A stretch of 54,068 nucleotides of DNA from IMG/VR virus record IMGVR_UViG_3300044825_001528, positions 1-54,068 of that record, one strand, 5' to 3'. Below are positions 1 through 54,068 of this stretch, one piece after another (positions within the stretch are counted from its first letter, which is position 1; each line of letters begins with the position of its first letter). Below the pieces are notes generated by a model. It saw nothing but the letters and a program-made list of their open reading frames with translations. It was not told the DNA's origin and did no database searches. The DNA comes from a virus. A program made the translations under genes and the position numbers.

Positions 1-3000
1 ATTACTTATGCTTTCTTCATAAGCAGGCAGATAGTTGTATTCATACACTAATCCTGTGTTCGGGAATATATCAATGAATGTAGTGGTGTTGTTATCATAC
101 ACTGTATCATTTTGAACGCAGTCATCAGTATAGTCAAAAGTAGTTTCCGATATTTGTGCTGCCGTTGTGGCGCTGACTAACAGGCCATCACGCTCATTCA
201 TCTTGACTACTCTACCAAATTCGGCAATGCGAGAGTCAATATTATTGTAAATGATTTGCGTTTTTGTGTAGGGAACATAGTTTAATCTATTGAGCACAGT
301 TTGTGTTCCTGTTAGATCAATAATGTTTCCTATAACTTCTTCAGTATCGCTAATCACCGTGATGTACAGAACAGTATTACTTGCTGTTGCTACAATATTG
401 GTAGGAGTAGTAGAGTTTATAGTATCAGCAATGTATTGAGTATTGCTGGAGCTTTCTCCAAATTCAGCTAAATATCCGTCAATGAAAATTCTGTCCCCAA
501 TTTCAACAGTTGGGTTCAAGCAAGTTATAGATCCATAACGCTGCCCGCTGTTTACATATTGATACACAGACCCTTCCACGCCAGCAACTTGATTTACAGT
601 GTTCAAGTCATAGGGTGATCCAACCACTATATTTGAACCATAGCGATTAGTATCGGTTGATATTCCAAACAGTGCTCCAGTTTGTGGATTATCTGTCTGT
701 AATCGTTGCTGTAGCTCTACCTCATTATAACTTACAAGTATGATTGCTCCATCGCTGGGTGGAGTAGTGAATGTCACCGTTTGAAAATCAGTAAGAGTAT
801 AATCATTGGTCAGCACACTGTTGACATAGACATCAAATTGATTAGCCGTTAGTACTCCATTGACTCCAAAATCACTGGTGTTGCCGTCGCCAACAAATCG
901 TTGATATTTGCGACTGTAAACATACGCGACGCCAGCATCATTGAGTCCATTGATTGACTCATTAGGTGCGCCAACAACTAACTTGACACCATCAATACTG
1001 GTAGCCAATGAATGCGCCCATCCGATATTTGTTGCTGGTGCCGCTAATATTGCTGGATCACCGTATTGACCAGTGATGTTGTCCAAATGTCTGATCTCTA
1101 CTTGACCAGCTTGTTGCTTGCCGATGTAGAGCCAGTTTCCATCGTTGCTAACAGCAATGCTGCTTATGATGTCTGTTGATGGCACAACTGATATTGATTG
1201 CGCCAACAATGTTAATCCAAAACTGTCTATCTCATAGTAGTGTACAGTACTGTTGCTTGCGATATACAGCCCGCTCTTGACCACTACAATCTTTGAGCCA
1301 AACCCAGCATCACCAGTAAGCGTGGTTACTGATCCGTCTCGGTCAATGTAGACAGTATTGGTTGTGCTGTTGCCTACTATTGTTCCAATGCGACTGTCAT
1401 ATGCTACTGCTGTACCAAGATTTGGTGATTGTGACAGTGATAGATTGACCTCTTCAAACACAGGACTTGATCCCCATACTGCCCAGTTGCCGTCGGTGTC
1501 ATAATCAACCCACTGACGAGTTGAGTATAGATCAATGACAGGATAACTGCTGCTGGCTATGTCGCTGGCCTGTGTGTATCGTGCGCTAACGAATCGCATT
1601 GCTATGCCGTTGCCCGCTATAACGGTCGTTGTTGATAGCAACAAATCAACAACCACCGAAGTCAGGCCACTAACGCTCTTTACACGATAGAATCCGTTGA
1701 TCAAGCTATCAAAACTTGAGATAGCAAATGGGTCGTTAGCAGATAAGTTGTGTGCTCCACTAAAGTTGACGGTGACGGTATTGTTCTGATTGTTGACTAT
1801 GCCAACTACTTGTACACCTAAACTCTGTGCTGTTAGTACTGCCCAACTGCTGTCATACTTGGCGATCCAAATGTTGTCACCAGCATACAGTGTGTCAATA
1901 GTTGTAGTGTCATCGTTTAGATTCTCATATTCAAACACATAGAACTTGACATCGCGCTTGTCAACATAACCAGCAGTGGGTAGACCCACTTCAGTTGTGT
2001 ATGGCAAGGTGTACTTGGGCAAGAAGCTCTGACTTGTAGGAGGACGCTCCCAGTTGATTAGTTGTGATAGCAACACTGTCTGATTGGCTAGAGCTATGTT
2101 GCCGCTGCTACTAAATCCAAGTAGTGTTGGGTTACCTGTGAGCAAGTGTTGATTCAGTTCTGCCTCTACATAGTTGCTGTTGAGAACTTTTCCAAAGCTG
2201 GCGCTGTTGATAGCCCAGTTCTCGTAGATGTCGTAGTTGATAGCACCCTGATCAAAGTTGGCGTTCTTGAAGCCCTCTGCTATCTGTACAGTGCCCTTCT
2301 CCTTGATCAGGTTCTTGTAGACATTGATCTGGGTGATGTCAGACAAATCTGCGGCAGTCATATACTCGCGTGGACGATAGCCAATCAAGCTGAACGATAA
2401 CTGATCAGCGTCAAGCTCAAGATTGGCTCTGTTGGTGTCGTAGTAGTACTGACTCTCTGCTGCCATAGTGCTTGGGTTAGGAAGCAGTCCACGCTTGATC
2501 TGATCGTAGTCAACTCTCAACCACAAGTTGGTATCAAACTCCAAGCTGGGTTCTATCAGTGTGCTTGCTACCCAGTATAGGCTCTTGTACAGCACAATGC
2601 TGCCCTTGGCATACTTGAGATTGCTCTGCCATTCCTGTATGTTGTTCTCGTTCAGTATGAAGCCTGCGGTGTCAACGAATCCAGACCATAGTGCCGTCTT
2701 GTACCCCTTGAGTAGCAGTCGTGGCTGACGCAGACCAGTGATCAAGTTGTAGATCACATCGTTGAACACGCTACTATTGTCAAACACGATTGCGTGCTCC
2801 ATACTGCTCAAGTTTAGACTGGTGTAGCTAACAGTGTCACCGTCGTTTAGCACCTTGATGCTGAAACTCTCGTTCTCACGAATCACGGCACTGTTCTGAC
2901 TCTGTATCGGTATCAGGTTCTGATTCAGCACAAAGTTCTGATCCTGTATGGTCAGTGGCTGAACAACCAGTCCAGGTCTGTACACTGTGAAGTACTGTGC

Positions 3001-6000
3001 GTTAGGGTTCAATGCTATGACACTGCCAACATCCCAGTCCTGCTCGCTCCAGGCCAAGAACTCCTGTATCATCCGATCCCAGTCGTACACTATGCCCTCA
3101 CTGGAGTTCTCAAACACTGCGCCCTGTTGTATCAGATAGTGCCCATAGTTGTTCAAGAAGTCAGCCACCGTGTCGCGACCATATAGCAGTGCTCCATAGG
3201 GCACTATGTACTCGCGATCAGTGTACCAGTCGTTCCAGACCTTGACTGTGGTTCCATTGACGCTGATGTTTCTATACAGTCCATTCTGCTTGGGTTGTGC
3301 CAGTGTAAAGTACTGACGGTTCACGCTGTTGCCCCATACTCTCCAACCGTTAGCATCACGCTGTACGATCACGCTGCTGTAGTATAGCTGCTCCTCTGGT
3401 GGATTGTCGTATAGCAGCACCGCATAGCTCTCATCTGGTACCAAGAAGCTGGTGTTCTTGCTGTTGGGAGTAGCGCGCTCAATATAGAACTTCAAGTAGT
3501 CCTTGGCACTGAACCCAGCCATATTGTAGGTCAGTCGCACATCCATATTCTGTAGCAGTGTGCTCACTGTTTCGTAGCCGCTCAAGTTGCGAATATTGAC
3601 ATAATCAACTATCCAGTTGATGTAGCTGTTCTTGGCAGTACCGTTGCCATAGATCTGTAGCGTTCTGCTATCCAAGTGATAGCGATTGTTGTACAGATAC
3701 TGGTTCAGTACGGTGTTGAACTTGTACAGATCCAGATCGGCGAACAAGTTGAAGAACTTGGCTGGCTTGGTCAGTGCCAGTACGCGCATCAGATCAAACG
3801 GCCAGGTGCTGCTCTTGATGTAGCTGCTCTCGGCTGGAGCAACATCACCAACACGCCAGTCACGATTGAAGGTCAAGCGATTGTAGTTGCCTACTATGAC
3901 CTCAAACGGGTTCAATAGTTCACCCGCACTGTTCACTGGCAGTATGTCAAGCAGTTCTGGACGCTCACGCTGTGTATCAACATAGCTGTCACCGTCGTTC
4001 CAGATGTAGCCCTGTGCTATCTCGTTCCACATATAGGTGTTGCCACTGGTGTATGGAGCAGCACCGTAGCGACTGTCCCACCAACTTGGCTTCACTGATA
4101 GACCCAGCATCTCCCAGGGTGCGGTATCGGGGCTATCAGTGTCGTATAGCCAACGATAGATACCACGCCAGTAGCCCTGCTGTAGTGCTGTGTTGGATAG
4201 CTTGTTGCTGCTCTGGTTGTAGTTGTAGCTGAATGGGTTGGCTATGTTGTAGACCTGGGTCTTGTAGTCAATCCTATTGGCACCCACCCAATTTAGAAAC
4301 TCGGTGCTGTAGATGTCAAGGATCTCACTGTTGCTGTAGTCAGTGCTGCGAAACTGCCCTGGAGCCACATCGGCCCAGATCAAGGGTATGTCACCTCCTG
4401 TCTTGATGTTGTTGTAGATGCGTGTCTCAAACTCTAACAGAGCTATGTCTCTGAAGTCAACAAGCTGTCCATCCACATAGGGTCCGTACAGCTTGTTGTA
4501 GCTACCATCGTGACCGCGTATGAAGTAGGTCGCTGGTGTGTAGCTAGTATCGTAGACCACTGCGGGCACATAGGCAGGGTACATACCCATACTGCTTGGA
4601 GTGCTTGGGCAGTAGCTGCCATAGGTCTGGTTGTACTCCTTGACGGTCAGTGTATCACCAGCAACGATTGGATAAGTCACAGTCACACTGGCTGCTATCG
4701 GGCTGACCACATAGTCAACGCCGCGAACCAACTGTTTGGTTCTGACTACGCCATTGATCGTGCGTGACAGATACAGTGCGACCGCATAGTAGTTGGCACT
4801 GTCAGTTGTATAGACACGATCCAAGGTGAAGATGGCAGTAGCAGGGGCAGCACCGAATGTGTAGGTGTTGGTGATGAACGGGCTGCCACTGAACAGCGTG
4901 TCAGTCCAGAAGAAAGTAGTGCTGTTGCTACGAGTAGTTGTAATCTCATATATGATGCTGTCAAGTATTTCGGCTGGACTGTTGATGATGCTGTAGTCGT
5001 TTTTGAATGCCAAGTCAACTATCAGGCTCTTGTAGATGTTGTACTGGTCACGGTTGTACTGTAGAGCACTAAAGAAGTTGACCTGTGGCTTGCGTAAGAA
5101 CAGACCAGGCAACACCAAGCTGGCGCTGTTCTGTATGATGCTGGTACCGTAGCTGTTCAGATTGCCCAGGTCGTGTATGTTGTTGTCACCGAACAGTGGG
5201 CCAGTGACGCCTGGAGCGTTGCTGTAGATTGTCTGGTACTGGTTTCGGATGTCTCCAACATCAACAGTGGTGATGTTGGTGTTGAACGGGTTGCTCTGTA
5301 GGTTGCTTGGAATCTGATAGAAGGCAGTAGCACTGACACTGTTGCTGTAGACCAACACAGTGACCTTGGTGTCAATGCCGACTTGTGCTGCCAGCGTGAC
5401 GGTAGTTGTGCCAGCAACAGTATCAACAGTGACTGTGAACTCATCACCGTTCAGTGCTGTGTCATTGACATAAACCTGTACAGGAGTCCAAGCTGTATCC
5501 GCATCAGCAACAGCAGGAACATCACAGACCACTGTGTTAGTTGGGGTAGTAACGGTGAACTCAAAGGTCTGGTACTGTATGCTTGGAGCAGCAGCGTTGA
5601 CCCAGCCTGAGAGCAGTTCGTAGGTTGTTGGGCTTGTATTGTTGTGTACGAACCCAATATTGATTGCCTGCTCAACGATATCATTGGTAGGAGTCTTGTA
5701 GCTGAAGGTGTCAGTGTTCATATTCACCGTGAAGCTGATGTCCCCGATGTTGGTCACGCTGCTGTAGGTGATAGAGAAGCCCAGCACTGGGTCGTTTGGA
5801 CCACTGCCTGGTGTGTAGCTGAACAACTTGGTGCCGGCAAAGGTGGTGCCACTGTACACAGTGCTGTTGCCTATGCTGATACCCTGGCTGTCATAGATGT
5901 CGAACAGTGGTGCCTGATTGATGGTGGTTTTTAGTTGACACTGCGACCAAGTTTCAGTGTCAACTGTCCAGCGCCAAGTAGTACCCAACCATTCGGAACC

Positions 6001-7185
6001 ATTGAGAACACAGAACTGACTGTTGTTGATAATAGTTGCGCCAGCATCTGTCAGGGCAATCACATCACTGCCACCAGGGCCTGCTGGCACAATGTTGACC
6101 GTGTATACATTCTTACGCACTGACAAATTAGTATCAGCCGCAAATACTATGGTATCGTCCTGCTTCAGCGTGTATCCATCTACTACATAGCTTGCTTGTC
6201 CCTCAATAGTTGTAAAGGCATTAGTTGTTACCGTGTCTAATACAGTGATAGCACCGACACTGTTGTTACCGCTGTTCCATAGCTGTAGATTGCCTCTAAA
6301 CTCAAGTATTGGTCGCAGTGCTCTGGTAACAGGGTTGCTGTTCTCACTGGTTACTGAACCAAGTGCTGTAGTTGTAGTGTCAAGTACATCCTGATGGAAC
6401 CAGCGATTGCTGCGAGTCCAAGCATTATTATCGCTGCTGTTTCTGCTGATTGTCAAGTAATCTGGGTTCACACTTGCCAACAGAGTAGCGTCCCAAGCAA
6501 CTACATCCCAGGGCTCTGCGTCCCATAGTCCATACACGGCGCTACCACTTGCCTCTGGCACCACAAAGTTACCAACGGGTAGCAACACTATGCTGGTACC
6601 AACTCCCTCTACATAGTACTGATTGCCACTATAACTGCTGGGCTCAACAGTTCCAAACTCAACTTTCAGACCGTTGGTGAACTTGATAGCATTGCTGCTT
6701 GTGTACTGTTGCTGTCCCAGTATATCATTGATAGTTCCACTGACAACTACTGGCACGGCATCTGGTCCAAGTGGTATCCAATAGTATTGAGCGTAGTTGA
6801 CTATCTTGTCGTAGTCAACGAACGGGTCCCAACTGTAGAAGTCGTTCTCAAACAATCTGTTCTGATTGTTGACTATGGAACCCTGGTTCTTCAGTGCCTG
6901 TACGATTCCTGGGTAGCTGATAAAGTCCTGTGCTGTCTGCGTCTCTGGTTTCAGAAACACTACACTGGGATCAAGTTGATAGTCAGTGCGAGATTTAGTT
7001 GGCTCTACAACATATTTGTCCCAAGGATCAACGCCATTGCCATATTTGTTGCCAATGAAACCCTCAACACGAGCAAGTTCGGGCTGCTGTGTGAGTACAT
7101 CCAAGCTGGCAGCCAAGAACTGCTTGTTGGTGTCGGTTCTAAAGATCTCGGGTAGAAAGTCAACTGTTCTTACTTTGGTCACCAT
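1..7185 (-). CDS. gp7: Baseplate wedge protein, gp7-like, very large, C-terminus outside window
   Basis: An open frame from the ATG at 7185 runs to the left edge without a stop in my reading, giving at least 2395 residues. The position directly after gp6, 18 bp downstream in the same direction, and the N-terminal start MVTKVRTVDFLPEIF fit T4 gp7, the wedge protein that links gp6, gp8 and gp10. T4 gp7 is about 1030 residues, so this protein is more than twice the usual size. The middle part (about residues 650-1500) is rich in Trp/Tyr/Asn with baseplate-like character. The last 500 or so visible residues contain short FG-GAP-like segments such as KLVVGAPNES followed by GVAYVYSRK, and SNIVVGSPYD, which suggest a beta-propeller. 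The identity with gp7 rests on order more than on motifs. The extra C-terminal part may be a fused adhesin. A Shine-Dalgarno-like GAGATAGGAA precedes the start. Confidence 0.7.
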   Translation of the reverse strand, partial: MVTKVRTVDFLPEIFRTDTNKQFLAASLDVLTQQPELARVEGFIGNKYGNGVDPWDKYVVEPTKSRTDYQLDPSVVFLKPETQTAQDFISYPGIVQALKNQGSIVNNQNRLFENDFYSWDPFVDYDKIVNYAQYYWIPLGPDAVPVVVSGTINDILGQQQYTSSNAIKFTNGLKVEFGTVEPSSYSGNQYYVEGVGTSIVLLPVGNFVVPEASGSAVYGLWDAEPWDVVAWDATLLASVNPDYLTISRNSSDNNAWTRSNRWFHQDVLDTTTTALGSVTSENSNPVTRALRPILEFRGNLQLWNSGNNSVGAITVLDTVTTNAFTTIEGQASYVVDGYTLKQDDTIVFAADTNLSVRKNVYTVNIVPAGPGGSDVIALTDAGATIINNSQFCVLNGSEWLGTTWRWTVDTETWSQCQLKTTINQAPLFDIYDSQGISIGNSTVYSGTTFAGTKLFSYTPGSGPNDPVLGFSITYSSVTNIGDISFTVNMNTDTFSYKTPTNDIVEQAINIGFVHNNTSPTTYELLSGWVNAAAPSIQYQTFEFTVTTPTNTVVCDVPAVADADTAWTPVQVYVNDTALNGDEFTVTVDTVAGTTTVTLAAQVGIDTKVTVLVYSNSVSATAFYQIPSNLQSNPFNTNITTVDVGDIRNQYQTIYSNAPGVTGPLFGDNNIHDLGNLNSYGTSIIQNSASLVLPGLFLRKPQVNFFSALQYNRDQYNIYKSLIVDLAFKNDYSIINSPAEILDSIIYEITTTRSNSTTFFWTDTLFSGSPFITNTYTFGAAPATAIFTLDRVYTTDSANYYAVALYLSRTINGVVRTKQLVRGVDYVVSPIAASVTVTYPIVAGDTLTVKEYNQTYGSYCPSTPSSMGMYPAYVPAVVYDTSYTPATYFIRGHDGSYNKLYGPYVDGQLVDFRDIALLEFETRIYNNIKTGGDIPLIWADVAPGQFRSTDYSNSEILDIYSTEFLNWVGANRIDYKTQVYNIANPFSYNYNQSSNKLSNTALQQGYWRGIYRWLYDTDSPDTAPWEMLGLSVKPSWWDSRYGAAPYTSGNTYMWNEIAQGYIWNDGDSYVDTQRERPELLDILPVNSAGELLNPFEVIVGNYNRLTFNRDWRVGDVAPAESSYIKSSTWPFDLMRVLALTKPAKFFNLFADLDLYKFNTVLNQYLYNNRYHLDSRTLQIYGNGTAKNSYINWIVDYVNIRNLSGYETVSTLLQNMDVRLTYNMAGFSAKDYLKFYIERATPNSKNTSFLVPDESYAVLLYDNPPEEQLYYSSVIVQRDANGWRVWGNSVNRQYFTLAQPKQNGLYRNISVNGTTVKVWNDWYTDREYIVPYGALLYGRDTVADFLNNYGHYLIQQGAVFENSSEGIVYDWDRMIQEFLAWSEQDWDVGSVIALNPNAQYFTVYRPGLVVQPLTIQDQNFVLNQNLIPIQSQNSAVIRENESFSIKVLNDGDTVSYTSLNLSSMEHAIVFDNSSVFNDVIYNLITGLRQPRLLLKGYKTALWSGFVDTAGFILNENNIQEWQSNLKYAKGSIVLYKSLYWVASTLIEPSLEFDTNLWLRVDYDQIKRGLLPNPSTMAAESQYYYDTNRANLELDADQLSFSLIGYRPREYMTAADLSDITQINVYKNLIKEKGTVQIAEGFKNANFDQGAINYDIYENWAINSASFGKVLNSNYVEAELNQHLLTGNPTLLGFSSSGNIALANQTVLLSQLINWERPPTSQSFLPKYTLPYTTEVGLPTAGYVDKRDVKFYVFEYENLNDDTTTIDTLYAGDNIWIAKYDSSWAVLTAQSLGVQVVGIVNNQNNTVTVNFSGAHNLSANDPFAISSFDSLINGFYRVKSVSGLTSVVVDLLLSTTTVIAGNGIAMRFVSARYTQASDIASSSYPVIDLYSTRQWVDYDTDGNWAVWGSSPVFEEVNLSLSQSPNLGTAVAYDSRIGTIVGNSTTNTVYIDRDGSVTTLTGDAGFGSKIVVVKSGLYIASNSTVHYYEIDSFGLTLLAQSISVVPSTDIISSIAVSNDGNWLYIGKQQAGQVEIRHLDNITGQYGDPAILAAPATNIGWAHSLATSIDGVKLVVGAPNESINGLNDAGVAYVYSRKYQRFVGDGNTSDFGVNGVLTANQFDVYVNSVLTNDYTLTDFQTVTFTTPPSDGAIILVSYNEVELQQRLQTDNPQTGALFGISTDTNRYGSNIVVGSPYDLNTVNQVAGVEGSVYQYVNSGQRYGSITCLNPTVEIGDRIFIDGYLAEFGESSSNTQYIADTINSTTPTNIVATASNTVLYITVISDTEEVIGNIIDLTGTQTVLNRLNYVPYTKTQIIYNNIDSRIAEFGRVVKMNERDGLLVSATTAAQISETTFDYTDDCVQNDTVYDNNTTTFIDIFPNTGLVYEYNYLPAYEESISN

Positions 7186-7203
7186 CGTGTCTATTCCTAT
7201 CTC

Positions 7204-10200
7204 TTATACGCTACGCTGTAGTGCCTGTGGAGTCAAGGCGCTGATTACTATGATGTCGGTCACTGTTGCCCCATTGACAAAGATCTCGTTGGCGGCACTG
7301 CGTATCTCATACAGATCGCCAAAGGTTTGATTAGGGTCATTGGGCACTAACACCACACTGCTGATCAATCCTGCCAACTCAACGTGTAGATAGGCAGTGA
7401 GTTCACTGAAGTAGAAGGTGTCTCCGAAGTCCCACTTGTCAAGCGTGAAGTAGCTGTTCAGTGCTGCCAACACACTGCTGCGTATCTGACTATCGCTGGC
7501 AGTTGTTCCAACACTCTTGATCACTTTGATCTTACCCTGTAGAGCGGGACTGGCTTTGGTTCCAAACAGGGGCTTGAAGGTCACACTGTTCAGTACCACA
7601 CTGTCACTCAACATCTTGAAGTCGTCCACAGCATTGTACTGCTGCTGTAGTTCACTCATAGTTGGCTTTAGTGGTTCTGGTATTGTGCCTGTGCTGTCAT
7701 TGATCCAGTTCTGATACTGACTGTAGTAGGCTTGTGTGACCAAGTACAGATCAATGATATTAGTTGTTGCTGGATCTATTCTGGTTGTGTTGTTGCTGTT
7801 GTGTCTGTACTGAAAGTTGATGGTGCTACGACCAGTTTTTACAGTATAGTTGCTGCTGACATCATTTAGTAGTAGCACTGGAGGTGTTATGCCTATCTGC
7901 TGCTGTGTCTTGTAGAACTTGTTCTCACTAGTAGCATAGAACACTGTGCCTGCTGGGTACTCGTAGATCACATCCTCAATCTGACTTTGAATAGCATAAG
8001 CAGTAATAACCGCACCCTGCGGCAATAGTTGTTGTCTTGTCAACAGTTGTACATCATTGATCAACTCAAAGAACACATAGGCACCACTGCTTGTGCCAAC
8101 AATGTTAGTGAAGAAATCAGGATCAGTGGTCATATCGGTCACAGGATCAATACTGCTGACCTTGACCTGATAGTCATTGGGATAACCATCACTCAATGTT
8201 GGCTGTGCGGTCACATTGAGCACATAATCTACTCCCAGTGTTCCAGTCAGAGTAGGATTACTATTGGTTCTGATGATGTTCACAAAGTCACTCAACACTT
8301 GACCACTCTTGGGATCATACACACGAGCACTGGTATCAAACACAAATCTGACCTCACTGACGCTGCCAAAGTAGTAGTTGGTGTTGCGTATAGTGACCAA
8401 GTAGGTCTGATTGATACTGTTGTACTCAAACTTTACGAACCATAGGGCATCGTTGACTGGTCCAACAGACCAACGATTTTCCACTATGGTCTTGGCATTG
8501 TCATACACCAAGCTAAAGTTTTGTTCGTTTCTGATCAACTCAACTATGGAGTCAACTATCGTGCTATCCAGTGTGTTATCAAAGCTTGGTATGATTGCTG
8601 ATCCAAGAACTCCACTGCTAATAGTGGGATCAAGATATGCTCCAGTAGGAACATAACTATTCAGCGTAATCGGGCCAGTTCCATTGCTAAAGTTTCCACT
8701 GCCGAAGTTTTTACCATCTCCAACCACAGTGTCAACAGATACCCATATGCTCAACTTGTCTCCAGCATTCAAGTCGGGTATTCCAGTTTGTAATCTGTTG
8801 TTGCTGTCAAAGTATCTGGGTGCTCCTGTGACTGGATCAGGACTTGGCAAGAACTTTAGCAGTGCTCCACTGGTGATGTACTTCATTGTATACGCACTGG
8901 AAATACCACTGCTGACTGGTATTGTTCCTCCGCTTATTTTGATGTAGAAGTACCCATTGACATTCCTTCCATCTATTCCACTTGCGTTCCAGTAAGTGTA
9001 GTTGTCAACACTCTCTCCACCAGGATAATATCCAGTATAGCGTGGATAATGTTGTTGATAGTACTGTACTGCGGCTGTATCTGATAGCAACACACTCAAT
9101 GTTTGGCTCAAGAACTCCAGTGCTATGTTGATACTACTGGTGCTAAAGGTGACGGTTCCACTTTGATTGTCAGTGTATAGAGCACCGTCATCAGCAAAGA
9201 TGTTGGCACTGCTGTACTTGAATGTAGGATCAAGTAGGTCAAGATTTCTGCTGACTCCAATACTGCTGCGATTTACAGCAGTGCTCTTGATAATGCTGTT
9301 GTACAATGTGTATGGGAAGTTGCTGTAATCTTCGCCATTGACCATACGATTTTGAGTATAGTAGCGTGCGGGTGCTCGTTGCTTGATAGCTGATAGTGGC
9401 TCGCGCTGTAATGCAGTGCTAACTGTTGTTTGTAAACTCAATGTAATGGTCAGGGTCTCTATACGATTGGTTCTGCTTACATATGGAATGTTGACTACTA
9501 TGCCCTGCATCTCACTTGGGCTAATGGTATATGTCTGTGCGTTACCGCTACGAACATAAGCACGATACAGTCCAACAGGAACCTCACCAAATACTCCATC
9601 TCCAAACTGATATGTGACCTGATCATTGAACCTGCTGCCTACACTGAATACACGACGGGCATTATTTCCCTGTAGATTAGCATTGGCATACACAGTTTCT
9701 ACTTGTGTCCATAGATTTTGTATAGCGCCATTATCATCAAGTTGATATAGCCAAGTATCTGTATTGTTGATTCCTTGAATGTCTATGGGCTGAAGATTAT
9801 TTTGTATGGCTTCAGCAAATCTGAAATCATATGGCTGTAATGTTCCCTGTTTAAAGTAGAAGAAGAATCCAGTGTTGGGGCTTCCAAATCCAAGTTTATC
9901 GCTGCGATAGACCATATTGAATTGATTTGTTGGTGCTGGTGGCAATTCATACAAACTCTCACTATTCACACTGGTAACACTGACCAACTCAAAGTCCATA
10001 ATCAATGCATCTATTTCGGTTCTAAATGGTATAACAGGAAGTTGCTCTGGTGTGGAAATAGTGTACTCATCGGTTTTGATTCCAAGTATACTATTTGTGT
10101 TTCCTGGACGACCAACACGCTGATTGTTTACCAATGCAGCATTTATGATAGTATTGAACTGTTCCTGCCAGTTCTGATTAGCAGCATCATTCCACAGCAC

Positions 10201-10623
10201 GGTGACATTACTCAAATTGACACCATTGATATCAAGCACGCTTTCTGTTGTACTGATTGATTGAACTTTCAACAGTCCTTGGCCTGCTATATTACGCTTG
10301 GGTGTGTAGCTTACAAGATTAGCTAACTTGATTACACTGTCACGACGCTCGGCAGTATCAATAAAGTTCTCACGAGCGTTCAAGTCACCACGAAATGCCA
10401 GTGCTTGACCCATATAGGCGATCACATCAAGCAGTGCTACAAACTCACTACTCTCAATGTAATCGTTGAATGTTTCTGGGTAGTATGTGGTTAGATAGTC
10501 AATAAAGCTCTTACGCAGTGTATCGTAATCGTATGCCTGAAAATCTGCGTCACGATAGCTTTGATATAATCGCTTCCAATCTTGAAGCCCGAATAGAGCA
10601 CTTTGTCTGCTGCTTGTAGCCAT
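7204..10623 (-). CDS. gp6: Baseplate wedge subunit gp6
   Basis: 1139-residue protein. gp6 forms the inner ring of the T4 baseplate as dimers and joins the six wedges. The N-terminus (residues about 15-100) carries the typical run YDYDTLRKSFIDYL, a segment around FNDYIESSEFVALLDVIAYMG and LNARENFIDTAERRDSV, which I associate with the gp6/gp-J family of myovirus baseplate proteins. The length is above T4 gp6 (660 residues) but larger gp6 proteins are usual in marine T4-like phages. It follows gp25 in the same operon, as expected for the gp25-gp6-gp7 wedge group, and has its own late promoter-like octamer 25 bp upstream of the ATG. Start chosen at the first ATG, which precedes MATSSRQSALFGLQD. 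Confidence 0.9.
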   Translation of the reverse strand: MATSSRQSALFGLQDWKRLYQSYRDADFQAYDYDTLRKSFIDYLTTYYPETFNDYIESSEFVALLDVIAYMGQALAFRGDLNARENFIDTAERRDSVIKLANLVSYTPKRNIAGQGLLKVQSISTTESVLDINGVNLSNVTVLWNDAANQNWQEQFNTIINAALVNNQRVGRPGNTNSILGIKTDEYTISTPEQLPVIPFRTEIDALIMDFELVSVTSVNSESLYELPPAPTNQFNMVYRSDKLGFGSPNTGFFFYFKQGTLQPYDFRFAEAIQNNLQPIDIQGINNTDTWLYQLDDNGAIQNLWTQVETVYANANLQGNNARRVFSVGSRFNDQVTYQFGDGVFGEVPVGLYRAYVRSGNAQTYTISPSEMQGIVVNIPYVSRTNRIETLTITLSLQTTVSTALQREPLSAIKQRAPARYYTQNRMVNGEDYSNFPYTLYNSIIKSTAVNRSSIGVSRNLDLLDPTFKYSSANIFADDGALYTDNQSGTVTFSTSSINIALEFLSQTLSVLLSDTAAVQYYQQHYPRYTGYYPGGESVDNYTYWNASGIDGRNVNGYFYIKISGGTIPVSSGISSAYTMKYITSGALLKFLPSPDPVTGAPRYFDSNNRLQTGIPDLNAGDKLSIWVSVDTVVGDGKNFGSGNFSNGTGPITLNSYVPTGAYLDPTISSGVLGSAIIPSFDNTLDSTIVDSIVELIRNEQNFSLVYDNAKTIVENRWSVGPVNDALWFVKFEYNSINQTYLVTIRNTNYYFGSVSEVRFVFDTSARVYDPKSGQVLSDFVNIIRTNSNPTLTGTLGVDYVLNVTAQPTLSDGYPNDYQVKVSSIDPVTDMTTDPDFFTNIVGTSSGAYVFFELINDVQLLTRQQLLPQGAVITAYAIQSQIEDVIYEYPAGTVFYATSENKFYKTQQQIGITPPVLLLNDVSSNYTVKTGRSTINFQYRHNSNNTTRIDPATTNIIDLYLVTQAYYSQYQNWINDSTGTIPEPLKPTMSELQQQYNAVDDFKMLSDSVVLNSVTFKPLFGTKASPALQGKIKVIKSVGTTASDSQIRSSVLAALNSYFTLDKWDFGDTFYFSELTAYLHVELAGLISSVVLVPNDPNQTFGDLYEIRSAANEIFVNGATVTDIIVISALTPQALQRSV

Positions 10624-10647
10624 ATCAGTTATAGTCCTATGATATAG

Positions 10648-10655
10648 TATTTATC
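10648..10655 (-). promoter_or_regulatory. T4-type late promoter for gp6
   Basis: On the minus strand this octamer reads GATAAATA, one base from the T4 late consensus TATAAATA recognised by gp55. It lies 24 bp before the gp6 ATG in a 60-bp gap between gp25 and gp6, at a sensible distance for a short leader. Confidence 0.6.
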
Positions 10656-10683
10656 ATAGTCTAAAACTGCTATTTTATTGACT

Positions 10684-11136
10684 TTATATTTGAGACACTG
10701 GTTGCGTCAATTGACTTTGTTTGTCTAATAGAAAACTAAAATCAACTGGATTGTTGAAGGGCTGAAATGCCATTTGAACTTCTATTAAAACTCCATTGTC
10801 CCAGGGATATGCAGCAACATTGTTGAGTATTATTCTAGTATCCTGACTAGCTATTCTGCGGACCTCGTTCTCTATACTATTAATTACTTCGGTAACATTT
10901 GGATCAAACACATAATCCCAAATAGTAGTACCATAATCAGGCTGCCCAACTTTGTCTCCCTGTCTGATATTAAATGCATTCAGAAAATCTCGCAATACCA
11001 ACTGCTCATCAACCAATCTAAACTTCTTTCCTATCTTGGGTTGTTGAGTAATAGTTCCAACACCATCTTGACCATATTGAGTTAATGATCTGCGTTGGTT
11101 TATTTCTTGTGTACTGAATCCGATGTATGTGGCCAT
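10684..11136 (-). CDS. gp25: Baseplate wedge subunit gp25
   Basis: 150-residue protein of the gp25 family (T4 gp25 is 132 residues), the part of the wedge core that holds gp6 and gp53 and is related to TssE of type VI secretion. Visible family features are QGDKVGQPDYGT in the first half (the FGERVMRPDFGT-type motif), the helix IENEVRRIASQDTRI and the C-terminal strand GVLIEVQMAFQPF. The start MATYIGFSTQEINQRR agrees with related proteins. It begins 10 bp after the gp5 stop and ends 60 bp before gp6, so it belongs to the baseplate operon. An octamer GATAAATA sits so near the ATG (about 8 nt) that it would give an almost leaderless mRNA, so I do not call a promoter there. Confidence 0.92.
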   Translation of the reverse strand: MATYIGFSTQEINQRRSLTQYGQDGVGTITQQPKIGKKFRLVDEQLVLRDFLNAFNIRQGDKVGQPDYGTTIWDYVFDPNVTEVINSIENEVRRIASQDTRIILNNVAAYPWDNGVLIEVQMAFQPFNNPVDFSFLLDKQSQLTQPVSQI

Positions 11137-11146
11137 ATTATATTTA

Positions 11147-14100
11147 TCAACTTATTAGTCGTGTGTATTCTAGTTCAGCTATTATTAATTGATTTTCAAT
11201 CTCCAATAATTGAGATCTTATATCATTCATTCTAGAAAATTGTTCCCCAGAAGTAGATGATTGAGTTTGAATATAGAGTTGATCCAGTTGTGTTTCTAAA
11301 ATTTGTTGTTTAGCAGTCAACTCCTTGATCTTATTGAGCACTACATTTTGTTCTCGTAGATAATCATCAGGATTTATATCTTTGGATTCAGTTCCAAATT
11401 CAAGAGGAGGAATAATTGGATTATTAAATAATTGTGCTGTTTTGGCATTTTCGGCAACAGTGGTTGAGCGCGCAGTTCCCTCTGCCAATACTGCTTGTTT
11501 TACTCCGCCTCCGCCTATTACTTTTGATAATATCTTTGCCACTGGCTGTGGAACTTTACCTAATAGATTTCCAACTAAATTATTTGGATCTACTAATTTT
11601 TTGACGGTATCTACAGCATTGGTTCCATTACTAACAATGTTAGACACCGACTTATCAACCAAATTGCCAGTTTGTGCTATATCTCCTATAGTTGAGCTAA
11701 CATTTATAGAAGATATTTGTGCATTGATTTGAGCCAGTTGTTGTTTATTTCGTCCTAGCAAGTTTTCTATTTCAATTACTTTAGCTTCATTTTCAGTATT
11801 AGGATTTGTTCTAGCGGCTCTCTTGGCACTGATTAAATCCTTTTCTAATTCTAATATTGTGTTCTGTTTACTGCTTAATGCATCAACAAGAGCAACATAT
11901 TCTGATGTAGTTTGTTCAGGTCTGTTATCTGGATAGTTAGGGACATTTGCTTTTAATGCTTTAAATGAAGCCTGTGCAGCAAGAAAATTCTGTTGAGCAG
12001 ATTGTTGAAGTCCAGCAAGCACTGACCCAATACTTTTAATTTTTCCGCCAAGTCCTCCGAATATTTTACTAACGCCTGCTCCAATAATGCCAGTAGCGAA
12101 ATCAGTGACACCACCGACTAATTTATTTTGCAGATTACTTACAAATTGTCCATTGGTGATACTCTGCGTAAATGTACTTAATTGAGATCCCACTTGAGAT
12201 ATTTGTGTGCTAATACTTGTTCCTATTCCAGATATAGCTGACTGTACATTGTTTACTACACTAGTCACTGTGCTAGCACCTAAATTAGAAGCAGCATTAA
12301 TGATTCCAGCAGTTTGATTTTGATTTCCATTTAATATTGATCGCAGACCATTGGATAATAAATTATTTGTCTCTGTCTGAAGACTTTGACTAATAGTAGT
12401 GACCTGCTGCTGTACATTGTTAATCAGTGATTGTGGAGTAGGTATTCCAGAAGCTCCAGTCATTAATACTTTTCCGGCTTCTGTAAATGATAATCCTTTA
12501 TCTAACAAACTTTTTGCAAACTCTGCACTGCCAGCTTTTATCGCACCACCAGTTTCAGCCTGACGAACTGATAGTCCAGTCAATGTATTTGGAATAGTAC
12601 CTCTGCTAGCAGCTTCACTCTCACTTAATCCACTGGCAGTAGCTGCCTGTTGAGATATCAATGCCCCAACAGTAGATCTACTTAATACAGTATTATTTTG
12701 ACTTACTACTGGAGCTACTCCACTAACGGTTGCTATTGCTGATTCTCTTGTTGGAGTATTTGGCACTGGAGGAACAGCAGCATTAACGGCCATTAGTGTA
12801 GGATCACTAGTAGTGCCAGCACTTGGAGCTACCTGTGAATTAATTTGTATATCAACACCCTTGTTGGCTCCACTATAGGGCTGATGTGTAGTCACTCTAC
12901 TAGCAATACTTACTAATGGATTGGGACTAGGATACATCCACCCAACTTGTTGACTGTACACTGTGTCTTCGTGCTTTGTTGGAGTTAATTCTGTGACATT
13001 ATCAGGTTGCGGGCCAACTCCACTGTTTAGATTTATTTTGAGACCATTAATATAGTTTTGACCTAGTAGAGACATAAAGCTAGCAGTACCAGAACTTTGC
13101 AAACTCATAGTCCCAGCAGCTTTCATACTATATTTTCCGCCGTGTTGTGCAGTGAAGTTGCCGGCAGATAGTAAACTCATATTAGCATCAGATTGTGCTT
13201 TTATATTAGTTCCAAACATATTCAAGTTTCTACCAGCGTGAATATTAACATCGCGATCAGCGTGTAAATTTATATCTCCCAGAGTTCTAACATTAAAGCT
13301 ATTACTAGACCAAATGTCTACAGTGCCCTCTTTACCAAGCTCAACCCAACTCTGACCATTACTGTGTATAACAAATATACTTTGTCCACTGTCGCTCATC
13401 ATAATCATATGACCAGCACTGGTTCTAAATCTCATTAACTGATCTTTGCCGGTAACAGTACCGTCATCCAATACTATTGAATGTCCACCAGTTCTGGCGG
13501 CGACCTGTAGCTTACTTTGATCTGCTGTCTCTGCTGCTTTTGCAATTGTAGAATTAGTATATCCCCCAGTATATATTGTTGATCCTGGAGTACTGATTCC
13601 GAATACTCTACTAGGAGTTTCTCGTTGACTACTACTAGTAATTACTCCGCGTATTGGATCTCTTATCAGTCCTTGTTTACTTAATATTGCTGCCTGATAG
13701 CTATGTACTGGTTTTGGTTGTGTATATATGGATGTGCTATTTCTTATGGAGTTATTAGCAATATTTACTTCGGATACTGGCAATATAGTGGCATCTGCAT
13801 AGGTAGTTGCTTCTACAGTGTTGGGAACGAATCCAGTAGCAGATCCAATAGCAGGAACCATGTGATGTAATCCAGGATTAGGAGTGGCTCCAATATAATA
13901 TCCCTGATCAGGACGACCATCAATGAATATACAGATAACGGTGGATCCTATATCGGGAGCACTTGCCCACATTCCATAGCTAACTGGGTTTCCTATGTAC
14001 TCTCCATACTTATTGTCAGATGAATTTTTACTATTCTTTTTTGGAATCACTGACCCAAACCAAGGGCTCATATAATTGACCCAAATCCAATCTTTGTCAT

Positions 14101-14275
14101 TGTCCGGATCTATTCCCCCAAAGTTTGACACATAAACCCTAATTCTCCCACTATGAACAGGATCTATATTATCTTTGACAATTGCCAAAACTGGATGATT
14201 AATTAGATTGGATTTTCCTCTATCATCCTTGTATATTTGAGGAGTTCCCTCGTATGATGGATAATCATTTGCCAT
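11147..14275 (-). CDS. gp5: Baseplate central spike/hub protein gp5-like, apparently without lysozyme domain
   Basis: 1042-residue protein. Residues about 20-145 look like the gp5/VgrG OB-fold domain (HPVLAIVKDNIDPVHSGRI, WIWVNYMSPWFG, PDIGSTVICIFIDGRPDQGYYIG). Residues about 270-405 carry the short beta-helix repeats typical of gp5 and VgrG (INLHADRDVNIHAGRNLNMFG, then SLLSAGNFTAQHGGKYSMKAAG). In T4 a phage lysozyme domain lies between the two. Here that linker region has no recognisable lysozyme catalytic pattern. The C-terminal half is Ala/Ser/Gln-rich and then predicted coiled coil (around residues 770-860 and 970-1040), which is unlike T4 gp5. It probably forms the trimeric needle of the cell-puncturing device. 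It is flanked by the hub candidate upstream and gp25 downstream. Confidence 0.85.
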   Translation of the reverse strand: MANDYPSYEGTPQIYKDDRGKSNLINHPVLAIVKDNIDPVHSGRIRVYVSNFGGIDPDNDKDWIWVNYMSPWFGSVIPKKNSKNSSDNKYGEYIGNPVSYGMWASAPDIGSTVICIFIDGRPDQGYYIGATPNPGLHHMVPAIGSATGFVPNTVEATTYADATILPVSEVNIANNSIRNSTSIYTQPKPVHSYQAAILSKQGLIRDPIRGVITSSSQRETPSRVFGISTPGSTIYTGGYTNSTIAKAAETADQSKLQVAARTGGHSIVLDDGTVTGKDQLMRFRTSAGHMIMMSDSGQSIFVIHSNGQSWVELGKEGTVDIWSSNSFNVRTLGDINLHADRDVNIHAGRNLNMFGTNIKAQSDANMSLLSAGNFTAQHGGKYSMKAAGTMSLQSSGTASFMSLLGQNYINGLKINLNSGVGPQPDNVTELTPTKHEDTVYSQQVGWMYPSPNPLVSIASRVTTHQPYSGANKGVDIQINSQVAPSAGTTSDPTLMAVNAAVPPVPNTPTRESAIATVSGVAPVVSQNNTVLSRSTVGALISQQAATASGLSESEAASRGTIPNTLTGLSVRQAETGGAIKAGSAEFAKSLLDKGLSFTEAGKVLMTGASGIPTPQSLINNVQQQVTTISQSLQTETNNLLSNGLRSILNGNQNQTAGIINAASNLGASTVTSVVNNVQSAISGIGTSISTQISQVGSQLSTFTQSITNGQFVSNLQNKLVGGVTDFATGIIGAGVSKIFGGLGGKIKSIGSVLAGLQQSAQQNFLAAQASFKALKANVPNYPDNRPEQTTSEYVALVDALSSKQNTILELEKDLISAKRAARTNPNTENEAKVIEIENLLGRNKQQLAQINAQISSINVSSTIGDIAQTGNLVDKSVSNIVSNGTNAVDTVKKLVDPNNLVGNLLGKVPQPVAKILSKVIGGGGVKQAVLAEGTARSTTVAENAKTAQLFNNPIIPPLEFGTESKDINPDDYLREQNVVLNKIKELTAKQQILETQLDQLYIQTQSSTSGEQFSRMNDIRSQLLEIENQLIIAELEYTRLIS

Positions 14276-14280
14276 AATTA

Positions 14281-16635
14281 TTAAATCTCAGGAGTAGATC
14301 TGTTTCTATTAAATAAGTTTCGCAGGCGCTGATTAACAGAGCGATTATCTGTTCCACTGTTAAATAAATCAGGAAATCTGAATACTGGCAATTTTTGACC
14401 AGCAGACTGTCTGTTTGCGATAGAAAAAGTATCTTGTGTTTGAATTGGTCTTTCACCTTCAGCACGAAGCAATTCCAAGTTTAAACGAGCAAGTCTATTA
14501 GATTCCACCTCTGACTGATCTTCAGAAATTGGAGGAGTAGTTAACGCAAGTCTTCTGGTTTCAGAATCAAATTGATTTGGCGTTTCAGAACTTCTTTCCG
14601 AACTTGTATTGGATGATTCCGAAACTTCTCTTTGTTCAATCTCCGAATTATTGAATCCAAGCTCTTTTTCTGACACTATTATTGCATCAATCATTTGAGT
14701 AAAACGACCTTTACTTAAAGTACTGACTACTTTAACTATTCTATAAACTATGCCCTTAACTCCAGCTTTTTTTGCGGCCACATTTTTCTCATAGAAACTT
14801 ATAGAATCATTTACATCTAATAATCCATTACTTTGATAATCTTCAGCGGCTTTAAATATTATTTCAATGAAGATCTGCCCTCCATAGGGATTTATACTGT
14901 AACCATCTGTTCCGTACAGGCGTTGATAAAATTCACTGGAAAACTTTGCGGTGGCCGATATTCCCTGCGATAAAAAGTCAGGGTCTCCCATTATCGTAAT
15001 GTTTGCCTTTGCCAAGTCAGCAATATTATTAAGATTTGATTTAACATTTGACGCTATTTCACTTCCTCTGTTTATTTTTCCCTGATTCAACGAACTATTA
15101 GTTCCCCCTTGAGTGTATATATTGACGGCAGGATCTATATTTTGTTTGTTTGGATTATCATTAGTAGTACTAGTTGATTGTATTACATAGAATAATGTAT
15201 TAAATTCTGCCTGATAGCTAATAACTTCGGTGTTGAGTCCAGTAAATATGTAGTTATATTCTTTATGAGGACCATAATAAGCATTGGATCTGTTTTTGTA
15301 TAGAGTTCTTATATATGGAATATAATGCTTTTGAATATTATAGGTAATTTCATATACCCAAGTATTGTTTGTGTTATCCCATCCTATAGGAGTGGCAACA
15401 GGAATCACTGTATACCAAGTCAATTCAGTATTACTCTGCTTATCTCTAGATGCCGTCTCTATAGCCTGATTATTTACGGTGGTCAATCCTTTAGCTACAT
15501 AATCGCTTTTGGCAATGATATTATCAATGACTGACAGAACTGGAGTACCCTCATTAATCGCTATCTGTTTTTTAACATTGTTATAGGTAACTGTTTTTTT
15601 AGATATCTTAATATTTGATTCTTTAGTATTTTTAACACTGGACATTGGCACATTTTTTAAATCATATTCGTCATCATCCAGCAATGTAGAATTTTTTATA
15701 TCGTCATCTATAAAATTAATGTTATATTTGTTTGTTAACTTAATTCTGTTGGTATCTTTTTCGTCAAATTGTTGTTCATTTAAAATCTGAACAAGGCTAC
15801 GAGAACTACTAGTTCCACTAACAGCACTATTACCTAGCAGTGCTTCTCCCACGGTCCCGGCAACTATTTCGCTTTTACTTTTTATAGTCCCTCTAGTAAT
15901 AGAAAATGGTATCAATGATGGAATGTAATATGCTTCAAAATTATATACTACAGCTTTGCCATCTACTACAAAAGTGACTTTTGACACCACTAAAGAATAA
16001 TATTTTTGAAAATGTGCGTATTCTTTTGTGGTCGGATTTTTAGAATTGGTCAGATCGCTCACAGACATTAGATTTCCGTTCTCATCATAACCAAAAAATT
16101 TAATTCCCAATACATAATGTTGCTGGAATAGATTTGGTTTACTTCCTCTTTGCTGAACTACTGAACTTAAATTGTTTATTTGTTTAGCAGCTTCACTCAT
16201 TTTTGTAAGAAGAGTAAAACCCAATGGCTCAACAACTTTGAAATTAAATTTCGTTTCTATCGTAGGTCTACTTCCAGCAGGAGCAAATGATTCAAATACC
16301 AAGTCATCAATATAATAATCGTATCCAGGCCCTGAAGTTCCGTCACTTGTTAATTTACCATCATATGTTAGTGCTCGCAAATCAGTTTCACTTATTCCTC
16401 CGCTTTGAGCAACTATGAAATTTTCTTTTTCATTGGGTGCAAATCTCTCTTCCAAAGCAAATCTGGAAATACATTCTGGAGTACACATATACAATGTTAA
16501 TTGATATACATAGCTACTAAAGTCACTCAATGGATTATTTTTTCTTAATCCAGTAGTTAACATTGTATTATTTGAATTAGTATCATTGGATGATTGTCTT
16601 GCTAGAGCATCATCAGTTTCATTATATGGTATCAT
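14281..16635 (-). CDS. Putative baseplate hub protein (gp27 position)
   Basis: 784-residue protein of the baseplate operon, between gp53-like and gp5. No catalytic motif is visible. The segments VYQLTLYMCTPECISRF (about 43-59), FNFKVVEPLGFTLLTKM (about 130-146), YYSLVVSKVTFVVDGKAVVYNF and the late stretch YGGQIFIEIIFKAAEDYQ plus YRIVKVVSTLSKGRFTQMID look like beta-rich structural protein. By position next to gp5 it is the best candidate for the hub ring protein that carries gp5 (T4 gp27, 391 residues), but it is twice that size and the assignment is inferred from order only. The C-terminal 110 residues are Ser/Glu/Arg-rich and probably disordered. It ends 5 bp before gp5 and starts 1 bp after gp53-like stops, so translation is likely coupled. 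Confidence 0.6.
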   Translation of the reverse strand: MIPYNETDDALARQSSNDTNSNNTMLTTGLRKNNPLSDFSSYVYQLTLYMCTPECISRFALEERFAPNEKENFIVAQSGGISETDLRALTYDGKLTSDGTSGPGYDYYIDDLVFESFAPAGSRPTIETKFNFKVVEPLGFTLLTKMSEAAKQINNLSSVVQQRGSKPNLFQQHYVLGIKFFGYDENGNLMSVSDLTNSKNPTTKEYAHFQKYYSLVVSKVTFVVDGKAVVYNFEAYYIPSLIPFSITRGTIKSKSEIVAGTVGEALLGNSAVSGTSSSRSLVQILNEQQFDEKDTNRIKLTNKYNINFIDDDIKNSTLLDDDEYDLKNVPMSSVKNTKESNIKISKKTVTYNNVKKQIAINEGTPVLSVIDNIIAKSDYVAKGLTTVNNQAIETASRDKQSNTELTWYTVIPVATPIGWDNTNNTWVYEITYNIQKHYIPYIRTLYKNRSNAYYGPHKEYNYIFTGLNTEVISYQAEFNTLFYVIQSTSTTNDNPNKQNIDPAVNIYTQGGTNSSLNQGKINRGSEIASNVKSNLNNIADLAKANITIMGDPDFLSQGISATAKFSSEFYQRLYGTDGYSINPYGGQIFIEIIFKAAEDYQSNGLLDVNDSISFYEKNVAAKKAGVKGIVYRIVKVVSTLSKGRFTQMIDAIIVSEKELGFNNSEIEQREVSESSNTSSERSSETPNQFDSETRRLALTTPPISEDQSEVESNRLARLNLELLRAEGERPIQTQDTFSIANRQSAGQKLPVFRFPDLFNSGTDNRSVNQRLRNLFNRNRSTPEI

Positions 16636-16636
16636 A

Positions 16637-16933
16637 TTACAGCCCCAATGTACTTATTAATGAATCTTTTGTTGGTATAAATATTTTTACTCCTTGAACA
16701 AAGTCAAATAGTGGGTCCTTTAATACATTTGGATTTCTTTGAGCAAATACCCACCATAATTTTCCATCGCTGTATAAGTCATAGGCCAGCAAATCAGGTC
16801 TTAAATGATAGGTAGGAGTTATTGTCCAATATACATCAGTTGGATTGAAGTCAACTGTTCTGTTAATCATCACATCTAAATATTGCTGATTAACTATCGT
16901 TGAATCATAGTATGGGCTAGATGTACTGTACAT
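16637..16933 (-). CDS. gp53: Baseplate wedge subunit gp53-like
   Basis: 98-residue protein starting MYSTSSPYYDS. The central part (YWTITPTYHLRPDLLAYDLY, KLWWVFAQRNP) and the end (VQGVKIFIPTKDSL) resemble the LysM-like core of gp53-type wedge proteins: a Tyr/Trp-rich segment that ends in a G-x-x-I-x-I-P strand. T4 gp53 is about 196 residues; short versions are common in marine relatives. The ATG overlaps the stop of the upstream gene by one base (TAATG), which decides the start over a TTG two codons earlier. This overlap implies translational coupling to the tube-cap gene. Confidence 0.7.
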   Translation of the reverse strand: MYSTSSPYYDSTIVNQQYLDVMINRTVDFNPTDVYWTITPTYHLRPDLLAYDLYSDGKLWWVFAQRNPNVLKDPLFDFVQGVKIFIPTKDSLISTLGL

Positions 16934-18582
16934 TACCAAAATCCTCCAACGCTTTTCTTGGCTGTTAATTTCTTTCTAGTTGGCAGAAGTAAAGCACCAG
17001 TAGCGTATTCTCTCAAGCTGAAGTTATTACTCAAATCATTTCTAGTTACCACTGGCAGTGCCTGTATAGTTATTGATAGTTTTGATGGAACTCTAGTTAG
17101 TTCAGAAGTATTATCTACTGGTGTTCTGAATATTGGAGATGCTCTAACTCCTCCAGTATTTACACCAGTTCTGGACAGATTTAATAATCTTTGAACTCTG
17201 CTAGGAGGGCCTACTACTGGTTTATTATAAGTTGGAGCACCCTGTAATGTACCAATAGGAATTCTGGCATTAACATAATCTACATCTGATGGGTAATTCA
17301 AAGTAAAGCTAGTTATTACACAGGGATGATTATTGAAGGCATATGTTCCGTGACCGTTTATATAGCACAGTGGAGGAGGAATTCCATTTCTAGGATCATT
17401 ATCCTTGCCGTAGAACATTTTAGTGACGCTTCTGAAAAAATGTATTACAGCAAGCATATAATTAGCTTCGTAAGTATCTTGTGCAGTAAAGTCACCAGTG
17501 ATTGATAGATTCTCTACTGAACTATTTCTGTAGTTATAAAACTTATAATTTGAATGAACTATTTCGGTCGCATCATAATTCGCAGTATATGTGACATCTA
17601 CTTTTGGAGTATATGGGAATAGGACTCCATTAGTTGCTTTAAGCGGATATAACAATGAATTCTCAAATGTTATAGATTCATCCATATAAAGATAATTAGC
17701 CTCATTGCTCAAACTAATTCTAAATCGCCAATCAATGCCCTTGACATCTCTAGTCGCAATATTGGAATTTGTAGCCTGTTGAACTCCTCCTGTTATAGGG
17801 ACAACTGCTGGACCACCTGGCGTACCAGCTGGCAAATCAGTATTAATCCCTAGCTCACCAAGATCTGCCTGTTCTCTTGCTACTGCTGCTACCTGTTGAT
17901 CTACTCCAGTGAAGTCGTCAGATACAGTTGTTATATCTCTGGGAACTGGCAAATCAGTATTAATCCCTAGTTCACCAAGATCTGCTTGTTCTCTTGCTAC
18001 TGCTGCTGCTTGAGTATCTACTCTGGCGAATTCGTCAAATGGAGTTGTTATGTCTCTGGGAACTGGCAAGTCAGTATTAATTCCTAATTCACCAAGATCT
18101 GCCTGTTCTCTTGCTACTGCTGCTACTTGAGTGTCTACTCTAGAGAATTCGTCAAATGGGGCATCTTCTAGTAATCCTCCAGTGCCGGTCGGAAGATCTG
18201 TGTTAATTCCTAGCTCACCAAGATCTGCCTGTTGTCTTGGAATTGGGGGAGTTTCTGTAGCTTCACCGGGAATCTGTATTGTTGTTTCAACGATTAACTC
18301 GTTGCGTCGTGGTATAGTATCTCTAGTTAACGGAGTGACTTCTACAGATGTTGGAGGACTATTCGTCTGCGTGCCAGGTTCACCCCGCTCTGCTAGTTGA
18401 ACTTGCTGATCTACAGTCGCCACAGTTTGAGCCTGTGAAGCTCTTTGAGTTTCTGCAACCCCTACTTGTAATGGATCAGCAGATTCCGCAGCACTTTCAA
18501 GATACTGATTGGCAAGATTTAAATTCTCTTGCTGACCAGTTTTAACTAATTTCCAATCATCAGTTGTCTTTCTAATACTCAT
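16933..18582 (-). CDS. gp48: Baseplate tail-tube cap protein (gp48/gp54-like) with an internal repeat region
   Basis: 549-residue protein, first gene of the minus-strand baseplate operon. Residues about 1-265 are low-complexity and contain four copies of a 39-42 residue repeat with the core QADLGELGINTDLP. Residues about 275-549 form the conserved part: WRFRISLSNEANYLY, LYPLKATNGVLFPYTPKV, YYKFYNYRNSSVENLSI-like strand, TYEANYMLAVIHFFRSVTKM and PLCYINGHGTYAFNNHPCVI. That pattern is typical of the tube-cap/initiator proteins that join the tail tube to the baseplate. Whether gp48 or gp54 is the closer T4 match cannot be decided by eye. The repeat region is unusual and may be a linker or binding surface. 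Confidence 0.65.
   Translation of the reverse strand: MSIRKTTDDWKLVKTGQQENLNLANQYLESAAESADPLQVGVAETQRASQAQTVATVDQQVQLAERGEPGTQTNSPPTSVEVTPLTRDTIPRRNELIVETTIQIPGEATETPPIPRQQADLGELGINTDLPTGTGGLLEDAPFDEFSRVDTQVAAVAREQADLGELGINTDLPVPRDITTPFDEFARVDTQAAAVAREQADLGELGINTDLPVPRDITTVSDDFTGVDQQVAAVAREQADLGELGINTDLPAGTPGGPAVVPITGGVQQATNSNIATRDVKGIDWRFRISLSNEANYLYMDESITFENSLLYPLKATNGVLFPYTPKVDVTYTANYDATEIVHSNYKFYNYRNSSVENLSITGDFTAQDTYEANYMLAVIHFFRSVTKMFYGKDNDPRNGIPPPLCYINGHGTYAFNNHPCVITSFTLNYPSDVDYVNARIPIGTLQGAPTYNKPVVGPPSRVQRLLNLSRTGVNTGGVRASPIFRTPVDNTSELTRVPSKLSITIQALPVVTRNDLSNNFSLREYATGALLLPTRKKLTAKKSVGGFW
17826..18235 (-). repeat. Four in-frame tandem repeats in the tube-cap gene
   Basis: Repeat units begin near 17831, 17948, 18065 and 18191 on the plus strand. 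The first three are spaced exactly 117 bp (39 codons) and the last 126 bp (42 codons). Each encodes EQADLGELGINTDLP or QQADLGELGINTDLP followed by a variable linker with FDEF or DDF. The DNA copies are nearly identical over about 60 bp, pointing to recent duplication or recombination. Confidence 0.85.
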
Positions 18583-18599
18583 AGCATTGTCCTTATTAG

Positions 18600-18607
18600 T
18601 ATTTAGC
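18600..18607 (-). promoter_or_regulatory. Possible late promoter of the baseplate operon
   Basis: The minus strand reads GCTAAATA 18 bp before the ATG of the tube-cap gene, with AAGGA between them as ribosome binding site. It differs from the T4 late consensus at two positions, so the call is weak, but no better candidate stands in front of this long operon. Confidence 0.35.
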
Positions 18608-18652
18608 TGCTAAATAAAGTAGTAGTTTTTGTGCCGTGATAACTTTTATCTA

Positions 18653-18680
18653 TTGACATAACAAAAAGTTATGTTATAAT
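18653..18680 (+). promoter_or_regulatory. Sigma70-type promoter for gp55
   Basis: TTGACA at 18653-18658 and TATAAT at 18675-18680 are both perfect consensus hexamers with a 16-bp spacer, 21 bp upstream of the gp55 ATG. An inverted repeat, ATAACTTTT at 18639-18647 and AAAAGTTAT at 18664-18672, brackets the -35 box and could be an operator. This would let host RNA polymerase transcribe gp55 before late genes are active. Confidence 0.8.
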
Positions 18681-18701
18681 ATTTTTTTAACAACGGAATC
18701 T

Positions 18702-19586
18702 ATGACACCAACAATCAAAAAACCCATCAATTATTTAAACAACAAGGATATTCTCAAAGAGATACACTTAAGCAAAAACTCATATTGCAGCTTTGTCAAT
18801 CCAGAATATCATCAATATGACTACATTGTGGATATAGACGACAACAGTGTTCTTGAGAGAAATTTGGAATATGCTTGCAGACCAGAAACGATAAAGCAGG
18901 CAATAGAGTGCAGAGCAGCACGAGAAAAACTAGAAGAATCAGATATAAAAAAGACAGATCTTATATTCAGAGTAATGACCTGGGATCATATACCAGTAGC
19001 TCCAAAAAAGCCCAGAAAATCAGTAAAACAGCGAACAGCCAAAGACATCTTTGAGTTTGAAGACGAAGAACCCAGTTTTGAGGATCTAGAAGACCCAGAA
19101 CTAGCTAAAGAGATGGGCATGAGCGATATGGTCCATATTCGTGTTAATTTCCCTCCATTTCAACATTATAAGTTTGATGACAATGACAATTTGATTTGTG
19201 TGGGCAAATCTCATTGGCGAGGAGACATTAACACTGGAGAATTTTCCAAAGACCATGGAGATGTCACTCCAAAGTTAGCCAAAATGTATTTGATGCTGTG
19301 CGAGAAGTATGCCATGCGATATAACTGGCGCAATTATACCTATAACGATGAGATGCGCGGATCTGCTATTCTTCAATTAACCTATGTTGGCTTGCGTTTC
19401 AATGAAGCCAAAAGTCAGAATCCATTCGCGTATTATACCGCAGCCATCAATAATAGCTTTAGACGAGTATTAAACTCGGAGAAACGCAATCAGAATCTAC
19501 GAGATGATATATTGGAAATGAATAATCTATCTCCAAGTTGGACCAGACAATATAGCGGAGATGGAGGACATCATTATGATGATTAA
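18702..19586 (+). CDS. gp55: Late-transcription sigma factor gp55
   Basis: 294-residue protein. gp55 is a small sigma70-family factor that directs host RNA polymerase to late promoters (TATAAATA) with the sliding clamp as co-activator. The C-terminal part shows the family pattern: PKLAKMYLMLCEKYAMRYNW, then GSAILQLTYVGLRFNEAKSQNPFAYYTAAINNSFRRVLNSEK, a region-2-like helix pair in which N-x-x-F-A-Y is typical. T4 gp55 is 185 residues, so there is an N-terminal extension of about 100 residues, including a charged stretch EFEDEEPSFEDLEDPEL (about residues 115-131). The gene is alone behind a host-type promoter and followed by a terminator. The many late promoter-like octamers in this window fit its presence. 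Confidence 0.88.
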   Translation: MTPTIKKPINYLNNKDILKEIHLSKNSYCSFVNPEYHQYDYIVDIDDNSVLERNLEYACRPETIKQAIECRAAREKLEESDIKKTDLIFRVMTWDHIPVAPKKPRKSVKQRTAKDIFEFEDEEPSFEDLEDPELAKEMGMSDMVHIRVNFPPFQHYKFDDNDNLICVGKSHWRGDINTGEFSKDHGDVTPKLAKMYLMLCEKYAMRYNWRNYTYNDEMRGSAILQLTYVGLRFNEAKSQNPFAYYTAAINNSFRRVLNSEKRNQNLRDDILEMNNLSPSWTRQYSGDGGHHYDD

Positions 19587-19608
19587 CTTTTAGGTAGAAG
19601 TATTACTC

Positions 19609-19641
19609 AAAAGCCTTGACTTGAGTTCAAGGCTTTTGTTA
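19609..19641 (+). terminator. Rho-independent terminator after gp55
   Basis: An 11-bp stem, AAAAGCCTTGA at 19609-19619 with TCAAGGCTTTT at 19627-19637, has a 7-nt loop and runs into TTTTGTTATT. The A-tract in front makes it possibly bidirectional. It separates gp55 from gp47. Confidence 0.8.
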
Positions 19642-19674
19642 TTGTAGTAATGTTATTGACTTCAAAGGATCTAG

Positions 19675-27452: not shown

Positions 27453-29213
27453 ATGGCATATAAGCGTAAATTTACAAATCCACACGGCTCGTTAAGTCCT
27501 ATAAGTGGAACTAACAGTACTACTGGTGCATGGAATGCAGGAATGGGCAATGCTCAAACTGGAGCATGGACCAATGACTTTGCATACAGAAATTATCAGA
27601 GTAGATTACCAGAGGTATACACTGGACATCCAAATCGTATTGAGCGTTATAATCAGTATGAAATGATGGATGTGGATCCTGAAATCAACGCATGCTTGGA
27701 TATTCTGGCAGAATTCTCAACACAGAGTAATGAACATAACGGCACTCCATTTGATATCAAGTTCAATGAAGAACCAACTACAACAGAAGTTGAACTAATC
27801 AGAAAGCAACTTAAACAATGGTGTACTCTGAATGAATTAGACACTAGAATTTTCAAGATTTTCAGAAACACTGTTAAGTACGGTGATCAGGTATTCGTTC
27901 GCGATCCAGAAAACTTTAAGCTATACTGGGTTGATATGACCAAGGTAGTCAAAGTCATTGTCAATGAAAGTGAGGGCAAGAAACCAGAACAGTATGTAAT
28001 CAAGGACATCAATCCTAATCTACAGAACTTGACAATGGCCGAAAAGACCACTACTGATTTTCAGGCTCAACCACCTACCGCTGGTTACAGTGCTCCATAC
28101 AGCTATACCGTTCCAAATGAACCATACGGAACTACTGGATCTAGATTCAGTTTGGGTATAAATGAAAATGCCATTGATGCTAAACATGTGGTTCATCTAT
28201 CACTAACAGAGGGTCTTGATAGATACTGGCCGTTTGGACAAAGCATACTAGAGAACATATTCAAAGTATACAAGCAAAAGGAATTGCTAGAAGATGCTAT
28301 TCTTATCTATAGAATAGCTCGTGCTCCAGAGCGTAGAATCTTTAAGATTGATGTTGGAAACATGCCTAGTCATATGGCTATGCAATTCGTCAACAGAATC
28401 AAAGACGAAATACATCAGCGTAGAATTCCAAGCATACACGGTGGACAGGCAATAGTTGATGCAACATACAATCCATTGAGTATCAATGAGGATTACTTCT
28501 TCCCAGTGACCGCCGATGGTCGTGGTAGTGATGTTACCACTCTACCTGGTGGACAAAATCTTGGCGAAATTGATGATCTAAAATACTTCAACAACAGACT
28601 AGCTCGTGGTCTTCGCATTCCTAGTAGCTATTTGCCAACAGGCCCAGAAGACAGTGAGCGCCCACTAGTAGATGGAAAAGTAGGTACAGCACTGATTCAA
28701 GAGTATAGATTCAATCAGTATTGCGAAAGATTGCAGGGCTACATAGATAGAAAATTGGACGAAGAGTTCAAACTATTCATGCGTTGGAGAGGATTCAACA
28801 TAGACAGTGGTCTGTTCAGCTTGCGGTTCAATCCCCCACAGAACTTTGCCGCATATCGTCAAAGCGAACTAGATAGCACTAGAGTTCAAACATTTACTCA
28901 AATGGCTGCTCTACCATATATCAGCACTAGATTTGCTCTTGAGAGATTTCTAGGATTGAGTCAAGATGAAATCAAGAAGAATGAGAAGCTATGGGAAGAA
29001 GAGCGTATCAAACCAGATGAGCTTGAACCAAAAGGAACTGACTTACGCAGTGTTGGATTAAGCACAGCCGACATTGAAAGTGATTCCGAAGCAGCAGAAG
29101 CTATATCAGCAGAAGGAACTCCTGAAGCTGAAGCTGGATTAGCTCCAGAAGTTACCGCGCCAGTGGCAACGCCTCCAGCAGCAGGTCCTGAGGTAGCGCC
29201 CCCTCCAGCTTAA
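27453..29213 (+). CDS. gp20: Portal vertex protein gp20
   Basis: 586-residue portal protein (T4 gp20 is 524). It forms the dodecameric ring at the head vertex through which DNA is packaged and to which neck and tail attach. Typical blocks are NRIERYNQYEMMDVDPEINACLDI-like text near residue 60-85 (here beginning RIERYNQYEMM), TVKYGDQVFVRDP, HVVHLSLTEGLDRYWPFGQS, the long helix segment YKQKELLEDAILIYRIARAPERR and VNRIKDEIHQRRIPS. LPGGQNLGEIDDLKYFNNRL fits the wing/stem part. The C-terminal 60 residues are acidic and end in a Pro/Ala-rich tail (APEVTAPVATPPAAGPEVAP) that is probably disordered. This gene is the usual marker for T4-like phages. Confidence 0.95.
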   Translation: MAYKRKFTNPHGSLSPISGTNSTTGAWNAGMGNAQTGAWTNDFAYRNYQSRLPEVYTGHPNRIERYNQYEMMDVDPEINACLDILAEFSTQSNEHNGTPFDIKFNEEPTTTEVELIRKQLKQWCTLNELDTRIFKIFRNTVKYGDQVFVRDPENFKLYWVDMTKVVKVIVNESEGKKPEQYVIKDINPNLQNLTMAEKTTTDFQAQPPTAGYSAPYSYTVPNEPYGTTGSRFSLGINENAIDAKHVVHLSLTEGLDRYWPFGQSILENIFKVYKQKELLEDAILIYRIARAPERRIFKIDVGNMPSHMAMQFVNRIKDEIHQRRIPSIHGGQAIVDATYNPLSINEDYFFPVTADGRGSDVTTLPGGQNLGEIDDLKYFNNRLARGLRIPSSYLPTGPEDSERPLVDGKVGTALIQEYRFNQYCERLQGYIDRKLDEEFKLFMRWRGFNIDSGLFSLRFNPPQNFAAYRQSELDSTRVQTFTQMAALPYISTRFALERFLGLSQDEIKKNEKLWEEERIKPDELEPKGTDLRSVGLSTADIESDSEAAEAISAEGTPEAEAGLAPEVTAPVATPPAAGPEVAPPPA

Positions 29214-29214
29214 T

Positions 29215-29222
29215 GATAAATA
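29215..29222 (+). promoter_or_regulatory. T4-type late promoter behind the portal gene
   Basis: GATAAATA, 16 bp before the ATG of the following small gene, with AAAAGGAA as ribosome binding site between them. Confidence 0.55.
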
Positions 29223-29238
29223 GCTAAAAGGAATAAGC

Positions 29239-29460
29239 ATGCTTCTGCTTGAATTTTACGATAAAGCCCCAACTGATTTTCAAGATGTTCAGAGTGATCA
29301 TAGTCAGGTTCGTTGGGGCGAACTACGCAAAACTCGTTTAACATTGAGCGAGATAAATAAAATTCGGAGAATGAACGAAGTTCAGGCATATGAACGCGCA
29401 AAAAATCTTAAGAAGATAAGAAGACAATATAGTCCTCCAGCAGCAGGTCCAGGACTATAA
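29239..29460 (+). CDS. Small conserved protein between portal and prohead core genes
   Basis: 73-residue protein, basic in its second half. The pattern LRKTRLTLSEINKIRRMNEV followed by YERAKNLKKIRRQY looks like a helix-rich nucleic-acid or core-binding protein; the end SPPAAGPGL resembles the Pro/Ala tail of the portal protein. In T4 the genes after gp20 are the small prohead proteins gp67 and gp68, and this gene has the right place and size for one of them, but the next gene is the better gp67 match. A late promoter stands in front and a strong terminator follows. Function unproven. Confidence 0.65.
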   Translation: MLLLEFYDKAPTDFQDVQSDHSQVRWGELRKTRLTLSEINKIRRMNEVQAYERAKNLKKIRRQYSPPAAGPGL

Positions 29461-29482
29461 ATTTAGAATAGTACTACTATCG

Positions 29483-29525
29483 GCGTAAAAACTGCAAAAA
29501 AACAGCAGTTTTTACGCTTTTTTAT
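29483..29525 (+). terminator. Strong Rho-independent terminator
   Basis: A perfect 13-bp stem, GCGTAAAAACTGC at 29483-29495 and GCAGTTTTTACGC at 29505-29517, with a 9-nt A-rich loop and TTTTTTTATT after it. It ends the tape measure/portal unit before the prohead operon. Confidence 0.88.
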
Positions 29526-29533
29526 TTGCATTT

Positions 29534-29541
29534 GGTAAATA
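29534..29541 (+). promoter_or_regulatory. Possible late promoter of the prohead operon
   Basis: GGTAAATA lies 34 bp before the ATG of the gp67-like gene and just after the terminator. Two mismatches to TATAAATA. A promoter is needed here because the terminator separates this operon from the portal gene. Confidence 0.4.
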
Positions 29542-29575
29542 CATACAGCGTAAGCCATTTAGCCAAGGAGAAAAA

Positions 29576-30421
29576 ATGTCTACAGCAAAATTTGAAAAGT
29601 TAATTGATCTCATTCTGAATGAGGATCAAGAACGCGCAGAACAACTGTTTCATGACATCGTAGTTGAAAAGAGTCGTGAAATTTATGAGAGCCTAATGTC
29701 AGAAGACAGCCAAGTAGAGGATCTAATGCAAGAAATTTCGCATGAAGAGGAGGGCATACAAGAAGCCGACGAAGAAATGGACATGGATATGGACATGGAA
29801 ACTCCAATGGGCGACGAGGAAGTTGATGTTGACGCCGAAATGGATGACATGGGTGATGAAGATATGGACATGGAAATGGACACCGATATGGGTGACGAAG
29901 ACATGGACATGGATGACGAAGATATGGGCGATACAGAGCCAGCCACTAAAGAAGACATTATGAATCTAGAAGACAAACTAGACGAACTAATGTCTGAATT
30001 TGAGGCTCTTATGAGCAAAGAAGAAGACGAATCTGCCGAGCTAGATGACGAGGAAGAGGAAGAAGAGGAAGAGGAAGAAGTAATGGAGTCTGTAGAAATG
30101 AAGCCAGCTCCAAAGCCAAAGCATGAAGATCACAAAGCTCACAGTCCAGTTGCTGGAAACAGTGGACAAACTGGAATGGCAAGCAAGCCAGTAAAATTCA
30201 GCGGTGATCATGAAGCTACTCCAAATGGTCCAAAAGCTCCACACAATGCTTACACCAAGGGTGAAGGACAACTACCAGGTGCTGGTAAGTTCAAGAATGC
30301 TCCAGGCGGTGGAAGCAATGTAGACAAGGGCGAGAGTGCTCCAAAGCCAAAACATGAAATGGTTAAGGCAAAGAGCCCAGTTCCCGAGAGCAGAACTTCC
30401 AAAAAGAAGATCATCAAGTAA
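29576..30421 (+). CDS. gp67: Prohead core protein gp67-like, extremely acidic
   Basis: 281-residue protein. The N-terminal helix FEKLIDLILNEDQERAEQLF followed by a charged region resembles T4 gp67 (80 residues), an internal prohead core protein that gp21 cleaves into acidic peptides. Residues about 65-120 are a repetitive Asp/Met/Glu tract (many DMDMD and GDEDMDM units), followed near residue 155-167 by a run of 10 Glu. The C-terminal 110 residues change to Pro/Lys/Gly-rich and basic (KPAPKPKHED and SAPKPKHEMVKAKSPV occur as a duplicated motif). It is placed directly before gp21, as in T4. AAGGAG stands before the ATG. Low-complexity expansion explains the length. Confidence 0.8.
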   Translation: MSTAKFEKLIDLILNEDQERAEQLFHDIVVEKSREIYESLMSEDSQVEDLMQEISHEEEGIQEADEEMDMDMDMETPMGDEEVDVDAEMDDMGDEDMDMEMDTDMGDEDMDMDDEDMGDTEPATKEDIMNLEDKLDELMSEFEALMSKEEDESAELDDEEEEEEEEEEVMESVEMKPAPKPKHEDHKAHSPVAGNSGQTGMASKPVKFSGDHEATPNGPKAPHNAYTKGEGQLPGAGKFKNAPGGGSNVDKGESAPKPKHEMVKAKSPVPESRTSKKKIIK

Positions 30422-30436
30422 GGATCAGACATTAAA

Positions 30437-31069
30437 ATGTCGCGATATCTACGAGAAAACTTGACTTTCGACCGCGCTAGTATGGTGGTCGAAAGCGTCA
30501 AGGAAGGAGAAATGAAGGCTCTATACATGAAGGGCATCTTCATTCAGGGTGGGGTAAAGAACGCCAATGAGCGTGTTTATCCCGTTTCCGAGATTGAGCG
30601 TGCTGTAGAAGATCTCAATACTCAAATCAGAGAAGGTCATAGTATTCTGGGCGAAGTAGATCATCCAGACGATCTTAAAATCAACTTGGATCGTGTCAGT
30701 CACATGATTAACAACATGTGGATGGATGGTCCAAATGGTTATGGAAAACTGAAAATATTACCGACTCCAATGGGCCAACTGGTATCTACTATGTTGGAAA
30801 GTGGAGTCAAACTAGGTGTGAGTAGTCGCGGAAGCGGTAACGTAGACGATACTACTGGCAAAGTAAGTGACTTTGAAATCGTCACAGTGGACATTGTAGC
30901 TCAACCAAGTGCCCCAAACGCTTATCCAAAAGCAATATACGAAGGACTAATGAACATGCGTCATGGTCATCGTGTATTGGATAATCTAAAAGGTGCTGGT
31001 TCAGATGCAAAGGTCCAAAAATTCTTGAAAGAAGAAGTAATTCGTCTTATCAAGGATTTGAAAATCTAA
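30437..31069 (+). CDS. gp21: Prohead core protease gp21
   Basis: 210-residue serine protease (T4 gp21 is 212 residues). It digests the scaffold core and trims gp23 and internal proteins during head maturation, cutting after [L/I]-x-E. The predicted catalytic His lies in ILGEVDHPDDL (about residue 75) and the catalytic Ser in KLGVSSRGSGNV (about residue 131). FEIVTVDIVAQPSAPNAYP is a further signature. The N-terminus MSRYLRENLTFDRASMVVES is the activation peptide expected for a self-processed protease. It lies between gp67-like and gp22, the order of T4. Confidence 0.93.
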   Translation: MSRYLRENLTFDRASMVVESVKEGEMKALYMKGIFIQGGVKNANERVYPVSEIERAVEDLNTQIREGHSILGEVDHPDDLKINLDRVSHMINNMWMDGPNGYGKLKILPTPMGQLVSTMLESGVKLGVSSRGSGNVDDTTGKVSDFEIVTVDIVAQPSAPNAYPKAIYEGLMNMRHGHRVLDNLKGAGSDAKVQKFLKEEVIRLIKDLKI

Positions 31070-31086
31070 CAAGGGGAAAGCATAAA

Positions 31087-32187
31087 ATGCTAGATGCTAT
31101 CAAACCATTACTTGAAAGCGGAATCATCAACGAAGATGTTGGAGTCGCCATAAACGAAGCCTGGGAATCAAAGTTGAACGAAGCTCGTGAACAAGTTCGT
31201 GCAGAATTAAGAGAAGAATTCGCACGCAAATATGAACATGACAAAAATGTAATGGTGGAAGCCCTAGATCGCATGGTAACTGCTGGTCTTTCTGCGGAGA
31301 TTGCAGAATTCAAAGAAGAAAGACAAGCAATGAACGAAGATCGTGTTAAAGCTCAACGTAAACTACGCGAAGCAGCCGCAAAGTTCAATAACTTTATGGT
31401 TACAAAGCTAGCAGAAGAAATCAAGGAACTTCGTGATGATCGTAAGAATCAGTTCGAACATCGCGAAAAGCTTGAAACATTCGTTGTTGAGTCATTGGCT
31501 CGTGAAATTCGTGAATTTGATCAAGACAAGCGTGCAGTCGTGGAAGCAAAAGTTAAACTAGTTGCCGAAGCAAAAGCACAGCTACAAGCACTAAAGAGCA
31601 AGTTCATTGCTGAAAGTGCAAAACGCTTGAATGCAAATATTACCAAGCATCTGAAGGGTGAAATTGGACAGTTGAAAGAGGACATCAAACTAGCTCGTGA
31701 GAGTCAATTTGGTCGTCGTCTATTCGAAGCCTTTGCAGCAGAATTCAGTGCCACTCATTTAAATGAGAAGGCAGAAACCAGAAAGCTGCTACAAAAGTTA
31801 TCAGAAAAAGACAAGCAACTATCTGAATCCATCAGTACACTCAAGAAAGCACAAGTGCTTATTGAGAACAAGGAACGTGAAGTTCGCATAATCAAAGAAA
31901 GCAATCTTCGTGAAAAGACCATGACAGAACTGTTAGGTACACTAAACGAAGAAAAAGCAAGTGTTATGCGTGATTTACTAGAAAGCGTCCAGACACCAAA
32001 ACTGAAGGCCGCTTTCGACAAGTATTTGCCAGCCGTACTAGACACAAAGAAAGGAAAATCAGTAGCTGATAAAAAGCAAATGATTTCTGAGAGTGTAGTC
32101 ACTGGTGATAAATCTGCCATGAGAAATGAAGTTGACGCCGAGGAACGTGATAACGTGATCGCGATTAAACGTCTGGCAGGGCTTTAA
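31087..32187 (+). CDS. gp22: Prohead core scaffold protein gp22
   Basis: 366-residue, almost wholly helical and charged protein (T4 gp22 is 269). gp22 is the main scaffold around which gp23 assembles and is degraded by gp21. The N-terminus LDAIKPLLESGIINEDVGVAINEAWESKL is typical; then long coiled-coil helices with many Glu, Lys and Arg follow (LREEFARKYEHDKNVMVEALDRMV; LAREIREFDQDKRAV). The C-terminus ERDNVIAIKRLAGL is a short amphipathic tail. It is 17 bp after gp21 and 27 bp before gp23. AAGGGGAAAG is a good ribosome binding site. Confidence 0.92.
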   Translation: MLDAIKPLLESGIINEDVGVAINEAWESKLNEAREQVRAELREEFARKYEHDKNVMVEALDRMVTAGLSAEIAEFKEERQAMNEDRVKAQRKLREAAAKFNNFMVTKLAEEIKELRDDRKNQFEHREKLETFVVESLAREIREFDQDKRAVVEAKVKLVAEAKAQLQALKSKFIAESAKRLNANITKHLKGEIGQLKEDIKLARESQFGRRLFEAFAAEFSATHLNEKAETRKLLQKLSEKDKQLSESISTLKKAQVLIENKEREVRIIKESNLREKTMTELLGTLNEEKASVMRDLLESVQTPKLKAAFDKYLPAVLDTKKGKSVADKKQMISESVVTGDKSAMRNEVDAEERDNVIAIKRLAGL

Positions 32188-32214
32188 TTAGACATTAACA
32201 AGGAGATAAGATAA

Positions 32215-33435
32215 ATGTCAAAAGTACTATTAGAGAGCCGTTGGGGCGAAACAAAGGAAGCCCTCCTAGAAGGTCTCCAAGGAACTCGCCGTTCAACAAT
32301 GGGTGTGATTCTAGAGAACACCCGCAAGCAGCTACTACAAGAAAGCAGTGCCGGAACAACCACAGCAGGTAACATCGCAACACTAAACCGTGTTATTCTA
32401 CCAGTTATCCGCCGTGTGATGCCAACCGTTATCGCTAACGAACTAGTAGGTGTACAGCCAATGACTGGTCCAGTTGGTCAGATTCATACTCTGCGTGTTC
32501 GTTACGCACAGAATCTAGGCCCATACGGTGCTAGCGATCCACAAAACGTCGCTAGTGTTGTAGCTGGTGAAGAAGCATTGAGCCCATTCAAGATTGCTCA
32601 AGCATACTCACGCACTCCTGCTGCTACTTCCACGGCCGCTGGAACACCTCCATTCTACACTGCTGCTGATACAGCAACACTAGAAGGCAACGGTGGCAAG
32701 CAGATCAGCGTTCAGATTCTGCGTCAAGCAGTTGAAGCCAAGAGCCGTAAGCTCCAGGCTCGTTGGACATTTGAAGCCGCTCAAGATGCACAGAGCCAAC
32801 ATGGTATCGACGTTGAAGCCGAAATCATGGCTGCTCTAGCTCAAGAGATCACCGCTGAAATCGACCAAGAGATTCTATTGAGCCTACGCAGTCTAGCTGC
32901 AACAGAGTTCACATACAATCAGGCTACCGTTAGCGGTACCGCAACATTCGTTGGTGACGAGCACGCTGCTCTAGCTGTTCTAATCAATCGTGTTGCTAAC
33001 CTGATTGCCCAGCGTACCCGTCGTGGTGCTGGTAACTGGACCGTTGTTTCAAGTGAGGCTCTAACTGTTCTACAGAGCGCCACAACTTCAGCATTTGCTC
33101 GCACAACAGAGGGCACATTTGAAGCTCCAACTAACACCAAGCTAGTTGGTACACTGAACAACGCAATGCGCGTATTCGTTGACTCATATGCTCCAACAGG
33201 AACTCCAGTTCTAGTTGGATACAAAGGTTCAAGCGAAACTGATGCTCCAGCATTCTACTGCCCATACATTCCATTGATGAGCAGTGGTGTTGTGTTGGAT
33301 CCAAGCACTTTCGAACCAGTCGTAAGCTTCATGACCAGATATGGATACATTGAGCTTACCAATACTGCCAGTTCGTTTGGCAATGCAGCCGATTACGTTG
33401 GTGAAATAAATATAACTAACGTAACTTTCCAATAA
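32215..33435 (+). CDS. gp23: Major capsid protein gp23
   Basis: 406-residue protein of the gp23 family (HK97 fold; T4 gp23 is 521 before cleavage). Family blocks: NTRKQLLQES-like N-terminal helix, LPVIRRVMPTVIANELVGVQPM, TGPVGQIHTLRVRYA, VEAKSRKLQARWTFEAAQDA and the C-terminal FMTRYGYIELT. In T4 the N-terminal 65 residues are cut off by gp21; here an early LLQESSAGTTTAGN (about residues 41-54) could hold a cleavage site after LxE (LQE|S). The shorter length suggests that the insertion domain of T4 gp23 is reduced. Codon use is noticeably richer in C-ending codons than in neighbouring genes, as expected for a highly expressed gene. AAGGAGAT is a strong ribosome binding site. Confidence 0.95.
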   Translation: MSKVLLESRWGETKEALLEGLQGTRRSTMGVILENTRKQLLQESSAGTTTAGNIATLNRVILPVIRRVMPTVIANELVGVQPMTGPVGQIHTLRVRYAQNLGPYGASDPQNVASVVAGEEALSPFKIAQAYSRTPAATSTAAGTPPFYTAADTATLEGNGGKQISVQILRQAVEAKSRKLQARWTFEAAQDAQSQHGIDVEAEIMAALAQEITAEIDQEILLSLRSLAATEFTYNQATVSGTATFVGDEHAALAVLINRVANLIAQRTRRGAGNWTVVSSEALTVLQSATTSAFARTTEGTFEAPTNTKLVGTLNNAMRVFVDSYAPTGTPVLVGYKGSSETDAPAFYCPYIPLMSSGVVLDPSTFEPVVSFMTRYGYIELTNTASSFGNAADYVGEINITNVTFQ

Positions 33436-33485
33436 TTATTGGAATTTATGTGCTCATAAAAATGAGACAGAAATGTCTCTAAAAC

Positions 33486-33512
33486 AAAAGGGACCTTCGG
33501 GTCCCTTTTTAT
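33486..33512 (+). terminator. Terminator after the major capsid gene
   Basis: Stem AAAAGGGACC/GGTCCCTTTT with a UUCG tetraloop at 33486-33509, followed by TTTATAT. The hairpin GGGACCTTCGGGTCCC occurs again at 34970. Confidence 0.88.
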
Positions 33513-33618
33513 ATCGTATTTTATCTAAGTTCGCTCAAATTGTTTGACTTGTTAGTAAATGTTGTATTATTATTATTATGTACATAATATTACTGAAAAG
33601 TAACATTTTGAATGACGA

Positions 33619-34386
33619 ATGATATATACGTATATGGAAAATCACGCAATCTTCAACAATACAAAATACACTAGATGGTATTGGGCCATTATCAAAAAAC
33701 GAGCTATCAGTGATCATAAACTGCCTGGCGAAGTTCATCACATTATTCCTAGAAGTTTGGGCGGAACTGACGATAAGAGCAATTTGGTCAAACTAAGCGG
33801 ACATGATCACGCTTGGTGTCACTGGCTACTAACAAAAATGACTGACGGCGAGAATAGATCCAAGATGATCTACGCATTCAATATGATGGGTGTTTATGGG
33901 GAACACATGAGACGAACAAAATCATACGCTATTGTTAGAGCTTATGAAAGAAATCGCGACGAATGGAGAAAGATGCACAGCGAGAAAATGACTGATCGTG
34001 AGCCTTGGAATAAGGGCAAGAAGTTAGACGACGAGAAATATAAAAAGGCCGGCCGAAGCAACAAAGGCAGAGTACTATCTCCAGAAGTTGCGGAGGCTAA
34101 GCGTTTGCGACAGATTGGAAGAACTATGAGCGCGGAATCTAGTCAAAAGAAGCGTGACGCTATGATAGGTTTTGTTAGAGGTCCTATGAGCGAAGAAGAA
34201 AAACAGAAGAGAAGAATACCTCTAATAGGAAAGAAAAAGAAAGAGGGACACGCGGACAATGTTAGAAATGCAGTTTTGGGAAATATATCCATAAACAAAG
34301 ACGGAATAGAAAAGAAGATAAAAAAAGACGTTTTACAAGAATATCTTGACTCTGGGTGGCAATTGGGAGGAAGAAAGAGAAAATGA
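33619..34386 (+). CDS. HNH homing endonuclease with NUMOD3-type motifs
   Basis: 255-residue protein. Residues about 18-65 hold the HNH nuclease core: ARRWYWAII-like start (YTRWYWAIIKKR), GEVHHIIPRSLGGTDDKSNLV and LSGHDHAWCHWLLTKM. The second half is very basic and has several NUMOD3-like helix repeats (RVLSPEVAEAKRLRQIGRTMS, then SAESSQKKRDAMIG, MSEEEKQKRR), which bind DNA in phage homing enzymes. It has no late promoter or clear ribosome binding site and sits between two copies of the same terminator, which fits a mobile gene inserted after gp23. A second ATG at 33634 (MENHAIF) is equally possible as start. No intron was seen near it, so it is presumably free-standing. Confidence 0.85.
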   Translation: MIYTYMENHAIFNNTKYTRWYWAIIKKRAISDHKLPGEVHHIIPRSLGGTDDKSNLVKLSGHDHAWCHWLLTKMTDGENRSKMIYAFNMMGVYGEHMRRTKSYAIVRAYERNRDEWRKMHSEKMTDREPWNKGKKLDDEKYKKAGRSNKGRVLSPEVAEAKRLRQIGRTMSAESSQKKRDAMIGFVRGPMSEEEKQKRRIPLIGKKKKEGHADNVRNAVLGNISINKDGIEKKIKKDVLQEYLDSGWQLGGRKRK

Positions 34387-34946
34387 AAATCAATGAACTA
34401 GATGAAATGACCATGCGTGGTCCTGAATTATCCAATCAAGCAGAACAGTTTGCTAACAAACATAAGGATCACTGGTTATCTCATGGCAAACATATAGCAG
34501 ATATTGAAAACTATCGAGTTCTGCTGGATGGAATATATTATTCACTGTGGGACAACGATGTATTAGTAGCATGCTGTTCATTATCCAACAGCAATAATGA
34601 AGTAGATGATGTTTATGTTGCCGCAAAATATCGCAACAAAAAGATATTTTCAATGATTCTATGGTTCTTCAAAACAAGATTAAACAGATCTCCATTAATG
34701 CTAGGATCTGTGCATTCTAAAATGATGATGGAAGTAGTTAAGGGATTAAGTAGATTCAACAAATACTGGTACAACATATCAACTAATGAAAAACGTCCAT
34801 TTTCAGTAGATACATTAGATGACTATTATAGTTATCTACAGCCAACCTCTTGGAGATTGATGCTTGAAAATTCTGGAGACTTTAATTGGCCTATGCATAA
34901 TACTGGTGGATATGTGAAGGAATCATATTCTTCGTATATAGAGTGA
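34383..34946 (+). CDS. GNAT-like acetyltransferase with capsid-targeting-like N-terminus
   Basis: 187-residue protein. The core DVLVACCSLSNSNNEVDDVYVAAKYRNKKIFSMIL resembles the GNAT fold: a strand pair, then V.....R.+..+..L at the acetyl-CoA loop. The pyrophosphate loop (normally Q/RxxGxG/A) is degenerate here (YRNKKI), so activity is uncertain. The N-terminus MKINELDEM is similar to the capsid-targeting-like peptides of the later cassette. The ATG overlaps the HNH stop as ATGA, and GGGAGGAAGA supplies a strong ribosome binding site; this decides the start over an upstream TTG. It may be a virion-packaged modifier of host proteins; this is inference. Confidence 0.55.
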   Translation: MKINELDEMTMRGPELSNQAEQFANKHKDHWLSHGKHIADIENYRVLLDGIYYSLWDNDVLVACCSLSNSNNEVDDVYVAAKYRNKKIFSMILWFFKTRLNRSPLMLGSVHSKMMMEVVKGLSRFNKYWYNISTNEKRPFSVDTLDDYYSYLQPTSWRLMLENSGDFNWPMHNTGGYVKESYSSYIE

Positions 34947-34969
34947 TCAACTCGGTTTTGTCTATCAAA

Positions 34970-34986
34970 GGGACCTTCGGGTCCCT
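34970..34986 (+). terminator. Second copy of the GGGACC-UUCG-GGTCCC hairpin
   Basis: The 16-nt hairpin is identical to the one after gp23 (shared sequence AAAGGGACCTTCGGGTCCCT), but no U-tract follows (ACTCTATTG), so termination would be weaker. It lies downstream of the GNAT-like gene. Confidence 0.6.
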
Positions 34987-35018
34987 ACTCTATTGCCATA
35001 TACATATTTGTCATAGCA

Positions 35019-35026
35019 GATAAATA
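35019..35026 (+). promoter_or_regulatory. T4-type late promoter for the tail fibre gene
   Basis: GATAAATA, 20 bp before the fibre ATG at 35047. One mismatch to consensus. Confidence 0.6.
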
Positions 35027-35046
35027 CTACAATACGGGTAAAAACT

Positions 35047-38000
35047 ATGACTCAACAGATAATCAATGTAGGCGAACTTCCAAATGATGGATCAGGAGAT
35101 CCACTACGATTAGCTTTTCAGAAGATCAACGATAACTTCACACAGGTGTTCACGGCCCCAGGCGCTGCTGGAACGGATGGAAGCTTTCAGTATAGAAGCC
35201 TGAATAGCTTGACAGCAGCAGCGTACTATGACACACTATGGGTACTAGGCGGCATCACTCAATGGTGGACCAGTGTAGACGCGGTTACTTGCGAGCCACT
35301 GACCACATACACACCAACATCAGCAGTCAAGCAGATATATGCTGCCGCAACTGGATTCATAGCAGTGGGTGCGGACTCAATGTTGCTGACCAGTGGTGAT
35401 GGTCTGATATGGACTGCTCGCTCACCTGCTGATCCTAGCAACTTCAACGGTGTCGCACAATATGACGGAGGACGATATGTCATAGTTGGTGATGCTGGAG
35501 CTATACAAACTAGTTTAGACGCAATCACTTGGACCAGTGTAGTCAGCGGGACAAGCCAACATCTAAACTCTGTTGCTGTGTCAAGCATTGGATGGGTAGC
35601 AGTAGGTGACAATGGAACTATTGTGTTCAGTAGCAATGGAACAACTTGGGTATTGGTCACTCCTACTGGAACCAGTGAGAACCTGAACAGCGTGGTCTAC
35701 GATGGTAGCTACTATGTGGCAGTTGGAGACGGTGGCACCATACTACGCAGCGCCGATGGAACAGTGTGGGTTCCAATAGTTACCACTATCACAGAGAACT
35801 TGACCAGTGTGACCACAGGAGTGTTTGACGGGGACACCATTGATGTTGCTGTTGGAGACAGTGGAGCTATCTATACAAGCACAGACTTCAGCACCACTTG
35901 GGAGCAACCACTGGGTTATACCAGAGTAGCAAGCAATCTGACCAGTGTTTGTCGCTACAACAATCTATTCTTGGCAGTTGGTCTCAATGGAACCGTGCTG
36001 ACTAGCCCTGATGCGGTAGATTGGTCCAATGTGACCATAGCAGGCGTAATGGTCGGCAGCACACAACTAACCTACAACGACTTGACAGAACAATTGACGG
36101 TTGACAGTACAACTATTAGCATCACTGGCAACACTGACATCAACACTGACAGCACCAAATCACTGAACATTGGATACACTGATGTGTCCAATGTCAATGT
36201 CAGAAGCAGTACCACTATCAACGGACGCTTGCGCCTGCCAGTATACAACGCAAACCCTAACACAGCACACAGTGTTGGTGGAGACATCTTCTACAATGCC
36301 AACACAGGGTTCTTGGAGTGGTTTGACAGTGTGAGTGGTCTTTGGAAGGTAGTCAGTGATGGCAACCCTGACCCAAGCAATACATTGATCAATGGCAACG
36401 CGGTGTTCACGCTGGAAAGCAGTGGTAACACTAGCGTTCCCGGCAGTATGATACCAACAGTTGCCAACAGCTATGACTTGGGCAGTGTTGATAGTCCTTG
36501 GCGCAGCCTGTATGTGTCCAACAACACCATCTACATAGACAGCGTGCCCTTATCAGTGTCTGGCAATACGCTGACAGTAGCTGGCATCCCAGTAATCACT
36601 AGCGATACAACTGACCCAGTTATCACCAGCAACACTGTGACTTCTGCTGGATTGGTGTTGACTACAAACACTGGCATCCAGTTCAGCGACAACACCGTAC
36701 TGACCAGCACTGACAGCATAGGAACAGTCAAGAGTGTTGACATCAGTGGCGGCAACACTGGGCTCACAACTGCTGACGGTCCAATCACTAGCACTGGAAC
36801 CATCACACTGGAGGGAACACTGAACATAGAGCACGGGGGCACTGGTCAGACAACAGCACAGCTAGCATTTGATGCCTTGGCACCTACTACCAATACTGGA
36901 GACATCATCTACAATGATGGGTCTAACAACACTAGACTTCCAATCGGAGAGGACGATCAAGTACTGAAAGTAGTTGGTGGTGTTCCTAGTTGGGCTAACA
37001 ATCAAACAGCTAACACTGGTGATGTTACTTTCTCAACCAATGTTGTACAGGGAACAGGGTATGAACTAGGATTGAGTCCTGGCACTGGATTCACTGATGA
37101 CTATCAATATTTCCGTGTCAGAGGAGGCGATGTTCCAGAGCATCTACACTTCGACACAACTAACAGCAATGCTTACGATCTGTATGTTGGAGACGATCAA
37201 AAGTTCTTCAAGTTGAGCAAAGACGGTCCTGCTATCATTCAATCGCTGGACGCAAATACTGCTACTGGATACACTTGGACATTCGGCATAGACGGCAAAC
37301 TAACACTACCAGTTGATGGTGATATAGTAAACAGCAATGGCAGTTCAGTATTGAGTGTGGGAACAGTGACCAGCATAGACATCAGCGGTGGAGACACAGG
37401 TCTACTCACAGTAGGCGGACCCATCACCAGCAACGGCACTATCACTATAGGTGGAACTCTGAATGTTGCCAATGGCGGCACTGGAGCTACAACAGTAGCG
37501 GCAGCATTTACCGCACTGGCTCCAAGTCAAGCAAACAACGCGGGCAAGCTTCTAACAACCAATGGAACCACTGCTAGCTGGAGTTCATTGGGCATTACCA
37601 ACGAGATCTATGTAAGCAAGGGTGGTAATGACAGCACTGCCGACGGTAGCATTACCAAGCCCTTCCTGACTATCAGTGCCGCGATCAACTATCTGAACAC
37701 CAACTACCCAGTAGCAAACAACAGCGGCACACAGTTCGTGATCGTAGTAGGCCCAGGACTCTACAGTGAGAATGTCAACATCAACAGACTGCTGACACAC
37801 CTATGGGCCTATGAGGGTAAGCTAAAGACCACACGCATCAGTGGAACAGTGACTGTCACCAGTGCTGTTGATTATCAGGGCATATTTCAGAATGTAGTGT
37901 CACTGAACAATCTATTCATTGACAACACAACTAACAATGCGCTAGAGGTCACAGGCAGCATACCAATCAGTATTGACATCAACAACTGTGCGCTGTATAC

Positions 38001-39096
38001 TGATAGCACTGGTGTCCCATTCGTAATGACCAACACTGCTCTAGGCGGTAACAGGCTACGATTGATAGGCACTGATCTAACCGCAGCGGGGAACGCAAGT
38101 GCTCTAGACATCACCAATGTAACCAATTGCTTCATCAACGATATCAACACAAGCAGCGCCAAGGTGGGTGGCAGTGCTTGGAAGATAGCTGATTCGGTAA
38201 TGACCATAGGAACCGTCCAACTAGTTGGAAGTGGAACTAACGGTCCCGCCAATCTGCTAGAGGTCACAGGCGCTACCAGCATAGTGTCTGTGGGCTATAG
38301 TAGCTTCACAAGCGGCACTACCAATGGCAACGGCATCTATATCGGTGCTGGTGCTCGTGTGATTGCTGGTGCCAACTTCTACAACATCCCGCTGGGCACT
38401 GGCTACAGCGTGACTGGTGCTGCTGGCGGCATCTATGTTCGCGGTGGCAATCAGGCTGTACCTGGTACTAACAATGGCGTGAACCCATTGTTGTCACTGT
38501 CAACATTCAATATGAACACGCATATCGCTGCTAGTGATATAGTTGGCGCTGTTGCTATTGCCAATGGAGGCACTGGGCAGACAAGTAAGACAGCAGCGTT
38601 CGACGCACTGGCTCCTACTACCACTGCTGGCGACTTGATCTACTACAACGGTACCGACAATGTTCGTCTACCCGCTGGCAGCAACAATCAAGTACTGTCT
38701 CTAAATGGTACTACTCCAACTTGGGTCAACGGCGTTAGGAAAACCACTGGTAGCTGGACAGTGACACCAGGGTCTAGCACATATAGCTTCAGTGTTCCAG
38801 ACAACAATACCTATACGATGTGGGTCAGAGGAAACATTCCCAATGGCATCATCGTGTGGAACGCTACCGTTTCGCTGTCCAATGCCAATGTTCCAGCGAT
38901 AGGCACGCAGTACGGTTGGTATTATCTAGCCGGAAATCAGTTAGTGCTAACATCAATGCCCGATCAGATAATAGGCACGGCAGGTAGCATTAGCACGGCA
39001 ACTGTAGCTACTACCACAGCAAACACCTTCACATTCGGCATAACAAACAACAGTGGGTCTAACTGTACCATTGAATATGGATACATAACACTATGA
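35047..39096 (+). CDS. Large composite tail fibre or virion structural protein
   Basis: 1349-residue protein. The N-terminus IINVGELPNDGSGDPLRLAF and INDNF is a recurrent attachment-type start of virion proteins in marine T4-like phages. Residues about 60-345 hold six or so beta-propeller repeats of about 40 residues, each with YVAVGDGGTI and S.DG..W (YCF48/BNR type). Three fibre motifs GGTGQTT or GGTGATT, each followed by AFxALAP, occur near residues 597, 815 and 1180. Between the last two, residues about 855-1150 begin EIYVSKGGNDSTADGSITKPF and show the turns of a right-handed beta-helix, as in pectate-lyase-like tailspikes. The C-terminal 130 residues are Thr/Ser-rich and may bind receptor. 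It likely binds or digests host surface glycans. The stop overlaps the next ATG (ATGA). Confidence 0.8.
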   Translation: MTQQIINVGELPNDGSGDPLRLAFQKINDNFTQVFTAPGAAGTDGSFQYRSLNSLTAAAYYDTLWVLGGITQWWTSVDAVTCEPLTTYTPTSAVKQIYAAATGFIAVGADSMLLTSGDGLIWTARSPADPSNFNGVAQYDGGRYVIVGDAGAIQTSLDAITWTSVVSGTSQHLNSVAVSSIGWVAVGDNGTIVFSSNGTTWVLVTPTGTSENLNSVVYDGSYYVAVGDGGTILRSADGTVWVPIVTTITENLTSVTTGVFDGDTIDVAVGDSGAIYTSTDFSTTWEQPLGYTRVASNLTSVCRYNNLFLAVGLNGTVLTSPDAVDWSNVTIAGVMVGSTQLTYNDLTEQLTVDSTTISITGNTDINTDSTKSLNIGYTDVSNVNVRSSTTINGRLRLPVYNANPNTAHSVGGDIFYNANTGFLEWFDSVSGLWKVVSDGNPDPSNTLINGNAVFTLESSGNTSVPGSMIPTVANSYDLGSVDSPWRSLYVSNNTIYIDSVPLSVSGNTLTVAGIPVITSDTTDPVITSNTVTSAGLVLTTNTGIQFSDNTVLTSTDSIGTVKSVDISGGNTGLTTADGPITSTGTITLEGTLNIEHGGTGQTTAQLAFDALAPTTNTGDIIYNDGSNNTRLPIGEDDQVLKVVGGVPSWANNQTANTGDVTFSTNVVQGTGYELGLSPGTGFTDDYQYFRVRGGDVPEHLHFDTTNSNAYDLYVGDDQKFFKLSKDGPAIIQSLDANTATGYTWTFGIDGKLTLPVDGDIVNSNGSSVLSVGTVTSIDISGGDTGLLTVGGPITSNGTITIGGTLNVANGGTGATTVAAAFTALAPSQANNAGKLLTTNGTTASWSSLGITNEIYVSKGGNDSTADGSITKPFLTISAAINYLNTNYPVANNSGTQFVIVVGPGLYSENVNINRLLTHLWAYEGKLKTTRISGTVTVTSAVDYQGIFQNVVSLNNLFIDNTTNNALEVTGSIPISIDINNCALYTDSTGVPFVMTNTALGGNRLRLIGTDLTAAGNASALDITNVTNCFINDINTSSAKVGGSAWKIADSVMTIGTVQLVGSGTNGPANLLEVTGATSIVSVGYSSFTSGTTNGNGIYIGAGARVIAGANFYNIPLGTGYSVTGAAGGIYVRGGNQAVPGTNNGVNPLLSLSTFNMNTHIAASDIVGAVAIANGGTGQTSKTAAFDALAPTTTAGDLIYYNGTDNVRLPAGSNNQVLSLNGTTPTWVNGVRKTTGSWTVTPGSSTYSFSVPDNNTYTMWVRGNIPNGIIVWNATVSLSNANVPAIGTQYGWYYLAGNQLVLTSMPDQIIGTAGSISTATVATTTANTFTFGITNNSGSNCTIEYGYITL

Positions 39097-39461
39097 GAGC
39101 ACGAGAGTTTATCAGTGAAGTAAAGAAAACCCAGATGCGTAAGGATCACGAGAACGCTACTACTGGTCGTCATACATTTACTGATGCTCCAGCCGATAGA
39201 TTTTATGTGCTGGGTAAAGTAATGAGTGCTGCTGCTTGTGCTAATGGTTACGATCCACTGAATGTCCCGGCAGAAACTTGGGTAGGAAAACGAAACACTG
39301 CTCATCCATACACAGATGTTGAAGACAAGATGATGAAGCAAGCATATAAAGCGGTAGGAGTCAAATGGAAGGATCACAATCACGGTGATTTACGCAGTAT
39401 GGAGCCAGAAAGCACCAATAGCACTAGTCCAATAAAGCCATTCAAGGGATACAAACGATGA
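39093..39461 (+). CDS. Small virion-type protein with capsid-targeting-like N-terminus
   Basis: 122-residue protein of unknown function. It starts MRAREFISEV, which closely resembles the T4 capsid-targeting peptide with a gp21 site after ISE. The centre is ADRFYVLGKVMSAAACANGY, then DVEDKMMKQAYKAVG. The C-terminus SPIKPFKGYKR is shared with the product of the gene ending at 41972. From memory, similar small proteins recur in environmental myoviruses, but I know no proven function. The ATG overlaps the fibre stop and its own stop overlaps the next start (both ATGA), so it is translated as part of one block. Confidence 0.75.
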   Translation: MRAREFISEVKKTQMRKDHENATTGRHTFTDAPADRFYVLGKVMSAAACANGYDPLNVPAETWVGKRNTAHPYTDVEDKMMKQAYKAVGVKWKDHNHGDLRSMEPESTNSTSPIKPFKGYKR

Positions 39462-40318
39462 AAATCACGGAGATACTCACTGAAGCTCCGATTACTGATT
39501 ATGTGCCCATTGGAGATTTCAGCAAGGACCTACAGTTTAGAGGACCAGATGTTAAGTTAGCGGTTCACCCAACTAACATCCAAAAGGCTCGTGATTTTTT
39601 CTCTAACTCACCCTACAACTTCAGATTCTTCGTTGTTAATAGTCCCAGAGTGCGACAGCATCGCGAAACTGGCGAAGCGAGTCCTGAAAAAATCCGCGAA
39701 ATATTTCCCAAACAGGCAGATGCTATACTCAAAAATCACGAGAATGCCATCACCGTGATATACATTGGTAACTACGGTCAAGACAAAGTGATGTTCACGC
39801 CGTGGACTATGGCACATAGAGTAGGTCACGCAATCGTGGCAAGTGGAAGATATGATGCGCGAAAATTCAATAACAGCGCCTGGTATAAGCTAGAACAAGA
39901 TTTTCTAGAGAGTATGGGTCTGATATTACAGAACTTCTATGGACTTCAACTTGAGCGTAGAGCATACGGGTCATATTCAGTGTGGGGTAAAAATCGTCAG
40001 CATTTCAACGCACTATTCAACAAAATAGGAACTCAACGCAGCAGTCGTGAAAATCAGATTACCAGACCCTATGAGTTCTTATACGAACTATTCGCGCAAT
40101 TCATTCAGACAGGTGATGTAAAGTTTAATCCACTGCCTATCACCGCATCTTACGGTCGCAAAGCTTGGGGCAGACCAACCAACTATATTGGTTTAAAACA
40201 GCAATATAGAACTCCTGAATTTGATAGAGAAGCTAACCTGAATAAAGTTCGCGAGCAACTAATTAGAAACTTTAATGCGGTATTACAGGACGCTATGGGT
40301 AAAATTTATCTGATGTAA
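39458..40318 (+). CDS. Uncharacterised protein with HxxxH motif and capsid-targeting-like N-terminus
   Basis: 286-residue protein. The start MKITEILTEA matches the capsid-targeting pattern with a possible cut after LTE. Residues about 114-127 read TPWTMAHRVGHAIV, a HRVGH in the place where zincin proteases have HExxH, and a later YEFLYELFAQF could supply the third ligand. The catalytic Glu is replaced by Arg, so it is either an atypical metal site or an inactive relative. The rest (WGKNRQHFNALFNKIG; RPTNYIGLKQQYRTPEF) gives no clear family. Packed in the cassette between the 39093 and 40323 genes, 4 bp before the latter. Function unknown. Confidence 0.7.
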   Translation: MKITEILTEAPITDYVPIGDFSKDLQFRGPDVKLAVHPTNIQKARDFFSNSPYNFRFFVVNSPRVRQHRETGEASPEKIREIFPKQADAILKNHENAITVIYIGNYGQDKVMFTPWTMAHRVGHAIVASGRYDARKFNNSAWYKLEQDFLESMGLILQNFYGLQLERRAYGSYSVWGKNRQHFNALFNKIGTQRSSRENQITRPYEFLYELFAQFIQTGDVKFNPLPITASYGRKAWGRPTNYIGLKQQYRTPEFDREANLNKVREQLIRNFNAVLQDAMGKIYLM

Positions 40319-40322
40319 TGCT

Positions 40323-41078
40323 ATGAGATATCGCGAACTAATCACTGATGCTAGAAAGAATAAAAACGATCCGAAATATCCATTTCACGCTGGATGGGAT
40401 GAGTTGAATAGAATTAAACACAGAGCCAAAATGGTGGGAGATGATTTAGCTGATACATATCAGTTATTCATACCTAAAACTAATCTAGCGGGAATGACCA
40501 GACGAGAAAGAAGATTATCCAATCTTGCCAACAGATATGCCTATGATGAACGGGGTAATTTGCGACCACGATATAAAGATTGGGAAGAGAAAGGGCCAAT
40601 TAGCGAAGCGATACCAATATTGCCGACTGGAAAACCTAATATAGAAGCAGGCGGTAATAAACCAGGTCGAGCATTTTGGACAAGCACTGCGTATAAACAG
40701 AATGGTAGTTGGACTAGCGAATGGAATGAATGGGTAAAGGGTAATATGTCGCACTGGTCTAGTCCCATTGGATATCTGTATCGTGTTCGACCAGGCGCGC
40801 TATTATTGCCGTTTGATAATACATACGATGCCGAAAATATTCAACACGCATTCGCTGATTTAGAAGTTGCCAAACATCCTGAATTTGGTGGATTCGGCTA
40901 CACTACTGATTTTCCTTGGAATCAGATAGTCAAGCATTTTGACGGAGTTCATCACTATAATAGCGGTCGCCGTTTTGATGATTTCACCTATGGCTGGGAT
41001 GTTGAAAGCACTGCGTGGTTTAACACCGACTTCTTACAATTTGCTGGCGAAGTTAAGGTAAATACTTCTAAAGATTGA
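40323..41078 (+). CDS. Uncharacterised Trp-rich protein with capsid-targeting-like N-terminus
   Basis: 251-residue protein. It begins MRYRELITDARK, again like a gp21-cleaved targeting peptide (cut after ITD). The C-terminal half is rich in Trp, Tyr and His: RAFWTSTAYKQNGSWTSEW, HWSSPIGYLYRVRPGALLLPFD, FDGVHHYNSGR and YGWDVESTAWFNTDF. FWTSTA and YRVRPG recall pieces of ADP-ribosyltransferase folds, but the order of the motifs does not fit the R-S-E class, so I do not assign that function. From memory, similar proteins occur in other environmental phages. It is followed by the next gene after 9 bp. Confidence 0.7.
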   Translation: MRYRELITDARKNKNDPKYPFHAGWDELNRIKHRAKMVGDDLADTYQLFIPKTNLAGMTRRERRLSNLANRYAYDERGNLRPRYKDWEEKGPISEAIPILPTGKPNIEAGGNKPGRAFWTSTAYKQNGSWTSEWNEWVKGNMSHWSSPIGYLYRVRPGALLLPFDNTYDAENIQHAFADLEVAKHPEFGGFGYTTDFPWNQIVKHFDGVHHYNSGRRFDDFTYGWDVESTAWFNTDFLQFAGEVKVNTSKD

Positions 41079-41087
41079 GAATATAAT

Positions 41088-41972
41088 ATGAGAGCCAGAC
41101 AACTACAAGAAGATACCACAACGCTAAAACAGATATACGGCGACGAATATCCCGATGATTATGAGCGTATTTGGCTATATGTGACCTTGCGTGACTTTAA
41201 TATTCCCTTTACAATATTCACTATTCGTCCGCGTGAATTAGAACAACGACTAATATCTCAATACAGAGTAGAGGATTTAGATGAATTAACTGATAAATTG
41301 AAACCAGAACAACGACAGATACTCAAGCGATATATTCGCGATCCTAGATTATCAGACAGTATTATCATCGTTCACAACGATATGATAATTGACGGTAATC
41401 ATCGTGCTTTTGCCGCCGCTCTAAAGGGAGTTCCCGTTAGAGCGATTGATTTGGCAGAAACTGACGCAGAGCAATTGGACGAGAAGTGGAGCAAGAGTTA
41501 TAAGCGTAGTATTGATTGTAATAATCCCAAAGGATTTAGTCAGCGCGCTCATTGCGCCGCTCGCAAAGCTCGTCAGACTGGCAAAAAGACCAAGAGTGCC
41601 AGCGTTAATGAGGGCAGAACAGGAACATTAGCACCAGATGTGGCACGAGCATTACCCGCGGTATATGCTCTACCAGAGTTGCTCAATCAGGATCCCTATC
41701 TACAATACAGATTTGGTGTTGCTATTGCTGGTGCTAAAGGAGCCAAAAAGAGAGCAGAAGACGGAGTTCCTGATTATGGTAAAGAAAGTGCTTGGGGAGA
41801 GAACGAGATTATCGTAAGCTTTGATCCCGACATAGAAACATACATAGATGATGCACTAAAAGCAATGGGTATGAGTGGAAAGAAACTTATAAGCACCAGA
41901 AAGAGCGAAGAGGCAGAGGATGTTTCCAAAAACAGTCCAATCAAGCCTTTCAAGGGTTATCGGCGTCGTTAA
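41088..41972 (+). CDS. ParB/sulfiredoxin-like domain protein with shared virion tail
   Basis: 294-residue protein. The N-terminus MRARQLQEDT is a degenerate capsid-targeting-like peptide. Residues about 90-121 (SIIIVHNDMIIDGNHRAFAA, then GVPVRAIDL) are the core of the ParB/sulfiredoxin fold, where DGNHR is the nucleotide-binding motif. A short Cys-containing module, CNNPKGFSQRAHCAARKAR, follows at about 144-162. A third module at about 195-275 includes LLNQDPYLQYRFGVAIAGA and GENEIIVSFDPDIETYIDDA. The end is SPIKPFKGYRRR, shared with the 39093 gene. ParB-like domains can be nucleases or CTPases, so a DNA-acting role is possible but unproven. Its stop codon shares the palindrome TTAA with the stop of the minus-strand gene that faces it. 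Confidence 0.72.
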   Translation: MRARQLQEDTTTLKQIYGDEYPDDYERIWLYVTLRDFNIPFTIFTIRPRELEQRLISQYRVEDLDELTDKLKPEQRQILKRYIRDPRLSDSIIIVHNDMIIDGNHRAFAAALKGVPVRAIDLAETDAEQLDEKWSKSYKRSIDCNNPKGFSQRAHCAARKARQTGKKTKSASVNEGRTGTLAPDVARALPAVYALPELLNQDPYLQYRFGVAIAGAKGAKKRAEDGVPDYGKESAWGENEIIVSFDPDIETYIDDALKAMGMSGKKLISTRKSEEAEDVSKNSPIKPFKGYRRR

Positions 41973-43537
41973 TTGAATACTATGGTTCCACTTCCTGTAA
42001 AAGTATAAATTCTATATCCTCCTGACACTGTTATTGTTGGGCTTCCGGTAGTAGTAGCAGCAGAAATAGAGTCAGAAATGCGAAGTATTACAATACCACT
42101 ACCACCGCCTCCTCCAATACTGCTTCCGGAACCTCTTCCTCCACCACCGCCCCCGCTATTTGCTATCCCGGAAGTAGGATTAGAATCTCCAGCGGTTCCA
42201 CCTCCACCACCGCCACTACCACCACTCCCGGGAGAAGACCCTGTTATACATCCCCCTCCACCACCGCCCCCATATATCGCAGGAGATCCAGAAATTGAAG
42301 TCAATAATCCGCTACCACCTGCTCCCCCGACCCCATATCCAGAATTCGCTCCTACGATAGATGCTCCACCGCCTCCACCTCCGCTTCCGCCCACAGAATC
42401 TCTAACGCTAGACCCTCCATTATTTCCTTGTCCTAATATCCCGCTACCACCGCCACCTCCGTAGCCTCCTCCTCCACCGCTTCCTCCGTTGCTTCCATTG
42501 GACAAATTTTGTGGAAGATTTCCACTTCCACCCCCACCCCCAACAGATATTAAAATAGAAAAACGACTATCAGCGCCGTTCAATCCCCCAGAAACTGTGG
42601 CGGCTCCTCCGGCTCCGACCACTATATTGTAAGATTGCGCGGTTAATAATGAAACTGATCCGGCTCTAACTCCTCCGCCTCCTCCGCCTCCGCCAGCAGT
42701 CGTTCCTCCTCCGCCTCCTCCAGCAACAATTACATAATCAACTCCAATTGTCGGCGCTGGCCCAGCATTATCAGGAAAGGACGACCCCGGAGCCCAAACT
42801 ATTCTTACTGCTCCGCTCGCTCCAGCCGAAGACCCTGGATTATCTCCAATTACTACACCACCTCCCCCTCCTCCACCATATAACCCTCCAGGTCCTATTG
42901 GCTGTCCATCACCGCCCGGAGTAATACTACCATATAATCCAGTTCCCCCACCTCCGCCAGAGAAACTTGAAGTTATTATGCTTGATCCTGATCCACTACC
43001 TCCAGGAACTCCATAGCCACCCGCACCACCTCCACCACCCTGTCCATATCCTTGTGGTGTTGAACCACCGACGCCTCCACCTCCCCCATTACCGTCTCCA
43101 GCTCCTCCACTGGGTGCACCAAAAACGGAATATCCTCCAGATCCTCCATTATAACCAACATAACCAGACAATCCGCTAGCAACTCCTCCGGGGTTGGGCA
43201 CTACATTGCCATTGTTACCTCCTCCTCCTTGTACAATTGTTGTAGATCCATCTTTAACAAAGCTGGCAGTAGCAGCCCCGCCAACTTGAACAGACAAACT
43301 CTGTCCTGGAATAACTGGATAATTATTGTAATAAGCTAATGCTCCACCACTACCACCAGCCCAAGGATTTCCTGCCACCCCTCCAAATCCAGTACCGCCC
43401 CCACCTATAGCAACCATAGATACATTTGCTACATTACTTGGAACAATAAAAGTATAGCTTCCTGGAATATTATAGACAATATCTTGTCCTGTTGGAGCCT
43501 CTGATGGATTTCTTCTTCCTATTGGGTTTAAAAACAT
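41969..43537 (-). CDS. Poly-glycine-rich tail adhesin
   Basis: 522-residue protein, the only minus-strand gene in the right half of the window. After a short start (MFLNPIGRRNP) and a strand-rich start domain (YTFIVPSNVANVSMVAIGGG), almost all of it consists of Gly-rich segments such as GGGGGGGVRAG or GGSGGGGGG, twice joined by the signature IVAGGGGGG / SYNIVVGAGGAA. The last 25 residues (TVSGGYRIYTFTGSGTIVF) are a closing strand. Glycine-rich lattices are used as receptor-binding tips in T-even gp38-type adhesins and in many environmental phage tail proteins, so host recognition is the best guess. AAGGAAA precedes the ATG. The reverse strand yields a proline-rich shadow ORF, which is not a gene. 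Confidence 0.75.
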   Translation of the reverse strand: MFLNPIGRRNPSEAPTGQDIVYNIPGSYTFIVPSNVANVSMVAIGGGGTGFGGVAGNPWAGGSGGALAYYNNYPVIPGQSLSVQVGGAATASFVKDGSTTIVQGGGGNNGNVVPNPGGVASGLSGYVGYNGGSGGYSVFGAPSGGAGDGNGGGGGVGGSTPQGYGQGGGGGAGGYGVPGGSGSGSSIITSSFSGGGGGTGLYGSITPGGDGQPIGPGGLYGGGGGGGVVIGDNPGSSAGASGAVRIVWAPGSSFPDNAGPAPTIGVDYVIVAGGGGGGTTAGGGGGGGGVRAGSVSLLTAQSYNIVVGAGGAATVSGGLNGADSRFSILISVGGGGGSGNLPQNLSNGSNGGSGGGGGYGGGGGSGILGQGNNGGSSVRDSVGGSGGGGGGASIVGANSGYGVGGAGGSGLLTSISGSPAIYGGGGGGGCITGSSPGSGGSGGGGGGTAGDSNPTSGIANSGGGGGGRGSGSSIGGGGGSGIVILRISDSISAATTTGSPTITVSGGYRIYTFTGSGTIVFN

Positions 43538-43566
43538 AGCCGTGTTTCCTTAATATTGTCTAAATA

Positions 43567-43574
43567 TATTTATG
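43567..43574 (-). promoter_or_regulatory. T4-type late promoter for the poly-glycine adhesin
   Basis: The minus strand reads CATAAATA 29 bp before the ATG at 43537. It overlaps the start codon of the plus-strand gene at 43572. Confidence 0.6.
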
Positions 43575-43763
43575 AATGAATTAGAAACTATATTACATTT
43601 GGCTGGGGTCAAAAAACAGGACAATAGTTATGGCAAGAGTATTACGCTGACTTCCAGCGATAAAGCTAGAATAATGCGTGAGAATAATATTAGACCAGGA
43701 ACTGATGCTTGGTTCAAGTTATGGTTCTCAAAACCCTACTTAACGGGAGAGAAACCAGTATGA
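43572..43763 (+). CDS. Small protein directly upstream of the large terminase
   Basis: 63-residue protein: an N-terminal helix MNELETILHLAGV and the motif IRPGTDAWFKLWFSKPYLTGE. It overlaps the terminase start by ATGA, so translation is coupled. In T4 the gene before gp17 is the small terminase gp16 (164 residues); this one is far too short to be a full gp16. The close coupling suggests a packaging or terminase accessory role, but this is inferred only from position. Confidence 0.6.
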   Translation: MNELETILHLAGVKKQDNSYGKSITLTSSDKARIMRENNIRPGTDAWFKLWFSKPYLTGEKPV

Positions 43764-45328
43764 GCAACGATAATCAGTTTATTAGGTCTAAAGGCCAGAT
43801 AATAGAGCTTACTACTGAACAAATAGATGAAGTCATAAAATGTGCTGATCCTGATACTGGATATCACTACTTTATGACCAACTATTTCTATATTCAGCAT
43901 CCTACGCTTGGACAAACACTATACGATCCCTATGCCTATCAAGTTGATCTGATCAAGAACTATCACGAAAACAGATTTAGCGTATCACTGCTTGGGCGTC
44001 AGCTAGGTAAAACTACCAGTGCTGCTGGTTATCTACTATGGTTTGCAATGTTCCAATACGATAAGACCATATTGATTGCAGCACACCAATATAGTGGCGC
44101 TCAAGAGATTATGCAGCGTATTAGATACGCATATGAAATGTGCCCAATGTGGTTGAAACCAGGAGTAGAAGCATATAATCAGGGCAATATTGACTTTGAG
44201 AATAAGAGTAGAATAGTAGCCAGAGCAACTACAGAAAAAACTGGTCGTGGTATGTCTCTATCACTATTATATTTGGACGAGTTTGCGTTTGTAAGACCAA
44301 CTATAGCAAAAGAGTTCTGGACAGCAATATCACCAACGCTAGCTACTGGTGGTAAATGTATTATCACCAGCACTCCCAATAGTGATGAGGATCAGTTTGC
44401 TCAAATCTGGAAACAAGCTAATAAGAAAATAGATGAGTGGGGGAATCCTACCAAAGTTGGCAAGAATGGATTCAGCCCCTATAAGGCAATATGGAATCAG
44501 CATCCAGACCGAGATGAAGCCTGGGCTAATGAAGAGCGATCAAAGATTGGTGAAGAAAGATTTCTACGCGAACATTGCTGTGAGTTCATAATCTATGAAG
44601 AAACATTGATTAATGGTATTACATTAAGCGATTTAGAAGGTATTAATCCCATTAGCAAAACTGGTCAAGTTCGTTGGTATAAAAAACCCACTAAAGGTCA
44701 CATATATGTAGTGGCATTAGATCCTAGTTTGGGAACGGGCGGAGATAATGCTGCTATACAAGTGTGGGAAGCAGATACCACCACTCAAGTAGCAGAATGG
44801 GCACATAATAGAACAACAATACCAGAGCAGATCAAGCTATTAGCAAATATCAATAAGCAGATATTAGAAGAAACTAATGAGCCAAACAATCTGTATTACT
44901 CACTTGAAAACAACACCATTGGCGAAGCAGCACTAATCAGTTTGTTTGAGTATGGTGAAGAGAATATCAAGGGTTATATGTTAAGTGAGAATAAGTCCGC
45001 TGGTAATGCTCGTAGATTTCGTAGAGGATTCAATACTACTCACAAGAATAAACTATCAAGCTGTGCAAAATTGAAACATCTGATAGAAAGCAAAAAAATG
45101 AAGATAGCCAGTAGTAATCTTATCAGCGAACTGAAAACTTTTGTTGCAAGCGGTGGTAGCTATGCTGCTAAACAGGGAGAAACTGATGACTTGATTATGG
45201 CTACTCTACTTGCGGTCAGAATGTTGCAGCATTTACAAAGTTATAATGTTGATTTAGATCAGCATATTAGAGATCATAATGAGATCATTGAGCCATTGCC
45301 GTTCATTATGACAATGAGTGTAGCATAA
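43760..45328 (+). CDS. gp17: Terminase large subunit gp17
   Basis: 522-residue packaging motor (T4 gp17 is 610). The ATPase domain has the adenine-binding YDPYAYQVDLI region, Walker A LGRQLGKTT (about residues 77-85) and Walker B LSLLYLDEFAF (about 171-181), with the coupling motif ITSTPN. The nuclease domain begins with VVALDPSLGTGGDNAAIQV (Asp ligand, about 328-346), continues with SLENNTIGEA and ends with ETDDLIMATLLAV, the third acidic site. It translocates DNA into the prohead through gp20 and cuts the concatemer. I start at the ATG at 43760, which overlaps the previous stop and is preceded by GGGAGAGA, rather than at an upstream GTG/ATG in the same frame. Confidence 0.95.
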   Translation: MSNDNQFIRSKGQIIELTTEQIDEVIKCADPDTGYHYFMTNYFYIQHPTLGQTLYDPYAYQVDLIKNYHENRFSVSLLGRQLGKTTSAAGYLLWFAMFQYDKTILIAAHQYSGAQEIMQRIRYAYEMCPMWLKPGVEAYNQGNIDFENKSRIVARATTEKTGRGMSLSLLYLDEFAFVRPTIAKEFWTAISPTLATGGKCIITSTPNSDEDQFAQIWKQANKKIDEWGNPTKVGKNGFSPYKAIWNQHPDRDEAWANEERSKIGEERFLREHCCEFIIYEETLINGITLSDLEGINPISKTGQVRWYKKPTKGHIYVVALDPSLGTGGDNAAIQVWEADTTTQVAEWAHNRTTIPEQIKLLANINKQILEETNEPNNLYYSLENNTIGEAALISLFEYGEENIKGYMLSENKSAGNARRFRRGFNTTHKNKLSSCAKLKHLIESKKMKIASSNLISELKTFVASGGSYAAKQGETDDLIMATLLAVRMLQHLQSYNVDLDQHIRDHNEIIEPLPFIMTMSVA

Positions 45329-45331
45329 ATA
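45324..45331 (+). promoter_or_regulatory. Possible late promoter after the terminase gene
   Basis: CATAAATA overlaps the terminase stop and lies only 7 bp before the endolysin ATG. This would give a nearly leaderless transcript, so it may instead serve the downstream genes or be chance. Confidence 0.3.
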
Positions 45332-45338
45332 ATAGATT

Positions 45339-46379
45339 ATGCGTATATCTGAAATACTTAATGAAGTTGATCGTAGAGGGTTTTTGAAGAAATTAGCAGG
45401 AGGTGCTGCGGCTGGAGCGGCAGCAGTTGGTGCTCTAAAAGCACCCTGGGAAAAATTCTTCAAAGGTGACGAGGTATCAGATGATTATGGTAAAGAAGCA
45501 GAACCAGTAAATATTCCCAGACAGGCAATGCTAATCAATTTAGCTAGAAGACAAATGGAAAATCTGCGATCAATGAATATTATTAATTCGGCTACATTAC
45601 AGCAGTATTCAGAAAGAGCATTAATTAGAGCATTATTATCGGCTAAACCATATGCTTCAAATCAAGAAATAGCACAATTTTTGGCACAATGTAAGGGAGA
45701 AACTGGAGCTTTTACTAGTCTAGACGAGAGATTAGAATGGAAAACTCCCGAGAGAATGTTTAGGCATTTCACAAAGAAACTCAATCCAAATATCAAGAAT
45801 GTGGATAATATTAGTCCTGAAGAACGACAGATCGGTATGGAAAAAGCACAAGAGCTAATATCAAACCCAGAAGATTTTAAATCACCCTATCTTGCCAATT
45901 TCATCTATGCTAATGTCATTGGAAACGGCCCAGAAGATACTGGTGATGGTTGGAATTACAGAGGAAAAGGATTCTTGCATTTGACTGGAAAAGCTAATTA
46001 TAGAGATATTGGCGGAGAATCATTGGTTGCTAATCCAGATTTATTGCTTACTGATATGAATTGGGCGATATTTACAGCAGTTAATTATTGGCTAAAAAGA
46101 GTAGCGTCTAAATCTAATGATTGGGCAGATACAGCAAAAATTACTAAACTAGTTAATCCAAACACAGGTGCCGATGCAATAAGCAAAAGAGATCGTTATT
46201 TCAAAGAATATATGAAGATAATAGGTTCTGTTGCTGATGAAATAAGAAAAGAACTACACATTAGACAACCACATCTTCCAAAAAATCGTCCGCATCCAAG
46301 CACAGAACGCCCAACTCTTAAGACTCCTCCAAAGACTAAAACTAAAAAACCAGCTATTAAAAAGCCAACAAGGAAGTAG
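45339..46379 (+). CDS. GH19-type endolysin with capsid-targeting-like start and twin-arginine signal
   Basis: 346-residue protein. Residues 1-9 (MRISEILNE) match the capsid-targeting pattern. Residues 11-17 (DRRGFLK) followed by KLAGGAAAGAAAVGAL look like a twin-arginine export signal. The catalytic part resembles the predicted chitinase/lysozyme family GH19: AQCKGETGAFTSLDERLEW (about 117-135) with the general acid Glu, and GDGWNYRGKGFLHLTGKANYRD (here about 205-225, split across this description) as the substrate-groove motif. The C-terminal 70 residues are Pro/Lys-rich (THPSTERPTLKTPPKTKTKKP-like) and likely disordered. Normal GH19 endolysins have neither peptide at the N-terminus. It should cut peptidoglycan, either for lysis or after injection. 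Confidence 0.8.
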   Translation: MRISEILNEVDRRGFLKKLAGGAAAGAAAVGALKAPWEKFFKGDEVSDDYGKEAEPVNIPRQAMLINLARRQMENLRSMNIINSATLQQYSERALIRALLSAKPYASNQEIAQFLAQCKGETGAFTSLDERLEWKTPERMFRHFTKKLNPNIKNVDNISPEERQIGMEKAQELISNPEDFKSPYLANFIYANVIGNGPEDTGDGWNYRGKGFLHLTGKANYRDIGGESLVANPDLLLTDMNWAIFTAVNYWLKRVASKSNDWADTAKITKLVNPNTGADAISKRDRYFKEYMKIIGSVADEIRKELHIRQPHLPKNRPHPSTERPTLKTPPKTKTKKPAIKKPTRK

Positions 46380-46399
46380 AATAACAATAGGCTCTATTT

Positions 46400-46407
46400 G
46401 ATAAATA
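46400..46407 (+). promoter_or_regulatory. T4-type late promoter
   Basis: GATAAATA, 25 bp before the ATG of the 491-residue virion protein gene. One mismatch to consensus. Confidence 0.55.
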
Positions 46408-46432
46408 GTAGATAATATGGATTTTTATCACT

Positions 46433-47908
46433 ATGCCAAAATCAGCCGATACTATATTGCCAGAGCTTTATGATCTATTGAAGACCAAGGGATTTAATCC
46501 CAAATCATTTAAATCTGGTAAAAAATCTGTAGTTCCAGGTGAAGCTACACTGATTAGCTTTCGTTTCAAAGATGATGATAAGGAGTATGGAACTAGTCAT
46601 GTGGCTATTGACAATCTGCGTCAGCTTATTCTGTTTTATAATAGAGCAGCAATGCGTGATGCTAAAACAGCCTGGACTAGCTTTATCAAAGAACTTAAGA
46701 ATTGGGGAATGCGTAGAGGAATTCAAAAATTTGATCTAGATACTGTTGATAATCTTCAAGATTATTTGGAGCGTAGAGAAAGTTCAGAAAGATTGGACGA
46801 AAGTTATCACGGCACAAAATATACTAGCTATAGTGACAAAACTCCCAAAACAGTTAAGCTTATAATCAAACATAATAAGGCTCTTGAAGAAACTGATAAA
46901 CGCTACAGACATGTAGATAAGATATTCGTTGAGAATGAACAGGGTGAAAGATTTATATTGCCAACCAAGAAACCCAGTGTGGGTTATGTTTATGCTAGAT
47001 TGATAGCAGAGGGTGGTAATCCCTATGATGAGCGTGGTAAGCATATAGCTGAAATCAGTGAAGATATATCACGATTGGCTGGTTTTGTTCGCGCAACCAA
47101 ATCAAAGCAATTCAATGAGAGCATTCAATCATTAGTCAGTGAGGCAACAGAACAATACTATAAACTGCGTGAGACATTACATAAATTGCGTGGCTCACGA
47201 GGGTTTCGTGAGTATTTTGAAAACTGGCAGCCTACTCTAATGGAAAATGATACTGATATTGATAGACTTAAATCAGCATTTGAAAACTCAAGCATTGATC
47301 CAAGAATAGAACAAGCACTGCCAACATTGAGTAAGTTCAACATTAATGTCTCTGAAATGACCGAAAGCTATCAATTTGAGGATTGGGCAAATGATTTCTT
47401 GAATGAGGAACTAAAGCCAAATCTACAGGGTCAGGTTGATGAACTGATAGAACTATTAGGAGCGGATAGTGATCCACTACCATTAGGTCCTGATGCTACT
47501 AATGTGCTTGGAGTATTAGAGAACTTGATTGATGACGACAAATTGAGTCAGAGATTAATCAGAGCGGCTGAAGCAGATCCAAATAACGATGCTCGCCCAC
47601 TTATTATAGGATGGATGAGTGAGCACAGTGATGACGATATGTATAGAGAGGTTTTGGACAGTGTAAACCCAGAAGAGGAAGAATCAATGCCTCAAGAAAC
47701 TCCTCCAGCAGAACCTTCTGATGCAAATAACAATGCTGCTGATGCTGCTGCACCCATTGAACAACCTAATATAGAAATGCCACCAGAACAAGAAGAACCT
47801 GCACCTGAATTGCCTGGATTACCTGGATCTGCACCTAAACAACAAAAACCACTTAAAGAATCAGCAGATTTACAGCGCCTTCGTGTATTGAGTGGATTGA
47901 TCAAATAA
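46433..47908 (+). CDS. Putative virion or internal head protein, unknown function
   Basis: 491-residue protein with no enzymatic motif that I recognise. Residues about 1-125 may be one domain (ISFRFKDDDKEYGTSHVAID; FIKELKNWGMRRGIQKFDLD). Residues about 125-230 form a second (YHGTKYTSYSDKTPKTVKLI; ILPTKKPSVGYVYARLIAEGG; YDERGKHIAEISEDISRLAGF). Several L-x-E or similar gp21-like sites occur. The region 395-470 is Pro/Glu-rich and disordered. It ends KESADLQRLRVLSGLIK, an amphipathic tail like that of gp22 (IKRLAGL). From memory, relatives occur in other environmental T4-like phages. The downstream gene starts 10 bp later. It probably belongs to the head. Confidence 0.65.
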   Translation: MPKSADTILPELYDLLKTKGFNPKSFKSGKKSVVPGEATLISFRFKDDDKEYGTSHVAIDNLRQLILFYNRAAMRDAKTAWTSFIKELKNWGMRRGIQKFDLDTVDNLQDYLERRESSERLDESYHGTKYTSYSDKTPKTVKLIIKHNKALEETDKRYRHVDKIFVENEQGERFILPTKKPSVGYVYARLIAEGGNPYDERGKHIAEISEDISRLAGFVRATKSKQFNESIQSLVSEATEQYYKLRETLHKLRGSRGFREYFENWQPTLMENDTDIDRLKSAFENSSIDPRIEQALPTLSKFNINVSEMTESYQFEDWANDFLNEELKPNLQGQVDELIELLGADSDPLPLGPDATNVLGVLENLIDDDKLSQRLIRAAEADPNNDARPLIIGWMSEHSDDDMYREVLDSVNPEEEESMPQETPPAEPSDANNNAADAAAPIEQPNIEMPPEQEEPAPELPGLPGSAPKQQKPLKESADLQRLRVLSGLIK

Positions 47909-47918
47909 GGAAGTAGTA

Positions 47919-49700
47919 ATGAAACAGTTAAAAGAGTTTGAAAACTGGACTGATAGCATAATCAAATCAACTGTATTTGAGAAGAAAGACACACGCGACG
48001 AGCGAGCCATTGAGCGTCAGCGTGATATAGTTTATAAAGCAAAGCAGGCATTTCCTGAGTATCCAGAATCTCAAGCTATTGAATTGTTCCTAGCCGATAA
48101 GCTATCTGACATTGAGCAGCGTGATTTTGAGCAGAACAAAGTCATCAATTTGCAGCGTAGAGAGAATGATAAACTTAAAGGTAATCTACAGGATCTACAA
48201 TCAGAGATTCAGAATATTGAAGCGGGCGGTCAGGAAACTGATCGAGAAATAGCAAGACTCAAACAATTGAGCGGTAAGCTTCAAACTGATGTAGAACAGC
48301 GTAGAGTTGGTGGTCGCGAAGTAAATGAACTATTAGCACAAGTTGAACAACTTAAAAACAAGCCTGGGGTTACTCCAGAACAATATAAAGACATCAAAGA
48401 TAAAGTAGAGGATTTTTCTAAACAAAAAGTCAATCCAGAAGAATTCAAAAAGTTTGAGAATCAACTGAAGACGCTTGCTGCTAGCGAAGCAATAGATAAA
48501 GAACAAATATCCAATTTACAATCAGCGATAGATTCTGTAACCAGAAGACAGGAAAAAATAGGCGATATCAGTGATGTTGCTGGCAAACTTCGTGATTTGG
48601 AGTCTAAACAAAGTGAAATTGAGCAAGTAGCAACTGCCAATAAAGAATTGGTTGGTGATTTAAATCAACGACTAGAAACTCTCGGTGCTGCTGATCGTGC
48701 TGATATTGAGCGTGCATCAGAATTGCTGCGAGATTTACAGGGGACTAAACAAGAGCTTGATGCTAAACAACAAGAACTGTCAGACTTCGAACGCAATCTA
48801 CAGACTCGTGTGGATAAAGAAATTGAACAAGAAAAAGCTACAACCAAGAAAAGAATGCAGGATTATTTTCGTCGTGCTAAAAAACGCAGCGCACAAGCAG
48901 CCACTAAAATCAATGCTCTTGTTGGAAAAGATGCTGGTATAGAAAAAATTCGCGAATTAGGTAGAACTATTACTGATCTTCAAAACAAAGATTTTGAAGA
49001 CATGACAATTTATCCTTCGATAGACGATATATCGTTAGAATTGAGTGGATTGGAAGGATGGCAAGAACTGACAGAGAGAAGAAGAAAGAGAATAGAAGCC
49101 GAAATAAAAAAATTGAAAAGCACTGTTGATTTTCTTCTTAAGAGATTAGTACAGCCGGATCTTCCTAATATTCCTTCTCCTGATCTTACATCGGAATTAG
49201 AACTTTCTCCTGAGCAAAAAAAAGAAAAGGATTATCAAGAATATGTACAACAAGCTAAAGATATAATGAAAAAAAATAACCTTGAACTTGATCTTAAAGA
49301 GGATGCATCTCAGTATGTAAATATAGAACCTGAATATTCAAAGATTATTGAATATTTAAAAGATAAATGGCTCAAATCATCAGATGGTTATCGCGAGACT
49401 GCTTTACTAGCCAATAAATTTCTTGATTTATCTTATCTTGATAGAATTATATATTATTATCTAAAAAAATCCAAAATCGATATTACTTCTATTAATAATG
49501 CCGACTTAGAAAAAGAATTTACTGAAATTTATCTTCCTTTAATCATAAAAAAAACAAATCAAAAAGCAAATCAAAAAGCAAATCAAAAAAAAGATTATTT
49601 GAATCAACCAACTAATCCGATAGACAAAGGATTATCAGAACTGGAAGAATCATTGGACAGAATCATAGGTAAAGATGTAGCAACTTGGATAAAACGATGA
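47919..49700 (+). CDS. Long coiled-coil virion protein
   Basis: 593-residue protein, mainly coiled coil from about residue 60 to 320 (KLKGNLQDLQSEIQNIEAGG; REIARLKQLSGKLQTDVEQR; ELDAKQQELSDFERNLQ), then a mixed helical part, ending with the triple repeat NQKANQKANQKK near residue 545-556 and DRIIGKDVATWIKR. The start MKQLKEFENWTDSIIKS is a distant variant of the targeting-like N-termini nearby. Without an enzymatic motif the function stays open; it may be an internal head or core protein. AAGGAAGT precedes the ATG. The stop overlaps the ClpS-like start (ATGA). Confidence 0.65.
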   Translation: MKQLKEFENWTDSIIKSTVFEKKDTRDERAIERQRDIVYKAKQAFPEYPESQAIELFLADKLSDIEQRDFEQNKVINLQRRENDKLKGNLQDLQSEIQNIEAGGQETDREIARLKQLSGKLQTDVEQRRVGGREVNELLAQVEQLKNKPGVTPEQYKDIKDKVEDFSKQKVNPEEFKKFENQLKTLAASEAIDKEQISNLQSAIDSVTRRQEKIGDISDVAGKLRDLESKQSEIEQVATANKELVGDLNQRLETLGAADRADIERASELLRDLQGTKQELDAKQQELSDFERNLQTRVDKEIEQEKATTKKRMQDYFRRAKKRSAQAATKINALVGKDAGIEKIRELGRTITDLQNKDFEDMTIYPSIDDISLELSGLEGWQELTERRRKRIEAEIKKLKSTVDFLLKRLVQPDLPNIPSPDLTSELELSPEQKKEKDYQEYVQQAKDIMKKNNLELDLKEDASQYVNIEPEYSKIIEYLKDKWLKSSDGYRETALLANKFLDLSYLDRIIYYYLKKSKIDITSINNADLEKEFTEIYLPLIIKKTNQKANQKANQKKDYLNQPTNPIDKGLSELEESLDRIIGKDVATWIKR

Positions 49701-50095
49701 AGATCAAACATATCATAAGAGAAAACACTGTGCTTGATCGTAAGCCAACAGTGAAGCCAGAGGAAATAGAACTCAATGAACCAGGCGGGTTCAATATAGT
49801 AATCCTGAATGATAATGTGACTCCATATCAGGTGGTAGTAGAGGCTATTATGCATGCAGTAGGACTTTCTGAACACGAAGCATTCAGTAGAATGATGCAG
49901 GCACATCAAATAGGATGGGGAGTAATTGCAACCTATGCCAGCAGAGATATTGCTGAAACTGTAGCCAACAAACTAGAGCAGCATGCTCGTGCCAATACTA
50001 ACTGGGATCATTATAGACCAATGATACCTCCACGCGGTTACTACAGACCCTGGCCACTAACAGCAGAAGTTATGGAGGCTGGTGATGCGTCTTGA
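49697..50095 (+). CDS. clpS: ClpS-like N-degron adaptor with capsid-targeting-like N-terminus
   Basis: 132-residue protein. Residues about 32-100 match ClpS, the adaptor that delivers N-end-rule substrates to the ClpAP/ClpCP protease: FNIVILNDNVTPYQVVVEAI, then LSEHEAFSRMMQAHQIGWG and RDIAETVANKLEQHA. In E. coli ClpS the residues D35, D36 and H66 hold the substrate N-terminus and M40 shapes the pocket; by alignment these are D39, N40, H70 and Y44 here, so one acidic contact and the specificity residue are changed. The N-terminus MKIKHIIRENTV fits the targeting peptide with a cut after IRE. The ATG at 49697 overlaps the previous stop. The last 25 residues (NWDHYRPMIPPRGYYRPWP) are extra. It may redirect host proteolysis during infection. 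Confidence 0.85.
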   Translation: MKIKHIIRENTVLDRKPTVKPEEIELNEPGGFNIVILNDNVTPYQVVVEAIMHAVGLSEHEAFSRMMQAHQIGWGVIATYASRDIAETVANKLEQHARANTNWDHYRPMIPPRGYYRPWPLTAEVMEAGDAS

Positions 50096-51992
50096 TGAGT
50101 TTGTGAACAGAAGATTCAGCAATACTCTATTAGAAGCCAAAGGTCATCTAGATCATCCTGAGGATCTGGTCTTTATTGGCGGTCGTGATGGTATGTTGCG
50201 AGCTATTCAGGCTATACAGCAAACAGCACAAACACCCAAGAACATTACCATAAAGTGGGACGGTTATCCAGCACTGATATTTGGTCGTGGGCCTGATGGT
50301 AAGTTCACGATTATGGACAAGCATATGTTCAACAAACAGGACAGTGCTGTTCGCCAATTGCATAGTCCGGAAGAATGGATGAGATATGAAAGTGCTCGCG
50401 GAGACAAGCAACGCACTGGTCTAATGAACATAATCAACAATATTTGGACAGGATTAGAAGCAGCAAGCACCAAGCCTGGATATTATTGGGGAGATCTATT
50501 GTTCAGCAGTCCTCTACAGGAACAAAACGGACTCTATAGATTCAGAGCCAATCCAAATGGTATTACTTATACAGTTGATGTTGATAGTCCAATTGGGCGA
50601 TTATTATCAAACAAAGTAGCTGGAATAGCAGTGCATCAGTATCTAGATCCAAATGCTATGTCTACTGACGAGGCCAAATCATTGGATGGCACAGTAGGGA
50701 ATCTAAAAAATGCAGGCAATGTTGCTATAGTTCCCAGTGCCATGCCGCAAACTCCTAGAGTAGTTATACCACAGGCTATGTTTACGCGAGCACAAGAATT
50801 GGTCAATAGATATGCCGACGATATAGATAAGTTCTTCAACAATGCTCCACAGGCCAAAAGTGCCTTTACTGGATTATTCACTACCTATATCAATAACAAG
50901 ATAGTCAGTGGAGATCTCAAGAACTTGGTCGCAGACTTCTATCGTTGGGTAGATAGTAGACCAATGACCGAGCGTATGCGTGCTAAAATCAACGAGTATC
51001 TAAAGAATAATCGCAGTGCTATCGTTGCCATATTCACAGTATGGGCAGCAATCTACAACTTGAAAAACAGTGTGGTCAAACAGTTGGACAGAGCAAGCAG
51101 AACCAGTCCAGTCAAGGGGTATCTACAAAGTGGCACACAAAGTCAAGAAGGATTCGTAAGTCAGGGATTGAAGTTTGTCAACAGATTAGGATTTGCTCGT
51201 CAGAATCTTGCCGTCAAACAACAGCAGCCACTATCAGAAGCCATTGATAACAAGCAAGTATTGATCATCTATCCAGGAGGATTTCATCCATTTCATCTTG
51301 GACATGCCAGTGTGTTTGATCACTTGGCCAAAAAGTTTCCTGATGGTGAAGTATTCGTAGCAGCAACCGATACTAAAACAGAACGCCCATTTGGATTTGA
51401 TGACAAGAAGTTCTTGGCCAATCAGAGTGGCGTTCCGAATGACAGATTTGTGCAGGTCAAAAGTCCCTATCGTAGTGAAGAGATAACCAAAAACTATGAT
51501 CCAAATAATACGATACTAGTGTTTGCAGTCAGTGAAAAGGATCGTGACAGAATCGGATTCAAGCCAAAAGCAGATGGATCTCCAAGCTACTTTCAGCCAT
51601 ACAAGGATGATGTTAGTGCCCCAATGAAGCAACACGGATACATCTATGTGGTTCCAAAGATTGATTTTGAGATTGGTGGCAAAGTGATTGACAGCGCCAG
51701 CAAGATTAGACAGATGTATCAGAATGCTGATGATAGCAAACGCAAGCAAATCATAGCTGATCTGTATCCACTTGGTCGTGCTCCAAAACGCATCAAGAGC
51801 ATATTGGATTCGGTACTGGGCCATTCCACATCATCAGATGTCAAAGAAGCCGATAATCCAAACTATTTTGGTGCCAGCAGTATGAGTCCTATTCCAGGCA
51901 CTCCACAAAGTCTACAGCCACAACCAACCATCAAAAAGAAAGCTCGTGAACGCGCCGAACAGGCAGCACTGCAACGCTTTATGGGTCACTAA
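50085..51992 (+). CDS. Two-domain nucleotidyltransferase-like protein (KxDG plus HxGH)
   Basis: 635-residue protein. Residues about 20-150 start with LDHPEDLVFIGGRDG and contain ITIKWDGYPALIFGRGPDGK with K57-W-D-G60, which looks like motif I of the covalent nucleotidyltransferase (DNA/RNA ligase) fold. Residues about 390-570 are a second nucleotidyltransferase of the HxGH class: IIYPGGFHPFHLGHASVFDHL (H404-L-G-H407) and DSASKIRQMY, the counterpart of the ISSTxIR motif of NMN/cytidylyl-transferases. The start MRLDEFVNRRF resembles the cassette N-termini. GGAGG 7 bp before the ATG at 50085 decides the start over a GTG one codon earlier; the gene overlaps ClpS by 11 bp. Substrates are unknown; NAD metabolism or RNA/DNA end modification are possible. 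Confidence 0.72.
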   Translation: MRLDEFVNRRFSNTLLEAKGHLDHPEDLVFIGGRDGMLRAIQAIQQTAQTPKNITIKWDGYPALIFGRGPDGKFTIMDKHMFNKQDSAVRQLHSPEEWMRYESARGDKQRTGLMNIINNIWTGLEAASTKPGYYWGDLLFSSPLQEQNGLYRFRANPNGITYTVDVDSPIGRLLSNKVAGIAVHQYLDPNAMSTDEAKSLDGTVGNLKNAGNVAIVPSAMPQTPRVVIPQAMFTRAQELVNRYADDIDKFFNNAPQAKSAFTGLFTTYINNKIVSGDLKNLVADFYRWVDSRPMTERMRAKINEYLKNNRSAIVAIFTVWAAIYNLKNSVVKQLDRASRTSPVKGYLQSGTQSQEGFVSQGLKFVNRLGFARQNLAVKQQQPLSEAIDNKQVLIIYPGGFHPFHLGHASVFDHLAKKFPDGEVFVAATDTKTERPFGFDDKKFLANQSGVPNDRFVQVKSPYRSEEITKNYDPNNTILVFAVSEKDRDRIGFKPKADGSPSYFQPYKDDVSAPMKQHGYIYVVPKIDFEIGGKVIDSASKIRQMYQNADDSKRKQIIADLYPLGRAPKRIKSILDSVLGHSTSSDVKEADNPNYFGASSMSPIPGTPQSLQPQPTIKKKARERAEQAALQRFMGH

Positions 51993-52015
51993 AATCCTCA
52001 GTTTTACCAAAATCT

Positions 52016-52023
52016 GATAAATA
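52016..52023 (+). promoter_or_regulatory. T4-type late promoter-like octamer before gp32
   Basis: GATAAATA, 117 bp before the gp32 ATG and immediately upstream of the hairpin at 52029. A transcript from here would carry that hairpin at its 5' end. Confidence 0.5.
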
Positions 52024-52028
52024 CTATT

Positions 52029-52067
52029 GATCTACCGTGCTGGTGATGTATACTAGCACGGTAGATC
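52029..52067 (+). promoter_or_regulatory. Hairpin in the gp32 leader, possible autoregulatory element
   Basis: A perfect 13-bp stem GATCTACCGTGCT/AGCACGGTAGATC with a 13-nt loop, followed by about 70 nt that are A/C/T-rich and poorly structured up to the ribosome binding site TAGGAG. T4 gp32 represses its own mRNA by binding from a 5' structure along an unstructured leader to the start region. No U-tract follows, so it is less likely a terminator. The leader role is inferred. Confidence 0.5.
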
Positions 52068-52140
52068 AACTGTCTCCGGACAACAAAACTTTACAACTTG
52101 GTTTACAGTACACTTTTTGACACAACTTTAGGAGAACAAC

Positions 52141-54068: not shown

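Follow-up and report, generated by a model that had tools for sequence, protein, structure and literature searches.

Closest described systems

In the Caulobacter ClpS complex, the equivalents of E. coli N34, D36 and H66 contact the alpha-amino group of the N-degron; the gatekeeper M40 keeps out beta-branched residues, and the K84 position bonds to E23 of ClpA (PMC12493166). D36 and E41 lie beside the pocket and make acidic residues at P2–P5 unfavourable (PMC12258705), and the N-terminal extension of E. coli ClpS (residues 2–26) enters the ClpA channel (PMC9663308). Leptospira ClpS1 binds ClpA with a Kd of 0.44 uM and lowers its ATPase activity (PMC12493166). ClpS is also known from phages, where it has been proposed to feed host ClpAP (PMC7824862, PMC6102473). 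In the open-licence literature searched, phage ClpS is listed in surveys of jumbo phages, without a dedicated study.

Phage T4 provides the other point of comparison. The 10-residue targeting sequence (CTS) of IPIII brings foreign proteins into the T4 core, after which it is removed (PMC10229621), and gp21 cuts off the T4 targeting sequence (PMC9958956). According to the sequence records, IPII and IPIII both begin MKTYQEFIAEA, with the cut at MKTYQEFIAE/A (here and below, a slash marks a cut).

The DNA analysed here, referred to as the window, is the whole of a 54,068-base IMG/VR virus fragment, record IMGVR_UViG_3300044825_001528. Our reading of one of its genes, with a probability of about 0.5, is that it encodes a virion-packaged, injected ClpS paralogue that would dock on host ClpA or ClpC with altered substrate choice.

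Genomic context of the tagged ClpS gene

The head genes of the window are T4-like (portal, S77 prohead protease, major head protein and terminase); a late sigma factor and proteins resembling gp46/gp47 and gp32 are also encoded. Because its major head protein is closest to those of the jumbo phages Phosso, Vibrio 2.275.O and PA5oct (63–66%), the source is probably also a jumbo phage, with the window as part of its genome. An HNH-type homing endonuclease (33619–34386) directly follows the major head protein gene.

The tagged ClpS gene is on the plus strand at 49697–50095 (stop included), has an ATG start and encodes 132 amino acids. A TTG 12 bases upstream would prepend MDKT; the ATG is preferred because relatives begin at the same M(K/R/N). 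The upstream gene (47919–49700, plus strand) encodes 593 amino acids with no family match, and its ATGA overlap with the ClpS start makes a common transcript probable. The downstream gene (50085–51992, plus strand) overlaps the ClpS stop, belongs to DUF6267 (PF19782, E 9.9e-41) and has a tag-like start, MRLDEFVNRRFSNTLLE/A. It also has a weak cytidylyltransferase match (PF01467), below the cut-off; in cyanophage matches to this ORF, the hypothetical and the cytidyltransferase are often separate genes. The T4 late promoter TATAAATA was considered and set aside, with no copy near the tagged ClpS gene and no excess across the window.

Family membership and fold

The earlier note on this DNA had described a clear ClpS core at 49697–50095, and both profile and structure bear this out. 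The protein scores 58.4 bits against PF02617 (E 6e-16, cut-off 23), and its AlphaFold2 model superposes on Caulobacter ClpS (3dnj) over 80 residues with Z 13.8 and an rmsd of 1.1 A. It also matches PHROG 27368 (phrog_27368), labelled 'ATP-dependent protease', which is the PHROG of phage ClpS. The profile check that the note had proposed thus places the protein inside the ClpS family.

In the model the core has a pLDDT of 92–97, and residues 1–31 are disordered with low pLDDT. Alignment and model place the core at residues 32–101 (49790–49999, plus strand), where N38, D39, T42, P43 and H70 correspond to the kept E. coli residues N34, D35, T38, P39 and H66. The predicted removal of nine N-terminal residues would leave a 22-residue extension (residues 10–31, NTVLDRKPTVKPEEIELNEPGG; 49724–49789, plus strand), disordered in the model, with a motif conserved among relatives – V(I/L)DRPPV..E(V/I)PL..PGG – and a length that fits reaching the ClpA pore. 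Before the last strand there is an insert, NTxYDHYR..GPW, specific to the relatives described below (50000–50050, plus strand; alignment and model), within which the model has an extra short helix at residues 104–109.

A viral clade of tagged ClpS

The earlier note had also suggested a profile search for similar phage ClpS. Scans of viral contigs yielded 12 further sequences, 48–57% identical to the window protein, for a clade of 13; the others scored 39.8–54.3 bits against PF02617. The clade profile picked out no member in 84,980 prokaryote genomes. In a tree built from ClpS cores, the 13 sequences group together as a single clade (support 100/99) on a long stem of 1.83, apart from the untagged ClpS of jumbo and other phages, with an attachment point that is not fixed because only 78 columns were usable.

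The best 'phage' match of the first search, Acinetobacter phage MD-2021a, was rejected – the sequence is bacterial DNA with argC-clpS-clpA and aroF, and the record represents bacterial contamination in a phage collection. GAP32, Kaldavass and CBB encode a 177-residue ClpS-like protein in which most residues of the pocket differ and the K84 position is Phe; this may be a second diverged phage type in which N-degron binding has possibly been lost.

The N-degron pocket and the ClpA-contact surface

The clade shares with bacterial ClpS (E. coli, Caulobacter; PF02617) the fold, N34/D35/T38/P39/H66, the hydrophobic pocket core, the extension and E82. It differs in that position 36 is free, M40 is replaced in 11 of 13 members, E79 has become Asp and K84 has become Val or Ile, and in its insert of about 17 residues before the last strand and its head-targeting-like start.

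Alignment of the window protein with E. coli ClpS confirmed the two substitutions named in the earlier note: the equivalent of D36 (Caulobacter D49) is Asn (residue 40; 49814–49816, plus strand), and that of the gatekeeper M40 is Tyr (residue 44; 49826–49828, plus strand). At the ClpA contact K84 the window protein has Val (residue 89; 49961–49963, plus strand). E41 is Gln, so that both pocket-flanking acids are gone, E79 is Asp, and E82 is kept. E. coli ClpS and ClpA served as the reference for these positions; the ClpS letters used are 94% identical to Trabulsiella, as expected for Enterobacteriaceae.

N34, D35, T38, P39, H66 and V43 are invariant in the aligned clade. Position 36 is free to vary, with Pro in four members, Gly in four, Asp in three and Asn and Ala in one each. 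Position 40 is Ala in six, Phe in four, Met in two and Tyr in one, and the six with Ala are natural counterparts of the laboratory M40A/M53A mutant. The K84 position is Val in seven and Ile in six, with Lys in none. Asp at the E79 position is a mark shared by the clade, and is also found in 34 of 69 bacterial ClpS.

Those 69 sequences, all from Pseudomonadota (one interrupted match was left out), are nearly uniform at the other three positions – D36 in all 69, M40 in 61 (Arg in the remaining eight), and K84 in 67, with Lys or Arg in all – and the changes at D36, M40 and K84 are therefore real departures. Of 22 phage ClpS outside the clade, just 9 have Asp at position 36 and 8 have Asn; the absence of D36 therefore does not exclude membership of the family. 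The untagged ClpS of jumbo phages (PA5oct, Phosso, Atu_ph07, phrog_27368) are likewise phage-encoded, often together with a phage ClpA. In contrast to the tagged clade, they have no tag, and M40 is kept in 13 of 22 untagged sequences and K84 in 18 of 22.

The earlier note had attributed altered specificity to both pocket residues. The change at the rim stands as a class feature (Tyr, Phe or Ala at position 40 in 11 of 13); D36N is not the diagnostic change, because it is common in phage ClpS and Asp is still present in three clade members. As judged from these alignments, D36N is ordinary among phage ClpS; the tag and the paralogy are the new part.

Three described cellular proteins also have a replaced gatekeeper. 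In Agrobacterium ClpS2, the best PDB sequence match of the window protein, and in Arabidopsis ClpS1, M40 is replaced as in the tagged clade, but by Arg; they have no tag or insert, and every bacterial sequence sampled, those with the Arg gate included, has Lys or Arg at K84. Leptospira ClpS1, compared by its reported residues only, has Tyr at M40 and Val at K84 as in the window protein, is the second ClpS of its genome and binds ClpA (PMC12493166). It differs in having Asp for His66 and in being cellular, with no packaging tag reported.

With regard to the ClpA-binding surface assumed in the earlier note, it appears to be changed (E79 to Asp, K84 to Val) rather than lost (E82 is kept). Because K84 is lost in every clade member, affinity for ClpA may be low. 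A matching change in phage ClpA was considered and rejected: the ClpA-like proteins of two jumbo-phage records that also encode a tagged ClpS keep the His-Glu...Glu-His motif at the E23/E28 positions, so that no compensation for the loss is seen.

Since Leptospira ClpS1, with Tyr and Val, binds and inhibits ClpA, adaptor and blocker modes are both possible, and a pure ClpA blocker is the main rival to our reading. Such a protein would be injected, would occupy the N-domain and pore of ClpA or ClpC, and would stop the degradation of SsrA-tagged or incoming phage proteins, with N-degron delivery secondary or lost. Ordinary ClpS already steers ClpAP off SsrA clients, and Leptospira ClpS1 cuts ClpA ATPase by 57% and slows degradation of an SsrA substrate (PMC12493166). 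The free variation of D36 and M40 in the clade, with the extension conserved, would also suit a blocker. The rest of the pocket would not: N34, H66, T38, V43 and the pocket floor hardly vary, if at all, across the 13 sequences, a constancy for which a pure blocker has no use, and loss of K84 would be expected to weaken one. A blocker is rather unlikely, and the invariant pocket anchors favour a working adaptor.

The putative N-terminal tag

The window protein begins with a putative tag, MKIKHIIRE (residues 1–9; 49697–49723, plus strand), for which the clade motif and the likeness to T4 predict a cut after E9 (IRE/N). The residue after the cut (P1') is Asn, compared to Ala in T4 IPII and IPIII. 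The pattern [LIVF].E[AGSN], with the E at residues 8–12, is found near the start of 12 of the 13 clade members, with differing letters and spacing (for example, MKIREIIKE/A, MRIQELVE/A, MNDIRRFIDIVE/A and MKIKPLKEYIRE/A). Among 24 other phage ClpS, only two show it within the first 20 residues. When the clade starts were shuffled, a mean of 1.06 had the motif, and 12 was never reached in 5000 trials. The exception in the clade (L064:2715–3089) has no cleavage site and a short extension (MKLENLVIDKKPDT...), possibly reflecting a loss of packaging.

Similar starts occur on unrelated genes. Seven of the 38 window genes have tag-like starts, compared to none of 250 internal Met. In G004, a 328-kb record with a clade member, the figures are 19 of 402 genes and 3 of 1381 internal Met, and the tagged proteins include 5'-nucleotidase-like, endonuclease VII-like and weakly PARP-like ones. 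Four consecutive window genes (39093–41972, plus strand) have the N-termini MRAREFISE/V, MKITEILTE/A, MRYRELITD/A and MRARQLQED. PA5oct offers a partial and indirect outside check: tag-like starts are found on gp333 and gp279, annotated as structural with an ESI-MS/MS note, and on gp213 and gp075, which carry no mass-spectrometry note.

Between 80 and 100 kb in G004, unrelated proteins with MRIxELL-like starts, among them nucleotidase-like and endonuclease VII-like ones and others of unknown function, surround the tagged ClpS; this cluster is possibly a bank of injected effectors. A further tagged protein of the window (45339–46379, plus strand; start MRISEILNE/V) is GH19/endolysin-like, matching phrog_181 (E 1.5e-31), with PF00182 just below the cut-off. 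Its N-terminus, MRISEILNEVDRRGFLKKLAGGAAAGAAAVGAL, combines a tag-like start with a twin-arginine-like signal behind it, and the protein could be a hydrolase that is injected and then exported through the host Tat pathway. In the five phage sequences scanned, this combination did not recur.

The candidate processing enzyme is the S77 prohead protease at 30437–31069 (plus strand; PF03420, 96.6 bits; phrog_207, E 1.9e-60). Its own start, MSRYLRE/N, has the same RE/N site as the tagged ClpS, and an S77 protease is also encoded in G004 and in three other records (G002, G011 and G012).

The tagged proteins have in common with T4 IPI–III and Alt a start of about 10 residues (M-K-x-x-x-hydrophobic-x-E, then a cut before a small residue), an S77 protease, and a spread over several unrelated proteins. 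The T4 cargo proteins are not protease adaptors, and packaging, proven in T4, is what we infer for the tagged ClpS. The earlier note's targeting-like N-terminus accordingly gains weight from the clade, the unrelated tagged genes and the protease, as a likely cleavable head-targeting tag.

The cleavage motif alone was dropped as a packaging signal, as it shows no excess at gene starts relative to positions further inside proteins. In a looser pattern, the combined tag is enriched roughly 2- to 10-fold at gene starts. For this reason packaging is argued from the complete tag, from its occurrence on unrelated genes and from its retention across the clade.

That lack of enrichment, the member with no site, and the fact that ClpS is common in jumbo phages (PMC7824862, PMC6102473) would all agree with an ordinary intracellular ClpS, never packaged, whose start is a coincidence and which acts like the untagged phage proteins. 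This is unlikely, given that a site 8–12 residues from the start is kept in the clade despite diverging letters and that the full tag occurs on unrelated neighbours far above the internal-Met rate. Such a protein would also duplicate work that, in two records, a separate untagged ClpS could do.

Two types of ClpS in one phage

These two jumbo-phage records are G004, where the tagged ClpS is near 86.9 kb and the canonical, untagged one (NDDYTPM, K84) near 163 kb, and the 362-kb record G012, in which tagged and canonical ClpS are also both present. The pairing is seen in these jumbo-phage records; the window phage is known from its 54-kb fragment. G004 and G012 each also encode a ClpA-like protein (L263 in G004, L262 in G012) that has a Clp_N domain, the two Walker A motifs, pore loops in D1 and D2, and a ClpP loop of the IGF/VGF type. 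ClpA-like unfoldases are also found in PA5oct, CBB, Vibrio 2.275.O and Atu_ph07. The earlier note had included neither the second ClpS nor the phage ClpA, nor the change of K84 to Val/Ile or the C-terminal insert, and its account is extended in these respects.

A tentative proposal, more doubtful than not, is that jumbo phages have split ClpS between two copies: an expressed ordinary adaptor able to partner the phage ClpA, and a second paralogue, carried in the virion and with its gate redesigned, that after injection would turn the host Clp protease towards new N-termini, perhaps those of host defence proteins, in the first minutes of infection.

Proposed mechanism

Late genes surround the tagged ClpS gene in the window and at loci L002, L061 and L063, where it adjoins tail-sheath or head genes. 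In L065 it is between gp47-like and gp46-like genes, and in L008 it is among tagged effector-like genes. A helper that acts only inside the prohead, for instance by holding protease-made N-termini or clearing core peptides, would suit the late position and the many new N-termini created by prohead cleavage, but is very improbable, as the N-termini predicted to arise (A, N, V, S, G) do not belong to the classical bacterial N-degrons, the gene position is not fixed, and the ClpA-type extension is retained.

If the tagged protein is instead a packaged and injected adaptor, it would be made late, alongside the head genes, and the tag would draw it into the prohead core, where the phage S77 protease would cut after IRE. 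The mature form – on sequence and model, and given the cut, the 22-residue extension plus the ClpS core – would stay in the head and enter the host with the DNA. Conservation suggests that it would then use its third helix to dock on the N-domain of host ClpA (or ClpC), with the extension threaded into the unfoldase pore as with ordinary ClpS. The choice of first or second residue in the N-degron proteins delivered would differ from the usual one and probably be wider, because the N34/H66 anchors and the pocket core are kept and positions 40 and 36 and the ClpA face are remodelled. ClpAP would simultaneously be diverted from its usual clients before phage gene expression. The ordinary ClpS and ClpA-like unfoldase of the two jumbo relatives fit a division of labour in which the injected copy would act early and the expressed ordinary copy later.

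Implications

In a limited search of the open-licence literature, no report was found of a tagged, paralogous, gate-altered ClpS, or of a virion-packaged protease adaptor. If the reading is true, the phage delivers a substrate selector for host ClpAP/ClpCP with its DNA, ahead of its own gene expression. The clade also represents 13 natural pocket variants for work on N-degron specificity, and the shared tag would offer a simple route to listing possible injected effectors of jumbo phages whose heads are of the T4 type.

Follow-up and report, generated by a model that had tools for sequence, protein, structure and literature searches.

The question raised by this locus is whether a single gene of a bacterial virus joins a ligase-type domain to a nucleotidyltransferase of the HxGH type and, if so, what such a protein would do. 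The window, i.e. the whole stretch of DNA analysed, comprises the 54,068 nucleotides of IMG/VR record IMGVR_UViG_3300044825_001528 (a 54-kb virus of bacteria), and all features described below lie on its plus strand. An earlier note had proposed such a fusion at 50085..51992. The fusion proved to be real: the open reading frame, the KxDG half and the HxGH half are all present, and the motif positions given at the time are correct (K57-W-D-G60, H404-L-G-H407 and S537-A-S-K-I-R542). The gene encodes a protein of 635 aa, defined by its open reading frame, Pfam matches and an AF2 model with a mean pLDDT of 86.7. Its likely start is the ATG at 50085, located inside the 3' end of an upstream ClpS-like gene, with the GTG at 50082 as a mechanical alternative. 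The protein displays, in this order, a leader, a ligase-like DUF6267 domain, an HxGH nucleotidyltransferase domain and a tail (51828..51989) carrying a terminal helix at residues 616-632; the two domains are confidently modelled in the full-length AF2 prediction, the leader is disordered and the tail is of low confidence. The neighbouring genes encode a gp32-type single-stranded DNA-binding protein (52141..53214; phrog_1192, E 7.5e-57) and a RecA/UvsX-type recombinase truncated at the end of the window (53531..54067; PF00154, E 8.5e-9). The head genes of the window are of the T4 type (portal, S77 prohead protease and gp23), and a terminase is also encoded, which is no more than 51% identical to its best matches among cultured phages, e.g. 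the Pseudomonas phages Paride and PA5oct.

The N-terminal half (residues 21-378, 50145..51218) matches the Pfam family DUF6267 (PF19782) with an E-value of 1e-40 and a score of 140.8 bits versus a curated cut-off of 27, covering positions 3-375 of the 376 positions of the profile. The family is described in Pfam as being of 'unknown function' and was absent from 14 control genomes. Relatives were collected from IMG/VR using several queries and from annotated phages, and conserved positions were read from two motif alignments, A1 and A3, containing 29 and 43 sequences respectively, with members down to about 22% identity. The candidate adenylated lysine is K57 in motif I (K57-W-D-G60, 50253..50264), where K57, D59 and G60 are invariant in both alignments, as are K79 and F82 in a motif Ia-like element (K79-x-x-F82-N83, 50319..50333). 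A motif III-like element follows (G136-D137-L-L-F140, 50490..50504; G136 and D137 invariant in A3), then a candidate motif IIIa strand (G180-I-A-V-H184, 50622..50636) with an invariant H184 and a modelled strand at 179-187. Motif IV (E355-G-F-V358, 51147..51158; E355, G356 and V358 invariant in A3) and a motif V-like element (K363-F-V-N-R367, 51171..51185; K363 and R367 invariant in A3) are separated from IIIa by a helical insertion of residues ~218-340 (50736..51104; model helices 230-338). P62, G67, F74, Y162, G171, N270, K327, L334, F370 and N374 complete the set of invariant residues of the core. The motif III acid is Asp in most members and Glu in a few, and motif V, as KxxxR, departs from the KxK form. 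Short members of about 290 aa, such as that of S-SCSM1, display SVKMDG, NKAVFNKK, QGDFLG, QEGFT and KLVDR at the corresponding positions; motif III of short members reads QGDFIG or QAEFIG (the latter in record L399) and that of T4 Rnl2 GEFAG. Motifs I and III are 67 residues apart in S-SCSM1 and 63 residues apart in T4 Rnl2. The helical insertion is reduced in these members, the S-SCSM1 match covering profile positions 1-206 and resuming at 312 up to 376. The ordered pattern K-x-D-G...G[DE][LF]...EG[FY]V...K, which was defined after the sequence had been seen, was recovered once among 200,000 shuffled versions of the N-terminal domain. The reading of KWDG as a ligase-type motif I, to be checked by a search for further motifs after K57, is thus upheld: conserved Ia, III, IV and V elements follow it, IIIa is a candidate, and the predicted fold is ligase-like.

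The fold was addressed by structure prediction and structural searches for the two halves, as the earlier note had suggested, and the predicted structures were ligase-like for the first and of the NadD/PPAT fold for the second. The N-terminal domain modelled alone reached a pLDDT of 92.5 and a pTM of 0.89. In a VIA-align search, rows 1-46 are all chains of covalent nucleotidyltransferases (RNA or DNA ligases) with Z-scores up to 7.7; the top row is the Naegleria RNA ligase (Z 7.7 over 185 residues at 3.9 A), and T4 Rnl2 (6.4), TbREL1 (6.3), Trl1 (6.0), T4 DNA ligase (5.8) and T4 Rnl1 (5.7) are also found. Beyond these 46 ligases, only unrelated proteins with a Z of 4.7 or less are listed. A Z below 8 is modest when taken alone; the ligase reading is persuasive because ligases alone stand above the drop and because the motifs are present as well. 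Foldseek gave no significant match for the same model (E >0.1), phmmer and Pfam no significant link of DUF6267 to any ligase family, and a profile search of the PDB no ligase match; the matches to viral fusion proteins returned by this last search were rejected as spurious, originating from the helical part of DUF6267. Among the Pfam ligase profiles run on the N-terminal half, PF09511 (RNA_lig_T4_1) reached an E-value of 0.19 around motif I and PF09414 was not listed. DUF6267 profiles were also compared by hhalign to those of Rnl1, Rnl2, three DNA ligases and 29 control families. With the combined profile, Rnl1 ranked first (29.1) and Rnl2 second (22.2), the controls reaching at most 22.0, and both scores are weak (E/P 0.006 and 0.05). 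In these alignments motif IV of DUF6267 falls on E227 of T4 Rnl1 and E204 of T4 Rnl2, and the motif V lysine is aligned; global hhalign alignments were discarded as meaningless.

DUF6267 resembles T4 Rnl2 and the Naegleria RNA ligase (the Rnl2 and Rnl5 types) in its predicted fold, in the order of the motifs and in the distances from the N-terminus to motif I and from motif I to motif III. It differs from them in its motif III, mostly Asp, its KxxxR motif V, the helical insertion before motif IV and the lack of significant sequence similarity; it also lacks an additional ligase domain, neither an OB-fold nor any other C-terminal ligase domain being found after the core. T4 RNA ligase 1 (gp63) aligns with DUF6267 at motif IV (EGYV) and at the motif V lysine, but differs at both ends, where it carries parts of its own, and is a weaker fold match. 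Because of the conserved motifs and of the structural matches led by ligases, DUF6267 is, as predicted from sequence and model, a divergent and previously unrecognised family of covalent nucleotidyltransferases of the ligase type.

The C-terminal half had been proposed to be an NMN adenylyl- or cytidylyltransferase-type domain, and both its signatures and a fold of the NMNAT/PPAT type were recovered. The domain spans residues 389-581 (51249..51827; TIGR00125, E 2e-4) and contains the HxGH signature G398-GFHPFHLG-H407 (51276..51305) as well as the second signature S537-A-S-K-I-R542 (51693..51710), which reads SASKVR in the fusion protein of phage S-PM2. VIA-align matches to NadD and PPAT reach a Z of 10.7 over 150 residues at 3.4 A, and the NMNAT, NadD and PPAT folds tie among the structural matches. 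Residues 395-474 match the Pfam family CTP_transf_like just under the cut-off (E 0.001-0.004), and the S-PM2 homologue is above it; TIGR01527 and TIGR00482 remain far below their cut-offs on this domain. NMN as the substrate of this half is accordingly a tentative assignment, placed slightly below even chances.

The association of the two domains is not restricted to the window. The fusion is found in the window, in related records L001-L006 and L165-L167 and in the cultured Synechococcus phage S-PM2. The S-PM2 protein (S-PM2d138, CFW42325.1, T4-like GC 71; 591 aa) has the same order, DUF6267 then HxGH nucleotidyltransferase, with both domains above the Pfam cut-offs, and is annotated merely as a hypothetical protein; it differs by a GRFNPPTTGH-type signature and no leader, whereas the window protein has GGFHPFHLGH and a leader. 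The two genes are adjacent in 81 of 83 loci of the cyano clade, and in the Melnitz clade the nucleotidyltransferase gene is adjacent or within the fetched stretch in 63 of 80; in both clades the loci are not independent and their flanks are often cut. An orthologous enzyme of the GGFHPFHAGH type is encoded elsewhere in six of eight unfused records of the freshwater clade. All seven complete cultured phages (P-RSM6, Melnitz-3, P-HM1, S-PM2, S-SZBM1, S-SCSM1 and S-CREM2) encode DUF6267 and one HxGH nucleotidyltransferase, the genes being unlinked in S-SCSM1 and S-CREM2. NMN adenylyltransferases fused to Nudix or kinase domains have been described in jumbo phages (PMC7824862); these likewise contain an HxGH nucleotidyltransferase as one half of an NAD-linked enzyme, with a Nudix or kinase partner rather than one of the ligase type.

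It had also been suggested that the protein is brought in with the particle. A predicted N-terminal leader of low pLDDT, MRLDEFVNRRFSNTLLE (50085..50135), ends at a site resembling those cut by prohead proteases (LLE/AKG, the slash marking the predicted cut) and is of the capsid-targeting type; the T4-type prohead protease of the window (Peptidase_S77, 30437..31069; PF03420, E 1.8e-27) could process it. The leader varies in length and sequence among relatives, the window fusion reading MRLDEFVNRRFSNTLLE/AKG and that of relative L002 MRAYQFLFE/AKG. DUF6267 proteins carry a leader with [LIVMF]xE/[AD] in 44 of 44 distinct sequences of the freshwater clade, in 50 of 52 of the Melnitz clade and in none of 10 of the cyano clade. 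Proteins annotated as NMNAT or cytidylyltransferase have been detected by mass spectrometry in virions of S-SZBM1, S-CREM2 and S-SCSM1 (PMC9146016, PMC10665884, PMC9602691), and the corresponding N-termini are MRFRQFIIE/A, MKNFSSFLTE/A and MKSFLQFLKE/A. Those of the T4 proteins IPII and IPIII (MKTYQEFIAE/A) and Alt (MELITELFDE/D) belong to packaged proteins for which capsid targeting has been described (PMC3012670). A regular expression for short capsid-targeting leaders selected the nucleotidyltransferase together with a single small ORF and a single internal site in the whole S-SZBM1 genome, the nucleotidyltransferase only in 39 kb of S-CREM2, and IPII, IPIII and Alt only in 13 kb of T4; it misses the longer leader of the window protein. 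The three cyanophage enzymes (S-SZBM1_140, S-CREM2 gp154 and S-SCSM1 ORF91) thus combine, like the window protein, an HxGH nucleotidyltransferase and a T4-like leader in genomes containing DUF6267, but their genes are separate from DUF6267 and the nucleotidyltransferase alone is reported in the virion. The T4 proteins likewise bear a short leader with a prohead-protease-type site, the window leader being longer, and none of them is ligase-like, Alt being an ADP-ribosyltransferase and the IPs small proteins. The suggestion thus gains indirect support: a T4-type leader is predicted here and relatives of the second half are found in virions, but the DUF6267 proteins of S-SZBM1 (SSZBM1_141) and S-CREM2 (gp87) are absent from the published virion lists, which for S-SZBM1 is consistent with a DUF6267 protein devoid of leader. 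Since its conserved leader and site resemble those of packaged T4 proteins and virion nucleotidyltransferases, the window protein is predicted to enter the head and to be cleaved behind Glu17, its packaging being rated marginally likelier than not.

The distribution of DUF6267 bears on the apparent lack of a ligase in T4-like cyanophages. A 2010 review noted that cyanomyoviruses have no gp30 homologues, allowed for distant unrecognised ones and considered the use of the host ligase likelier (PMC2984593); no described ligase in cyanomyoviruses was found in the literature searched. PF01068, PF01653, PF09414 and PF09511 have no match in the seven complete cultured phages named above, and T4, searched alongside, yields all three of its ligases (one for DNA, two for RNA) and lacks DUF6267. 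The domain is nearly as common as UvsX (found in 469 phage records, UvsX in 474, with near-identical organism tallies) and lies near replication genes (gp43, uvsX, gp41 or a DnaB-type helicase) in P-HM1, P-RSM6, S-PM2, S-SZBM1 and Melnitz. The S-CREM2 protein gp190, annotated 'DNA ligase', is a 167-aa DUF6433 protein without KxDG and hence no breach of this pattern; DUF6433 was also considered as a split-off DNA-binding domain of the ligase, which was unsupported. In the freshwater clade, DUF6267 is accompanied by an ATP DNA ligase in two genomes and by an Rnl2-type ligase in two, and is therefore not a simple replacement; the idea of a strict substitute for DNA ligase is weakened by the two genomes that hold both. 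As a core gene of marine T4-like phages thought to be without a sealing enzyme, DUF6267 may be their missing ligase, and it is the best candidate for the one that these marine relatives appear to lack.

The reading that is preferred, with an even chance of being correct as a whole, is that the window protein is a polynucleotide ligase that adenylates itself, is joined to an NMN adenylyltransferase and is packaged in the capsid. An enzyme-AMP intermediate would arise by attack of K57 on a nucleotide cofactor, ATP being the likeliest, and the AMP would then be handed to a 5'-phosphate so that a nick or an RNA break is sealed. Self-adenylation of this lysine is probable, and nucleic acid as the substrate of sealing is evenly balanced. 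The HxGH domain would most likely convert NMN and ATP to NAD+. The leader would direct the protein into the prohead, where the T4-type protease would cut after Glu17, and the protein would enter the next host with the DNA, making sealing and NAD supply available ahead of phage gene expression. In marine T4-like relatives, the ligase-type protein would instead be produced during infection by expression of a core gene, which often lies next to replication genes. The NAD-related or nucleic-acid end-modification role predicted earlier is consistent with all these findings.

A strong rival, possible if on the unlikely side, is an RNA-repair-plus-NAD kit directed against host defence, in which the ligase half mends tRNA after cleavage by defence nucleases and the other half restores NAD+, both being delivered with the DNA. 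RNA ligases do lead the structural matches, and the leaders point to delivery upon entry. Counter-defence is a known role of one T4 internal protein (PMC3012670) and has also been described for phage NAD synthesis and RNA ligases (PMC7824862). However, DUF6267 is a near-universal core gene among replication genes in many cyanophages, a setting that agrees at least equally with a role in replication, and two freshwater-clade genomes encode a separate Rnl2-type ligase. An unlikely reading is that the ligase-type core adenylates a protein or a small molecule, or became a binding protein, and takes part in cofactor metabolism jointly with the HxGH enzyme, without sealing nucleic acid. HxGH enzymes such as NadD, NadM and PPAT act on small molecules, and the missing C-terminal ligase domain, the Asp of motif III and the family-specific helical insertion would agree with this reading, but the positions of the catalytic lysine, acid and glutamate are conserved across a large family. 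Less likely still is an NAD+-dependent ligase with built-in recycling, where DUF6267 takes AMP from NAD+ and frees NMN, from which the second half rebuilds NAD+ using ATP. Its attraction is that the coupling would be explained, i.e. a fusion of ligase-type and NMNAT-type domains at least twice and co-occurrence otherwise, and an HLxHxED element just ahead of the nucleotidyltransferase core of DUF6267 is also invariant in the alignments. However, PF01653, the adenylation domain of NAD+-dependent ligases, is unlisted for the window protein in a Pfam scan up to an E-value of 10 and has no match in 17 related records, and no finding favours NAD+ over ATP as the cofactor. In the VIA alignments, moreover, the N-terminal region begins level with the start of T4 Rnl2 (residue 4), which makes it resemble a portion of the ATP-ligase core more than an extra domain for NMN binding. 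That KWDG is a chance match in a domain unrelated to ligases is very improbable and was rejected as largely refuted, since, despite sequence searches devoid of significant ligase matches, the motif residues are invariant family-wide, the top of the structural list contains ligases only and motifs IV-V are in register in the profile alignments.

Beyond the preferred reading of a packaged ligase coupled to an NMN adenylyltransferase, a more ambitious and rather doubtful proposal would make DUF6267 the core missing ligase of cyanophages, a new family paired with an NMNAT-type enzyme as a ligase-plus-NAD-cycle and condensed, in the lineage of the window, into a single capsid-delivered enzyme possibly using and remaking NAD+. 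The ligase superfamily and the Pfam entry DUF6267 were already known; the literature searched contained neither DUF6267 by name, nor its assignment to the superfamily, nor its link to the missing cyanophage ligase, and the cyanophage records examined label the domain unknown or hypothetical. If DUF6267 is a ligase, it would answer a stated puzzle, namely that the T4 replisome is kept in phages where the gp30 ligase was not found, and would represent a further ligase family, one whose domains are arranged in a new way. Its recurrent tie to an NMNAT-type enzyme known from virions also provides a first testable idea for the purpose of particle-borne NMNATs, which could reach the head by virtue of their T4-type leaders.

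A domain of another family, DUF6433, is present in the cultured cyanophages S-CREM2 (OR473000, 144929-145432, which corresponds to L450:3930-4433) and S-SZBM1 (SSZBM1_85). The domain was found in all eight marine-type records tested; it was not found in T4 or in the freshwater DUF6267 clade. Its gene adjoins RNase H, and one copy is labelled 'DNA ligase' but lacks ligase motifs. Testing gave no support for a relationship between DUF6433 and the DNA-binding domain of ligases.

Among phage records, the tallies of the recombinase UvsX and of DUF6267 are equal for Cyanophage, Prochlorococcus, Methylophilales and Pelagibacter, and unequal for 'Marine' (8 vs 3) and Synechococcus (374 vs 369). DUF6267 may have been lost or have diverged in the few records displaying UvsX without a DUF6267 match.

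In one fused relative (L001:616-2847), about 110 additional residues separate the nucleotidyltransferase from the C-terminal tail. At L168:5956-9771, an ORF at least 1272 aa long begins with the same HxGH nucleotidyltransferase, followed by segments judged by eye to be GNAT-like, metallopeptidase-like and Nudix-box (GGAIKTGSTAADSAKEEMAEETGY); this ORF resembles a packaged polyprotein.

Immediately upstream of the fusion gene, and overlapping it, lies a gene (window 49685-50095) for a phage ClpS-like adaptor that matches PF02617 (E 6e-16) and carries a capsid-targeting-like leader. Besides the fusion gene, four window genes begin with T4-like capsid-targeting leaders (slash, prohead-protease-like cleavage site): MRAREFISE/V (gene start 39093), MKITEILTE/A (39458), MRISEILNE/V on a chitinase/endolysin-like gene (45339) and MKIKHIIRE/N on the ClpS-like gene (49697). 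These N-terminal sequences suggest that a set of packaged proteins is encoded in the window.
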